47,549 nt of DNA from an uncultured Clostridia bacterium (GTDB lineage Bacteria > Bacillota > Clostridia > Christensenellales > Aristaeellaceae): contig CAMMYM010000004.1 in assembly GCA_946527725.1 (NCBI GenBank), forward strand, positions 1 to 47,549, read 5' to 3'. Of the stretch, positions 1-47,549 are shown in pieces. Under the pieces are notes generated by a model, which had not been told where the DNA came from, searched no databases, and saw only the letters and a list, made by a program, of their open reading frames with translations. A program made the translations under genes and the position numbers. Position 1 is the first letter of the stretch; the number at the start of each line of letters is the position of its first letter.

Positions 1-5
1 CCTGC

Positions 6-34
6 TTGATCCCTGCGCGCAAAAACAATATAAT
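6..34 (+). promoter_or_regulatory. sigma-A promoter for the TIM-barrel gene
   Basis: TTGATC (6-11), a 17-base spacer and a perfect TATAAT (29-34). The next gene starts at 149, which leaves a leader of about 105 bases. The leader holds only a GC-rich stretch around 94-113 that could fold; I do not recognise a riboswitch. Confidence 0.65.
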
Positions 35-148
35 ATCCGCGAAGACTGAACCCCCGCAATTCGGGTCCTTTATCTCCGCGGCAAAAACCGAAAACCCGGC
101 CGGACCGCCGGAAGCATACATAGAAGCGTGAAAGGATGTGTTTGAAGC

Positions 149-991
149 ATGCGTTTGGGAGGAACTGTAGCCGGCCGCTGGTCATCTGCCGCAGAATGGG
201 AAAAACTGCTCATCAAGTCGCATTTCAGGGCGATTACCGCACCGTTTACGTTCCGGACGCCGAGGGAGGAAATCGCCGAATACACCGCCGCGTGCGCGCG
301 CAATGACGTGCTGATTGCGGAAATCGGCGTCTGGAAAAACATTTTCGATCCGGATCCGGAAGCGGCAAAGGAAGCCCTTGCGTATGCGGAAGGGCAGCTT
401 GCGCTGGCGGACGAGCTCGGGATCCCCTGCTGCGTGAACATTGCGGGAACAGCAGGCGCGGCCGGATGGGATGCCGCCGATCCGTCCAATTTCACGGAGG
501 AAACCTATGCGCGCATCGTCGGCAGCGTCCGTGAAATCCTGGACTGCGTAAAGCCTGCCAGGGCGTTCTATTCGCTGGAACCCATGCCCTGGATGGTCCC
601 GGACAGCCCGGAAGGATACCTGCAGCTGATCCGGGATGTGGACCGGCCCCAGTTCGGGGTTCATATGGATTTCATCAATATGATCAACTGCCCGCGCCGG
701 TACCTGGCAGCGGAACAGTTCATCGAGGAATGCTTCTCCCTGCTCGGGCCGATGATCAAGAGCACGCATCTCAAGGATACAAGGATGAATCCCGTCCGCC
801 TGACCACGTTCCTGGAAGAATGCTCTCCCGGGGAGGGGTCCCTGGATTTCGGCAGCGTGCTGCGCATCCTGGACAAATACCTGGACGCGGACGCGCCTGT
901 CCTCCTCGAGCATATGTCCGCCTTTGAAGAATACGCAAAAGCCTATGACTATGTCAAAGCCGCCGCAGACCGGATCGGCCTCGCTGTCTGA
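149..991 (+). CDS. Sugar phosphate isomerase/epimerase-like TIM-barrel protein
   Basis: A 280-residue protein of the xylose isomerase-like TIM-barrel superfamily (AP endonuclease 2 fold). The strands carry the expected acidic and histidine metal ligands: the segments SLEPMPW, GVHMDF, STHLKD and LLEHM each place an E, D, H or E at a strand end, as in divalent-metal isomerases and epimerases. No signal peptide or membrane segment, so it should be cytosolic. The ATG at 149 has an AAAGGA 12 bases upstream, a little far. It stands alone behind its own promoter and is followed by the DtxR-type gene, which has a separate promoter. Family-level identification is good, but the substrate cannot be read from sequence; a sugar or sugar-acid epimerase role is the usual reading in carbohydrate-using Clostridia. 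Confidence 0.8.
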   Translation: MRLGGTVAGRWSSAAEWEKLLIKSHFRAITAPFTFRTPREEIAEYTAACARNDVLIAEIGVWKNIFDPDPEAAKEALAYAEGQLALADELGIPCCVNIAGTAGAAGWDAADPSNFTEETYARIVGSVREILDCVKPARAFYSLEPMPWMVPDSPEGYLQLIRDVDRPQFGVHMDFINMINCPRRYLAAEQFIEECFSLLGPMIKSTHLKDTRMNPVRLTTFLEECSPGEGSLDFGSVLRILDKYLDADAPVLLEHMSAFEEYAKAYDYVKAAADRIGLAV

Positions 992-1010
992 CTGCGGAAG
1001 CAGACGGCTG

Positions 1011-1039
1011 TTGACGCGATCCCGTAATTTTGCTATACT
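1011..1039 (+). promoter_or_regulatory. sigma-A promoter of the DtxR-type repressor
   Basis: TTGACG (1011-1016), a 17-base spacer and TATACT (1034-1039), with an extended -10 TG at 1031-1032. Transcription should start near 1046, inside the operator at 1042-1057, which fits autorepression. Confidence 0.75.
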
Positions 1040-1041
1040 TA

Positions 1042-1057
1042 GTTAGACGCATTTAAC
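1042..1057 (+). promoter_or_regulatory. Putative DtxR-type operator (autoregulation)
   Basis: GTTAG-N6-TTAAC, an inverted repeat directly downstream of the -10 box. The same layout with the same 6-base spacer occurs at 11241-11256, 11379-11394 and 11406-11421. DtxR-family boxes are built from TTAG/CTAA half-sites, so binding by the adjacent repressor is likely; this is inference from sequence. Confidence 0.6.
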
Positions 1058-1091
1058 TTGAGATGCGCACATGGCTGAAGGGGGCCTTCCG

Positions 1092-1451
1092 ATGAATATT
1101 TACGAATCGGCAGAAGATTACCTGGAGCAGATCCTGATGCTCCTGGAGCGAAAAGGTCATGCGCGCTCGGTGGATATTGCCGCGGGGCTGAATGTTTCCA
1201 AGCCCTCTGTCAGTGTGGCCATGAAAAAGCTGCGGGAAAACGGATATATCACCATGAGCAGCGACAGCATGATTTCCCTGACGGATAAGGGGTATGCGAT
1301 CGCCCGGAAAATCTATGACCGCCACCAGGCGCTGACGAAATACCTGGTTCAGCTCGGCGTGCCGGAAAACATCGCCAGGGAAGACGCCTGCAAAATTGAA
1401 CACGACCTTTCCGAGGAATCCTTCGCGGCCATCTGCAGCCAGATTGTATGA
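1092..1451 (+). CDS. DtxR/MntR-family metal-dependent repressor, iron-type metal site
   Basis: A 119-residue, two-domain DtxR-family repressor: winged helix-turn-helix (about 1-70; VSKPSVSVAMKKL is the recognition region) and metal-binding dimerisation domain (about 71-119). It lacks the SH3-like third domain, as is usual for MntR-size members. Metal-ligand positions by comparison with Bacillus MntR are D9, E12, H78, C100, E103 and H104. Manganese-type MntR has Glu where C100 stands; DtxR/IdeR iron repressors have Cys, so iron sensing is favoured. I chose ATG 1092 over the in-frame ATG at 1071 because AAGGGGG lies 7 bases upstream and the protein then starts in the usual way (MNIYESAEDYLEQI). 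It converges on the iron operon and has the shared operator at its own promoter. Confidence 0.85.
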   Translation: MNIYESAEDYLEQILMLLERKGHARSVDIAAGLNVSKPSVSVAMKKLRENGYITMSSDSMISLTDKGYAIARKIYDRHQALTKYLVQLGVPENIAREDACKIEHDLSEESFAAICSQIV

Positions 1452-1474
1452 GCAACGGATTCCGCCTCCGGGAA

Positions 1475-1506
1475 AACGGCTGCTCCGCCTGGGGCAGCCG
1501 TTATTT
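1475..1506. terminator. Bidirectional intrinsic terminator between repressor and iron operon
   Basis: Perfect 9-bp stem AACGGCTGC / GCAGCCGTT (1475-1483 and 1494-1502), followed on the plus strand by ATTTTA and on the minus strand by TTTTCCC. It lies between two convergent genes and can serve both; the minus-strand gene stops at 1506, right beside it. Confidence 0.75.
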
Positions 1507-2183
1507 TATGCCAGTGGAAAGACCTCTCCCCTGTCCATCCTGAAAACCCGGTCCGCGTATTTTTCCGCGTCATTTTCGTGGGTCACGATGAATACCGCTT
1601 TGTTCTCCCCGTGTGCAAGATCGTGCAGGGCGGACAGGACCCTGTGCGTGTTTTCATCGTCCAGGTCGCCCGTAGGCTCGTCGGCAAAAAGGAGGTCCGG
1701 ATCCCGGATAACAGCCCGGATGATTGCCATGCGCCGCAGCTCGCCCCCGGACAGCTCCCTCGGAAACACCCCGGCCAGATGGGCGATTTCAAAATTCTCC
1801 ATCCACCGGCGGGCTTTCTCCGCAGGCGGGTCTTTTCCGTACAGCCTTGCCGGAAGCAGGATATTCTCTTCCGCCGTCAGGGTGTCGACCGCGCTCCTGG
1901 CCTGGGGAATCACGCCGATATGCTCGTTCCGGAAACGGGAAAGGGCCGCGTCGTCCAGGCTGTACAGGTCTGTCCGGTCCATCAGCACGCGGCCTTCCGT
2001 CGGCTGGAGAATCCCGCAAAGCATATTCAGCAAAGTGGTCTTCCCGGATCCGCTCCTTCCCGTCAGGACAGTGACTGTTCCGGGGCGGATCTCCATGCTC
2101 AGCGGGGAAACGGCATAGAAATAATTGGCACTCCCCGTATTGCGGAAAAAAGTTTTGCTGATGTTGTCGGCCTGAAGGAGCAT
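1506..2183 (-). CDS. ABC transporter ATP-binding protein, LolD/MacB type (second module of iron operon)
   Basis: A 225-residue cytosolic ATPase with Walker A GRSGSGKT (42-49), signature LSGGE, Walker B LLFADEP, D-loop GDLD and the switch histidine in THE. This is the subfamily that pairs with FtsX-fold permeases. The ATG at 2183 has AAAGGGGAAAG just upstream; an in-frame TTG at 2201 is less likely. It is the last gene of the nine-gene operon, 91 bases after the FtsX permease that ends at 2275, and its partner is almost certainly that permease. The signature is slightly divergent (GGELRR instead of GGEQQR). Transported substrate unknown; the operon context suggests iron or redox-linked export or release, not nutrient import by a classical importer. 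Confidence 0.88.
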   Translation of the reverse strand: MLLQADNISKTFFRNTGSANYFYAVSPLSMEIRPGTVTVLTGRSGSGKTTLLNMLCGILQPTEGRVLMDRTDLYSLDDAALSRFRNEHIGVIPQARSAVDTLTAEENILLPARLYGKDPPAEKARRWMENFEIAHLAGVFPRELSGGELRRMAIIRAVIRDPDLLFADEPTGDLDDENTHRVLSALHDLAHGENKAVFIVTHENDAEKYADRVFRMDRGEVFPLA

Positions 2184-2274
2184 ATTCTTTCCCCTTTTCA
2201 ATGCATCGTTTTCTTCCTGTTCCGCGGAACCCGCAGCCTGTTTTTTGCCCGATTTCTGCCTGCCGCCGGCCGCG

Positions 2275-3477
2275 TCAGGCCCCGTCCCTCAGTGCGGTTC
2301 CCGGGTTTACCCTGCTGAGGCGCCACGCGGCGAAAGCGCTGGTCAGGGCGGAAACCGCAACGGACAGCAGGATCGTACCCGCCGCCAGGCAAAGGATGGT
2401 ACTGAATCCCGGAATCAGGTACGGAAGCCCCAGGCTGCCCTCGATCAGGGCCGAAAAGGAGAAGACGCCGACGGCTGCGATACCGGTTCCCGCAATGCCT
2501 CCGATCAATCCGCATACCGCGGATTCGTACAGCGCCATCCGGCCGAGCATGTTCCTGGACGCCCCGAGAAGGCGCAGGACGGCAAATTCCCGGGAACGTT
2601 CCCTGACGATCAGGGTATAAGCGAGCAGGAGAATCACAAAGGCGAGAACCCAGATCACAACGATCATGGCCGTCACTGTCCGGCTGATGCCCGCAAGGCT
2701 GTCCGAAACGCCGGTGAGCATGGACCGGGTCCTGACCGCTGTGACCTTCCGGAGTTTCCCGGTCAGCGCAGTATTGACATCCCCGATGTCATATCCGTCA
2801 CGGACCTTGATATAAACCGCGGAAACGACCGAATCGTCCCCGCTGGAAATCCTGTGGCTGACGCCCTTGGCTTCCGCGGCTGCCAGCAGCGTATCCATGG
2901 TCTTCATGTTGCAGTAAACAGCCGTATCCAGCCCTGTTCCGGTCGGTTCCAGGCATGCCGTCACCTTGCAGCGCTGCTCGTAAATCCGGATGGTTTCCCC
3001 GATGCCGGCTCCCACCTTGCAGCCGACAGCTACTTCCATGTCTCCCAGTTCATTTTTCAGGCTGCGTGCAATCCATGGCTGGACCGTGAAGTCCCTGGAC
3101 GGGTCTATCCCGATGACCTGGATTTTGACGGAACAGCAATCCGCCTTCAGCGAGGCCAGGAACGTCTGGGGCGCGGCCTTTTCGACGCCGGGCACTTCCA
3201 GGGCTTTCTCCGCCACGGAAGCGTCCATATAGAACGCGCCGGTGGTTCCCTGCAGGAACATATTCCGGAAGCTGACCTTGCTCTCGGCTTCGGACGGCAC
3301 CAGGATAATATCCGCCCCCAGCCGTGCTTCCAGGCTCCGGAGGCCGGCGCGCAGGGATAAGGTAATCACCGATCCCCCGAAAACAGCCAGCGCCAGGAAC
3401 GCCGTCAGCAGCACCAGGGCGGTGGTTCTCCCCGGTTTCCTTGCCAGGTTTTTCACCGATAACGGAAGGATTTTCAT
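2275..3477 (-). CDS. FtsX-like ABC permease (second module of iron operon)
   Basis: A 400-residue permease of the MacB/LolC type: one N-terminal membrane helix (about 18-40), a large extracytoplasmic domain (about 45-270), then three helices (about 275-300, 325-350 and 365-390) in the FtsX domain with the conserved stretch FAVLRLLGAS. The extracytoplasmic domain contains several cysteines (ADCCSVK, RCKVTACLE), more than is usual for the family and perhaps relevant to metal or redox work. Start at 3477: the preceding gene stops at 3485, and GGGAGGG lies ahead of the ATG, so the two are translationally close. Partner ATPase is the gene at 1506-2183. It has no FMN-binding insert, unlike the permease at 4575-6035. 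Confidence 0.85.
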   Translation of the reverse strand: MKILPLSVKNLARKPGRTTALVLLTAFLALAVFGGSVITLSLRAGLRSLEARLGADIILVPSEAESKVSFRNMFLQGTTGAFYMDASVAEKALEVPGVEKAAPQTFLASLKADCCSVKIQVIGIDPSRDFTVQPWIARSLKNELGDMEVAVGCKVGAGIGETIRIYEQRCKVTACLEPTGTGLDTAVYCNMKTMDTLLAAAEAKGVSHRISSGDDSVVSAVYIKVRDGYDIGDVNTALTGKLRKVTAVRTRSMLTGVSDSLAGISRTVTAMIVVIWVLAFVILLLAYTLIVRERSREFAVLRLLGASRNMLGRMALYESAVCGLIGGIAGTGIAAVGVFSFSALIEGSLGLPYLIPGFSTILCLAAGTILLSVAVSALTSAFAAWRLSRVNPGTALRDGA

Positions 3478-3484
3478 GGCAGGC

Positions 3485-3886
3485 TCACGCCCTCCCCTTC
3501 TTTTCCCGGATGCACGCTGCAGCTCCGAACAGCGCGCACAGCGCGGCAGCTGCAAAAAGCACAGTCATGGCGGGCTGCATAACCGCCCGGCAGTGCATCG
3601 TGCTCATTTTGCACAGGCTGATCAGCGTTCCGGGCGTCAGGATGCCCAAGACGCAGGCCAGGAAACTGCCCAGGTACAGCCCGAGGCGGGCCATGCGGAA
3701 CAAAACCGCAAGCAGCGCGAGCATCGCGGCCAGCAGGCCGGTGCCCAGGAGGGAACGGCCGGCCCAGTGGCATGCGCCGACGGATCCGTCCTCATGGACG
3801 CACGGGCCGAGGAACGAGACGCTGCCGACGGAAGCAGCCAGGGCAAGGATAAAAAGAACGCATCCCGGAATAACCTGCTTTTTCAT
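3485..3886 (-). CDS. DUF4418 family membrane protein
   Basis: A 133-residue protein with four predicted membrane helices (about 8-27, 46-66, 70-90 and 104-124). It matches my memory of the DUF4418 family: a G-P-C motif and C-H-W motif after the first helix (C29 and C39-H40-W41) and L-C-x6-C-R after the third helix (C92 and C99-R100). These four cysteines and the histidine sit at membrane edges and could bind metal or form disulfides. ATG 3886 has AAGGA 7 bases upstream; a GTG at 3901 would put the site inside the preceding gene. The stop of the ATPase (3898) overlaps this leader. No biochemical function is established for DUF4418 to my knowledge; it often neighbours MacB-type ABC genes. Confidence 0.75.
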   Translation of the reverse strand: MKKQVIPGCVLFILALAASVGSVSFLGPCVHEDGSVGACHWAGRSLLGTGLLAAMLALLAVLFRMARLGLYLGSFLACVLGILTPGTLISLCKMSTMHCRAVMQPAMTVLFAAAALCALFGAAACIREKKGRA

Positions 3887-3897
3887 GCATGCATCCT

Positions 3898-4572
3898 TCA
3901 CTTTCCGAAATTCTCATTGATCACTTCCCGCGCAATGCGGCCGTGTTCCAGGACAATGGTCCTCTGCGCAGCCTCCGCGACTTCCGGGTCGTGCGTGACA
4001 ACGATCAGCGTCGTCCCCTCCTGATGCAGCCGAGCAAACAGGTCCAGGACAATATTCTCGTTCGCCTCGTCCAGGTTTCCGGTCGGCTCGTCCGCCAGGA
4101 TCAGTTCGGGATGGTTGATCAGTGCCCTCGCAACGCAGACGCGCTGCTGCTCGCCGCCGGAAAGCTGGCTGGGCAGGTGCCTGGCACGCTCCCTCAGCCC
4201 GACGCGCTCCAGTGCTTCCAGCGCTTCCTTCTCGTCCGGCATGGAGTGGTAATACTGGCTGACCATCACGTTCTCCACCGCTGTCAGGTAATTGACCATA
4301 TGGAACTGCTGGAAAATCAGGCCGATTTTGTCGCGGCGGATATCCGTCAGGGCTTTGCTGCTCTCCCTGCTGATATCCACCCCGTCCAGGAGCACTTCCC
4401 CTTTCGTCGGCTTGTCCATGCATCCGATAATATTCATCATCGTGCTTTTCCCGCTGCCGGAAGGGCCCATGATGGCAACCCATTCCCCCTGGTCCACATG
4501 CAGGCTTACGTTATCCAGCGCCTTCAGTTCCCCGTAAATCTTGGATATATTCTTCAGCTCAAGCAGGCTCAT
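3898..4572 (-). CDS. ABC transporter ATP-binding protein, LolD/MacB type (first module of iron operon)
   Basis: A 224-residue ATPase with Walker [11 protein letters not shown]-loop FQQFHMV, signature LSGGEQQR, Walker B LILADEP, D-loop GNLD and the switch H in THD. It should drive the two FtsX permeases encoded just upstream (4575-6035 and 6068-7363), in the same order as the permease-permease-ATPase triplet of the Campylobacter p19 region. The ATG at 4572 has a strong AAAGGAGAA that is embedded in the last codons of the permease (KGE stop), so the two genes are translationally coupled with two bases between them. Confidence 0.92.
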
Positions 4573-4574
4573 GT

Positions 4575-6035
4575 TTATTCTCCTTTCAGTACGATCGCAG
4601 GATCAACCGCCACGGCGCGTTTGATGGGAAGCAGGCAGCTCAGTGCCGCAATCACCATGGAAACAAGGATGGCTGCAGGCAGCAGCAGCGGCTGGAACGT
4701 AATGGATGCGCCGAACACGTTCACGCTGACCGCCTGGGCGAAAACAAAGCCGAGAATACCTCCCATCAGGCCGCCGAGCAGGCCCAGGAACAATCCCTCG
4801 CCGAGGAATTCAGCCCGGATGGAGCCGTCGGACGCGCCGAGCGCCTTGCGCAGGCCGATTTCCCTGCGGCGTTCCGAAACAACCGCCATCATGGTGGTCG
4901 ACACGCAGATCATCGTCAGCAGGAGAACGACCAGCGTCACCAGGAAAACCAGCGCGGTCAGCTTTTCGAGCACCGACGCTTCCGAGCGGGTAACCCGTTT
5001 GACCAGGCGGGCCCGGACCGCACCGTTTTCCTGCGAGATCGCCTCCGCGTATGCTTCCAGCTGTTCCGCGGGTGCGGAAACGCTCAGCTCCGCCACATCC
5101 AGCTGTTCCGATCCGGTGAGCGTTTTCATGTCCTCAAGGGATATGAACAGGTATTCTTCCTCTTCGCCGCCTGTTGTCAGGATCCCCGTGACCGTAAAGC
5201 TCAGCGTCTGCGGTTTGGCCGCCTTTTCCGCCTTCCGGGCGGAATTGACCGCCTGCACAACCGCTTCCGAGGTAACCGTCGCGCCGGAAAGCGCATCCAC
5301 GTCTTCCCCCAGAGTGAGCGGCAGCGTTTTTCCGATGAACTGGCCCAGGAAGCCTTCATCCTCCGCGGTGCGGCCGCCGTATTCCGGGGTCTGGGTTCCT
5401 GCGTCGATTTCCAGGGCCGCAACAGCGCCGTGATCGTCGAGCTTCACGCTGACATAGACGATGCCGCCGCCGAAGCCCTCTGCATTGCCGGCCAGCTCCG
5501 CCCCCGGAACCCGGCTGTCTTCGGGGCTGACGGCCTCCGTGCGGGCAGCCGGCTGGTACGTGAGCTCCATCGTGGATCCGGTTTTCAGGCCGATTGTTTC
5601 TGCTATTTTCTTTCCTGCCAGGACTTCCCTTGTATGCTCAGGGTAATTCCCTTCGATGCTGAAGTACGGGCTTGTTTTCGGAACCTGCGAAAAATCGGTT
5701 CCGGCAGCCGTAAATGACTGCTGGCGGGACGTCATATCCAGGCGGACGTAACGGTATGGCGTAGCCCCGATCACCTCGTCCGGCGGAATCTTCTCCAGGG
5801 CGTCCGCCAGCCCGTCCCTCTCCATCACGGTCCCCTCGGCGGGGAGGACCAGCATATTCGCGCCGTAGGAGCGGAACTGGGCGCCCATCTGCCGGGGAAC
5901 ATCGACGTAGATCGTCACCAGGCCGGCCAGTATCGTTGCGCCGATCCCGATGGAAAGCAGCGCAATCAGCATCCGCGACCGCCTGCGCAGGAGGGACGCG
6001 GTGATCATCCGAAGGAACATTCTTCTTCTCGTCAT
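4575..6035 (-). CDS. FtsX-like ABC permease with an inserted FMN-binding domain
   Basis: A 486-residue MacB-like permease: N-terminal helix (about 22-44), extracytoplasmic MacB-type domain (about 45-355), three C-terminal helices (about 360-385, 412-437 and 452-472) with the FtsX stretch GLRKALGAS. Residues about 190-266 are unlike other permeases and match the FMN-binding domain of RnfG/NqrC (GGIVYVSVKLD start, then DALSGATVTS at 247-256). D-x-x-S-G-A-T is the ApbE flavinylation motif, which predicts FMN esterified to T253. The domain sits in the extracytoplasmic loop, where flavinylation normally occurs. It lies between a plain FtsX permease and the shared ATPase in an FTR1/P19 iron operon. 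The inference is a permease that passes electrons to iron outside the membrane. No ApbE gene is in this window. Confidence 0.85.
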   Translation of the reverse strand: MTRRRMFLRMITASLLRRRSRMLIALLSIGIGATILAGLVTIYVDVPRQMGAQFRSYGANMLVLPAEGTVMERDGLADALEKIPPDEVIGATPYRYVRLDMTSRQQSFTAAGTDFSQVPKTSPYFSIEGNYPEHTREVLAGKKIAETIGLKTGSTMELTYQPAARTEAVSPEDSRVPGAELAGNAEGFGGGIVYVSVKLDDHGAVAALEIDAGTQTPEYGGRTAEDEGFLGQFIGKTLPLTLGEDVDALSGATVTSEAVVQAVNSARKAEKAAKPQTLSFTVTGILTTGGEEEEYLFISLEDMKTLTGSEQLDVAELSVSAPAEQLEAYAEAISQENGAVRARLVKRVTRSEASVLEKLTALVFLVTLVVLLLTMICVSTTMMAVVSERRREIGLRKALGASDGSIRAEFLGEGLFLGLLGGLMGGILGFVFAQAVSVNVFGASITFQPLLLPAAILVSMVIAALSCLLPIKRAVAVDPAIVLKGE

Positions 6036-6067
6036 AATCTATCCCCTACAATCCTATTCGTCATCCC

Positions 6068-7363
6068 TCAGTGGCCCCCGTGCAGGACCTCCGCCGGCCG
6101 CAGGCGCAGGACCATGCGGATGGCGGGAAGGCTGCCCGCAACCGTCACCAGCGCAATCAGCCCCGCCACGATCGGCGCGACCTTCGGATCCATCTGGATC
6201 GAGGAGCCGAAAACGCTGTGGCCGATCAGCTGCGCAAAACCGAAGCCCATCACGTAGCCTGCGGCAAATCCCAGCAGCGCGGTGATCAGAATTTCCGTCA
6301 TGACCACGCCGGTAATGGACCGGTCCCTGGCCCCGATGGCTTTCAGCAGGCCGATTTCCTTGCTGCGCTCCATTACGGAGGCCGTTACCAGGTTGGAAAT
6401 GCCCAGCGCGGAGCCGACAAGGCTCAGGGCAGTAATCAGAATCATCAGCAGCTTTGTTTTGTCCAGGATCGTTCCTTCGCTTTCAGCAACTTTCCGGACA
6501 GCCGAAGCGACCGATCCGGTAATCACTTCCTGGATCTGGTAGCAGATTGCGGAAACGTAAGCCGTGCAATACCATGTTTCATAATCCCGGCTGCTGAGCG
6601 CGGCCGGGTTCTTTGCCGCGCGGCGGGCAAGCTCGTTATCCGGGGTTGTCAGCGCGGACACTTCGATGGATGCCACCTCGTTTTCACGTCCTGTCAGTGC
6701 CTGTACCAGGTCCAGCGTCGCGTAAAGCTGTTCGTCCTCGTCCCCGCCGGCGTCGTAAATACCGGCAATCGTCACATCCTTTTCCCCCTGGTTTCCCTTC
6801 AGGCGGATGATGTCCCCGGCATGCCATCCATACTGCGCCGCCAGGGCCGCGCCTGCCATGATTTCGCCGGAAGCGTTCGCGTCCTTTTCATCCAGCCAGC
6901 GCCCTTCCGTGATGTCCCACCAGGAGCGCATGCCGACAATCCCGGCGTCGAGGCTTTCCCCTGTCGGCAGGTCCAGGTGATGGTTGAACCAGGTTCCCGT
7001 CAGGCTGGCCGCGGCGTTGTCCGCAACCTGGACCTGGGTGTCCAGGAAGGGGGTAAAATCCACGATGTTGAACGCCCAGAAAATCGTCTTCAGCTTTCCC
7101 AGTTCGTCCTCCCGCAGGTAGGCTGTGTTCAGCTCCGCTCCCCCGCCGACATCGTAGATATCGGAAAGCAGCGAGGAATCCTTTGGTTTGACAACAATAT
7201 TGGCCCCGTAATTCTTCAGTTCCTTGTTAACCTTCTCTTCCACGCCCAGCACGACGTTCAGCATGCCTGTGGCAAGCGAAGCGCCCAGGGCGATGGTCAG
7301 CGCGATCAGCAGCATTTTCCCCTTCTGGTGAAAGAGTACGCCCCGTATCATTCTGAACAGCAT
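6068..7363 (-). CDS. FtsX-like ABC permease (first module of iron operon)
   Basis: A 431-residue MacB-type permease: N-terminal helix (about 16-38), extracytoplasmic domain (about 40-305), then helices at about 310-332, 360-385 and 395-415 with the FtsX stretch IGLLKAIGARD. It ends with LRPAEVLHGGH, the usual C-terminus of this family. The loop contains many acidic and aromatic residues but no FMN motif. I set the start at ATG 7363, which has AAGGAGAA 7 bases upstream; the longer reading from 7402 would overlap the DUF2318 gene. The FMN-bearing permease follows after 32 bases, and the two likely form a heterodimer with the ATPase at 3898-4572. Confidence 0.88.
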   Translation of the reverse strand: MLFRMIRGVLFHQKGKMLLIALTIALGASLATGMLNVVLGVEEKVNKELKNYGANIVVKPKDSSLLSDIYDVGGGAELNTAYLREDELGKLKTIFWAFNIVDFTPFLDTQVQVADNAAASLTGTWFNHHLDLPTGESLDAGIVGMRSWWDITEGRWLDEKDANASGEIMAGAALAAQYGWHAGDIIRLKGNQGEKDVTIAGIYDAGGDEDEQLYATLDLVQALTGRENEVASIEVSALTTPDNELARRAAKNPAALSSRDYETWYCTAYVSAICYQIQEVITGSVASAVRKVAESEGTILDKTKLLMILITALSLVGSALGISNLVTASVMERSKEIGLLKAIGARDRSITGVVMTEILITALLGFAAGYVMGFGFAQLIGHSVFGSSIQMDPKVAPIVAGLIALVTVAGSLPAIRMVLRLRPAEVLHGGH

Positions 7364-7376
7364 TCTGACGTTCTCC

Positions 7377-8672
7377 TTATCTGAATTCTTTCTCGCCGGC
7401 AATCAGGTCTTCCAGCCTGAAAACAAGGTTGCCGTCCTTCACTTCGTAAGCCAGGGGGATAGGATTGCATCCGCCTTTGAATCCGATCGTATTGATGTTC
7501 ATAACGACGTCGCAGCGTTTGCATACAATCTGCCCGTTCCGTTCGTAGTAACCGGCATTCCCGCATACTTCACAGGCGTCCAGCCCCACGCCGTAGCTGG
7601 CTGAATTCGGCTTTTTCACCACAATCCAGCGCACCTCGATGTTCTTCTCCGTCCTGTACTCAAAACGGTGCAGGTGCCCGTCGTTCACCGCTTCGGAGGC
7701 TACCAGGATCACGCCGGCGTCCCGGTCCACCGTGTAGCTTTCCGGGGCTGACAGCTCCACCTGCCTGGTATCGTTTGTTTTGACCGTCGTCAGGATCAGG
7801 GTAACCAGCAGGAGGCAGGCCAGTGTCCCGGCGGCTGTCCTCCGCCATCGGCGGTTCCGCGCCTTCAGTTTGCGCAGCTGGGCAGGATTGTCGTATTTTT
7901 CCCGGAGGATTGTTCCCTGCCGCCAGAAAAACACAGCCAGGAGGACAGCCAGCCCGGCAGCCAGCCAGAGGAAGAGCATCGCATGGTTGGCGGTGAACAT
8001 CATCCAGTTCCCGATCCAGCCGTAAGCTTCGTCGCTGTATTTTACGGGCCACTTCAGCCACTTTGCCCGGTTGACCCAGGGCACAAAGAAGCGCCCGAAG
8101 CAATAGGCGGCAAAAATCCAGAGATTGGCCTGCAGGATCGCGGGGATCCATGCATACGGCTTTATTTCCAGCGCACAGCGCGAAAGCAGGCGCGAATAGA
8201 CGAAAAGCAGCACCAGCGCGCCCAGCCAGCCGGCCATGCGCACCAGGTAATAGGATGAGAGGTATCCCTGTCCCATGGTATTGAAGCTGAACGGGTACAG
8301 CATCACGCCGGGCAGCGCGTAAAAAACGAGGACAGCGGACAGCAGCGAACCGGCAATGCACAGCATTGTACTGCCGGCGTTTGATGCCCGGTTTTCTTTC
8401 CGGCCGAAGCAGGCGGCCAGGACGGTAAACAGGGCCGTCAGAGTGATCACAACCGCATAGATATAATGATTCCAGTGGCTGGATATAATCAGCTTCGTCG
8501 TATATTTCACAACGGCGAGGGCTGCAGAGCCAAGTACGCCTGCACAAAGCCCCGCGCTGTGGATCAGGCGTCCTTTACGCCCGGCGGTACGGGAAAGCAT
8601 CGTATGCATCAGCGCCGCATACGTAACTGCAAGGAAAAGATCCTGGACAACCATCCAAAGATACTTGAACAC
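7377..8672 (-). CDS. DUF2318 membrane protein with paired CxxC motifs
   Basis: A 431-residue protein with about seven or eight membrane helices in residues 5-297 and a C-terminal soluble domain (300-431). The C-terminal domain is the DUF2318 signature: C367-x-x-C370, C384-x-x-C387 and C402 within GGCNPIPL. The cysteines are suited to a metal or Fe-S site. The domain should lie outside the membrane. DUF2318 proteins accompany FTR1/P19 systems in other bacteria, where a redox or iron-relay role has been proposed; that role is inference. It starts at GTG 8672, with GGAGG 7 bases upstream. It sits between P19 and the FtsX permeases and would be a natural electron or metal partner for the FMN domain. 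Confidence 0.87.
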   Translation of the reverse strand: MFKYLWMVVQDLFLAVTYAALMHTMLSRTAGRKGRLIHSAGLCAGVLGSAALAVVKYTTKLIISSHWNHYIYAVVITLTALFTVLAACFGRKENRASNAGSTMLCIAGSLLSAVLVFYALPGVMLYPFSFNTMGQGYLSSYYLVRMAGWLGALVLLFVYSRLLSRCALEIKPYAWIPAILQANLWIFAAYCFGRFFVPWVNRAKWLKWPVKYSDEAYGWIGNWMMFTANHAMLFLWLAAGLAVLLAVFFWRQGTILREKYDNPAQLRKLKARNRRWRRTAAGTLACLLLVTLILTTVKTNDTRQVELSAPESYTVDRDAGVILVASEAVNDGHLHRFEYRTEKNIEVRWIVVKKPNSASYGVGLDACEVCGNAGYYERNGQIVCKRCDVVMNINTIGFKGGCNPIPLAYEVKDGNLVFRLEDLIAGEKEFR

Positions 8673-8714
8673 AGCAAGACCTCCGAATAATACAGATCAT
8701 AAACATGCCAAATG

Positions 8715-8774
8715 CCGGCGCTTCATCAACGCGGGCACCGGAAGGTGCCCGCGCCCCCGCAGATGAAGCGCCGG
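8715..8774 (-). repeat. Long nested stem-loop between P19 and DUF2318 genes
   Basis: Outer arms CCGGCGCTTCATC (8715-8727) and GATGAAGCGCCGG (8762-8774) are perfect 13-bp complements. Inside them are CGCGGGCACC (8730-8739) and GGTGCCCGCG (8744-8753), a perfect 10-bp stem with a GGAA loop (TTCC in the mRNA). No T-run follows on the minus strand, so it is not a canonical terminator; it could be an attenuator or an mRNA stabiliser that sets the P19 level above the downstream genes. Confidence 0.8.
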
Positions 8775-8806
8775 TATAAAAGGAGTTCCTTGGCAGGCCG
8801 GGCAGA

Positions 8807-9361
8807 TTACCACTCTTTGACAAATTTCCAGCCGGTCCAGGTAGCGGTCAGCGGTTCAGTCCAGAAGCCGTCCTTCGCTTCGACGCCGGTTTCCGCATCC
8901 ACGTGGAGCAGGTAGCCGTTCTCAGCCGGGCTCTTGATATACAGGGTGATGGTGTATTCGCCCTCGGGCAGCGGGATGTTGTTTCCGTAGTGGGGACCGT
9001 CGGATGCGGCCATGGGCATCATGGAACCGGAATAAACTTCTTTGCCTTCCAGGTCCTTGATCACGAAATCGATGCTGAGGTAGGGTACCCAGCCATCCAC
9101 CGGGAAGCCGTAGGGATTCTCATTGGCGGTCAGGTCCACTTCAATATGCAGGTCAGAGCCTTCCTTGGGGGTCGCGTTCTCAGCGGGAGCCATATCCACC
9201 GGCTGGAAGTAAACCATGGCCATGGTCATGAAGCCGACTTCCTGTTCGCCTTCAACACCCAGTTCATATTCATCAAAACCAGCTTCCTCTTCCGCCAGGG
9301 AAACAGCGGAAACAGCAAAGAGCATCATTGCAGCAAGCAGCAGGGCAACCAACTTTTTCAT
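8807..9361 (-). CDS. P19/Tpd family extracytoplasmic iron-transport protein
   Basis: A 184-residue secreted protein: signal peptide 1-23 (MKK, hydrophobic core, cleavage after SLA), then a P19/Tpd immunoglobulin-like domain. Family hallmarks are YFQPVDM (51-57), the H72-x-E74 strand, WVPYLSI (91-97), SGSMMPMAASDGPHYGNNI (111-129) and H153. H72, M117, H124 and H153 fall where Campylobacter P19 binds copper, with E74 and D121 nearby. P19 is a dimeric copper-dependent iron-binding protein that works with FTR1. Cleavage is by signal peptidase I with no lipobox, so in a monoderm cell it would be released or held at the surface by partners. Start ATG 9361 has AAGGAGG upstream. It follows the FTR1 gene after 97 bases. 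Confidence 0.92.
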   Translation of the reverse strand: MKKLVALLLAAMMLFAVSAVSLAEEEAGFDEYELGVEGEQEVGFMTMAMVYFQPVDMAPAENATPKEGSDLHIEVDLTANENPYGFPVDGWVPYLSIDFVIKDLEGKEVYSGSMMPMAASDGPHYGNNIPLPEGEYTITLYIKSPAENGYLLHVDAETGVEAKDGFWTEPLTATWTGWKFVKEW

Positions 9362-9417
9362 TTCGGGGTTCCTCCTTACTCAGGTTCATTGTATATCCGT
9401 CGCGTCATGTGCGGGGT

Positions 9418-9437
9418 ACAGGCTCCTTCGGGCCTGT
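9418..9437 (-). repeat. Intercistronic hairpin between FTR1 and P19 genes
   Basis: ACAGGC (9418-9423) pairs with GCCTGT (9432-9437), and the loop can extend the stem by a CC/GG step around TTC. No T-run follows on the minus strand. It may adjust relative expression of FTR1 and P19. Confidence 0.5.
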
Positions 9438-9458
9438 GGTTTACATGCCGCGTGGGTA

Positions 9459-11210
9459 TCAGGATTGGGCGGACTGCGCCTTCAGGGCGTTTATTTTCCC
9501 GCGGTAATGGGCAATCATGAATGTGACCAGCAGGATAACTGCCAGGATCAGCTGGGGTACAAGCGTTTCCAGCCACGGATAGATGCCGAAGATCTGGATT
9601 ACGTCGTTTTCCGGGATTCCCGGCACGCGAAGCGCAAGGTCAAAAGCGTTCCCTTCCGCCAGTTCCTTGATGCCGCTTCCGAGGAAGCTGACGCACATGA
9701 TTGCCATCAGGATGGACGTGGCGGTGAAGAAAACCTTGATCGGCAGCTTGACGGACAGTTTCGTAATCGCCAGGTATACGAAGACAAGCAGGACGCATCC
9801 CGCGCCGAAACCCGCCCAGACCATGCCGGGATTTCCTTCATTGAGCATCGGCTGGTAAAAGAGCACCACCTCGGCGCCTTCCCTGAATACGCTCAGGAAA
9901 GCCGTAAAAGCGAGAGCAAAAGCGCTCCCCTGTTCCACCGAAGACTGGACTTTCCCGTCGATAAAGCGGCTCCAGCTGGCAGCCTCGGCTTTGGAAATCA
10001 TCCAGTTGCTGACGTAGAAAAGCACGCAGACGGCAATCAGCGCGGTGATTCCTTCAATGATTTCCTGCGCAATCCCGGCTCCGGTGAATGCCTGTTTTGC
10101 CCAGGCCAGGACCGCGGCTGCCGCGAAGCTGGCCGCGATGCCGGCAACCGCCCCGATATAGACATTTTTCACACTGCGGCTGTTCCCGCTCTTGACCAGG
10201 TAAGCGATAATCGCTGCAATCACGAGGATCGCCTCCAGGCCTTCGCGGACGATAATGCCGAAAGCGCCCAGGAAGGTCAGCAGCTTCGGATCGCCCGGTT
10301 TTTCCTCCGCGGCTTCATCCGCCGCCGCAGCGTCCGCGCTTTTGCCCGCCTCCGCTTCCTTCGCCTGCGCATTTTTGGTGTCAATGGCTTTGGCGTACTT
10401 CAGGATATTGTTCTTTGCTTTATCCGTCGTGGTGCGGTATTTGTTTTTCTGGTATTTTTCGCTTCCTGACGCAACCAGGCTGCGGAGATCGGAAAACCCT
10501 TTCTCCATGGACTGCCTTTCCCGGATGGAAAGGTCGGTATAGATGGTGTGGTCCAGTCCGGATTCTTCATATACAGAATAATAGGCCGTGTTCAGGTTGT
10601 CCGCCGCGGCGTCAAAATCCTTGTCAAGGTAAGCCAGGTATGCCGTATCCAGCAGTTCCTTGGTCAGCGTCGCCGCTTCATACCAGTTCGCATACTTCGA
10701 CGCAGCGTTGGGATCGGCTGAATATTCCGCGTACGGGTCAGCCTGCACCCGTTCGCCGCGCAGGTAGAATTTGGTTTCGCTTTGCACGCCGCCCTGCATG
10801 GCCGCCAGCTTGTTCCCGTCTTCGCGGATCATCGCCTTGAGCTTGGCCAGCGCGCTGCGGACAGATACTTTTGTTTCTGCCGTTTCGTTTTCCTTTTTCA
10901 CAGCAGCCTTGCATGCGGAAAACTGCATTTCAACAGCGTTCTTGCGGTTCCCGCTGATATAGCTCATCGTCTGCCGTTCAAAGCCCGTCGTCTCATAAAC
11001 CCGGAAATATGCGTTGCTGACATTGTCGTAGGCAGCTGCGGAATCCCCGTCAAGGTATGATTCAAAAGCAGCGTCCAGGAATTTGTCGATCTTATCCGCC
11101 GCGTCGGCCCAGCGTGTGGAAACGGCTCCTTCGCCGAATCCGGCCTGCGGGAAAGCAACCAGGATCACGGCCAGGATACATATTACGCTCAGGAAAACCT
11201 TCTTCTGCAT
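9459..11210 (-). CDS. FTR1-family high-affinity iron permease with duplicated extracytoplasmic domain
   Basis: A 583-residue protein: signal or first helix (4-24), an extracytoplasmic region (25-305), then the FTR1 membrane domain with seven helices (about 310-570). Both iron-permeation motifs are present, R322-E-G-L-E326 and R443-E-G-A-E447. The extracytoplasmic region is an internal duplication: residues about 38-102 and 180-245 align (LDAAFESYLDGD with LDTAYLAYLDKD; NAYFRVYETTG with TAYYSVYEESG). A lysine/alanine-rich linker (about 258-305) joins it to the membrane part. The ATG at 11210 with GGAGGA upstream is preferred over a GTG at 11231. It is the first gene of the operon, with a DtxR-type operator at its promoter. 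FTR1 normally needs a partner that oxidises or presents iron; here P19 and the redox proteins follow. Confidence 0.93.
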   Translation of the reverse strand: MQKKVFLSVICILAVILVAFPQAGFGEGAVSTRWADAADKIDKFLDAAFESYLDGDSAAAYDNVSNAYFRVYETTGFERQTMSYISGNRKNAVEMQFSACKAAVKKENETAETKVSVRSALAKLKAMIREDGNKLAAMQGGVQSETKFYLRGERVQADPYAEYSADPNAASKYANWYEAATLTKELLDTAYLAYLDKDFDAAADNLNTAYYSVYEESGLDHTIYTDLSIRERQSMEKGFSDLRSLVASGSEKYQKNKYRTTTDKAKNNILKYAKAIDTKNAQAKEAEAGKSADAAAADEAAEEKPGDPKLLTFLGAFGIIVREGLEAILVIAAIIAYLVKSGNSRSVKNVYIGAVAGIAASFAAAAVLAWAKQAFTGAGIAQEIIEGITALIAVCVLFYVSNWMISKAEAASWSRFIDGKVQSSVEQGSAFALAFTAFLSVFREGAEVVLFYQPMLNEGNPGMVWAGFGAGCVLLVFVYLAITKLSVKLPIKVFFTATSILMAIMCVSFLGSGIKELAEGNAFDLALRVPGIPENDVIQIFGIYPWLETLVPQLILAVILLVTFMIAHYRGKINALKAQSAQS

Positions 11211-11240
11211 GCCCTTATTTCCTCCGTTCACGCATACATT

Positions 11241-11256
11241 GTTAGATGTTCCTAAC
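11241..11256 (-). promoter_or_regulatory. Putative DtxR-type operator of the FTR1 operon
   Basis: Perfect inverted repeat GTTAG-N6-CTAAC. It lies just downstream of the predicted start of transcription (near 11259), about +3 to +18, a position where a bound repressor would block initiation or clearance. It is the best-conserved of the four copies in this window. Confidence 0.65.
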
Positions 11257-11265
11257 TCGTGTAGA

Positions 11266-11274
11266 ATCTTAGCA
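11266..11274 (-). promoter_or_regulatory. Extended -10 promoter of the FTR1 operon
   Basis: On the minus strand the sequence reads TGCTAAGAT, an extended -10 (TG-N-TAAGAT). I find no good -35 box at 16-18 bases, as expected for extended -10 promoters. The nine-gene operon begins downstream at 11210. Confidence 0.5.
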
Positions 11275-11378
11275 CATGTTTTCGGATTCTGTTATCCTGA
11301 TATTGACTTGTTGATAATAAAACGTTTGTCTGATATCGACCTTTTGCTTTTTCATGCGGTGAAAGAATGGAAAAGTCA

Positions 11379-11394
11379 GTTAGTTTGTGCTAAT
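11379..11394 (+). promoter_or_regulatory. Putative DtxR-type operator 1 of the AraC-ABC operon
   Basis: GTTAG-N6-CTAAT, one mismatch from the perfect repeat. It overlaps the extended -10 box TGCTAATAT at 11388-11396. The second copy lies 27 bases downstream. Confidence 0.55.
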
Positions 11395-11396
11395 AT
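11388..11396 (+). promoter_or_regulatory. Extended -10 promoter of the AraC-ABC operon
   Basis: TGCTAATAT, an extended -10, with a weak -35 TGGAAA at 11368-11373 (17-base spacer). It is divergent from the FTR1 promoter and would start transcription near 11403, just ahead of operator 2. Confidence 0.55.
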
Positions 11397-11405
11397 ACGA
11401 AACGG

Positions 11406-11421
11406 GTTAGAGATTGCTAAT
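11406..11421 (+). promoter_or_regulatory. Putative DtxR-type operator 2 of the AraC-ABC operon
   Basis: GTTAG-N6-CTAAT, the same element again, at about +3 to +18 from the predicted transcription start. That is the same placement as the operators of the FTR1 operon and of the repressor gene. Confidence 0.55.
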
Positions 11422-11451
11422 CGCAACGCAGTCAACAGGAGGCGATCCGAT

Positions 11452-11856
11452 ATGGAAAGCAGGCCGATCCAGCCGCGTCCATTCCCTGAAGCAGAAAAGC
11501 AGAAGTCCGGGGGAGATACCCTCGCCCAGGCAGCTGCCGGATACATCGAGGCGCATTATAAAGAGAAGTTTTCCCTGCAGAAAATGGCGGACAGCCTGTA
11601 TGTAAACGGAAGCTACCTGCTGCGGGTGTTCAGGAAGCATAAGGGCTGCACGCCCCTTGTGTACCACAACCGCATCCGCTGTGAGCGGGCAAAGGAATTG
11701 CTTGCCCAGACCGGCGAGGAAATCTCGGAAATCGGGGAAATGGTCGGCTTTGTCTCGTCAGCCCATTTTTCCCATGTATTCAGGAAAACCGAAGGCTGCA
11801 CGCCTACCGAATACCGGATCAGGCACCGGGTATATTGGGAAAGGAAAGGATTATAA
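11452..11856 (+). CDS. Small AraC-family regulator (DNA-binding domain only)
   Basis: A 134-residue protein that is little more than the AraC/XylS DNA-binding domain: two helix-turn-helix motifs, the first around QKMADSLYVNGSYLLRVFRKH and the second around ISEIGEMVGFVSSAHFSHVFRKTEGCTPTEYR. The N-terminal 30 residues are polar and lack a cupin-like sensor domain, so the signal, if any, is not a sugar bound in the usual pocket. ATG 11452 has AGGAGG 9 bases upstream; an ATG further upstream in the same frame would run through the promoter and operators. It leads a plus-strand operon with an ABC ATPase and FtsX permease and has two iron-type operators over its promoter. Likely role: local activator of that transporter. 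Confidence 0.82.
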   Translation: MESRPIQPRPFPEAEKQKSGGDTLAQAAAGYIEAHYKEKFSLQKMADSLYVNGSYLLRVFRKHKGCTPLVYHNRIRCERAKELLAQTGEEISEIGEMVGFVSSAHFSHVFRKTEGCTPTEYRIRHRVYWERKGL

Positions 11857-11916
11857 CCAGCGATCCCGGCCAGGCAGTTTTCTCCTGCCGGCGCTGAACA
11901 AAGGAGTAAAGACAGT

Positions 11917-12618
11917 ATGGCAATTGTGGAATTCAAAGATGTCTCCAGGGTTTACCGGAACGGCGACCATGAGCAGCGCGCACTGGATCATGTGAACCTG
12001 AGCCTGGAGGAAGGCAGGTTTATCGTCGTCCTGGGCCCAAGCGGCGCCGGGAAAAGCACGCTCCTCAACATGCTCGGCGGGCTCGACAGCCCTACGGAGG
12101 GCACGATTACCGTCAACGGAAAGGATATTTCAAAGCTGACACCGAACGAGCTTGCCGAATACCGTGCGGCCACCGTAGGCTTCGTTTTCCAGAGCTATAA
12201 CCTGATTCCGACCCTTACCGTCATTGAGAATGTCGCCCTTGTGAAAGAAATCGCGCCGAACCCCCTCAGCAGCCACGAAATGCTGAAAGCCGTCGGCCTG
12301 GAAGACCATATCCACCAGTTCCCGTCGGAGCTCTCCGGCGGTGAACAGCAGCGCGTTTCCATTGCCCGTGCGCTGGCAAAGAATCCGCATATCCTGCTGT
12401 GTGACGAACCGACCGGCGCGCTGGATTCCGAAACCGGCGTCATGGTGCTGAAGCTGCTGCTTTCCATGGCGCGGGATATGGGGAAGACCATCATTATCGT
12501 GACACATAACCAGAACATCGCAAAAATGGCCGATGTCGTGATCCGGGTCAAGAACGGAAGGATCAGGTCCTGTGAAGAGCAGGCTGCCCCCCTGTCTGTG
12601 GAAGAGGTGGACTGGTGA
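11917..12618 (+). CDS. ABC transporter ATP-binding protein, LolD/MacB type
   Basis: A 233-residue ATPase with Walker A GPSGAGKST, Q-loop FQSYNLI, signature LSGGEQQR, Walker B LLCDEP, D-loop GALD and the switch H in THN. It belongs with FtsX-type permeases, and its stop codon overlaps the start of one (TGATG at 12616-12620). ATG 11917 has AAAGGAG upstream; 60 bases separate it from the AraC gene. The AraC gene upstream and the shared operators point to metal-responsive control. This ATPase is a third one in the region, distinct from the two in the minus-strand iron operon. Confidence 0.92.
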   Translation: MAIVEFKDVSRVYRNGDHEQRALDHVNLSLEEGRFIVVLGPSGAGKSTLLNMLGGLDSPTEGTITVNGKDISKLTPNELAEYRAATVGFVFQSYNLIPTLTVIENVALVKEIAPNPLSSHEMLKAVGLEDHIHQFPSELSGGEQQRVSIARALAKNPHILLCDEPTGALDSETGVMVLKLLLSMARDMGKTIIIVTHNQNIAKMADVVIRVKNGRIRSCEEQAAPLSVEEVDW

Positions 12619-14912
12619 TGCTGCTGAGAAAACTGTTCAGGACGCTGTGGAAATACAAGGCGCAGTTCATTTCCATGGTCATCATGGTCGCGCTGGGAAT
12701 CGGCGTTTTCCTGGGATTCAACGTGGAATGGTATTCCCTGGAAATCAACACCAAAGAGGTTTACGACGCGACCGGGTTCGCGGATTACCGGATTTACAGC
12801 GACAAAGGCTTCAGCCCAGAGGACCTGGATGCGGTGAAGGGAATCGCCGGCGTGGAAGATGCAACCCGTTTCCTGTCCCTGGATGTCTCGGTAAAGGACA
12901 GTTCCGATACGCTGGCGCTGACCGTCAGCGAGAATATGGCCGTATCCGGTGTGCTGGTCACTGCGGGCGAACCATACAGCGCAGAAGATCCGGACGGTTT
13001 CTGGCTGTCGGATTCCTACGCGAAAGCCAACGGAATCTCCCTGGGGGATCCGCTGACGCTGTCTTATCAGGCGATCACGGTAAGCGGTACGGTCAAAGGG
13101 CTGGTCAAGTCCGGCGAATACCTGATCTGCCTGCCGGATACGAACCAGATGATGCCGGATTATGATACTTACGGCTTCGTCTATATTTCCCCCGCCATGC
13201 TGGACCGTTCCGTTCCGGCACTGTACAAAATGATGGTCGGGTCCCTGTACCATCAGATCAACGTGAAATCCTCCCTGGACAAGCCGGCTTTTGTTGCGGC
13301 GGCGGACAAGGCCCTCGGAAGCACGCGCCTGGTCCTTTCGAAGGGCGAAACCGTTTCCTGGGCTGAAGCGCAGGGCGAGGTAAATGAAGGAAAAACCATG
13401 GCATCCATCCTGCCGGTGCTGTTCCTGGCCATTGCGATCCTGACCATGGTGACCACCATGCACCGCATCTGTGCCAGCGAAAAGACGCAGATCGGCACCT
13501 TCAAGGCACTGGGATTCAAGGACCGGCGGATCCTGGTCCATTATTCCGCCTATGCGCTGATCATCGGCCTGCTGGGCGCGCTCCTTGGGATTGCTGTAGG
13601 TTACGGACTCGGATGGTTCATTATGAACCCGGACGGAGCGATGGCGACCTATATCGATGTACCCTCCTGGAAGCTGTACGCCCCTGCTTTTACATGGGTT
13701 GTGATTGCAGGCATCATCGCTTTCCTGACGCTGATCGGCTTCCTGTCTGTGCGGAAGATGCTGCAGGGTACGGCAGCCGATGCGCTGCGTCCTTATTCCC
13801 CGAAGCGCATGAAGCATTTGCGGTTTGAAGAGACAAAACGGTTTAAGCGGCTCGGTTTCGGGACCAAATGGAACCTGCGCGACTGTGTCCGGCATAAATC
13901 CCGGAGCCTGATGACGCTCTTCGGGATTATCGGCTGCATGGTCCTGCTTGTCGGCGGCATCGGCATGAAGGATACGATGGATGCGTTCCTGGATGTGTTT
14001 TTTGAGAAGGCGATCAACTATGCCACCCGGGTGAACCTGGATGAGAAGAACATGACCCTGGAGGAAGGGAAAGCGCTGGCTTCCTCCCTTGACGGGGACT
14101 GGGCGGCCTCCCGGGCTGTCCAGATCGGCGACAAAGGGTACACCCTGGAGATTTATGCCATTACCCATGACAAAGTCCGGTTCGCGGATACGGAGATGAA
14201 GATCATCCCGCTGTCGGATGAAGGTGCGTATATCTGCTCCAGGATCGCAAGGGATTTCCGCCTGAAAGCCGGGGATGAGCTGTCCTTTACCCCCTATGAC
14301 GGCAATGAATCCTATACGGTTCCCGTGGCCGGTGTGCTGGATTCCATGACGGAAGGGATTTTCATGACGGATGCCTTTGCGGACAGGATCGGCCTTACCT
14401 ATAAGGTATCTTCCGTGTTCACGGACGCGGCGGAAATCCCGGACGATCCGCACATCCTGAACAGGCAGAGCAAGCAGTCGATCATGGATTCCTTTGACAT
14501 ATTCATGGACCTGATGAATAAGATGATCTGGCTGCTGGTGATCGCCGCGGTCATCCTGGGCATCGTGGTCCTGTACAACCTGGGGATCATGAGCTATACG
14601 GAGCGTTACCGGGAAATGGCCACCCTGAAGGTCGTCGGTTTCAGGGATTCCAAAATCGGCAGGCTCCTGATCAGCCAGAACCTGTGGCTGACCGTGCTCG
14701 GGATCCTGATCGGCATCCCGGCCGGCGTCGGCATCCTCCGGTACCTGCTGGACGCGCTGGCTTCCGAGTACGAACTGAAACTGGTGCTCGGCCTGCCCAC
14801 CTGGCTGGTCAGCATCCTGCTGACCTTCGGCGTTTCCCTCCTCGTGGGGCTGATGGTAGCCCGCAAAAACCGGCATATCGACATGGTGGCGGCGCTCAAG
14901 ACATCTGAATGA
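12618..14912 (+). CDS. Large FtsX-like ABC permease (two FtsX domains)
   Basis: A 764-residue permease with the duplicated layout of LolC/BceB-like exporters: an N-terminal helix (about 13-33), an extracytoplasmic domain, three helices with the first FtsX domain (about 260-380; QIGTFKALGFKDRR), a fifth helix (about 430-450), a second extracytoplasmic domain (about 455-620), and three final helices with the second FtsX domain (EMATLKVVGFRDSKI). No FMN motif is present. I start it at ATG 12618 (GTG 12615 is possible), overlapping the stop of the ATPase. Substrate unknown. In Bacillota such pairs often export peptides or lipids, but the iron-type operators suggest involvement in metal stress or siderophore/haem handling; this is inference. 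Confidence 0.88.
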   Translation: MLLRKLFRTLWKYKAQFISMVIMVALGIGVFLGFNVEWYSLEINTKEVYDATGFADYRIYSDKGFSPEDLDAVKGIAGVEDATRFLSLDVSVKDSSDTLALTVSENMAVSGVLVTAGEPYSAEDPDGFWLSDSYAKANGISLGDPLTLSYQAITVSGTVKGLVKSGEYLICLPDTNQMMPDYDTYGFVYISPAMLDRSVPALYKMMVGSLYHQINVKSSLDKPAFVAAADKALGSTRLVLSKGETVSWAEAQGEVNEGKTMASILPVLFLAIAILTMVTTMHRICASEKTQIGTFKALGFKDRRILVHYSAYALIIGLLGALLGIAVGYGLGWFIMNPDGAMATYIDVPSWKLYAPAFTWVVIAGIIAFLTLIGFLSVRKMLQGTAADALRPYSPKRMKHLRFEETKRFKRLGFGTKWNLRDCVRHKSRSLMTLFGIIGCMVLLVGGIGMKDTMDAFLDVFFEKAINYATRVNLDEKNMTLEEGKALASSLDGDWAASRAVQIGDKGYTLEIYAITHDKVRFADTEMKIIPLSDEGAYICSRIARDFRLKAGDELSFTPYDGNESYTVPVAGVLDSMTEGIFMTDAFADRIGLTYKVSSVFTDAAEIPDDPHILNRQSKQSIMDSFDIFMDLMNKMIWLLVIAAVILGIVVLYNLGIMSYTERYREMATLKVVGFRDSKIGRLLISQNLWLTVLGILIGIPAGVGILRYLLDALASEYELKLVLGLPTWLVSILLTFGVSLLVGLMVARKNRHIDMVAALKTSE

Positions 14913-14932
14913 GGTTACGGGGAACATTTGCC

Positions 14933-14999
14933 TTTCCAATCCCGTGCCCGCATGGTAGAATAGGCAAAAGATGTCCTGCCGCGGGGCCTTCCCCCGCGG
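14933..14999 (+). promoter_or_regulatory. Promoter and leader hairpin ahead of the pseudouridine synthase
   Basis: TTTCCA (14933-14938), 17-base spacer and TAGAAT (14956-14961) with an extended TG. A perfect 8-bp stem CCGCGGGG / CCCCGCGG follows at 14979-14999, between the promoter and the ribosome binding site GGAGGT (15005-15010). No T-run, so it is not a standard terminator for the upstream permease. Confidence 0.5.
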
Positions 15000-15019
15000 T
15001 GCCCGGAGGTGTCCTGCCG

Positions 15020-15694
15020 TTGCCTGTCCGAATCCTGTACTGTGACAATCACCTTGTGGTCTGTGAAAAACCCATCGGCGTATCGTCCGAATCCCCCGGC
15101 CTTCCTGACCTGGTTTCCGCTCAGGAAGGCTTTCCCGTGTTTCCGGTGCACCGGCTGGACCGGACAACAGGCGGCGCCTGTATCCTCGCCCGTTCCGCGC
15201 AGGCTTGCGCAGCGCTGCAGCGCCTGTTCCGGCAGGATTGCATCACGAAGGAATACCTTGCTGTCGTTTCCGGTGTCCCCGAAACGCCTGCCGGTACGTA
15301 CACGGACCTGCTGTACCACGACCAGCGGACAAACCGGTCCTTTGTGGTGGACAGGCAGCGGAAAGGCGTCCGGGAAGCCCGCTGTGAATGGCGCGTGCTG
15401 GAAACGGCCGAAACGCCGGAAGGCCTGATGAGCCTCGTCCGGGTCTGCCTGCACACCGGGCGTACACACCAGATCCGCGTCCAGTTTGCTTCCCGCCGGA
15501 TGCCGCTGGCCGGGGACCGGCGCTACGGCAGCCGGATCAAGGCGGAAGCGCCTGCGCTCTGGTCTGCGCAGATCCGCTTCGCCCATCCGTTTGCCGCCGG
15601 GGAAACGGTCGACCTGGTTTCCGCGCCGCCCGCGGTTTTCCCCTGGTCCTGTTTTGCCGGAACGGACGCAGCGTTACCCTGTTCCGCGGAATAA
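15020..15694 (+). CDS. RluA-family pseudouridine synthase
   Basis: A 224-residue enzyme of the RluA family, which converts uridine to pseudouridine in rRNA or tRNA. The catalytic motif HRLDRTTGG is present, with the nucleophilic Asp at D47, followed by KEYLAVV and the C-terminal HTGRTHQIRVQFA. It lacks an N-terminal S4 RNA-binding domain, so it is one of the short standalone members; the target base cannot be predicted. The start is probably TTG 15020, because GGAGGT lies 9 bases upstream and the protein then begins LPVRILYCDNHLVVCEKP, as in homologues; no ATG or GTG fits. It follows the ABC permease by 107 bases with its own promoter. Confidence 0.85.
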   Translation: MPVRILYCDNHLVVCEKPIGVSSESPGLPDLVSAQEGFPVFPVHRLDRTTGGACILARSAQACAALQRLFRQDCITKEYLAVVSGVPETPAGTYTDLLYHDQRTNRSFVVDRQRKGVREARCEWRVLETAETPEGLMSLVRVCLHTGRTHQIRVQFASRRMPLAGDRRYGSRIKAEAPALWSAQIRFAHPFAAGETVDLVSAPPAVFPWSCFAGTDAALPCSAE

Positions 15695-15721
15695 GGGAAA
15701 GCCCGGTTTTGATTCATCTCC

Positions 15722-15743
15722 CTGCCTGCCGTCCGGCAGGCAG
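15722..15743. terminator. Stem-loop between convergent genes
   Basis: Perfect 9-bp stem CTGCCTGCC / GGCAGGCAG with a GTCC loop, between the pseudouridine synthase and the hydrolase at 15761-16837. Neither strand has a following T-run, so function as a terminator is only probable from position. Confidence 0.45.
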
Positions 15744-15760
15744 CCGGCGGGGGATCCCGC

Positions 15761-16837
15761 TCAGTAAAGTTCCATAACCTCTCCCGTTTCCCTGTTCCTG
15801 GCAAACCTCCGCAGGAAGGACCAGGCAAGCACGTGCATGAACCGTACGGTCGTATGCGGTACGTTTTCCATCGCGACTGTCCGGAAATGATACTTCCCGT
15901 CAATATTCCTGATATCCCCGATATAGCATTCACTGCCTTCTGCATAGAAAACATCGGTACGGTCGCACGGGAAGCCAAGCATCTTCTCTGCCTTATCCCG
16001 GCCGGCGCTGATGATTTCCCCGTCGGACGGCACCGGGCAGCGCATCGCGTAAAGCCGGCGTTTCCAGTCGCTGATCCGGCGTTCCCTGTCCATCGGGAAA
16101 ACAAACCTGCGCATCGGACTGTCAGGAGCAACGCCGGGTGCATCCTCATTGATCGGGAAGATACCGACCATTTCGGTCGTTCCCGATACATTGATCAGCG
16201 GAAGGTCGTAGCTGTGCATCAGTTCAACGCTTTCTTCCGTTACGCCGTAAAAGTCCATGATGATCCCTGCCGTATCTCCCATCTGCGCACATGCCGCGAT
16301 GTGTTCATGAAACCTTCTCGTGAATTCCATGGCCAGTTCCCCGTAATGGGAATGGCCTGTGACGTAGACGCGGGACGGATCTGCCGGAAACTCCCGCAGC
16401 ACTTCCTGCAGCATGTCGAAGAAGACGTTGTTGGTATCCGCGTCTTCGTCCGAATAGATCATCGCGATATATTCCCCCTGCGCAGCCTGCTCAATCATGT
16501 ACTGGTAGAAGGCTTCCGCCAGGAGCCCCACAGGCCGGAAGATCATCATGACCGGGTATTTTCCATCTGTTTTTCCGTATGCTTCCATAGGCACAAAGCA
16601 GAGCCATTTCTGCCCTTTCGTTTCCCGGATCTCACAGCGTACGCCCATGTCCTCCCAGTATTCCAGCAAAGCCGGGTCATCCACATCGCTGAAGCGGGTC
16701 ATCAGGCTTCTTGCATTCATCAGGTGCATGCCTGATTCGCTTTTCCGGAATTTCTCCAGGTCAAAACACATGTTCCCGGAAAGGTATCCGGCGTCCCCCC
16801 ATTCCTCATAATAGGGATACATATATTTTCTGTTCAC
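15761..16837 (-). CDS. Alpha/beta hydrolase, PHB-depolymerase-like esterase
   Basis: A 358-residue cytosolic protein (no signal peptide) with an alpha/beta-hydrolase core. The nucleophile elbow is G161-H-S163-H-Y in VYVTGHSHYGELAMEF; the elbow's usual final Gly is replaced by Tyr, and Gly follows. An acid and histidine are expected in the C-terminal half (ENVPHTTVRF). It is a paralogue of the protein at 42733-43932: both contain D-x-SR(V/I)YV(T/A)G and end with GD(I/L)R, H-FLRRFARNRETGE or H-FFSHFSRDRKTGE. GTG 16837 has GGAGGAGA just upstream. Substrate not known; polysaccharide acetyl or feruloyl esterase activity is the common guess for such proteins. The gene at 16973-18700 lies upstream on the same strand after 135 bases. 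Confidence 0.7.
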   Translation of the reverse strand: MNRKYMYPYYEEWGDAGYLSGNMCFDLEKFRKSESGMHLMNARSLMTRFSDVDDPALLEYWEDMGVRCEIRETKGQKWLCFVPMEAYGKTDGKYPVMMIFRPVGLLAEAFYQYMIEQAAQGEYIAMIYSDEDADTNNVFFDMLQEVLREFPADPSRVYVTGHSHYGELAMEFTRRFHEHIAACAQMGDTAGIIMDFYGVTEESVELMHSYDLPLINVSGTTEMVGIFPINEDAPGVAPDSPMRRFVFPMDRERRISDWKRRLYAMRCPVPSDGEIISAGRDKAEKMLGFPCDRTDVFYAEGSECYIGDIRNIDGKYHFRTVAMENVPHTTVRFMHVLAWSFLRRFARNRETGEVMELY

Positions 16838-16972
16838 GGTGTCTCCTCCCCCGTCATTCTGCGATCGTCCTTCATCTGTTTTCCCGTTCCGGCCTGCTGT
16901 GCAGGAACAGATACGGAATGCGGGGGCGGAGCCTTGCCCCGTCCCCTGATCCTGTCAATCCCTTTCCCGGGT

Positions 16973-18700
16973 TTACCTGGCAATGACAATGCTTCCGTCC
17001 GCACTGCGGGAGAAGCGGCTGATGAAATCCCACGCGATCCACGCGTTTCTCGGGCTCTGGTTATGGGCCATATTACGGTCCGTTGCCAGGCATGTGTACA
17101 CATTTCCGTCCGGACTGGCATACTCATCGATCACCAGCTGCTGGATGACGCCTACATTGTCGAAACGGTCCAGGGCTTTCGTTGCGTCCGGCGCTTTGCC
17201 CCACCTGGATCCGCATGTTTCGTCAAAGGAATAGTCCCCCAGGTTGTTCATTTTCCACAGTGCGGCGATCACAGCATTCACATTGGTCGGTTCCGCCGCG
17301 GGAAATTCAGGCAGCGGGGAAACGCCGCCGCCGATATAGAAGGCAGGCAGGATAATGCCGGCTTTGATGATGCTCTCATCCATCGGCTGCCCCCAGCCGC
17401 CTTCGCCTTCATTCATCCATCCGGCAGCGGTGGGAATGACGCCTGCCAGCCGGTCCGGGTATTTGACCGCGAGATTCCATGTTTTGCCGCCGCCCATGGA
17501 AAAGCCGGTAGCGTAGATCCGGGTCGTATCGATCCATGGATTCTCGGCAATCAGCTGGTCCAGCAGGTCAATGACTTCCTCCGAGGTGAAATTGTAATGC
17601 TGGTCCACGGAAAGGACCGCAAACCCCTTTGCTTTCGCAACCTGCGGCCAGTCTGTCCAGGCCAGCATGGCCTCGCCTTCCCCGCCGCCGCCGTGGAAGT
17701 ACATAACCAGCGGAACGGAACCGGCTTTCGTCAGGTCCAGCTCTTCAGGAATGTATTCGTAGAATTCCAGTTCGTTTCCCGTTGCAACTTTCCGTTTTCC
17801 GTTGATTTCTTTGATCCCGTGTATGGTATACTGCGGAGACTCACGGAAAGACACCATGGCGAAATGGTATTTGCTCACGATCTCGTCATACAGTTCAACC
17901 ACGAGCCGGGCATCATATCCGGTGACTTCCGGCGCTTTCACCAGCTTGTAGCTTACACTCCCGCGGTTGTAGGAATCCGCAACCTCCTGGGTGTTCGCCG
18001 GTCCGTTGACAATCGCCAGCGGGATTTCAGGGCCGTCCTCTGCATTGGCTGTCAATGCGGTGGGATTGAACAAAGCTACGCCTCCGGGCGGAATCTGCCC
18101 GGCAAAGCCCTCCTGCGGGCCGTAGTTCGCTACATAGTCGTTCATCTTCAGCCAGTTCCTGGCGATAAAGTCTGCGCCTTTGCCTTCCCCGAAGAATTGG
18201 CTTCCATGCAGGGAACCCGGATAAACAACGGTTTCCTCCCCGGTTTCCGCATTCTTGCGCACCGCTTTGCCGTCCGTAAACACAAGGGCGGGCATGCTGG
18301 CGTAAGTCGCCCAGTAGGCAGCCATCAGATCACCCGCCGCCGCGTCGTCCGCTTCGGAATCCCATGCCTCCACAGGATTTACAAACAGAATACAGCTCCC
18401 GTCCCTTTCAGCCAGGGCGGCAAACCCTTTTTCATGGGCAGTGGCAAGTACGGTATCCGCCGTGTAAGCTTCATTTCCCAGCACCATGATCATCGGTGCA
18501 AACCCAAGGAAATTACCGACCCGGTCACTGGCCGGCACATACATATAGCAGGTCCTGCCTGCCAGCTGCAGTTCATCCACCCGTTCCGTTGCATTTCCAA
18601 CCATCTTCCCGGCCTCCTCAGCTCCTGATATACCTGCACATCCCAGCATCATTGCCAGTACGAGCCCTGTGCATATCAGGCATCTCCACATTTTCCGCAT
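16973..18700 (-). CDS. Secreted PHB-depolymerase/feruloyl-esterase-like hydrolase
   Basis: A 575-residue exported protein. Residues 1-26 form a signal peptide (MRKMWRCLICTGLVLAMMLG) with MLGC at 18-21, a possible lipobox but with Met at -3, so lipoprotein anchoring is uncertain. The C-terminal half is an alpha/beta hydrolase: VPLVMYFHGGGGEG (oxyanion HGGG), nucleophile elbow G-F-S401-M-G-G, and a late H in MAHNQSP. The N-terminal half (about 45-300) resembles a second, degenerate hydrolase domain (APMIMVLGNE, GFAALAERDGSCILFV) without a clear nucleophile. ATG 18700 has AAGGAGGA upstream. The role is probably removal of ester groups from plant or host polymers outside the cell. It is divergent from the beta-lactamase-like gene at 19015. 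Confidence 0.75.
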   Translation of the reverse strand: MRKMWRCLICTGLVLAMMLGCAGISGAEEAGKMVGNATERVDELQLAGRTCYMYVPASDRVGNFLGFAPMIMVLGNEAYTADTVLATAHEKGFAALAERDGSCILFVNPVEAWDSEADDAAAGDLMAAYWATYASMPALVFTDGKAVRKNAETGEETVVYPGSLHGSQFFGEGKGADFIARNWLKMNDYVANYGPQEGFAGQIPPGGVALFNPTALTANAEDGPEIPLAIVNGPANTQEVADSYNRGSVSYKLVKAPEVTGYDARLVVELYDEIVSKYHFAMVSFRESPQYTIHGIKEINGKRKVATGNELEFYEYIPEELDLTKAGSVPLVMYFHGGGGEGEAMLAWTDWPQVAKAKGFAVLSVDQHYNFTSEEVIDLLDQLIAENPWIDTTRIYATGFSMGGGKTWNLAVKYPDRLAGVIPTAAGWMNEGEGGWGQPMDESIIKAGIILPAFYIGGGVSPLPEFPAAEPTNVNAVIAALWKMNNLGDYSFDETCGSRWGKAPDATKALDRFDNVGVIQQLVIDEYASPDGNVYTCLATDRNMAHNQSPRNAWIAWDFISRFSRSADGSIVIAR

Positions 18701-19014
18701 TGTTCTTCCATCCTCCTTATACAGTTGTTTTCTCTGTCCGGGCTGCACCGGGCTTTGCTGTTCTTATCGTATCAGCCTCCCGCTGATGATTGCTTTTGTT
18801 TTTGGTCCATGTTGTTTTGAAAACGAATCCACTCCCCCCGCCCGGTGTTTACAAAAACGAAAAAAAAGTCCCTTTTCTCAGAAAGGTGCCTGCGTTTACG
18901 GCAGTGCTGTGTTTTCGGAACATCTGCCATTGACGGGCCGGTCGTTTCATGATAAATAATTGGTTGTTGCCATTGTTTCCCTTCCGCCGGCTTTATTGAA
19001 AGGAGCATCCTGAC
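18701..19014. promoter_or_regulatory. Divergent promoter region
   Basis: This 314-base intergenic region contains no ORF I would support. For the minus gene there is an extended -10, TGATACGAT, at 18766-18774. For the plus gene there is TTGACG at 18930-18935 with a weak -10 in TGATAAATAAT at 18950-18960. Between them lie an A8 run near 18862-18869 and a short palindrome GTTTTGAAAAC at 18814-18824. Confidence 0.4.
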
Positions 19015-20190
19015 ATGGATTTCAGCAGGCTGACCGCTTACCTGGATAACCTGAAAGCAACGTATAACGTGCCCGGGTTTGACATCTGCATTACCCGGGA
19101 CCATGAAACCGTTTACCGGCATATGGGCGGCTGCAGCGATTATGACGGCCGTGTTCCGATGAACGGCAGGGAACTGTACTATATCTATTCCGCCACCAAA
19201 GTGATCACCATGACAGCTGCCATGCAGCTGATCCAGGCCGGCCGGATCGGGCTGGATGACCCGGTCAGCCGTTACCTGCCGGAATTCACACAGATGCAGG
19301 TTTCCGACCTGCCTTTTGAGCCCGGCAAATGGCCGCCGGTGATTCCGACGCTGGACGACCCGCATCATCCTGCCACAACGCCGATCACCCTCCGCATGCT
19401 CATGAGCATGACAGCCGGCCTGAATTATGCAACGTCCGGAGCGCCTGTGCTGCGGCTGAAGGAACAGACCGCAAACAAAGCCACCACCCGGGAAATGATG
19501 GGCGCCATTGCAGAAATGCCCCTCCTTTTTGAGCCCGGTACCCGTTACTCCTACAGCCTCGGGCACGATGTGATCGCCGGGGTGGTCGAGGTGGTCTCCG
19601 GCAAGCCTTTTTCGCAGTACCTGAAAGACCATATCTTTGATCCGCTGGAAATTGAGGATATGTACTTCCACCCGTCGGAGGCCGAGCGTGCCCGGCTGAT
19701 GGCACAGTATGTCAGCGATTACGAGTCCGGCGGAATCACGGCAGTTCCGCAGGAAAACAGCTATTGCCTGTCCGACTGCTATGACAGCGGCGGAGCCGGC
19801 CTTTGCTGTTCCGTGGAGGCTTACAGCGCGGTCATGGAGGCGCTGGCCAACGGCGGCGTCGGGCGGAGCGGAAAACAGATCCTTTCCCCGGCAGGCATTG
19901 CCCTCCTTGCGGAAAACCAGCTGAACGACCGCTGCCTCCGGGATTTCCAGGTACCCTGGCGCATGGAATACGGTTACGGGCTGGGCGTCCGTACCCTGGT
20001 CCATCCGGAGGATTCCCCGTCCCCCGCCGGTGAATTCGGATGGGACGGTGCCGCCGGCGCTTACGCGCTGGTGGATCCGGTCAACCATATCAGCATTTTC
20101 TACGCCCAGGAAATCCTGGCGATGCTCAAAGTATACCAGGAAATCCATCCGGCAATCCGTAACCTGGCCTATGAGGCCTTCCGGTCCTGA
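19015..20190 (+). CDS. Beta-lactamase-fold serine hydrolase (class C/esterase family)
   Basis: A 391-residue protein of the serine beta-lactamase/penicillin-binding fold used by many esterases. The catalytic S59-A-T-K62 tetrad is clear, the tyrosine motif is in GTRYSYSLGHD, and the third motif is W-D-G-A-A-G in place of KTG. There is no signal peptide, so the protein is cytosolic; that argues against a role in antibiotic resistance or peptidoglycan and for esterase or amidase activity. ATG 19015 has AAAGGAG 8 bases upstream. Next gene on the strand starts 126 bases later behind its own regulatory element. A second protein of this family is encoded at 40999-42516, with low similarity to this one. 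Confidence 0.85.
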   Translation: MDFSRLTAYLDNLKATYNVPGFDICITRDHETVYRHMGGCSDYDGRVPMNGRELYYIYSATKVITMTAAMQLIQAGRIGLDDPVSRYLPEFTQMQVSDLPFEPGKWPPVIPTLDDPHHPATTPITLRMLMSMTAGLNYATSGAPVLRLKEQTANKATTREMMGAIAEMPLLFEPGTRYSYSLGHDVIAGVVEVVSGKPFSQYLKDHIFDPLEIEDMYFHPSEAERARLMAQYVSDYESGGITAVPQENSYCLSDCYDSGGAGLCCSVEAYSAVMEALANGGVGRSGKQILSPAGIALLAENQLNDRCLRDFQVPWRMEYGYGLGVRTLVHPEDSPSPAGEFGWDGAAGAYALVDPVNHISIFYAQEILAMLKVYQEIHPAIRNLAYEAFRS

Positions 20191-20250
20191 ACCGGCGGCA
20201 TCGGGCAGAGAATAGCGACAAAATCAAAAGAAACGGCATTATTTCCAAAG

Positions 20251-20316
20251 AAAGAAACAACCTCCGGATGATATACTGATAACAGTGAAAAAAGAAAATC
20301 GGGAGGTTGTTTCTTT
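20251..20316 (+). repeat. Perfect 15-bp inverted repeat covering the Shine-Dalgarno of the next gene
   Basis: AAAGAAACAACCTCC (20251-20265) and GGAGGTTGTTTCTTT (20302-20316) are exact reverse complements. The right arm contains the ribosome binding site GGAGG and ends at the base before the ATG at 20317. In RNA made from upstream, the hairpin would hide the ribosome binding site. An extended -10 box lies in the 36-base loop, so RNA started there lacks the left arm and would be translatable. Confidence 0.85.
20269..20277 (+). promoter_or_regulatory. Extended -10 promoter inside the inverted-repeat loop
   Basis: TGATATACT (TG-A-TATACT). There is no clear -35 at 17 bases. Initiation near 20284 would give a short leader with only the right arm of the inverted repeat. 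Confidence 0.5.
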
Positions 20317-21177
20317 ATGTCTGAAATCAAAACAATCCAGCTCGGTGACGTCACCCTGGCATATAAGGAATACGGCACCGGGGATAAGTATCTCCTCTCC
20401 TGCCAGAACTTCTTCTTTGAGGATTGCCATATGGCCCTGCTTGGCCAGCCACCCTACGATTACCATTGTTTCCTCGTTTATATGCGCGGCTACGGCAAAT
20501 CCTCCCACATTACTGACGGCGTCCGGAGGGATTACATCCGGATCTGGGGGGATGACCTGATCCGTTTCGCAGAAGCGATGCATATCCCCTCCTTCTATTA
20601 CACCGGCATTTCCCATGGTAACTTCTGCGGCTGGCATATTGCTTTCAACCGTCCGGAACTGATCCGCGGCTATGTCTGTGTGGACGGGATTTGCCAGTAC
20701 CGGGAAACGCCCTTCGGCGAAGGCAGCGCCCGCTATGAACGTCCGGATCCCGCAAAGCTTGTAGGCAATTACGAAGCGCTGGAAAAGATGGCCTGGATGG
20801 AAAACTGGCCGACGAAGAATCCGCAGCGCCTTGCCCGCAGGGCAGCAAACCACAGGGAACACACGGAAATCCTCATGGGACGTTCCCTGGAAGAGTTCAC
20901 GGTTCCCTTCGGCGGGGATATGACCTGCTGCGGTGCAAAAAGTGCGGAAGAATTCTACGCAAAACTCGCTGCGATCCCGTTTCCTGTCATGATCTGGATT
21001 GGCGGGCTCGATCCCCTGGCCAGGGCCGAGGATGCGCTGAAGATTGCCCAGACGATTCCCGGAGCGTCCCTGCTGACCTATCAGCACCTGGGACACGGCG
21101 GAGCGGATGAGTGCCCGGAAATGGCTGCCCGGGACTGCGACCGTTTCTTCCGCGACATCGAGGGCCGGATCCTGTAA
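20317..21177 (+). CDS. Alpha/beta hydrolase
   Basis: A 286-residue cytosolic alpha/beta hydrolase. The nucleophile elbow is G97-I-S99-H-G101 in YYTGISHGNFCGW, the acid is probably the D in WIGGLDPLARAED, and the histidine lies in HLGHGGADECPE near the C-terminus. The start and fold resemble small ester or C-C hydrolases of the MhpC/proline iminopeptidase group. It opens a tightly packed operon (20317-26482) with two esterases, a kinase and a GH13 phosphorylase. Its translation start is controlled by a perfect inverted repeat. Substrate unknown. Confidence 0.8.
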   Translation: MSEIKTIQLGDVTLAYKEYGTGDKYLLSCQNFFFEDCHMALLGQPPYDYHCFLVYMRGYGKSSHITDGVRRDYIRIWGDDLIRFAEAMHIPSFYYTGISHGNFCGWHIAFNRPELIRGYVCVDGICQYRETPFGEGSARYERPDPAKLVGNYEALEKMAWMENWPTKNPQRLARRAANHREHTEILMGRSLEEFTVPFGGDMTCCGAKSAEEFYAKLAAIPFPVMIWIGGLDPLARAEDALKIAQTIPGASLLTYQHLGHGGADECPEMAARDCDRFFRDIEGRIL

Positions 21178-21195
21178 AAAAGGAGGAGATCATCC

Positions 21196-22731
21196 ATGAA
21201 ACTGCAGCCCGCACTGATCTTTGGCGAGCATATGGTCCTTCAGCGTTCTGTTCCGCTCCCCGTCTGGGGCAGAAGCGTCCGGAACGATACGGTTACAGTC
21301 ACCCTCGGTGCAAACAGTGCCCAGGGTACGACCGTCAACGGCGGGTGGAAAGTAATCCTGCCGCCGATGGAAGCATGTTTACGAACCAGCATGACAATCA
21401 CCTCCGAAAAAACCGGCGAGCGGATCGAATTCCGCGACGTCGCTGTCGGCGAAGTCTGGCTCGCCGGCGGACAGTCCAACATGGAATTCCTCCTGAAGTA
21501 TGATGAGGAAGCAGAAGCCCTGTTTGCAGAAGATGAAGACCCTGATCTCCGTTATTTCCGCTATCCGACCGCAAACTTCACCGGATGCATCGAAAAAGAT
21601 CCTTATCCCGAGGATGGTTTCTGGCGCCGCTGGACCGACAGGGAAAACAAAGGCATGTTCTCAGGGCCTGCCGCCTATATGGGACGGAAGCTCCGTGAAG
21701 CGCTGGGCGTTCCGGTTGCTTTTGTCGGGGTGCACTGGGGCGGGACGCCAGCTGCCGCGTGGACTGATATGGAAAGCCTGCAGGCAAATCCCGCGCTGAA
21801 ACCGGTACTGGACTGGTACCGGGATGAACTGCAAAAGATTGATCCGCTGAAATACTACGCGGCTTCCGACCGGCCTGTTCCCGAGCAGGATGAACGGATG
21901 CGCGCAATGATGGACCGCTTCATGATGGGCATCGGGCTGCGTGAGTTCCTTGAAAAAGGTCCGCCTCCGATGCCGCCGATGGATTACACGCCTTACATGC
22001 CAGGCCCCCGCTCTGCGGTCCGCCCTTCCGGGCTTTATGAAACCATGCTGTGCAAAACAGCGCCGTACGCTGCCCGCGGAATCATCTGGTACCAGGGTGA
22101 AGATGACGATTTCCGCGGCTGGGCAGGCTTCTATGATGAGAGCATGAAGACGCTGATCCGGAGCTGGCGTACCTTATGGCACGCGCCCCTGCCTTTCCTG
22201 CAGGTGGAGCTGGCGCCTTTCTGCGGCATGGGGCCGACTGCCGCAAAACAATACTTCCTGATGCGGGAAAACATGCGCAAGGCCGCCGACGCGCTGCCGG
22301 ATGTCCATGATGTCTGCATCATGGATGCCGGCGATGAGATCAATATCCATGTCCGGAAAAAGCGCCCTGTCGGAGAACGGCTGGCACTGCTCGCACGGAA
22401 ATATGTCTACGGGGAGGCGGATCTCCTGGCAGACAGTCCCAGGGCCCGGGAACTGGTGCGGGAAAACGGCCGCCTGCGCATCCGTTTCTCTGACGCCGGG
22501 GATGGGCTTTCCCTCCGCGGCAGCCTGGATCCGCTGCTGCATGTATTCGCCGACGGAAAAGAAATTGGCTGCACCTGTGCCGTGGACGGGGACTGCCTGC
22601 TGGTTACCGCGGATTGTGCTGCAGCATCTTCCGTCAGGGTTGAATACATGCAGGTGAATTACTGTGAAGCACCCCTGTTCAGTTCAGCCGGGCTGCCGGC
22701 ATTTCCGTTTGTCCTGGAGGTGGCGCCATGA
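21196..22731 (+). CDS. Sialate O-acetylesterase family protein (SGNH hydrolase)
   Basis: A 511-residue protein of the sialate O-acetylesterase/acetylxylan esterase group. It has the typical N-terminal beta domain (FGEHMVLQRSVPLPVWG, residues 9-25), the catalytic block G-G-Q-S94-N-M-E-F, then RGIIWYQGEDD, which is the second family signature, and a C-terminal beta domain. No signal peptide, so it would act on imported, O-acetylated oligosaccharides. The acetyl group could be on sialic acid or on plant sugars; the absence of sialic acid catabolic genes in this window makes plant glycans at least as likely. AGGAGG lies upstream of ATG 21196, and the next gene overlaps its stop by four bases. Confidence 0.88.
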   Translation: MKLQPALIFGEHMVLQRSVPLPVWGRSVRNDTVTVTLGANSAQGTTVNGGWKVILPPMEACLRTSMTITSEKTGERIEFRDVAVGEVWLAGGQSNMEFLLKYDEEAEALFAEDEDPDLRYFRYPTANFTGCIEKDPYPEDGFWRRWTDRENKGMFSGPAAYMGRKLREALGVPVAFVGVHWGGTPAAAWTDMESLQANPALKPVLDWYRDELQKIDPLKYYAASDRPVPEQDERMRAMMDRFMMGIGLREFLEKGPPPMPPMDYTPYMPGPRSAVRPSGLYETMLCKTAPYAARGIIWYQGEDDDFRGWAGFYDESMKTLIRSWRTLWHAPLPFLQVELAPFCGMGPTAAKQYFLMRENMRKAADALPDVHDVCIMDAGDEINIHVRKKRPVGERLALLARKYVYGEADLLADSPRARELVRENGRLRIRFSDAGDGLSLRGSLDPLLHVFADGKEIGCTCAVDGDCLLVTADCAAASSVRVEYMQVNYCEAPLFSSAGLPAFPFVLEVAP

Positions 22732-23819
22732 TCCTTGATGCGAAGAAAGCCCTTCCCTGCCTTGAGTGCCACGGGAGGACACGGTTCCAGGACGGCCGGA
22801 ACGCGCTCTTTTTCGACTGGACCTGTTCCGGTTTTACCGTCCGCTTCCGCGGCACCTTCCTCCGCGGTGTCTTCCTCGCTATGCCGGATCGTCTGCCGTT
22901 CCCGCCTGATTCACCTGAAGACCTGCCTGTGATCGCGGCCGTTGCGGAGGACGGTGAAGCCCTTTCCGGCCGGTGGCTGCTGCAGGAAGGTGAAAACAGC
23001 ATTGAACTTTTTGCCGGCACGGAAGGAGACCACGCTGTCCGGATTGTAAAGCTGTCTGAAAACATGCGCGGAAAAGCCGCCCTGCTCTCCCTCGAAACGG
23101 ACGGCGAACTGCTGCCCTGTCCCCCTTCGGATCAAAAGCCGGTCATTGAATTCATCGGCGATTCCATCACCTGCGGTTTCGGAAACGAAGCGCCCGGCAG
23201 GGACAGCCTCTTCGACACGCGGGAGGAAAACGGCTGGATTTCCTTCGGGGCCGTTTGCGCAAGAAACCTTCATGCGGATTTCAGCATGATCAGCGTTTCC
23301 GGAATTGCCGCCTGCGCTGCGAAATACCCGCTGTTTCCCGGCAAAAACATGGAAGATATCTATGAATTCACAGACTGGTACTGCGATGAACGCTGCGGGA
23401 TCGAACCGGAAAAATGGCATTTCACGGATCAGCCGGACTGGGTTGTCATCAACCTCGGCACAAATGACTCCGCGCGGATCTGGGCAAGTTCCGACCTGAC
23501 CCGTGCCGATGAGGAAGCAGACTGGTTCCAGGAAAAATACGAAACCTTCCTGCGGAGGGTACGTACGCTCCGCCCATCCTCCCGGATCCTGTGCATCCTG
23601 GGGCCGATGGATTATTTCCTGTATGACAGGATCGAAAAAGCTGTTGCGCATTACCGTGCCGAAACCGGTGACAGCAAAACCTTCGCGTTCAAGCTGCGGG
23701 GCATCAACCTGATCACCGAGGGCTTTGGCGCCGTCTCCCATCCGTCAGCCAAAACCCATCTTCGGATGGGCCTGGAACTGGCTGGCCGTATCAGGAATCT
23801 GACCGGAACAGGAGGATGA
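22728..23819 (+). CDS. CE2-like SGNH/GDSL esterase
   Basis: A 363-residue protein with the two-domain layout of CE2 acetyl esterases: an N-terminal jelly-roll (about 10-130) and a C-terminal SGNH domain. Motifs are E141-F-I-G-D-S146-I-T (block I), GTND (block III) and H-P-S-A-K-T-H (catalytic His block V). CE2 enzymes remove acetyl groups from sugar 6-positions or xylan. No signal peptide. ATGA overlap with the preceding esterase gene (22728-22731) shows translational coupling, so two acetyl esterases are made together. The product presumably feeds the kinase and phosphorylase encoded downstream. Confidence 0.85.
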   Translation: MILDAKKALPCLECHGRTRFQDGRNALFFDWTCSGFTVRFRGTFLRGVFLAMPDRLPFPPDSPEDLPVIAAVAEDGEALSGRWLLQEGENSIELFAGTEGDHAVRIVKLSENMRGKAALLSLETDGELLPCPPSDQKPVIEFIGDSITCGFGNEAPGRDSLFDTREENGWISFGAVCARNLHADFSMISVSGIAACAAKYPLFPGKNMEDIYEFTDWYCDERCGIEPEKWHFTDQPDWVVINLGTNDSARIWASSDLTRADEEADWFQEKYETFLRRVRTLRPSSRILCILGPMDYFLYDRIEKAVAHYRAETGDSKTFAFKLRGINLITEGFGAVSHPSAKTHLRMGLELAGRIRNLTGTGG

Positions 23820-23824
23820 CAACG

Positions 23825-24766
23825 ATGCTGAATAAACTCGAGGACGCAATCCATACCTGGGTTCCCCATGCTCCCGCCGGGGAAATCATCTGCGGTGATA
23901 TGCCGGGCGATTCCGTCCGGATCGGAGAAGAACACATCCGGAAAGCAGGGACGCTATTCCCTGCGCTGCTTCCGCTGCTCCGCCGCGCGCTGGAAGAAAA
24001 CAGCGGGCGTGCTGTGATCTCCGTTTTCGGCGGATCCGGCGTCGGGAAAAGCGAAATTGCTTCCCTGTTGTCCTGCTACCTGCGCGAAATCGGCGTGGGT
24101 GCCTATACGCTTTCCGGGGACAACTATCCCCGCCGGATTCCCATGTACAATGATGCGGAACGCCTGCGGATCTTCCGTGTATACGGGGTGCGCGGCCTGC
24201 TGGAAAACGGGTTTTACAGCGATGGCGTCCGTGCTGAACTGGTTTCGCTCTGGCAGGCCGGAACCGACGCGGATCCCGCCGCCGTCAAAGCCCATCCGTG
24301 GCTGGCTGCTTATCAGCGGTCCGGCCGCCGGGCGCTGGCTTCCTACCTTGGTCAGGAACCGGAACAGGATTTTGATGAACTGCGTGAAATTGTGGAACGT
24401 TTCCGCGCCGGTGACAGGCAGATCTGGCTCAAACGCATGGGCCGGACAGATGACGCCCTCTGGTACAGCCAGGTGGATTTCACCGGGATCAACGTCCTGG
24501 TCATCGAATGGACCCACGGCGGAAGCGGCCGTTTCGGCAAGGTGGATGTCCCGATCCTGCTGGCCAGCACGCCGGCCGAAACGCGCGCCCACCGTATGGC
24601 CCGGGCCAGGGATTCCGGGGCGGACAGTGCCTTCACCACCATGGTGCTGGAAATTGAACAGAAACTGATCGAAGAGCGTGCCCCGCAGGCCTCCCTGATC
24701 ATTTCCAAGGCCGGCAGCCTGGTGACCCCGGAAGAATACAGGCAATTGATGGAAGCCGGGAGGTAA
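23825..24766 (+). CDS. P-loop kinase, uridine-kinase/APS-kinase-like, unknown substrate
   Basis: A 313-residue P-loop protein with Walker A G69-G-S-G-V-G-K75-S76 and, after the next strand, LSGDNYPRRIPMYNDAERLRI, a layout shared with phosphoribulokinase/uridine kinase and APS kinase relatives. Basic residues later (SGRR, WLKRMGR) could form a lid, and VLVIEWTHGG resembles a Walker B-like strand. Start: ATG 23816 lies directly against GGAGG, so I chose ATG 23825, with 9 bases of spacing. The gap to the GH13_18 gene is six bases. The position suggests it phosphorylates a small molecule released by the neighbouring phosphorylase or esterases; P-loop glycerate kinases are one precedent. Substrate assignment is speculative. 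Confidence 0.65.
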   Translation: MLNKLEDAIHTWVPHAPAGEIICGDMPGDSVRIGEEHIRKAGTLFPALLPLLRRALEENSGRAVISVFGGSGVGKSEIASLLSCYLREIGVGAYTLSGDNYPRRIPMYNDAERLRIFRVYGVRGLLENGFYSDGVRAELVSLWQAGTDADPAAVKAHPWLAAYQRSGRRALASYLGQEPEQDFDELREIVERFRAGDRQIWLKRMGRTDDALWYSQVDFTGINVLVIEWTHGGSGRFGKVDVPILLASTPAETRAHRMARARDSGADSAFTTMVLEIEQKLIEERAPQASLIISKAGSLVTPEEYRQLMEAGR

Positions 24767-24772
24767 AGGACA

Positions 24773-26482
24773 ATGGAACAGAAACTGAACTTCGGCCCGA
24801 TGCTCAACGCCTATCCGGACAGTATCGGCGGAACCCTGTCGGACGCCGTGGCACTTCTGCGCTCGCCGGCCATGGCGCATGCCTTCTCATCTTTCTATAT
24901 TCTCCCCAGCCTGTTCAACACGGACCTGGACCGGGGATTCTCCGTCATTGACTACCGGCTGAACGAACTGCTGGCAAAGCAGGACGACCTGGATGCCCTG
25001 CAGGATCTCGGCATAGATCTGAAACTCGATTTCATCCTGAACCACGCTTCCGTCCTTTCGCCCCAATTCCAGGACATCCTGAAGAACGGGCCGGCCTCCA
25101 GGTATGCCGATTTCTTTATCGACTGGAACAAGTTCTGGAAAGGTGCCGGCGAAATGACGGACCGGGGCTATATCCAGCCGGATCCGGAAAAAATCAAAAA
25201 TATGTTTTTCCGCAAAGCCGGCCTGCCGATCCTCATGGTGCGGATGCCGGACGGGCAGGATGTCCCCTACTGGAATACCTTTTACCAGGAGATCCGCTAT
25301 CCGGCGCTGGATCCGCAGGATCTGCTGCCGCTGACCGGCGGCCGTTACGGCATTGCGGAAAAACTCGCTGCCGCTGCCAATCAGGCAACCGCTTCCGGCC
25401 GGCTGCCGGAAGCGGCTGACCTGGCAGGCCTGGAGGACTGGCAGGCTCCCCTTCGGGAACTGCTCGAATCCCGCCGCCGCTATCTCGGCCAGATGGACCT
25501 GAACATCCGTTCTCCGCTTGTCTGGGAATTCTATGCCGATACCCTGCGCCGCCTGCATGATTACGGTGCGCGAATCGTCCGCCTGGATGCCTTTGCCTAC
25601 GCGCCCAAGGAAGTCGGTTCCCGGAATTTCATGAACGATCCCGGCACCTGGGACCTGCTTGCCAAAGTACGCGCACTCGCGGACCCGCTTTCCCTGACGC
25701 TCCTGCCGGAGATCCATGCAAGCTATGAAGAAGGCGTTTACCGGACCATCGGGGAAAAGGGGTATATGGTCTATGACTTCTTCCTGCCCGGGCTGATCCT
25801 GGACGCCCTGGAGGAAAAGAACGGCGAAACGCTTGCCGCGTGGGCGCAGGAAATCATCCGACGCGGCTTCCTGACCCTGAATATGCTCGGATGCCATGAC
25901 GGTATACCGCTGCTGGACCTGAAAGGCCTCCTGCCGGAGGAACGGATTCAGAAGCTGATCGATACCGTGGTGGCGCGCGGCGGGATGATCAAGAATCTGC
26001 ACGGTGCAAAAAATGTATATTACCAGGTGAACGCAACCTACTATTCCGCGCTCGGGGAAGATAACCGCAAAATGCTCCTTGCCCGCGCGCTGCAGCTCTT
26101 CATGCCCGGAAAGCCGCAGGTCTGGTACCTGGATCTTTTTGCCGGCAGAAACGACCTGGAAGCAGTCCGCCGGGCCGGGGCAGGCGGACACAAGGAAATC
26201 AACCGCACCAATCTTTCCCTTGCGGACTGTGAAGCACAGCTCTCGAAGCCGTTGGGCAAAGCCCAGCTTGCCCTGCTGAAGATGCGCAGCAGTTCCGCCG
26301 CTTTCTCGCCGGATGCCGAACGCGGTGTATCATGTACCGGTTCTTCCCTGGCCTTTACCTGGCGTGCCGCCGGCGAAGAAGCCGTCCTGGCCGCTGACCT
26401 GGCGGACTGTTCCTTCGTTGCCATGGTCAGGGATTCCGCCACCGGCCGGGAAAAGGTGCGGATTACATCCGAAAGCTGCTGA
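24773..26482 (+). CDS. GH13_18-type sugar phosphorylase (sucrose/glucosylglycerate phosphorylase family)
   Basis: A 569-residue member of the alpha-amylase superfamily closest to GH13 subfamily 18. The catalytic residues are nucleophile D272 in VRLDAFAYAPKEVGSRNF, acid/base E313 in LLPEIH and stabiliser D376 in CHDGIPLLD. LKLDFILNHASVLSPQFQDIL is also typical of sucrose phosphorylase relatives. These enzymes use phosphate to split alpha-glucosides to glucose 1-phosphate. It is longer than classical sucrose phosphorylases (about 490-505 residues) and closer in size to the glucosylglycerate phosphorylase-like members (about 560), so the substrate may not be sucrose. No signal peptide. It ends the operon and is followed by the YesM-like kinase gene behind its own promoter. 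Confidence 0.8.
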   Translation: MEQKLNFGPMLNAYPDSIGGTLSDAVALLRSPAMAHAFSSFYILPSLFNTDLDRGFSVIDYRLNELLAKQDDLDALQDLGIDLKLDFILNHASVLSPQFQDILKNGPASRYADFFIDWNKFWKGAGEMTDRGYIQPDPEKIKNMFFRKAGLPILMVRMPDGQDVPYWNTFYQEIRYPALDPQDLLPLTGGRYGIAEKLAAAANQATASGRLPEAADLAGLEDWQAPLRELLESRRRYLGQMDLNIRSPLVWEFYADTLRRLHDYGARIVRLDAFAYAPKEVGSRNFMNDPGTWDLLAKVRALADPLSLTLLPEIHASYEEGVYRTIGEKGYMVYDFFLPGLILDALEEKNGETLAAWAQEIIRRGFLTLNMLGCHDGIPLLDLKGLLPEERIQKLIDTVVARGGMIKNLHGAKNVYYQVNATYYSALGEDNRKMLLARALQLFMPGKPQVWYLDLFAGRNDLEAVRRAGAGGHKEINRTNLSLADCEAQLSKPLGKAQLALLKMRSSSAAFSPDAERGVSCTGSSLAFTWRAAGEEAVLAADLADCSFVAMVRDSATGREKVRITSESC

Positions 26483-26507
26483 AAGCTCCTCCCGGAGGCA
26501 GTCCGGC

Positions 26508-26536
26508 TTCACTTTTCCGGCAAAAAGGAGTATACT
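26508..26536 (+). promoter_or_regulatory. Promoter of the YesM/YesN operon
   Basis: TTCACT (26508-26513), a 17-base spacer and TATACT (26531-26536). Transcription would start near 26543, about 20 bases ahead of the ATG at 26565. Confidence 0.6.
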
Positions 26537-26564
26537 GCTGGTATCAACTGACAGGGTGGAAAAC

Positions 26565-28262
26565 ATGAGGTCTTGGCGAAAACAGGTCATTTCTCTTCTC
26601 GCACTGATCCTGGTGATTGTGCTGGCATTCCTTGCCTGGCTGGCTTTGTCGTTCAACAGGCAATATACCGCCATGCTCCGCCGTGAGAACGAAAGCGACC
26701 TGACCTTGTGGATGGATATGGCAGAGCAGCGGCTGAACGCCGTCCATGATCACGTCTATGAAATCCTGCTGACCATATATACAAAGACAACAACGGCGCC
26801 GGGTTCAGGCGCGCTGCCGGTCAGCGTTTCGGTGGAATGCCAGGACCTGATGGAAAACCTTCTGTTGGTCAGCACCGACTCAAGCTGCTTTTTCCTGACA
26901 GATACCGACAGCGTCAGCAATCTGATCAGCGCGCCGAATACGCAGCCTTTCACACGCACGCTGGCGTTGAAGGAGTATGTGCGCACGCTGCTTCCGTCAA
27001 ACGCGCGAAGCACTTCAGACAAGCACTGGACACCGTGCATCATTGGCGGGGAATCCTATTTCCTTTGTTATCTGCACGTCGGGAAATATGCTGCCGGCGC
27101 GCTTTGCCGTGCGGAAATTTTCAACGATATCGGCCATACAAACCTTTTCCTGGATGATACGTCCCTCTTCCTGGCGCTGCCTGACGGGTCTGTCAGCGCC
27201 ATCCATGGGAAGGCTGACGCATCATCGCTCATGTCTGCGGACGGCCGGCAGCCAGCCAGTTCAAGAAACCGGATCATAAGAGATTTTCCGCTGCTGGGCT
27301 GCCGGGCAGTGCTGAGCTGGAAAACCCCGCCGTTGATCAGCCGCTGGGGTATCGCCATTCTGCTCTTGCTGGTGATGGCTGCGCTCTTTTCCCTGGTGGC
27401 ACTGCTCTCGCTGCTCATTCTGCGCAAAGTTGCCGATCCGACCCGGAAACTGCTCCGGGCGCAGGAAGAGATTGCCGCGGGCAACCTGGATTACCGGATC
27501 ACCTCCCGTCCCGGCAGTTCCGAATTCAAGGCCCTGTATCACAGCTTCAACGATATGGCAGATCAGATCAGGTCACTCAGGATTGCCTCGTATGATAACC
27601 TGCTGAAAGAAGAAGAAAACAAATTCCGCATGGTGCGTGCCCAGATCCGGCCGCATTTTTACCTGAATTCCATCACCGTTATCCATAATATGACGTACCA
27701 GAACCGGCTGGAAGACATACGCAGTTACGTGCAGGCACTGGCCCGGCATATCCGCTATATGCTGAACATCCAGAGTCCGATGATCACGGTTTCCGCGGAA
27801 CTGACGCATATTGAGAATTACATCAGTATGCAGGACCTGCGCTTCCCGGGAAGCGTCAAGGCTTCCTACCGCTGTGACGAACAGGTCGCCGATACGGAAA
27901 TACCCTTCCTGATGCTCTTTACGGTCGTGGAAAACTCCTTCAAACACGCCATGAACCTGTACAGCACCATGGAACTGAATATTGTCTGTGAGCCGTACAG
28001 TGAAGAGAACTTCTCAGGCATGCGCATGATCGTAGAAGATAACGGGGACGGCTATACGCCTGAAGTCCTTGCCAGCTTTTCCGGCCCGATGCCGGAGGAG
28101 CTGCCTACGAAAGACCACCTGGGCCTGAGCAACGTGCAGTATACACTGCGTTATGTCTACCGCCGTGACGGGCTGCTCCGGCTGTCCAACCTGGAGCACG
28201 GGGCGCGGACGGAGATCATGATCCCTGCGGAGGTGAAAAAAAGTGAAGCTGCTGATCTGTGA
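26565..28262 (+). CDS. YesM-like sensor histidine kinase
   Basis: A 565-residue membrane sensor: helix 1 (about 9-30), extracytoplasmic sensor domain (about 31-255), helix 2 (about 262-287), HAMP (about 288-340, RKVADPTRKLLRAQEEIAAGNLDYRI), the His_kinase domain with H364 in IRPHFYLNSI, and a HATPase domain (ENSFKHAM, DNGDGY, LGLSNV). This is the LytS/YesM family, which works with YesN-type AraC regulators and senses extracellular sugars, often with a solute-binding protein. ATG 26565 has a modest GGGTGG upstream. It overlaps the response regulator gene by 20 bases. The sugar importer on the opposite strand (30522-35975) is the likely target. Confidence 0.9.
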   Translation: MRSWRKQVISLLALILVIVLAFLAWLALSFNRQYTAMLRRENESDLTLWMDMAEQRLNAVHDHVYEILLTIYTKTTTAPGSGALPVSVSVECQDLMENLLLVSTDSSCFFLTDTDSVSNLISAPNTQPFTRTLALKEYVRTLLPSNARSTSDKHWTPCIIGGESYFLCYLHVGKYAAGALCRAEIFNDIGHTNLFLDDTSLFLALPDGSVSAIHGKADASSLMSADGRQPASSRNRIIRDFPLLGCRAVLSWKTPPLISRWGIAILLLLVMAALFSLVALLSLLILRKVADPTRKLLRAQEEIAAGNLDYRITSRPGSSEFKALYHSFNDMADQIRSLRIASYDNLLKEEENKFRMVRAQIRPHFYLNSITVIHNMTYQNRLEDIRSYVQALARHIRYMLNIQSPMITVSAELTHIENYISMQDLRFPGSVKASYRCDEQVADTEIPFLMLFTVVENSFKHAMNLYSTMELNIVCEPYSEENFSGMRMIVEDNGDGYTPEVLASFSGPMPEELPTKDHLGLSNVQYTLRYVYRRDGLLRLSNLEHGARTEIMIPAEVKKSEAADL

Positions 28263-29853
28263 CGATGATATATCCACCATTGATGTAATCCAGAGCCAGC
28301 TGAACTGCCAGGAGCTTGGCATTTCCAGCATTCTCCGCGCCTATAACGGGGAAGCCGCGAAAGAAGTGATCCTGAAGGAAAAGCCTGAACTGATCCTCTG
28401 TGATATCGGCATGCCGAAGGTGGACGGCATGGAAGTACTGAAATTCATCGACGAGCAGAAAATCCATACTGAATTTGCCTTTCTCACCTGCTTTGACGAT
28501 TTTGAACACGCCCGCAGCGCCGTACGTTTCGGTGCCTGCAATTACCTCACAAAGCCCGTGGATTTCCGCGAGCTGAACGAAGCGCTGCACCGTATGGCCG
28601 ATGCGGCCGTATCCTATCGGAAGCAGCTTTCGGAAAAAGAAAGCGGCCCGCAGAACGACGCCAGCATAAACAACTTCCTCCGCCAGCTGCAAATGGGCGT
28701 TTTCGGCGCTTCGGCGGAACGGGTCGGCGAAGCGTTGAAGAAGAATGGAATTACGGAATTCCTGGGTGATACCCCGGTCCGGATCATCCTCTTCTATGCC
28801 GACCTGACGGAATCCAGCCGGGACATCCAGCTCCGGGACCGCATCATCGGCAGCTTCGGTACAGATGTGGAAGAAGCGCTCACCGGTTATACCGGCCTGC
28901 GCAGCACGGTTGTGGATATCAGTGACCGGTATATTTCATCTGTCACGCCGGTGCCTTCCGGTCTTTTTTCTGAGGAGGACTGCCTGGCCCGCGCCAGGGA
29001 ACTGGTACGTTTCTGCTCGGATAATTATGCACTGCATCCGGTGGGTTTGGTTGGTCGGGAATGCCCGCTTTACGCAATGGGGGACGCCTGCGCGGAACTG
29101 CGCACACAGATCCGCAGGGTGCTCCTCCGCGCAGGCAACGTCTTCCTGCAGCGGGAAACTGAAAGGGTCACCGGTTCTGATCTTTCTGTCATCAACGAGG
29201 AAAAGCTCCTGCGGGTCATCCGCCAGCGCGACCGGGATGCATTCCTTTCCCTGGTCAGCGAGGCGCTCAGCAGTATCCCTTATACCCAGAAAGACACCAG
29301 TTCCCTCATGGCCGTTCTCCACAAGGACATAACAGCCGCTGTTTCCGTCTGCCTGCAGGATAACCGCATCCCTGTCCGGGATCTCTTTCAGAATGAGCAG
29401 TTCCGGAAACTTGAGCTTTTCGCTGAACGCTCCCCTGCGGATATGATGGATTTTGCAGCCCATCTGTTTGATGCCGCGCTCATGGAGCTGGAATGTTCCG
29501 CCGATGCTGCCGGCCTGATCGATGCTGTCAAGCACTACATCCGCCAGCATTACCGGGAGGACCTGACCCGCAACGAACTGGCGGAAGTCGTGCATATCAC
29601 GCCCAATTACCTTTCCAAACGCTTTCATACCGAAACCGGTATGAGCCTGCGGGAATACATCAACCAACTGCGGATTGAGGATGCCAAGCGCCTGCTGCTT
29701 TCCACCAACACAACCATCAGCGAGATTGCCAGTGAAGTTGGTTTTGATAACATCTCCTACTTCTCGACCGTTTTCCGCAAGCTCTGCGGCGTAAGTCCGA
29801 TTGAGTGGAGCAGCGGCAAGGGCAGTGAAGGAGGCGACGGCCCATGCGCCTGA
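28243..29853 (+). CDS. YesN-like response regulator (receiver + AraC DNA-binding domain)
   Basis: A 536-residue regulator: receiver domain (1-120) with the acidic pocket D7-D8, phospho-acceptor D54 in LCDIGMP, the Thr-like switch and K in NYLTKPVD; a long middle region (about 130-420) typical of YesN proteins; and a C-terminal AraC domain (about 425-525) with two helix-turn-helix motifs (ELAEVVHITPNYLSKRFH and ISEIASEVGFDNISYFSTVFRK). It should be phosphorylated by the overlapping YesM kinase. Start GTG 28243 with GGAGGTG upstream. AraC dimers bind direct repeats about 21 bases apart, and such repeats stand upstream of the solute-binding gene at 34503-35975. Confidence 0.9.
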   Translation: MKLLICDDDISTIDVIQSQLNCQELGISSILRAYNGEAAKEVILKEKPELILCDIGMPKVDGMEVLKFIDEQKIHTEFAFLTCFDDFEHARSAVRFGACNYLTKPVDFRELNEALHRMADAAVSYRKQLSEKESGPQNDASINNFLRQLQMGVFGASAERVGEALKKNGITEFLGDTPVRIILFYADLTESSRDIQLRDRIIGSFGTDVEEALTGYTGLRSTVVDISDRYISSVTPVPSGLFSEEDCLARARELVRFCSDNYALHPVGLVGRECPLYAMGDACAELRTQIRRVLLRAGNVFLQRETERVTGSDLSVINEEKLLRVIRQRDRDAFLSLVSEALSSIPYTQKDTSSLMAVLHKDITAAVSVCLQDNRIPVRDLFQNEQFRKLELFAERSPADMMDFAAHLFDAALMELECSADAAGLIDAVKHYIRQHYREDLTRNELAEVVHITPNYLSKRFHTETGMSLREYINQLRIEDAKRLLLSTNTTISEIASEVGFDNISYFSTVFRKLCGVSPIEWSSGKGSEGGDGPCA

Positions 29854-30503
29854 TTGAAACGCTCCGGCGTGACCGGGAAACCCTGCGTACGCTGGACCGC
29901 AAAGCCCGCCTGCAGATGATCTGGGATTACTACAAAATTCCGATCATCAGCCTGCTCTGCGTGCTCATCCTGACCGCGCTGACGCTGGCCATCCGTATTT
30001 CCGCCTCGGGCACTGTTTTCTATGCGGTCCTGGTCAATGCGGAAGAAGGCGGTGAAAAAGCCGGGCTGGAAGAGTTGCTCACACGCGGCGGCGTGGAACT
30101 GAACGGCCGTACCATCGATGTCTCCGCAAACTATACCCTGCGCTATGACGATCCGGCCAACGGATACGCAGACACAGTTCACGTATTGGCCGCCCTCTTC
30201 GGCATCGGCGACCTGGATTTCTTCGCCGCCGACGAACCGGTGTTCGCTGCCTATGCGGATAAGGATGCTTTCGTGGATCTGAGCCTGTTTATTGAAAAGG
30301 AAGACCTGGACCGGATGCGGAAATATACCCGTTCCGGTGACGGCGGGCGTGAAATTGTTGCGGGCCTTTGGCTTACCGCGCCTTCTCCTTTGCATGCAGC
30401 CGGCTACTACAATGCGCCGGTCATCATCGGGATCGCGGCCAATGCCCGGAACCTGGATGAAGCGTTGGCTTTCGTAAAGCAGCTGGTAAAAGAAACCGTC
30501 TGA
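29844..30503 (+). CDS. Single-pass membrane protein of unknown function, co-transcribed with YesM/YesN
   Basis: A 219-residue protein I do not recognise. Residues 1-30 are cytoplasmic and strongly charged (LRRDRETLRTLDRKARL), 32-52 form one membrane helix (IPIISLLCVLILTALTLAI), and 55-219 are extracytoplasmic. The outer part has alternating strands and helices (VFYAVLVNAEEG, VHVLAALFGIGDLDFFAADEP, DAFVDLSL, NAPVIIGIAANARNLDEALAFVKQL), similar in feel to the lobes of solute-binding proteins but only about a third their length. The ATG lies within the last codons of the YesN gene (ATGCGCCTGA), so they are translationally coupled. It might present ligand to the sensor or trim the signal; this is inference. 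Confidence 0.75.
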   Translation: MRLIETLRRDRETLRTLDRKARLQMIWDYYKIPIISLLCVLILTALTLAIRISASGTVFYAVLVNAEEGGEKAGLEELLTRGGVELNGRTIDVSANYTLRYDDPANGYADTVHVLAALFGIGDLDFFAADEPVFAAYADKDAFVDLSLFIEKEDLDRMRKYTRSGDGGREIVAGLWLTAPSPLHAAGYYNAPVIIGIAANARNLDEALAFVKQLVKETV

Positions 30504-30511
30504 CAAGCGAA

Positions 30512-30537
30512 GATCCGCCTGTCAATCCAGGCGGATC
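30512..30537. terminator. Stem-loop between convergent operons
   Basis: Perfect 10-bp stem GATCCGCCTG / CAGGCGGATC with a 6-base loop, just after the stop of the plus gene (30503) and overlapping the last codons of the minus ATPase gene (30522). No T-run on either strand, so termination efficiency is unclear. Confidence 0.45.
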
Positions 30538-31676
30538 CCGGTTTGCGGATGGAACAGGTGGATGCGGTCCGTTTCCGGCATCACACGGACAGTTTCCCCG
30601 CGGCTGTACGGCCTTCCGGATGTCTTCGGAACGACCACGGTAAACGCTTCATTCCCATGTTTCAGGTGCAGGTGGCATTCCGCTTCAATCGATTCAGTGT
30701 AGTCCACCGTGCCTTCGATTCCCCGCGGATCCGGAACAAAGTGGACCGGCCGGATCCCGACGGTCACGGCAGCCATACCGCCGGCTGCTTTTTTTATGCT
30801 TTCGGGCAGGCTGATGTCCCGCCCCATCAGGCGGATTTTCCCTTCCTGTACCGGAATGCCCCGGAAAACATTCATCTGCGGTGTACCGAGGAATGTTGCG
30901 CAGTAGAGGTTCCGTGGATGCTGATACAGTTCCTGCGGTGTGCCTGCCTGTACGATCATGCCGTCCTGCATCAGGACAATCCTGTCCCCCAGCCGCAGCG
31001 CGTCCGTCTGGTCGTGCGTCACATAGAGAATCGTTGTCCCCAGCTTCCTGTGGATCCGCTTCAGTTCCTCCCGCAGGCGGGCCTTCAGCGCCGGATCCTG
31101 GTTGGACATAGGTTCATCCATCAGGAAGATTCCGGGATCCCTCACCAGTGCCCGGCCGATCGCTGTGCGCTGCTGCTGTCCTCCGGACAGTTCGGACGGC
31201 CGGCGGTCCAGCAGCGGCGTCATTTCCAGCAGTCCGGCAACGGCCCGCACCTTTTCGTCCACCTGCGCCCGGGGCATATGCAGGTTGCGCAGCGGGTATG
31301 CCAGGTTATCATAGACCGTAAATCCGGGATACAGTGAATAGTTTTGGAAAATCATCGCCATGTTCCGATCCGGCGGAGGTGTGTCGTTGATAACCTTCCC
31401 GTCCATCCGGATCGTCCCGTCCGATACGCTCTCCAATCCGGCTACCATGCGCAGCACGGAGGTCTTCCCGCTGCCGGAAGGACCCAGGAGCACGACGAAT
31501 TCCCCGTTTTTGATCTCCAGGGAAAACTGCTGTACGGCAATGACGCCCTCGTTGGTGGTATAGGGCATCGCCTGTTCCCGCGCAAGCATATCCCGGGCCT
31601 GTTTTCGTCCGAACAGGCGGCGTGTACTGGTAAAAGGGTAAATCTTCACCAGGTTCTCCAGTGACAGCTCACTCAT
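30522..31676 (-). CDS. MsmX/MalK-like sugar ABC transporter ATPase with N-terminal insertion
   Basis: A 384-residue ATPase of the sugar-importer (MsmX/UgpC) type: Walker A G65-P-S-G-S-G-K-T72, Q111, signature LSGGQ (163-167), Walker B IFLMDEP (183-189), D-loop S-N-Q-D (191-194; normally SNLD), switch H in THDQTDAL, and a C-terminal TOBE-like domain (about 245-384). About 28 extra residues (14-45, RRLFGRKQARDMLAREQAM) lie between the first strand and Walker A, unlike ordinary MsmX. It overlaps the stop of the DUF624 gene by eight bases and is the last gene of the importer operon. The D-loop change and the insertion are odd but the rest is intact, so it is probably functional. Confidence 0.88.
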   Translation of the reverse strand: MSELSLENLVKIYPFTSTRRLFGRKQARDMLAREQAMPYTTNEGVIAVQQFSLEIKNGEFVVLLGPSGSGKTSVLRMVAGLESVSDGTIRMDGKVINDTPPPDRNMAMIFQNYSLYPGFTVYDNLAYPLRNLHMPRAQVDEKVRAVAGLLEMTPLLDRRPSELSGGQQQRTAIGRALVRDPGIFLMDEPMSNQDPALKARLREELKRIHRKLGTTILYVTHDQTDALRLGDRIVLMQDGMIVQAGTPQELYQHPRNLYCATFLGTPQMNVFRGIPVQEGKIRLMGRDISLPESIKKAAGGMAAVTVGIRPVHFVPDPRGIEGTVDYTESIEAECHLHLKHGNEAFTVVVPKTSGRPYSRGETVRVMPETDRIHLFHPQTGIRLD

Positions 31677-32412
31677 TCCGGTTGTCCTCCGCTGCTCCGG
31701 CTGCCCCGCTCAGTTCCCTGTCCAGGTCGATGCTGGGCATGGTTATTTCCGGGGCTTCCTGTACAGCCTCCGGAGCCTGTGGATCATCCGGCTCCGGGGT
31801 GATGCCGTTGTCCGCCATAAACCGGTCTGCCATCTTCTTCATGCCCGGGGAAACCAGGTCCATATAGACCCCGGGCAGGATCAGCAGGGCAATCGGATAA
31901 AAGTCAGCCATCAGGGCCACAAGGACCAGGAGCAGCAGCCGCAGCAGGGTTTTCAGGATGTTTTTTCCGCCGAAATACATGGCAAGCCGCAGGTACATCC
32001 CGACGCTTCCTTCAAACGTTGCCAGTGCCGGAATCAGGTGCAGGATGCCGGCAATCAGCAGGAACGCAAGGCCCAGGCCAAAAACATAATAAAATGTGCC
32101 GGCCAGGCTGCGTTCCGCCATCTGCCTGCCGATATACAGCGCATATGCAAGCAGGGTTCCCGCCCCGGCAGCAGCCAGGGAAAGCGGGATCCCTTTTTTC
32201 AGGGAACCGGCAAAGGCATGGAAAAAGTCCTTTGCAACGCCGTTTCCCTGCCTGTGCACCACCTTGACCATCGTGTGGTACATGGCGGCGGAGGCAGGGA
32301 GTGCGGTAATCACCGGAATGCAGCAGATGAGCCAGAAGAAACTGAGGATCATCAGGTTTGCGATCCGGACCATAATATTCATGAACGGATTGTCATACCG
32401 GAATGCACCCAT
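31669..32412 (-). CDS. DUF624/YesL family membrane protein
   Basis: A 247-residue protein with about four to five membrane helices (about 18-45, 72-95, 103-128, 150-180) and a hydrophilic, acidic, Pro-rich C-terminal tail (about 200-247). It begins with the family hallmark FMNIMVRIANLMILSFFWLICCIPVITALPASAAMY. DUF624 members accompany LplABC-type sugar importers and YesMN regulators in Bacillota; their molecular role is unknown. ATG 32412 has CGGAGG upstream. It lies 18 bases after the permease gene. Confidence 0.88.
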   Translation of the reverse strand: MGAFRYDNPFMNIMVRIANLMILSFFWLICCIPVITALPASAAMYHTMVKVVHRQGNGVAKDFFHAFAGSLKKGIPLSLAAAGAGTLLAYALYIGRQMAERSLAGTFYYVFGLGLAFLLIAGILHLIPALATFEGSVGMYLRLAMYFGGKNILKTLLRLLLLVLVALMADFYPIALLILPGVYMDLVSPGMKKMADRFMADNGITPEPDDPQAPEAVQEAPEITMPSIDLDRELSGAAGAAEDNRNE

Positions 32413-32430
32413 TGCAGCAACCTCCGACGA

Positions 32431-33348
32431 TTATCCTTTCACGCCGCCGACGACCATACCTTTGACCAGTTCCTTCTGGATGAAAGGATATACGCAGAGG
32501 ATCGGCAGGATGGCAATAATCGCGATCGCCATTCTTGCACCCTCTGTGGGCATGGTCCTGTAAGCCAGGGCAGCGGATTCTGCCACCGAGTTGCCGGACT
32601 TCAGGAATGCAATGTTATCCATCAGCTTCTTCAGGTAAACCTGGATGGTGTACAGATGTGTCTCCGTAATATAGTACAGGCCGTTTGTCCAGTTGTTCCA
32701 GTATCCCAGGGCGGCGAAAAGGCCGATCGTCGTCATAACAGGTTTGGACAGCGGCACCATGATCGAGGTATAGATCTTCATGTCGGAGGCGCCGTCCAGC
32801 AGCGCCGCTTCGATAATCGCGTACGGAATATTGGCGTTGAAATAGTTGCGCACCATCAGCACGCTCATCGCGCCCATCAGGCTGCCCGGCAGGATCAGCG
32901 CCCAGATGGTGTTCTTTACGAAGAACAGGCGGGTCCATACAATATAGCTGGCGGTCAGGCCGCCGTTAAACAGCACGGTGAAAAACAGCAGGAACGCGAA
33001 GAAGTTGCGCGGTTTGAAATCCTTCCTGCTCAGCGGATAGGCAAACAGGGATGTCAGCAGCAGGTTGCCCGCCGTGCCGACAACCGTGACAATAATCGTC
33101 ATCAGGTAACAGCGTCCGATGGTTTCCCGTTTGGCCCACATGTAGTCGTATGCCGCGAGCGAGAACTCACGCGGCCAGAAAGAGTATCCGCCCTTCGCCA
33201 GTGCCTGCTCGGACGAGAGTGAAGTCGACAGCATCAGGATGAAGGGGATGACACAATAGATCGCCAGCAGGGTCATCAGGATCAGCGCCAGGTTGTGGAA
33301 ACCGCGCTCGTCCTTGATTTGCGGGGCTTTCACCTTTTCTTTGCTCAT
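32431..33348 (-). CDS. LplC/YtcP-like carbohydrate ABC permease
   Basis: A 305-residue sugar-importer permease of the MalG/LplC group, with six membrane helices and the EAA motif region (EAALLDGASDMKIYTSIMVPLSKPV), which docks on the ATPase. The C-terminal end KGMVVGGVKG is typical. ATG 33348 has GGAGGG upstream; the partner permease gene ends 12 bases before it. It should form a heterodimer with the product of 33361-34344 and import an oligosaccharide delivered by the binding protein at 34503-35975. Confidence 0.93.
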   Translation of the reverse strand: MSKEKVKAPQIKDERGFHNLALILMTLLAIYCVIPFILMLSTSLSSEQALAKGGYSFWPREFSLAAYDYMWAKRETIGRCYLMTIIVTVVGTAGNLLLTSLFAYPLSRKDFKPRNFFAFLLFFTVLFNGGLTASYIVWTRLFFVKNTIWALILPGSLMGAMSVLMVRNYFNANIPYAIIEAALLDGASDMKIYTSIMVPLSKPVMTTIGLFAALGYWNNWTNGLYYITETHLYTIQVYLKKLMDNIAFLKSGNSVAESAALAYRTMPTEGARMAIAIIAILPILCVYPFIQKELVKGMVVGGVKG

Positions 33349-33360
33349 CTTTGTCCCTCC

Positions 33361-34344
33361 TCAGAAAAGTGCGTTCTCACTGTCGACCTTGCGGACGATC
33401 GCGTTGGAGATAATGACCAGCAGGAATCCGATAATCGCCTGGAATACGCTTGCGGCGGAGGACATGCCTACATTGTTCATCTCCAGCAATGCGCGGTAGA
33501 CATAGGTATCGATTGTCTGGGTTGTCTTGATCAGCAGGCCCTGTCCCAGCGGCACCTGGTAGAACATGCCGAAGTCTGAATTGAAGATCTTGCCGATCGC
33601 CATCAGCATCATCAGCGTAATCATCGGCCGGAGCATCGGCAGGGTGATGTGGCGGATCTGCTGCATCTTGCTGGCGCCGTCGATCCGGGCGGATTCATAC
33701 AGGCCTTTGTCGATGCCGCCGATACTCGCCATATAAATGATGGAGCTCTGGCCGGAAGACTGCCAGAAATGGACAATCGTCAGGATAAACGGCCAGTACT
33801 GGGCTGACGCGTACCAGTTGATCGGATGGTCCTTGTAAATCGTCGTGTTCAGGAATCCGTAGGATTTGGACAGGAACCCGTATACCAGGAAGCTCAGGAT
33901 AACTGCGGAAACCATCGATGGAAAGCAGATCACCGGCTGGATAATCTTGGCGGCCTTGCGGTTGGAGATCTCCGCCATCAGGATCGCGATTGTGATGGAG
34001 ATCACCAGGCCCAGCAGGATCCATACCAGGTTGTAGCACACCGTGTTCCGGATCATAATCCAGGCATCCTTTGTTTTGAAAAGGAATTCAAAGTTGTCCA
34101 GCCCGCACCAGGGGCTCTCGAAAATGCCGATGGAAAAGTTCACCTTCTTGAAGGCGATCAGGATTCCGAACATCGGCAGGTAATTGTTGCAGATGATATA
34201 GATCAGTCCCGGCAGCATCATCAGGTACAGCGGCAGGGCTGACCGCGCCTGCGCTTTCCGGCGGTTTTTTTTCCTTTGGGCCAGAAGGTTGTCGTACTGC
34301 GAACTCCTGGGAACAATAGGCTGAACGTTTGATTCAGCTGCCAT
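33361..34344 (-). CDS. LplB/YteP-like carbohydrate ABC permease
   Basis: A 327-residue MalF-like permease: a basic cytoplasmic N-terminus (about 1-35), then six membrane helices and the EAA region (ESARIDGASKMQQIRHITLPMLRPM). ATG 34344 has AAGGGGG about 10 bases upstream. A good terminator (34452-34482) and an extended -10 promoter (34375-34383) separate it from the binding-protein gene, so expression of permeases and binding protein is partly independent. Confidence 0.93.
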   Translation of the reverse strand: MAAESNVQPIVPRSSQYDNLLAQRKKNRRKAQARSALPLYLMMLPGLIYIICNNYLPMFGILIAFKKVNFSIGIFESPWCGLDNFEFLFKTKDAWIMIRNTVCYNLVWILLGLVISITIAILMAEISNRKAAKIIQPVICFPSMVSAVILSFLVYGFLSKSYGFLNTTIYKDHPINWYASAQYWPFILTIVHFWQSSGQSSIIYMASIGGIDKGLYESARIDGASKMQQIRHITLPMLRPMITLMMLMAIGKIFNSDFGMFYQVPLGQGLLIKTTQTIDTYVYRALLEMNNVGMSSAASVFQAIIGFLLVIISNAIVRKVDSENALF

Positions 34345-34374
34345 AGATATATACCCCCTTTTTCCCGTATACCT

Positions 34375-34383
34375 ATCATAACA
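34375..34383 (-). promoter_or_regulatory. Extended -10 promoter of the importer operon
   Basis: On the minus strand TGTTATGAT (TG-T-TATGAT). No consensus -35 is seen, which fits an activator-dependent promoter; the putative activator site is at 34404-34436. Confidence 0.5.
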
Positions 34384-34403
34384 GCAAAATCAATCCCGGT
34401 CTT

Positions 34404-34436
34404 TCAAAAATGTACATCGTCTTTTCAATATTGATT
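34404..34436 (-). promoter_or_regulatory. Putative YesN/AraC binding site (promoter of permease gene)
   Basis: TCAAAAATGTAC at 34404-34415, and a degenerate copy TCAATATTGATT at 34425-34436 (7 of 12 matches), exactly 21 bases apart. The same element, better conserved, is at 36118-36150. AraC-type dimers bind such two-turn direct repeats, just upstream of -35. Confidence 0.45.
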
Positions 34437-34451
34437 TGATATTCCGCCCGC

Positions 34452-34482
34452 AAAAAGGGCAGGGGCCCGTAAGCCCCTGCCC
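34452..34482 (-). terminator. Intrinsic terminator after the solute-binding gene
   Basis: Perfect 10-bp stem (GGGCAGGGGC / GCCCCTGCCC, 34457-34466 and 34473-34482) followed on the minus strand by T5. It lies 20 bases after the stop of the binding-protein gene and before the permease promoter, a common way to make more binding protein than permease. Confidence 0.88.
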
Positions 34483-34502
34483 TGTGTCCGTAATAACGGT
34501 TG

Positions 34503-35975
34503 TCAGATGGTCTTCAGCCACTCGTCAACCTGCTTCTGGTATTCAGCGATGATATCGTTGATGCCGGCAGCTTCCAGTTCCTGCAGGAACATGGGCAGGT
34601 ATTCGGCAGGATCAACGTCGCCGTAGGTCAGCACATTGTAGTACTGGTTGTATACGTTGGACACAGCGGCAACCTGGGTGGAAACAGGTTCAGAGTTCGG
34701 AATGAAGCCGAACAGCGGCGGATACCATGCGCTGTCGATCAGCTCCTTCATGAATTCCTTATCCGCCTCAGAAGTGTTGTCGTCCATACCGTAGAGCAGG
34801 AACTGGTTGCCGAAAGCACCGCAGGTGTACAGGGCGGTGTAAGGCACGGTGTTCAGGTCGAGGCCTTCCGGATAAACAATGGAGGTATGGTCCTCATTCC
34901 AGACATAGCTTCTGCCTTCCAGGCCATAAATCAGCGCGCTGGCGATGAACTCGTCGGTCCAGATCAGGCTCAGCATCCTCGCCGCTGCCGATACGTTGCC
35001 GGAAGTGTAAGCGATACCGTAGGTCAGGGTGTTCGTGCTCATGTCGGAACGGCCGATTTCAACCGCGCCGAATTTTCCGCCGTAGGTATTGTTCGCGGTG
35101 AACATCTTCTCAATGGTTTCGATGGAGTAGGCATGGCCCATCATAACGCCCTTGGATTGGCCGGACATGATGATGGCGTCATGGCTCAGGGTGTTGGTGG
35201 AACCTTCGGGATTGGAATAACCGGCCTGCGACCACTTGTAAGCCATCTCGCAGCCGCGCTTGAAGGCGTCGGTTTCGAAGATGTTGACCAGCTGGGTACT
35301 GTCACCGATGGTCGCGGTGTAGGTGCCGATCGTGGAAACATGGTCCTTGAAGTATTCCAGGGTCACGTTCTGGTTATTGTAAACGTAGGGATATTCGTCC
35401 GGATGGGCTTCCTTCAGCTTCGGCATCACGGCATCCAGGTCATCCAGGGAATGGATGGTACTCCAGTCCACAACGTCGCCGTAAAAAGCCTTGTCATAGA
35501 TGTACTTCCAGCTCAGCACCTGGCCCTTGTAGCAGGGAACTGCGTAGGTCTTTCCGTCGATCTGGCCGGAACGGATCCAGTTCTCGGGCAGGACGCCCAG
35601 GGCGGGAGCCAGTTCGTTGTCCAGCATACCGGTCAGGTCTGCCAGGTAGCCGTTGGTCACAGCAGTATACAGCGGACCGGTGTAGATGATATCGTAGTGT
35701 TCCTTGGACGCCAGGCCCATACCGGTTGTATCGGTATAGGTGAAGAGGGATTCGAACTTCAGGTCCATCTTGATATCGGTGATGCCCAGGTCATTCTTGA
35801 TGTGGTCATTGATGGCGTTTTCGACCAGCTTGATCTCGTCCGCGGCAGGAATGGCCTGCATTGTCGGAAGCAGCAGCTGGACGGCATAGGGTTCTTCATC
35901 TGCCAGCGCGGGAGTACTGATCAGGAGCACGGAGCACATGACCAGCGTAAGAAGAATGGACAGAAACCGTTTCAT
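34503..35975 (-). CDS. Extracellular solute-binding protein, LplA/YtcQ type (DUF3502 C-terminus)
   Basis: A 490-residue sugar-binding protein of the LplA/YtcQ group. Residues 1-25 are a signal peptide (MKRFLSILLTLVMCSVLLISTPALA). Cleavage after ALA is by signal peptidase I; I see no lipobox cysteine, although these proteins are normally lipoproteins in monoderms. Core features: YDIIYTGPLYTAVTNGYLADLT (ligand cleft), GQIDGKTYAVPCY, and a C-terminal DUF3502-like end (YNVLTYGDVDPAEYLPMFLQELEAAGI). ATG 35975 has AGGAGGAG upstream. It is transcribed first in the importer region, with two direct repeats for an AraC regulator upstream and a terminator after it. Ligand is probably an oligosaccharide. 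Confidence 0.92.
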   Translation of the reverse strand: MKRFLSILLTLVMCSVLLISTPALADEEPYAVQLLLPTMQAIPAADEIKLVENAINDHIKNDLGITDIKMDLKFESLFTYTDTTGMGLASKEHYDIIYTGPLYTAVTNGYLADLTGMLDNELAPALGVLPENWIRSGQIDGKTYAVPCYKGQVLSWKYIYDKAFYGDVVDWSTIHSLDDLDAVMPKLKEAHPDEYPYVYNNQNVTLEYFKDHVSTIGTYTATIGDSTQLVNIFETDAFKRGCEMAYKWSQAGYSNPEGSTNTLSHDAIIMSGQSKGVMMGHAYSIETIEKMFTANNTYGGKFGAVEIGRSDMSTNTLTYGIAYTSGNVSAAARMLSLIWTDEFIASALIYGLEGRSYVWNEDHTSIVYPEGLDLNTVPYTALYTCGAFGNQFLLYGMDDNTSEADKEFMKELIDSAWYPPLFGFIPNSEPVSTQVAAVSNVYNQYYNVLTYGDVDPAEYLPMFLQELEAAGINDIIAEYQKQVDEWLKTI

Positions 35976-36028
35976 TTTTTCTCCTCCTGTTTTTTAGCCC
36001 GGGGGCTATGATATTTTATCTTGCCATT

Positions 36029-36057
36029 ATCATGCCAGAGTTCCACGCCTGCGTCAT
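36029..36057 (-). promoter_or_regulatory. Promoter of the solute-binding gene
   Basis: On the minus strand ATGACG (36052-36057), a 17-base spacer and CATGAT (36029-36034), with an extended TG ahead of the -10. Both boxes are imperfect, as expected for a regulated promoter. Confidence 0.5.
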
Positions 36058-36117
36058 TCAAAAAACTGTTCAATCCTTTAGAAAATCTCTTTCGTTCCGG
36101 CTGAATCATGCTGTATT

Positions 36118-36150
36118 TTCAAAAAAGTACATTTTTATCTCAAAAATGTA
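36118..36150 (-). promoter_or_regulatory. Direct repeats, putative YesN/AraC activator site
   Basis: TCAAAAAAGTAC (36118-36129) and TCAAAAATGTAT (36139-36150), 21 bases apart start to start, in the same orientation. The pair abuts the stop codon of the esterase gene at 36151 and lies about 60 bases upstream of the predicted -35. A third copy is at 34404. Confidence 0.6.
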
Positions 36151-37101
36151 TCAGATTCCGTGCTCTGCCAGCCATTCTGCGCACAGATCCGCCCATCTTG
36201 CAACATGCGGAATATTCATTGCCAGGTCATTTTCCCCGTCTGCCAGGCCGAGCCCGTGCACTCCCTGCGGGAAAAGATGCATTTCGAACTCGACACCGGC
36301 TTGCTGCAGCGCGGATCCCAATGCCATGGAATGGCGCGGATCGTCGCTGTTGGTCTGCCAGATGAACATCGGCGGGGTTTCCGGGGTGATATTGGCTTCC
36401 GGTGCGAAATAGTACAGCTCCTGCCTGTCTTTCACAAACGGATTGTGGAAGAAGCCCAGGAAACCCTGCGGATAAGTGGAAAAGGCAAATGCGCCGTAGG
36501 CGATGACAGCCGCATCCGGCCGGCAGCTTTCCCGTTCCGCCGGATCAGCGTTCTCCGGATCCCCGGCATCGTAATGGGTGGCTGCGTTGCCGCTCATCAT
36601 GCCGCCCGCGGAAAAGCCCATCACCGCAACCCGGTCCGTAATACCCAGCCGGTCCTTCCTTGCCCGCAGCAGCCGGATCGCGCGCTGCATATCCGCCAGG
36701 GAATCGTATCGTGTATAGGGTTTCAGCCTGTAGCTCAGCACTGCCGTGTTGAAACCGGCTTCGGCAAAATGCAAAGCAACATTCATGCCCTCGCATCCGG
36801 TAATCGATTCAAAGCCGCCGCCCGGAGCGACAATAATCGTTCCGCGGGGTTCCCCTCCCTTTTTCGCGGGTATAAATGCAAGCGCCGGCTGCCGCTGCAG
36901 CGGATCCCTCGCCGCGTCATATCCGGGCGCTCCGCCGTCCCACAGCTGCATCAGCTCCAGCCGGTCAAGCGCGTCGTTCCAGATCTTCCGGTTGCCTTCC
37001 AGGTCAAAGGTTCCGTCCGGTTTCCGGTGCTTCGAGACATGGCGGATCACCGCATGTTCCGCAACGATCTGTTTCAGCGCGTCATAATTCTTTTCATACA
37101 T
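36151..37101 (-). CDS. Alpha/beta hydrolase, acetyl-esterase (BD-FAE/Aes-like)
   Basis: A 316-residue alpha/beta hydrolase of the bacterial acetyl/feruloyl esterase type. Oxyanion-hole motif APGGGF (92-97), nucleophile elbow G-F-S164-A-G-G, acid in the PPMFIWQTNSDDPR region and a histidine in PQGVHGLGL. No signal peptide. Such enzymes remove acetyl or feruloyl groups from imported xylo- or pectic oligosaccharides. ATG 37101 has AAAGGGGAGG upstream. It lies directly upstream of the sugar importer on the same strand, and its stop touches the activator repeats, so the two are probably functionally linked though separately transcribed. Confidence 0.83.
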   Translation of the reverse strand: MYEKNYDALKQIVAEHAVIRHVSKHRKPDGTFDLEGNRKIWNDALDRLELMQLWDGGAPGYDAARDPLQRQPALAFIPAKKGGEPRGTIIVAPGGGFESITGCEGMNVALHFAEAGFNTAVLSYRLKPYTRYDSLADMQRAIRLLRARKDRLGITDRVAVMGFSAGGMMSGNAATHYDAGDPENADPAERESCRPDAAVIAYGAFAFSTYPQGFLGFFHNPFVKDRQELYYFAPEANITPETPPMFIWQTNSDDPRHSMALGSALQQAGVEFEMHLFPQGVHGLGLADGENDLAMNIPHVARWADLCAEWLAEHGI

Positions 37102-37281
37102 GGCGTACCTCCCCTTTGCTGTTTTTCTCCTGGCCTGATCTTATCGCGTTTTCCTCCCTCTTTCTTTCAAAAAACAACAAACCTTTTAAAATAAACAACG
37201 CATATTTAATGTATGGAAACGCGAAATAGCACTTTATCCAAAAATCAGCATTCCTTTTTTAATTCTCCGGCCGGCCCGCCG

Positions 37282-37290
37282 TGGTACACT
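37282..37290 (+). promoter_or_regulatory. Extended -10 promoter of the heterodimeric ABC exporter
   Basis: TGGTACACT ahead of the exporter gene, with no clear -35. It lies in the 229-base divergent region 37102-37330. The rest of that region is AT-rich (37165-37260) and holds no ORF; it includes the promoter of the minus-strand esterase, which I cannot place with confidence. Confidence 0.4.
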
Positions 37291-37330
37291 TTATACGTGA
37301 ATTGCAAAGGAAAACCCGGAGGAAAAAAAC

Positions 37331-39076
37331 ATGCTGAAGATTCTCAGGCAAATGGGAAGGCATGAATGGGCGCTGCTGGCGGCCAGCATTGCCGTCATCA
37401 TCTGCCAGGTATACATGGATCTGAAGGTTCCGGACTACATGGCTTCCATCACCCGCCTTGTGGAAACAGAAGGGAGCGATCCCGGGGCTGTATGGCAGGC
37501 AGGCGTCCTGATGCTTGGCTGTGCGCTGCTCAGTATGCTGCTGACCTTTGCGGCAGGGTATATCACGGCTATGCTGGCTGCCACCTTCTCCCGGAATCTG
37601 CGCAGCCGGCTGTTTGAAAAAGTGGAATCCTTCTCCCTGCAGGAAATGGACAGGTTTTCCACCGCTTCGCTGATCACACGGTCCACCAACGATGTCGCCC
37701 AGCTCCAGAATTTTATTTCCGGCGGACTTGCGATGATAATCCGGACCCCGATCACGATCAGTATCGCGCTGATGAAAATCACCGGAAAGCACTGGCAATG
37801 GCGTGCGGTTACTGCCGGGGCTGTTTTTATTGTCATCTGCGTAGTGGTTTTCATCATTCGTTATGCCCATCCCAGGTTCCGAAAGATGCAGACGCTCACT
37901 GACGAACTGAACAGGACCATGCGGGAAAGCCTGACCGGTATCCGGGTTGTGCGGGCCTATAACGCCGAGGCGTTCCAGGAATCAAAGTTTGATGAAGCCA
38001 ATGACCGCCTGACCCGGAACCACAAATCCGCGCAGCTGGCCATGAGCGTCATGCAGCCTGTCATGCGATTTACAAACAACGCCCTGAATGTGGCGATATA
38101 CTGCATCGGCGGGATCATCATTGCTTCAGTAGCCGGCGGGGAGGACAGGATCTCAACTTTTTCAGACATGGTCGTCTTTTCCACCTATGCAAGCAAAATC
38201 CTTTTCTCTTTCATGGGCCTCAATTTCATTTTCATGATGCTGCCGAGGGCTTCCGTCTGCGCCCAGCGTATCAATGAAGTGCTGGATACAGAGCTTTCCC
38301 TCCGGAACGGTTCCGCTGCAGAACAACCGGACTGTCCCGAAGGCACCGTGGAATTCCGCCATGTTTCCTTCCGCTATCCCGGCAATGAGGAAGATATCAT
38401 CCGGGATGTCAGCTTCACCGCCGGCAAGGGGCAGGTGGTCGCCCTGATCGGTGCGACCGGCAGCGGAAAAACCAGCCTTGTCAATCTGATTCCCCGGTTT
38501 TATGATCCGTCCGAAGGTGAAATCCTCGTGGACGGCAGAAATGTCCGGGATTATGATCTGCAGGCGCTTCGGAGCAAAATCGGCTATGCTCCGCAGCGGG
38601 CCGTCCTGTTCACGGGAACCGTCCGGTCCAACGTGGATTACGGCAGCGGCAGCGTGCACCATGATGTACGCAGGGCTGTCGAAATCGCACAGGCCGCGGA
38701 ATTCGTGGACAGGATGGACGGCGGGTTGGATGCACGGATTGTCCGGGGCGGCATGAATGTTTCAGGTGGCCAGCGGCAGCGCCTGAGCCTGGCCCGCGCC
38801 GTCTGCCGTGAACCGGAGATCTACATCTTCGATGATACCTTTTCCGCCCTGGACTATAAGACGGACAGGATCCTGCGGGCAGCGCTCCGGAAGGAAACCG
38901 CCGGGGTAACAACCCTGATTGTTGCGCAGCGCATCGGCACCATCCGCGACGCAGACTGCATCCTTGTCCTGGATGAAGGCAGGATTGTCGGCCGGGGCAC
39001 CCATGATACCCTGATGAAAACCTGCGAAGTCTACCGCGAAATCGCCCGGACACAGCTGAGCGAGGAGGATTTGTAA
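37331..39076 (+). CDS. ABC exporter half-transporter A (degenerate catalytic site)
   Basis: A 581-residue type IV (ABCB-like) exporter subunit: six membrane helices (about 15-310) fused to an ATPase (about 335-575). Walker A G-A-T-G-S-G-K-T, signature VSGGQRQR, Walker B YIFDD: the catalytic Glu is replaced by Asp, and the switch His is replaced (IVAQRI). These are the usual marks of the degenerate half in heterodimeric exporters such as BmrC/BmrD and TM287/288. ATG 37331 has GGAGG upstream. It overlaps the next gene by one base (TAATG). Substrate could be drugs, lipids or peptides. Confidence 0.93.
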   Translation: MLKILRQMGRHEWALLAASIAVIICQVYMDLKVPDYMASITRLVETEGSDPGAVWQAGVLMLGCALLSMLLTFAAGYITAMLAATFSRNLRSRLFEKVESFSLQEMDRFSTASLITRSTNDVAQLQNFISGGLAMIIRTPITISIALMKITGKHWQWRAVTAGAVFIVICVVVFIIRYAHPRFRKMQTLTDELNRTMRESLTGIRVVRAYNAEAFQESKFDEANDRLTRNHKSAQLAMSVMQPVMRFTNNALNVAIYCIGGIIIASVAGGEDRISTFSDMVVFSTYASKILFSFMGLNFIFMMLPRASVCAQRINEVLDTELSLRNGSAAEQPDCPEGTVEFRHVSFRYPGNEEDIIRDVSFTAGKGQVVALIGATGSGKTSLVNLIPRFYDPSEGEILVDGRNVRDYDLQALRSKIGYAPQRAVLFTGTVRSNVDYGSGSVHHDVRRAVEIAQAAEFVDRMDGGLDARIVRGGMNVSGGQRQRLSLARAVCREPEIYIFDDTFSALDYKTDRILRAALRKETAGVTTLIVAQRIGTIRDADCILVLDEGRIVGRGTHDTLMKTCEVYREIARTQLSEEDL

Positions 39077-40911
39077 TGGCAAAGAATGAATACCAGTTCG
39101 GGCAGGCACGGACCTCAGGCCCTGTCAGAGGGCCCATGCGGGTCGCTGAAAAGCCGAAGGATATGCGCGGCTCTGTCCGTATCCTTGCCAGGTACCTGAA
39201 AAAGCATCGCCTTCCGCTCTGCGCGGCATGGTGCTGTGCTGTGCTCAGCGTACTGCTGACCCTTTTCGCGCCGAACAGCCTGAACAGGATCACAACATAT
39301 ATCGAGCAAGGACTTTCTTCCGGCTGGCTGGATGTAAACGCAGTCGTTTCCATCAGCATCCGGGTCCTCCTGATCTATCTGTTCAGTTCGCTCCTGACAT
39401 ATGCCCAGAGCGTCACCCTCGTGAATACCACACAGGGTATCATGCATTCCATGCGCCGGGATATTGACAGAAAACTCAGCCGGATTCCCCTTTCCCGCTT
39501 TGATTCTTCCTCTTTCGGAGACCTTCTCAGCCGGGTTACCAACGATGTGGATACAATCGGCATGAGCCTCAACCATTCCGCCACCGAAATCGTCACGGCC
39601 GCAGTCACTTTCCTGGGCGTATCCGTTATGATGTTTGCCGCCAATTTCAAGCTGGCACTGATTTCCCTGGGCTCATGCATCATCGGTTTTATCCTGATGA
39701 AGCTGATTGTCCGGAAGAGCCAGAAACACTTTGTCAACCGCCAGCGTTATCTCGGCGAACTGAACGGGCATATCGAGGAAATCTACGCGGGCCATCTGAT
39801 CGTCAAATCCTACTGCGGTGAAGATACCGCCCGCCGGGAGTTCTCCCGCCTGAACAACCTGCTGTTCGAGGCAAACTGGAAGAGCCAGTTCCTCTCCGGC
39901 ATCATGCGGCCGATTATGGATTTCCTCGGCAATTTCGGTTATGTAGCGGTCTGCGTAGCCGGGGCAATGATGGCAATCTCCGGTGAAATCGGCTTTGGCA
40001 CCATTGTCGAGTTTATCCTTTATGTGAAAATGTTTACGATGCCCATGGGAATGGTTGCGCAATCCGTCACCAGCCTTCAGTCGGCAGTAGCCGCCGCTGA
40101 ACGCGTCTTCTCCTTCCTCAGCGGTGAAGAAATGACGGATGAGCGGGGGAAAAAGCCCCTGCTCGCTGCAGCAAAAGGCCGGGTGGAATTCGACCATGTC
40201 CGTTTCGGTTATACGCCGGATCATCCCGTCATTCATGATTTCACCGCGTCCGTCCGGCCCGGGCAGAAAGTTGCCATCGTAGGCCCCACCGGCGCAGGCA
40301 AAACCACGCTGGTCAATCTCCTGATGCGTTTCTACGAGATCGACGCCGGCCGGATTCTGCTGGACGGCGTCGACATCCGGGATACCACCCGTGAAAACAT
40401 CCATGACCAGTTTTGCATGGTCCTGCAGGATACCTGGCTGTTCAACGGTACGGTCAGGGAAAACATCGTGTACTCCCGGAAAGGAATATCCGATGAACAG
40501 GTTATTGCAGCCTGCAAAGCTGTCAACATCCACCGCTTTATCCGCAGCCTTCCCGACGGCTATGACACTGTCCTCACGGACAGTTCAAACCTGTCCGCCG
40601 GCCAGCGGCAGCTGATTACCATTGCCCGGGCGCTGGTAAACAACGCACCGCTGCTGATCCTGGATGAAGCCACAAGTTCCGTGGATACCCGAACGGAGCA
40701 GCAGGTTCAGAACGCCATGGATACGCTGACAAAGAACCGCACCAGCTTTACGATCGCCCACCGGCTCTCAACGATCCGGAATGCCGATATGATCCTGGTT
40801 ATGAAAGACGGGGATGTTGTGGAAACAGGCACCCATCAGTCCCTTTTGGAAAAGGGCGGTTTCTACGCCGACCTGTGGATGAGCCAGTTTGTTTCCGGCG
40901 AAGCTATCTGA
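39076..40911 (+). CDS. ABC exporter half-transporter B (catalytic)
   Basis: A 611-residue partner of the preceding gene: a polar 50-residue N-terminus, six membrane helices (about 50-345) and an ATPase (about 370-605). Walker A G-P-T-G-A-G-K-T-T, signature LSAGQRQL, Walker B LLILDEA with the catalytic Glu, D-loop SSVD, and the switch His in IAHRL. Together with half A it forms an asymmetric exporter with one active ATP site. A strong intrinsic terminator follows. Confidence 0.93.
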   Translation: MAKNEYQFGQARTSGPVRGPMRVAEKPKDMRGSVRILARYLKKHRLPLCAAWCCAVLSVLLTLFAPNSLNRITTYIEQGLSSGWLDVNAVVSISIRVLLIYLFSSLLTYAQSVTLVNTTQGIMHSMRRDIDRKLSRIPLSRFDSSSFGDLLSRVTNDVDTIGMSLNHSATEIVTAAVTFLGVSVMMFAANFKLALISLGSCIIGFILMKLIVRKSQKHFVNRQRYLGELNGHIEEIYAGHLIVKSYCGEDTARREFSRLNNLLFEANWKSQFLSGIMRPIMDFLGNFGYVAVCVAGAMMAISGEIGFGTIVEFILYVKMFTMPMGMVAQSVTSLQSAVAAAERVFSFLSGEEMTDERGKKPLLAAAKGRVEFDHVRFGYTPDHPVIHDFTASVRPGQKVAIVGPTGAGKTTLVNLLMRFYEIDAGRILLDGVDIRDTTRENIHDQFCMVLQDTWLFNGTVRENIVYSRKGISDEQVIAACKAVNIHRFIRSLPDGYDTVLTDSSNLSAGQRQLITIARALVNNAPLLILDEATSSVDTRTEQQVQNAMDTLTKNRTSFTIAHRLSTIRNADMILVMKDGDVVETGTHQSLLEKGGFYADLWMSQFVSGEAI

Positions 40912-40937
40912 TTCCCATCCTGTTCCCTTTACAGTAA

Positions 40938-40970
40938 AAAGAGGGCTGCATTGCGCAGCTCTCTTTCTTT
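40938..40970. terminator. Bidirectional terminator between exporter and serine hydrolase
   Basis: Twelve-bp stem (AAAGAGGGCTGC / GCAGCTCTCTTT with one G-T pair), loop of five, followed on the plus strand by CTTTT and on the minus strand by TTACTG. It serves the exporter operon (stop 40911) and perhaps the convergent hydrolase gene (stop 40999). Confidence 0.75.
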
Positions 40971-40998
40971 TCAATCCTCCGGGTTGTCCGGCCGCCGG

Positions 40999-42516
40999 TC
41001 AACGGGCGCCGAAAGCGCCCCTCACCGGCGCCATTTCCTTCATAAATGCGAACCTCGGTGCATCCACCTGCTCGACGCGGACATCGTCCCCGTCAAAGGT
41101 GAAATCGTACTTCCGCTCGTGGCATGTCTCGATCCAGCGGAGGGTCAGCCGGAACACATTTTCCTTTACCCAGGCTCCGCTCGCCAGCGCGCGTGTGACA
41201 ATGCCCCCGCCGATTGTGTTGTCCGCGTATCCGCCGTTCATTGCAACTGTCACGCTGGTTTTTTCACCTTCCTGCGTATAATCCATCCGGCAAAGGTCTC
41301 CGTCAAAACTGAAGCTCAGATCCGAAATGCCGTCCGGCATCCGGTTTCCGCCCATGAAAATACCGGACATGTCCCCGAAGGCCAGCCGTCCTTCCAGGAA
41401 TTTGATCGTCCTCCCGTTCACTTTTTCCTGCAGGGGGCTGAAAGGCGCGAAGGGCGGCTTGGGCAGCGCCAGTGCCTTCATCCGTTTCAGCAGGGCTTCC
41501 TGTTCCGGTCCGGCGGGAATCGGCTCACCCTTGCCGGCGGGAATCTCATCAAGGAATTCCCACATGTAGTCCAGTGTCTGCTGCGGTGCTACTCCGCCGG
41601 TAGAGCCTGCCGCGTTCTCCGTGATGGCAATCAGCATGTCCCTGTCCGGCACGACGATGGTAAACTGGCCCATAGCACCGTCCGCGCGGTAAACGCCCTT
41701 CGGCCGGCACATCCAGATCTGGTACCCGTACCCGACAAAATTGTCCTTGGCCGGGGGATTGACCTTGCTTTCTGAAGCGGATTCATTCTGCAGCGTGGTC
41801 GCCAGCTTTACATAATCCTCCGCCAGGATCCGTTCGCCGTTCCACACTCCGCCGTCTGCGTACAGCTTCATCAGCCGGAGATTGTCCTCCGTCGTCGCCA
41901 GCAGGCCGCCGCCGCCGATTTCCATGCCGTCCGGCATGCAGTACCAGCGCAGGTTGGAGGCGTCGATACCGATCTTATCGAACAGCCTTGGTTTCAGGTA
42001 CTCATGGAGTCCCAGTCCTGTCTTTTTCCGGACAATGGCGCCAAGAAGCGTCGATCCGGTGCTGTTATACATATAGGTCGTGCCCGGTTCATGTACGACA
42101 GGAACCGCCAGGAATTCGCGGATCCAGTCAACGCTGGGGCGGGGCATCGTATCCATGCCGCATCCCATACAAAGCACATGATGCACAGTCAGTTTTTTCA
42201 GGTTCTCGCTGGGCTCGGCCGGTGCGTATTCCGGGAAGATGTCGATGATGCGTTCATCCAGTTTCACAATACCTTCCGTGTACGCTATGCCGACCGCGGT
42301 GGCTGCGTAAGTTTTCGTATGGCTCTGCAGGCCGTGCCGGATTCCGGGTGCATAAGGAGTCCACCAGCCTTCCGCGCAGACCTTCCCGCCGCGCATAATC
42401 ATCAGCCCGTGGGGTTCTGTATATCCGCTCTCCAGCTTGTCCAGCAGGTGCATAATCGCACTGCTGGGAATACCGGCAGCCTCCGGCAGGATTCGTTCAA
42501 ATTCTTTCCTTATCAT
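40999..42516 (-). CDS. Beta-lactamase-fold serine hydrolase (esterase family)
   Basis: A 505-residue protein: N-terminal serine beta-lactamase/PBP-like domain (about 10-360) with S65-H-T-K68, the tyrosine motif in GTTYMYNSTGSTLLG, and a C-terminal extension (about 375-505) of beta strands (EKVNGRTIKFLEG, DLSFSFDGDLCRMDYTQEG, VFRLTLRWIET, YDFTFDGDDVRVEQV), similar to lipocalin-like domains found behind such hydrolases. No signal peptide. ATG 42516 has AAGGAGGAA upstream; the open frame continues far upstream but that part overlaps the divergent esterase gene and is not coding. It is larger than the hydrolase at 19015-20190 and only distantly similar. Probable esterase or amidase; substrate unknown. 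Confidence 0.83.
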   Translation of the reverse strand: MIRKEFERILPEAAGIPSSAIMHLLDKLESGYTEPHGLMIMRGGKVCAEGWWTPYAPGIRHGLQSHTKTYAATAVGIAYTEGIVKLDERIIDIFPEYAPAEPSENLKKLTVHHVLCMGCGMDTMPRPSVDWIREFLAVPVVHEPGTTYMYNSTGSTLLGAIVRKKTGLGLHEYLKPRLFDKIGIDASNLRWYCMPDGMEIGGGGLLATTEDNLRLMKLYADGGVWNGERILAEDYVKLATTLQNESASESKVNPPAKDNFVGYGYQIWMCRPKGVYRADGAMGQFTIVVPDRDMLIAITENAAGSTGGVAPQQTLDYMWEFLDEIPAGKGEPIPAGPEQEALLKRMKALALPKPPFAPFSPLQEKVNGRTIKFLEGRLAFGDMSGIFMGGNRMPDGISDLSFSFDGDLCRMDYTQEGEKTSVTVAMNGGYADNTIGGGIVTRALASGAWVKENVFRLTLRWIETCHERKYDFTFDGDDVRVEQVDAPRFAFMKEMAPVRGAFGAR

Positions 42517-42553
42517 CGCAGATTCCTCCTTATTCAGCTTTTTCGGCATGGCT

Positions 42554-42562
42554 ATTGTACCA
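42554..42562 (-). promoter_or_regulatory. Extended -10 promoter of the serine hydrolase gene
   Basis: On the minus strand TGGTACAAT (TG-G-TACAAT), about 38 bases upstream of the ATG. No clear -35 box. Confidence 0.45.
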
Positions 42563-42610
42563 TTCGTTCCGCCGCAGCCGCTTTTGTTTTTGTATGCGAA
42601 GCCTTCAGTA

Positions 42611-42628
42611 TTGTCTACAAGTGTACAA
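42611..42628. promoter_or_regulatory. Short palindrome in the divergent promoter region
   Basis: TTGTCTACAAGTGTACAA contains the palindrome TACA-AG-TGTA (42616-42625). It resembles BlaI/MecI half-sites and sits between the serine hydrolase and the esterase. No BlaI gene is in this window; this is a weak candidate. Confidence 0.2.
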
Positions 42629-42732
42629 AATTGGAAACACCTGATTCCTTTGTAATGGAACACGCCATGCCTGCATGCTACCATGGTTCCAGGATCAGTC
42701 GCAACAGGACCAAACAGAAAGGAAGTGTCTCT

Positions 42733-43932
42733 GTGGATTACGAAAAATTCCTCGACAGGCAGTTTGTCATGACCGACAACAAACGAATCGACCGTGTTCG
42801 GGATCTCTATACAACCTTCAATCCCCATGTGGACCTGGAAGCGCTCAAAAACGGCGGCTACCTGGATGCCCTCGCAGAGATGATGCAGCCGGTGCTGGAT
42901 GATTTCGACGATCATTCCCCGCGCATTCTTGCTTACTGGGCCAAGCGCGGTATGGTGAAGGAATTCCACGGGGAATCCACGCCCATGAGCTGGACAGAAT
43001 ATGAGAAAGATACCGGCTATGCCTGGCGGGAGCCTCCGGAAGGTGCTCCGCAGAACCGCTTCAGGCGTTGGAATTCCTTTGTCCCCGTCAGCGCCTTCGA
43101 CCCGAAAAACGCCGGGCGGAAATACCCCGTTGTCATCATGCTCCACGGCGGCTTCAATCCTGTCAGTATCATCGACGGCTGGGGCATTCCGCAGGAAGCA
43201 GCCCGGCGGGAATGGATTGTGATCGCACCGTCCCTTGAGCTGGATGACCTGTTGGATGAGATACTCGCAGAAGCCGCCGAACTCTACCCAATCGATGAAA
43301 GCCGTATTTATGTTGCCGGCTTCTCCTACGGCGGCTTCATGTCCTGCTACCTGGGCAATAAACGCCCGGATGTGTATGCCGCGGTTGCGCCCTGTGGTGC
43401 GCCGATCAGCAACAGCTATACTGAGAAAGCCATAGGTCCGGAACCCCAGCCGCCCTTCGACGGCGAAGCGCGTGCCGTCAAGATGAATACGTATATGCCC
43501 GTCATCAATATTGCCGGTACCCTGGACGGATTCCGTTTTCCGCTCTATAACGTGAATGAGCGTCATTTTGGCCCGTACCATACCTCCGCTGCCGTTCTGC
43601 TGGAAGGTATCAACCATTGGGCGCGCGTCAACCGTGCGCCGGAGATCCGCCTGGAGGATGTCATGGCCCTGAAGGACAGCGAGGCCTGTTCGGAAGTGGA
43701 AAAGAACCTCGGTATCCCGCTTGCGGAAGGCTGCGGGCACAAAGTCGTCGCCGACGGCATCACGAATTATATCGGGGACCTGCGCAGCGAGGACGGCGTC
43801 GTCCGTACCCGCATCATGTGCGAAATGAACATGCCCCACTGGCCGACCCCCGAAATGAGCCGCCAGATTTTTGACTTCTTCTCCCATTTCTCCCGCGACA
43901 GGAAAACCGGCGAGAGCATCTATCATCCGTAA
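42733..43932 (+). CDS. PHB-depolymerase-like esterase (paralogue of 15761-16837)
   Basis: A 399-residue alpha/beta hydrolase without signal peptide. Core motifs: VVIMLHGGFNP (oxyanion hole, 133-143), nucleophile elbow G196-F-S198-Y-G-G201, and the C-terminal MNMPHWPTPEMSRQIFDFFSHFSRDRKTGE, which supplies the likely catalytic His. The shape matches its paralogue at 15761-16837. GTG 42733 with AAAGGAAG upstream is the best start; an in-frame ATG further up has no ribosome binding site. It is divergent from the beta-lactamase-like gene and is followed by the MATE gene after 33 bases. Substrate unknown, probably a sugar ester. Confidence 0.8.
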   Translation: MDYEKFLDRQFVMTDNKRIDRVRDLYTTFNPHVDLEALKNGGYLDALAEMMQPVLDDFDDHSPRILAYWAKRGMVKEFHGESTPMSWTEYEKDTGYAWREPPEGAPQNRFRRWNSFVPVSAFDPKNAGRKYPVVIMLHGGFNPVSIIDGWGIPQEAARREWIVIAPSLELDDLLDEILAEAAELYPIDESRIYVAGFSYGGFMSCYLGNKRPDVYAAVAPCGAPISNSYTEKAIGPEPQPPFDGEARAVKMNTYMPVINIAGTLDGFRFPLYNVNERHFGPYHTSAAVLLEGINHWARVNRAPEIRLEDVMALKDSEACSEVEKNLGIPLAEGCGHKVVADGITNYIGDLRSEDGVVRTRIMCEMNMPHWPTPEMSRQIFDFFSHFSRDRKTGESIYHP

Positions 43933-43965
43933 ATACCCGGCATAGCACGCTGAAAGGAGTTCTGC

Positions 43966-45333
43966 GTGAATAAATACCTGGAAACCGACCGGAACTTCTA
44001 TAAAAAGCTGGTCAGCATCGCGTTTCCGGTTGCCGCCCAGAGCGTAATTACCACCGGCGTCAACCTGATCGATACCATTATGCTCGGCCAGCTCAATGAA
44101 ACTGCGCTGAGCGCATCTTCCCTGGCCAACCAGTTCATCATGCTGTTCATGTTTGTGTGCATGGGCATCAGTATGGGTGCGTCTGTTCTCTCGTCCCGCT
44201 ACTGGGGCGCGAAGAACATCACGGAGCTGAAGAAGGTCATCGCCATCGCGCTGCGTTTCGGCCTGCTCCTCGCTGCTGCCTTTATGGCGGTCAACATTGC
44301 AGCGCCGGAATGGATCATGCGCTTCTATATCCAGGACCGGGATGTAATCGCCGCCGGCGCGGACTACCTGCGCTGGTCAACGATTACCTACCTGCTGATG
44401 GCGCTGACCACCGTAACGACCAATATTATGCGCAGCGTCGGCCTCAACCGTATCCCCTTCATCAGCGCATGCTGCGCGTTTTTCATCAACATCGGGGCGA
44501 ATTACGCCTTTATCTTCGGCAAGCTGGGCATGCCCGCCATGGGTGTGTCCGGCGCCGCAGTCGGTACCGTCATTGCCCGCATCGCGGAAGTCGGGATCAT
44601 TTGCGGATATTTCTATCTGCACGACCGGACGGTAAACTTCCGTTTCCGGGACCTTTTCATCCCCTGCCGCGATCTTATCCGGGAGTTTTTCCGCATCAGC
44701 GTGCCTGTTATGCTCAGCGACGGGCTGCTCGGCGTCGGGGATAACGTGCTGGCCGCAATCATGGGACGGATCGGCAGCAATTTCGTCTCTGCCAATTCCA
44801 TCACCAATATCGTATCCCGCGTCAGTACGATCTTTATCACCGGCCTGGCTTACGCAGGCTGCTTCATCACCGGCCAGACGCTGGGGGAAAAGAACGTGGA
44901 AGGCGCAAAACGGCAGGGAAATACCTTCCTGCTGCTGGGCCTGGCAATCGGCCTGCTGGCCGCAGTCATCATCATGGTTATCAGCGGTCCGCTGATCTCC
45001 TTCTACAAAATTTCGGAGGAAACCATATCCATCGCCCGGGAGCTGATGCTCGGCATCAGCCTGATTGTCATTTTCCGTTCCACCAATTCGATCCTGACTA
45101 AGGGCGTGCTGCGGGGAGGCGGAGATACGCGTTTCCTGCTGATCTCGGACACAACGACCATGTGGCTCGCCGCTATCCCGCTTGGCGCCCTCGCCGCGCT
45201 TGTACTGAAACTGCCTCCCTTCTGGGTTTTTGTTTTCCTGCATGCTGACCAGATCGTAAAGGCAGTCTGGTGTGTCTTCCGCCTGCGCAGCGGAAAGTGG
45301 ATCAAAAAGATCCGCGGCGCAGATCTGGAATAG
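43966..45333 (+). CDS. MATE family efflux transporter
   Basis: A 455-residue transporter with twelve predicted membrane helices in two related halves (IAFPVAAQSVITTGVNLIDTIMLGQL, and later ISVPVMLSDGLLGVGDNVLAAIMGRIG). MATE proteins export cationic drugs or metabolites in exchange for Na+ or H+. GTG 43966 has AAAGGAG 7 bases upstream. Its 3 prime end overlaps the end of the convergent PfkB kinase gene by 32 bases, with no terminator in between. It lies 33 bases behind the esterase gene, so the two may be co-transcribed. Confidence 0.92.
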   Translation: MNKYLETDRNFYKKLVSIAFPVAAQSVITTGVNLIDTIMLGQLNETALSASSLANQFIMLFMFVCMGISMGASVLSSRYWGAKNITELKKVIAIALRFGLLLAAAFMAVNIAAPEWIMRFYIQDRDVIAAGADYLRWSTITYLLMALTTVTTNIMRSVGLNRIPFISACCAFFINIGANYAFIFGKLGMPAMGVSGAAVGTVIARIAEVGIICGYFYLHDRTVNFRFRDLFIPCRDLIREFFRISVPVMLSDGLLGVGDNVLAAIMGRIGSNFVSANSITNIVSRVSTIFITGLAYAGCFITGQTLGEKNVEGAKRQGNTFLLLGLAIGLLAAVIIMVISGPLISFYKISEETISIARELMLGISLIVIFRSTNSILTKGVLRGGGDTRFLLISDTTTMWLAAIPLGALAALVLKLPPFWVFVFLHADQIVKAVWCVFRLRSGKWIKKIRGADLE

Positions 45334-46252
45334 TATTTCCTTCCATCCATGCCAGCACCTGCTGCCTGTCCTTCAGCGCCCCGGCGGCCCCGACGGCCGT
45401 GGTGCTGATGGCCCCGCAGGCATTCGCAAACCGCAGCGCCTCTGTTGCCGGTTTCCCGCGCAGGAGCTCTGCAATGAAGCCCGCCGCGAAGTTATCCCCG
45501 GCGCCGGTTGTATCCACAGCCTGCACACGGTAACCCGGCAGAATGCAGGTTCCTTCTGCGTCCTTCATCAGGCAGCCCCCGCTTCCCATCTTGATGATAA
45601 CGTGTTTCACTCCATAACCGAGGAAGACATCCGCCATGGCTTCCGGATCTTCCTTTCCGCTGAAAAAGCGTGCCTCATCCTCATTGGGTGTAATCCAGTC
45701 AATCAGAGGGAATGACGCTGCCAGGTCGGCTGCCTGCATTTTCCTGAAATTCGGCAGCTTCGTATCGGCAAAAGTAACCTGCCCCGCCCGTTTTGCCGTT
45801 TCCAGCACGCCGCGGACGATTTCCGGATCGTCAAAGGGCGTACGGAACAGGGATCCGAGAAGAACTGCCCTTGCGTCCGCGACGGCCGCTTTTTCCGGGT
45901 GGAAGTTGTACCTGTGGGCTTCGTTGGTGATGGACTTCCTTGAACCGTCCGCGTTCACCAGGATGGTCGTCACAGGCGTCTGCGGCGATTGCACGGCCAG
46001 GCTGGTATCCACGCCGGCGCGGCGCAGTTCGTCCTTCACCAGGCTGCCGGCCGCGTCCGGCCCCAAGGCGCAGGCAATGGCTGTTTTCAGCCCCAGCCTG
46101 GCTGCAGCGGTGGAGACGTTCACCGCTTCGCCGCCGGCGTTCAGGGAGCAGGATGCTGCCACAAAGCCGGAGGCGGATACCGGTTCCGGGTTCAGCCCCC
46201 GGATAATCGAATCCACCAGGGCGGTTCCGATACAGATCAGATCATATTTCAT
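45302..46252 (-). CDS. PfkB-family carbohydrate kinase
   Basis: A 316-residue kinase of the ribokinase family: MKYDLICIGTALVDSI start, N-terminal signature GGEAVNVSTAAARLG, and the C-terminal signature DTTGAGDNFAAGF, which contains the catalytic Asp and the anion hole. Middle region D-(P)E... and IDWITPNEDEARFF are typical of sugar kinases (ribokinase, fructokinase, 2-keto-3-deoxygluconate kinase). Substrate cannot be fixed. ATG 46252 has GGAAGGGAAG upstream; an ATG at 46279 would add nine unconserved residues. It follows the Dus gene after 23 bases on the same strand. Confidence 0.88.
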   Translation of the reverse strand: MKYDLICIGTALVDSIIRGLNPEPVSASGFVAASCSLNAGGEAVNVSTAAARLGLKTAIACALGPDAAGSLVKDELRRAGVDTSLAVQSPQTPVTTILVNADGSRKSITNEAHRYNFHPEKAAVADARAVLLGSLFRTPFDDPEIVRGVLETAKRAGQVTFADTKLPNFRKMQAADLAASFPLIDWITPNEDEARFFSGKEDPEAMADVFLGYGVKHVIIKMGSGGCLMKDAEGTCILPGYRVQAVDTTGAGDNFAAGFIAELLRGKPATEALRFANACGAISTTAVGAAGALKDRQQVLAWMEGNTIPDLRRGSF

Positions 46253-46275
46253 TTCAGCCGCTTCCCTTCCGTTTC

Positions 46276-47211
46276 TCATGCATCCAGCATGGCGCAGATG
46301 CAGTCTTCGATGGTGTCCGCCCTCCGCAGCAGCCGTTTCCGCCGGATGTCCTCCCCGGCCGGCCACTCCATCAGCTTTTTGATCCTGCCGAGTGCGATGG
46401 TCGGATGGAACCTGTCCGCCCAGCCTTCATACAGGGCTGTATACCATGCCTGCAGTTCGTCCCTGCCGGCCTCCGGCCCGCCCCGGATCCGGCGCGCAAG
46501 GGCAGGATCCGCCAGCAGACCCCGCCCGATCATCACCGCCTCCGTCCCGGGGCATGCCTCCGTCAGGCGGCTGATGTCTTCAGCCGTCTTCAGGTCCCCG
46601 TTGTAAACGGGGTGCTGCACATGCTTCCGGACGGCAAGGGCAAAAGCATCCGGATGGATCCCCCCTGTGTACTGTTCCCGGGTTGTCCGGACGTGGATCG
46701 TCATATGTGAAAAAGGGTACCCCGAAAGCAAGTCCAGGAGCTGCGGCCATTCCCCGGGGCTCTCGTATCCGATGCGCGTCTTGACGGAAAGCGACACCGG
46801 AAGCGTATTCGCAAACACACGGTCCAGGAACTGCCGCAGGGAATCCGGGTCGCGGAGCATGCCGCTGCCCCGCCCGCGTTTGGTCACCGTTGGCGACGGG
46901 CAGCCGAGATTCAGGTCTGCGCAGGCATAGCCGCATTCACTCACATAGTACAGCCAGGCAGACAGCTGTTCCGGATCCCGTGTCAGCGCCTGGGGCAGCA
47001 CACACAGCCCTTCATTCTCATCCGGCGATATATCCCTCTCCTCGCGTGTAAGCAGCGAAAGGGTTTGCGTCAGCTTATGGAACGGCAGGCAGTAAACGTC
47101 AATGCCGCCGAAAATCCGGTGATGGGCCTGCCGCAGGATCCCGTCGGTAATGCCTTCCATCGGCGCAAAATAGATTTTCAGCCGGTTCTCCCGGGGCGCA
47201 CCGGATTCCAT
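46276..47211 (-). CDS. tRNA-dihydrouridine synthase
   Basis: A 311-residue Dus-family flavoenzyme, which reduces uridine to dihydrouridine in the tRNA D-loop. It starts with the FMN-binding KIYFAPMEGITD (12-23), has the catalytic Cys in NLGC104PSP, the conserved KTRIGYE and HVRTTREQYTG, and VYNGDLKTAEDI and MIGRGLLADP for FMN phosphate binding. AAAGGAG lies 9 bases upstream of ATG 47211. Promoter at 47232-47260. It forms a two-gene unit with the PfkB gene. Confidence 0.93.
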   Translation of the reverse strand: MESGAPRENRLKIYFAPMEGITDGILRQAHHRIFGGIDVYCLPFHKLTQTLSLLTREERDISPDENEGLCVLPQALTRDPEQLSAWLYYVSECGYACADLNLGCPSPTVTKRGRGSGMLRDPDSLRQFLDRVFANTLPVSLSVKTRIGYESPGEWPQLLDLLSGYPFSHMTIHVRTTREQYTGGIHPDAFALAVRKHVQHPVYNGDLKTAEDISRLTEACPGTEAVMIGRGLLADPALARRIRGGPEAGRDELQAWYTALYEGWADRFHPTIALGRIKKLMEWPAGEDIRRKRLLRRADTIEDCICAMLDA

Positions 47212-47231
47212 AGGCAGGCTCCTTTCCGCGG

Positions 47232-47260
47232 ACTATAATGGGATGTACCGATACTGTACC
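47232..47260 (-). promoter_or_regulatory. Promoter of the Dus-PfkB unit
   Basis: On the minus strand TATAGT (47232-47237) with a weak -35 GGTACA (47255-47260) at 17 bases. It lies 21 bases upstream of the ATG. Confidence 0.45.
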
Positions 47261-47332
47261 GGATTTCCGCCCCGGAATCAAGCGGATCCGTTCCCGAGCA
47301 GCGCTTTGCATCCGCACGCTGTTTCGCCGCCT

Positions 47333-47361
47333 AAAAAAATGTGCAGCAGTCCGCTGCACAT
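47333..47361 (-). terminator. Intrinsic terminator upstream of the Dus promoter
   Basis: Nine-bp stem ATGTGCAGC / GCTGCACAT (47339-47347 and 47353-47361), followed on the minus strand by T7 (47333-47339, overlapping the stem by one base). It ends transcription coming from the right. Confidence 0.85.
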
Positions 47362-47387
47362 TATATTGCACACCCTATGCCGGTAAC

Positions 47388-47549
47388 CTACAGATTGACG
47401 ACATGAACCGGATGCCCTTCCATGAAAGCCCGGATGTTTTCCGCTGTTCCGTCCATAATCCGCTGCCGGCCGCCATCATCAGCAATTTTGCCGGAAGGGA
47501 GCCCGGCTTTCGTCCCGGCACTGAAAAAGGCTCCTGCAAGCAGGAGCCC
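47388..47549 (-). pseudogene. C-terminal fragment of a D-2-hydroxyacid dehydrogenase-like protein (edge of window)
   Basis: The minus strand is open from the window edge to a TAG at 47388. The last 24 codons read IMDGTAENIRAFMEGHPV and then HVVNL, which fits the C-terminus of D-2-hydroxyacid (SerA-like) dehydrogenases. The preceding codons are not convincing for that family, and a strong terminator with T5 (47524-47548) lies in the same frame about 135 bases upstream of the stop. There is no ribosome binding site before the internal ATG. It is therefore either a decayed gene or the tail of a gene that continues beyond the window. Confidence 0.4.
47524..47548 (-). terminator. Terminator-like hairpin at the window edge
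   Basis: Perfect 8-bp stem GGCTCCTG / CAGGAGCC (47529-47536 and 47541-47548) with a four-base loop; on the minus strand it is followed by T5 (47524-47528). It may also terminate plus-strand transcription, but the downstream bases lie outside the window. Confidence 0.65.

Follow-up and report, generated by a model that had tools for sequence, protein, structure and literature searches.

The window, i.e., the whole analyzed stretch of 47,549 nucleotides from an uncultured Clostridia bacterium, carries a gene run that looks like a Fet (P19) iron-uptake system (FetM, FetP, FetA, FetB, FetC and FetD), judging from the encoded proteins. Its particular feature is a predicted flavin domain built into the permease FetC, and we consider it likely that the fused permease is a covalent flavoprotein passing electrons to iron at P19/FTR1. 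The basis is the observed anatomy of the protein, the distribution and phylogeny of the fusion and its co-occurrence with ApbE, from which we infer the electron flow to iron and any link to ATP use by FetBCD. The features of the window are as follows (coordinates, strand, description and evidence).

1042..1057, no strand: one-mismatch copy of the palindrome ahead of the regulator gene (sequence)
1071..1451, plus strand: MntR/DtxR-like regulator, convergently oriented to the operon (Pfam Fe_dep_repress)
1506..2201, minus strand: extra ABC ATPase of the gene run (Pfam)
2275..3480, minus strand: extra FtsX permease of the gene run (Pfam)
3485..3901, minus strand: DUF4418 protein (Pfam, E 3.7e-15)
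3898..4572, minus strand: FetD, ABC ATPase (Pfam, E 4.6e-36)
4575..6035, minus strand: FetC, FtsX/MacB-like permease with flavin insert, 486 aa (open reading frame, Pfam, AlphaFold model)
5199..5555 (about), minus strand: FetC insert, approximately residues 161-279, not present in unfused FetCs (alignment with unfused FetCs)
5238..5468, minus strand: FMN_bind domain, residues 190-266 (Pfam, E 1.6e-10; NqrC fold match over 163-266)
5277..5297, minus strand: ApbE motif DALSGAT (D247-T253), with T253 as the predicted FMN site, codon 5277-5279 (sequence)
6068..7402, minus strand: FetB, FtsX/MacB-like permease; the listed frame begins at TTG, with the actual start possibly lying further inside (Pfam)
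7377..8672, minus strand: FetA, FtrD-like (DUF2318) membrane protein with two CxxC (Pfam, E 1e-29; conserved Cys)
8807..9361, minus strand: FetP, P19 iron-binding protein (Pfam PF10634, E 1.7e-46)
9459..11231, minus strand: FetM, FTR1 permease with a long N-terminal extension (Pfam PF03239, E 3.1e-26)
11241..11256, no strand: palindrome GTTAG-N6-CTAAC ahead of FTR1, probable operator (sequence)
11379-11394 and 11406-11421, no strand: further one-mismatch copies upstream of FTR1 (sequence)

The genes of the FTR1 permease and P19 adjoin, and the two FtsX permeases and the ATPase stand in Fet order. An earlier note on this DNA had placed FTR1, P19 and DUF2318 in the same gene run as FetC, and all three were found there by Pfam. 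The cysteine pattern described for FetA, CxxC-x(13)-CxxC-x(14,15)-C (PMC6083913), is matched by C367, C370, C384, C387 and C402 of the window protein, and these five cysteines are invariant in the 28 of 107 FetAs that were aligned. In the case of FetB, C279 lies within a WYCT[AS]Y motif and is kept in 120/120 proteins (112 distinct); by its position this residue is extracytoplasmic, alongside the CxxC motifs of FetA. A separate seventh gene for a thioredoxin or an FMN-binding protein is absent, and DUF4418 comes after FetD in the window. The earlier claim that there is no thioredoxin gene here agrees with the Pfam scan, which revealed none among ten operon and flank proteins. We call the cluster a variant of Fet, since it has the first six Fet genes and carries its flavin part within FetC.

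The Pfam domain PF04205 (FMN_bind) was detected on FetC residues 190-266 at 41.9 bits (cut-off, 22), in agreement with the position that the earlier note had given for an FMN-binding domain. The remaining residues, which had been proposed to form an FtsX/MacB_PCD permease, were matched by both models (FtsX at 365-476, E 2.4e-22; MacB_PCD at 23-160, E 1.5e-7). FMN_bind is present in 53 of 54 aligned FetC relatives; thus, the match is not due to chance. Besides the window, alignment A2 took in 53 of the 80 loci from the named scan described below, and A3 took in 47 of the 66 loci in which FetA was usable. In the AlphaFold model, FetC is a type VII (LolE/MacB-like) permease bearing an NqrC-like domain; the fold and topology of FetC are those of the type VII (MacB/LolE/FtsX) ABC permeases, and the model supports the proposed placement of the insert in a predicted extracytoplasmic loop. 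The insert, the borders of which were set by alignment against unfused FetCs, is larger than the Pfam match: it stands where unfused FetCs have a short turn, following about residue 160, and the permease sequence rejoins at FTVTGIL near residue 280. FetC scores below the cut-offs of the MacB (50.5 vs 966 bits) and LolC-LolE families (lolCE, 65.4 vs 362 bits), as well as those of RnfG (TIGR01947, 27.4 vs 102 bits; NF045876, 44 vs 205 bits). The source assembly of the window is 57% complete. The fusion is no assembly artefact, since it was found in many independent loci and also in the single-contig genomes G023 and G968.

In total, 98 fused loci were collected, 92 of them distinct when counted by the last 200 residues. 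The FetC frame is shorter than 480 aa in four of the 98, three at a contig end (L166, L165, L216) and one split into two frames (L215). The fusion was present in 13 of 25 genomes of the window's genus (first sample). In a sample of 300 genomes of the family, 113 genomes matched the FetC model at E <= 1e-60, spread over 14 of 50 genera. Of these, 109 look fused, as judged by span and an open frame of at least 450 aa, with part of them fetched; the other four are unfused, each with a flavin lipoprotein gene directly after FetD. In a named scan that was built on fused sequences, and therefore biased toward fused forms, the best 80 of 140 loci were kept and all 80 were fused. Among these best 80, at least 78 had FetB, at least 73 FetA, at least 73 FetD, at least 66 P19 and at least 57 FTR1, the stretches being often incomplete. 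By title they come from Clostridia assemblies, many from rumen and gut, and the titles name several families.

Outside the window's family, no fusion was found in either the phylum or the class sample. An FtrD-like match occurred in 65 of 398 genomes of the phylum sample, with 16 frames of at least 400 aa over the cut-off. In the 14 Fet clusters obtained there besides the window, every fetched FetC was unfused (14/14, 372-393 aa), and a flavin protein adjoins FetD in five of them. The sixteenth frame (G274) is not from a Fet cluster: FTR1 and P19 are both missing, and no flavin domain passed the thresholds used. Within the class, two other families contributed six clusters; all were unfused, with a lipoprotein beside or near FetD in 6/6.

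Several genes and sites accompany the Fet genes. DUF4418 was observed on 75 of the 98 fused loci and on five unfused loci of one other family (L174-L178); in the window (1506-3901), it is accompanied by the further FtsX permease and ATPase. On the plus strand, an ABC pair (ATPase and a 765-aa FtsX permease) adjoins the Fet operon at 11917-14912. In three other stretches (L089, L093, L220), DUF2318 stands beside FtsX-type permeases and an ATPase, and neither FTR1 nor P19 was found on the stretch; a sister system without the iron permease is possible. The palindrome ahead of FTR1 occurs in four copies in the window vs 0.31 expected. With up to one mismatch and a variable spacer, it recurs upstream of 57 out of 65 distinct fused clusters and 5 out of 22 unfused ones; in 20 shuffles for the fused regions, the count averaged 0.25 and never exceeded 1, vs the 57 observed. 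A relative of the MntR/DtxR-like regulator lies within 34 of the 98 fused loci. The box, which we take to resemble operators of the DtxR family, is probably the operator of a metal-dependent repressor.

The ApbE recognition motif has the consensus D-x-x-[S/T]-G-A-[S/T], as given in a review (PMC12052999), and the D247-A-L-S-G-A-T253 stretch of FetC conforms to it. The assignment of DALSGAT as the ApbE motif with T253 as the acceptor, made in the earlier note, is thus in line with the published consensus, the site being a predicted one. Also the ApbE looked for since that note was found in the window's own genome, as an open reading frame of 523 aa (L001, 1279-2850) with about 170 residues beyond the ApbE domain. 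The motif in its strict form is present in 95 of the 98 fused loci. The exceptions, which count against our reading, are L164 (DALAGAT, with A for S/T) and L136, identical to L217, in which GAT is gone. ApbE was detected in 13/13 genus genomes with a fused FetC and also in 10 of 12 without FetC, so that its presence there is not specific. The genus also encodes RnfG-like and long multi-flavin proteins; these are possible other substrates that the ApbE can serve too, which is a further point against the reading. The proteins with multiple flavin domains (L018, L019, L024, L025, L026) have open frames of up to 1153 aa and lie, in several genus genomes, within some kilobases of the RnfG-like gene. 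In the 24 genomes with unfused clusters, ApbE was present in 15/15 with the flavin lipoprotein vs 3/9 without it (Fisher p 6e-4, kinship ignored). On the basis of the motif, the fold and ApbE, FetC is predicted to be covalently flavinylated on T253. A reading in which the insert lacks covalent flavin, having drifted from a flavin domain into a purely structural or binding module, seems very improbable to us. Such a module would be consistent with the one locus lacking GAT, and flavinylation is itself predicted from sequence; against it speak the D..[STA]GAT motif, kept in 91 of 92 distinct fused loci reaching down to 62% identity, and the regular occurrence of ApbE with the fusion in the genus.

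The gene of the flavin lipoprotein was found in none of 71 distinct fused clusters in which FetD and 1.5 kb downstream are present, vs 15 of 24 unfused ones and 10/10 in the nearest families; four of the lipoproteins counted here had served to build the search model. No flavin gene lies near the other 9 of the 24 unfused clusters; this counts against our reading, since a Fet system need not carry one in its cluster. For the tree of the FetC core, 29 fused FetCs were chosen from those with 480 aa or more and combined with the full set of 24 unfused ones. The 29 fused rows form one clade (100/100), the sister of which consists of unfused FetCs with a separate lipoprotein gene, and the fused clade groups with four unfused FetCs of the same family at 100/99. 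The flavin domains themselves were analyzed in two trees of about 100 columns that carry a long-branch warning. The first contained 12 inserted, 12 lipoprotein and 28 multi-flavin domains; for the second, one inserted and one multi-flavin row were removed and 12 of 30 RnfG loci were added. The inserted domains fell with the RnfG and multi-flavin domains, apart from the cluster lipoproteins (100/99 in the first tree and 100/98 in the second), and the clade of inserted domains itself was supported at 88/50 only. The mean identity of the inserted domain was 22.7% to the lipoproteins and 35.4% to the multi-flavin domains. These trees and identities argue against the insert being the cluster's own lipoprotein relocated into FetC. 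The single fused clade, the missing lipoprotein gene and the RnfG-type insert point to one likely history, in which an RnfG-type domain was inserted once and the old lipoprotein gene was lost. Two different flavin modules would thus likely have filled one place.

The FetMP-FetABCDEF cluster of Campylobacter jejuni has, by its published description (PMC6083913, PMC10783030), the same order of FTR1, P19, a DUF2318 membrane protein, two permeases and an ATPase; it differs in having the thioredoxins FetE and FetF, whereas here a flavin domain lies within FetC. The sifABCDE genes of B. breve and other Gram-positive P19 clusters share with the window, as described, the eight-helix membrane protein, two FtsX permeases, an ATPase and an extracytoplasmic FMN-binding protein, but the FMN protein SifE is the product of its own gene. 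From the reported gene order, we infer that sif is a Fet cluster. RnfG/NqrC and the multi-flavinylated proteins share the domain type, the ApbE motif and the fold with FetC, the domain of which scores under the RnfG cut-offs and sits within an ABC permease. Unlike type VII MacB, LolCDE, FtsEX and YtrEF, FetC bears a flavin domain, and no type VII match among those listed names one in its title.

The earlier note had further suggested that the flavin domain may take the place of a thioredoxin, and its author knew of no published description of the combination. The idea itself is in print: a flavin/FMN-binding protein was described to occupy the place of the Proteobacterial thioredoxin in other phyla (Liu 2018, PMC6083913), 260 P19 clusters with an FMN-binding gene were reported (Meheust 2021, PMC8238504), and SifE is a further case. 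As for the fusion, no description of a flavin domain internal to FetC was found in the titles, abstract starts and passages covered. The 260 clusters may include fused ones; as the screening called for one of its target genes to encode a signal peptide or lipid site, fused clusters may also have been missed. As far as the searches go, the Fet cluster, the exchange of thioredoxin and FMN protein between phyla, the 260 P19 clusters and SifE are known, and the fusion into FetC is new.

In the mechanism that we propose, ApbE would attach FMN to T253 of FetC on the outer face. The flavin might be reduced by the cysteines of FetA, the FetB thiol, or Rnf or another membrane system as candidate donors, and it would in turn reduce ferric iron or a partner, e.g., the CxxC domain of FetA. 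Iron bound by P19 would then be handed to FTR1. That a free lipoprotein was exchanged for a domain of another subfamily, now fixed in FetC, speaks for a flavin acting at the extracytoplasmic part of FetBC. In the literature, the function and substrate of the ABC transporter of P19-type uptake are termed unclear, and FetBCD is predicted to be a source of reducing power (Chan 2023, PMC10783030). The same paper describes FetE of C. jejuni as more like a thiol oxidase and FetE and FetF as possible oxidases, which may count against our reading, as it would reverse the direction of electrons. The flavin would then take electrons from Fe(II) or from the thiols of FetA and FetB, and FTR1 would move Fe(III). 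The conserved cysteines of both proteins would suit such a direction, and so would the B. breve sif and apbE mutants, which were sensitive to ferrous-iron chelators only (PMC5449479). We find it improbable all the same, because the proposals published for FMN proteins, in the passages cited, are reductive and no electron acceptor for an oxidising flavin was seen within the cluster.

The proteins of the MacB type convert the use of ATP to extracytoplasmic motion, with no substrate crossing the membrane, and type VII ABC proteins are described to act as conformational machines and sensors (PMC5985334). Given that the FetC domain is a single flavin unit inside the moving part, its redox state could control FetBCD as a sensor or brake, with no electrons carried to iron. 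We hold this for quite improbable, since the flavin of the relatives is on a free lipoprotein, and thioredoxins or FMN proteins are reported in the same gene place, both of which better suit electron carriers. Returning to delivery of electrons to iron, which the earlier note supposed the ABC module to couple to ATP use, a flavin fixed in a moving domain would be compatible with gating by ATP. It is conceivable, although unlikely in our estimate, that ATP binding shifts the extracytoplasmic flavin of FetC between its donor and the iron at P19/FTR1, by analogy with the ATP gating of the nitrogenase reductase.

A transposon screen of B. breve gave apbE and sif mutants with one common iron phenotype, and its authors place apbE with iron-sulphur assembly (PMC5449479). 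Our reading is that the B. breve apbE product is the flavin transferase for SifE. This was the sole paper found that names both apbE and sif, and the main text of Meheust 2021 is without Bifidobacterium. The matching phenotypes provide a ready genetic route to the same link. Fused FetC, in turn, would allow flavinylation, ATP use and iron reduction to be studied together on one protein. If the proposal with ATP is true, the type VII ABC protein FetBCD would gate electron transfer via ATP. The natural fusion of flavin domain and FetC suggests the site of flavin action in P19-type iron uptake, and the building of this domain into the transporter in one bacterial family, the relatives of which make a separate protein, hints at electron delivery on the transporter itself.
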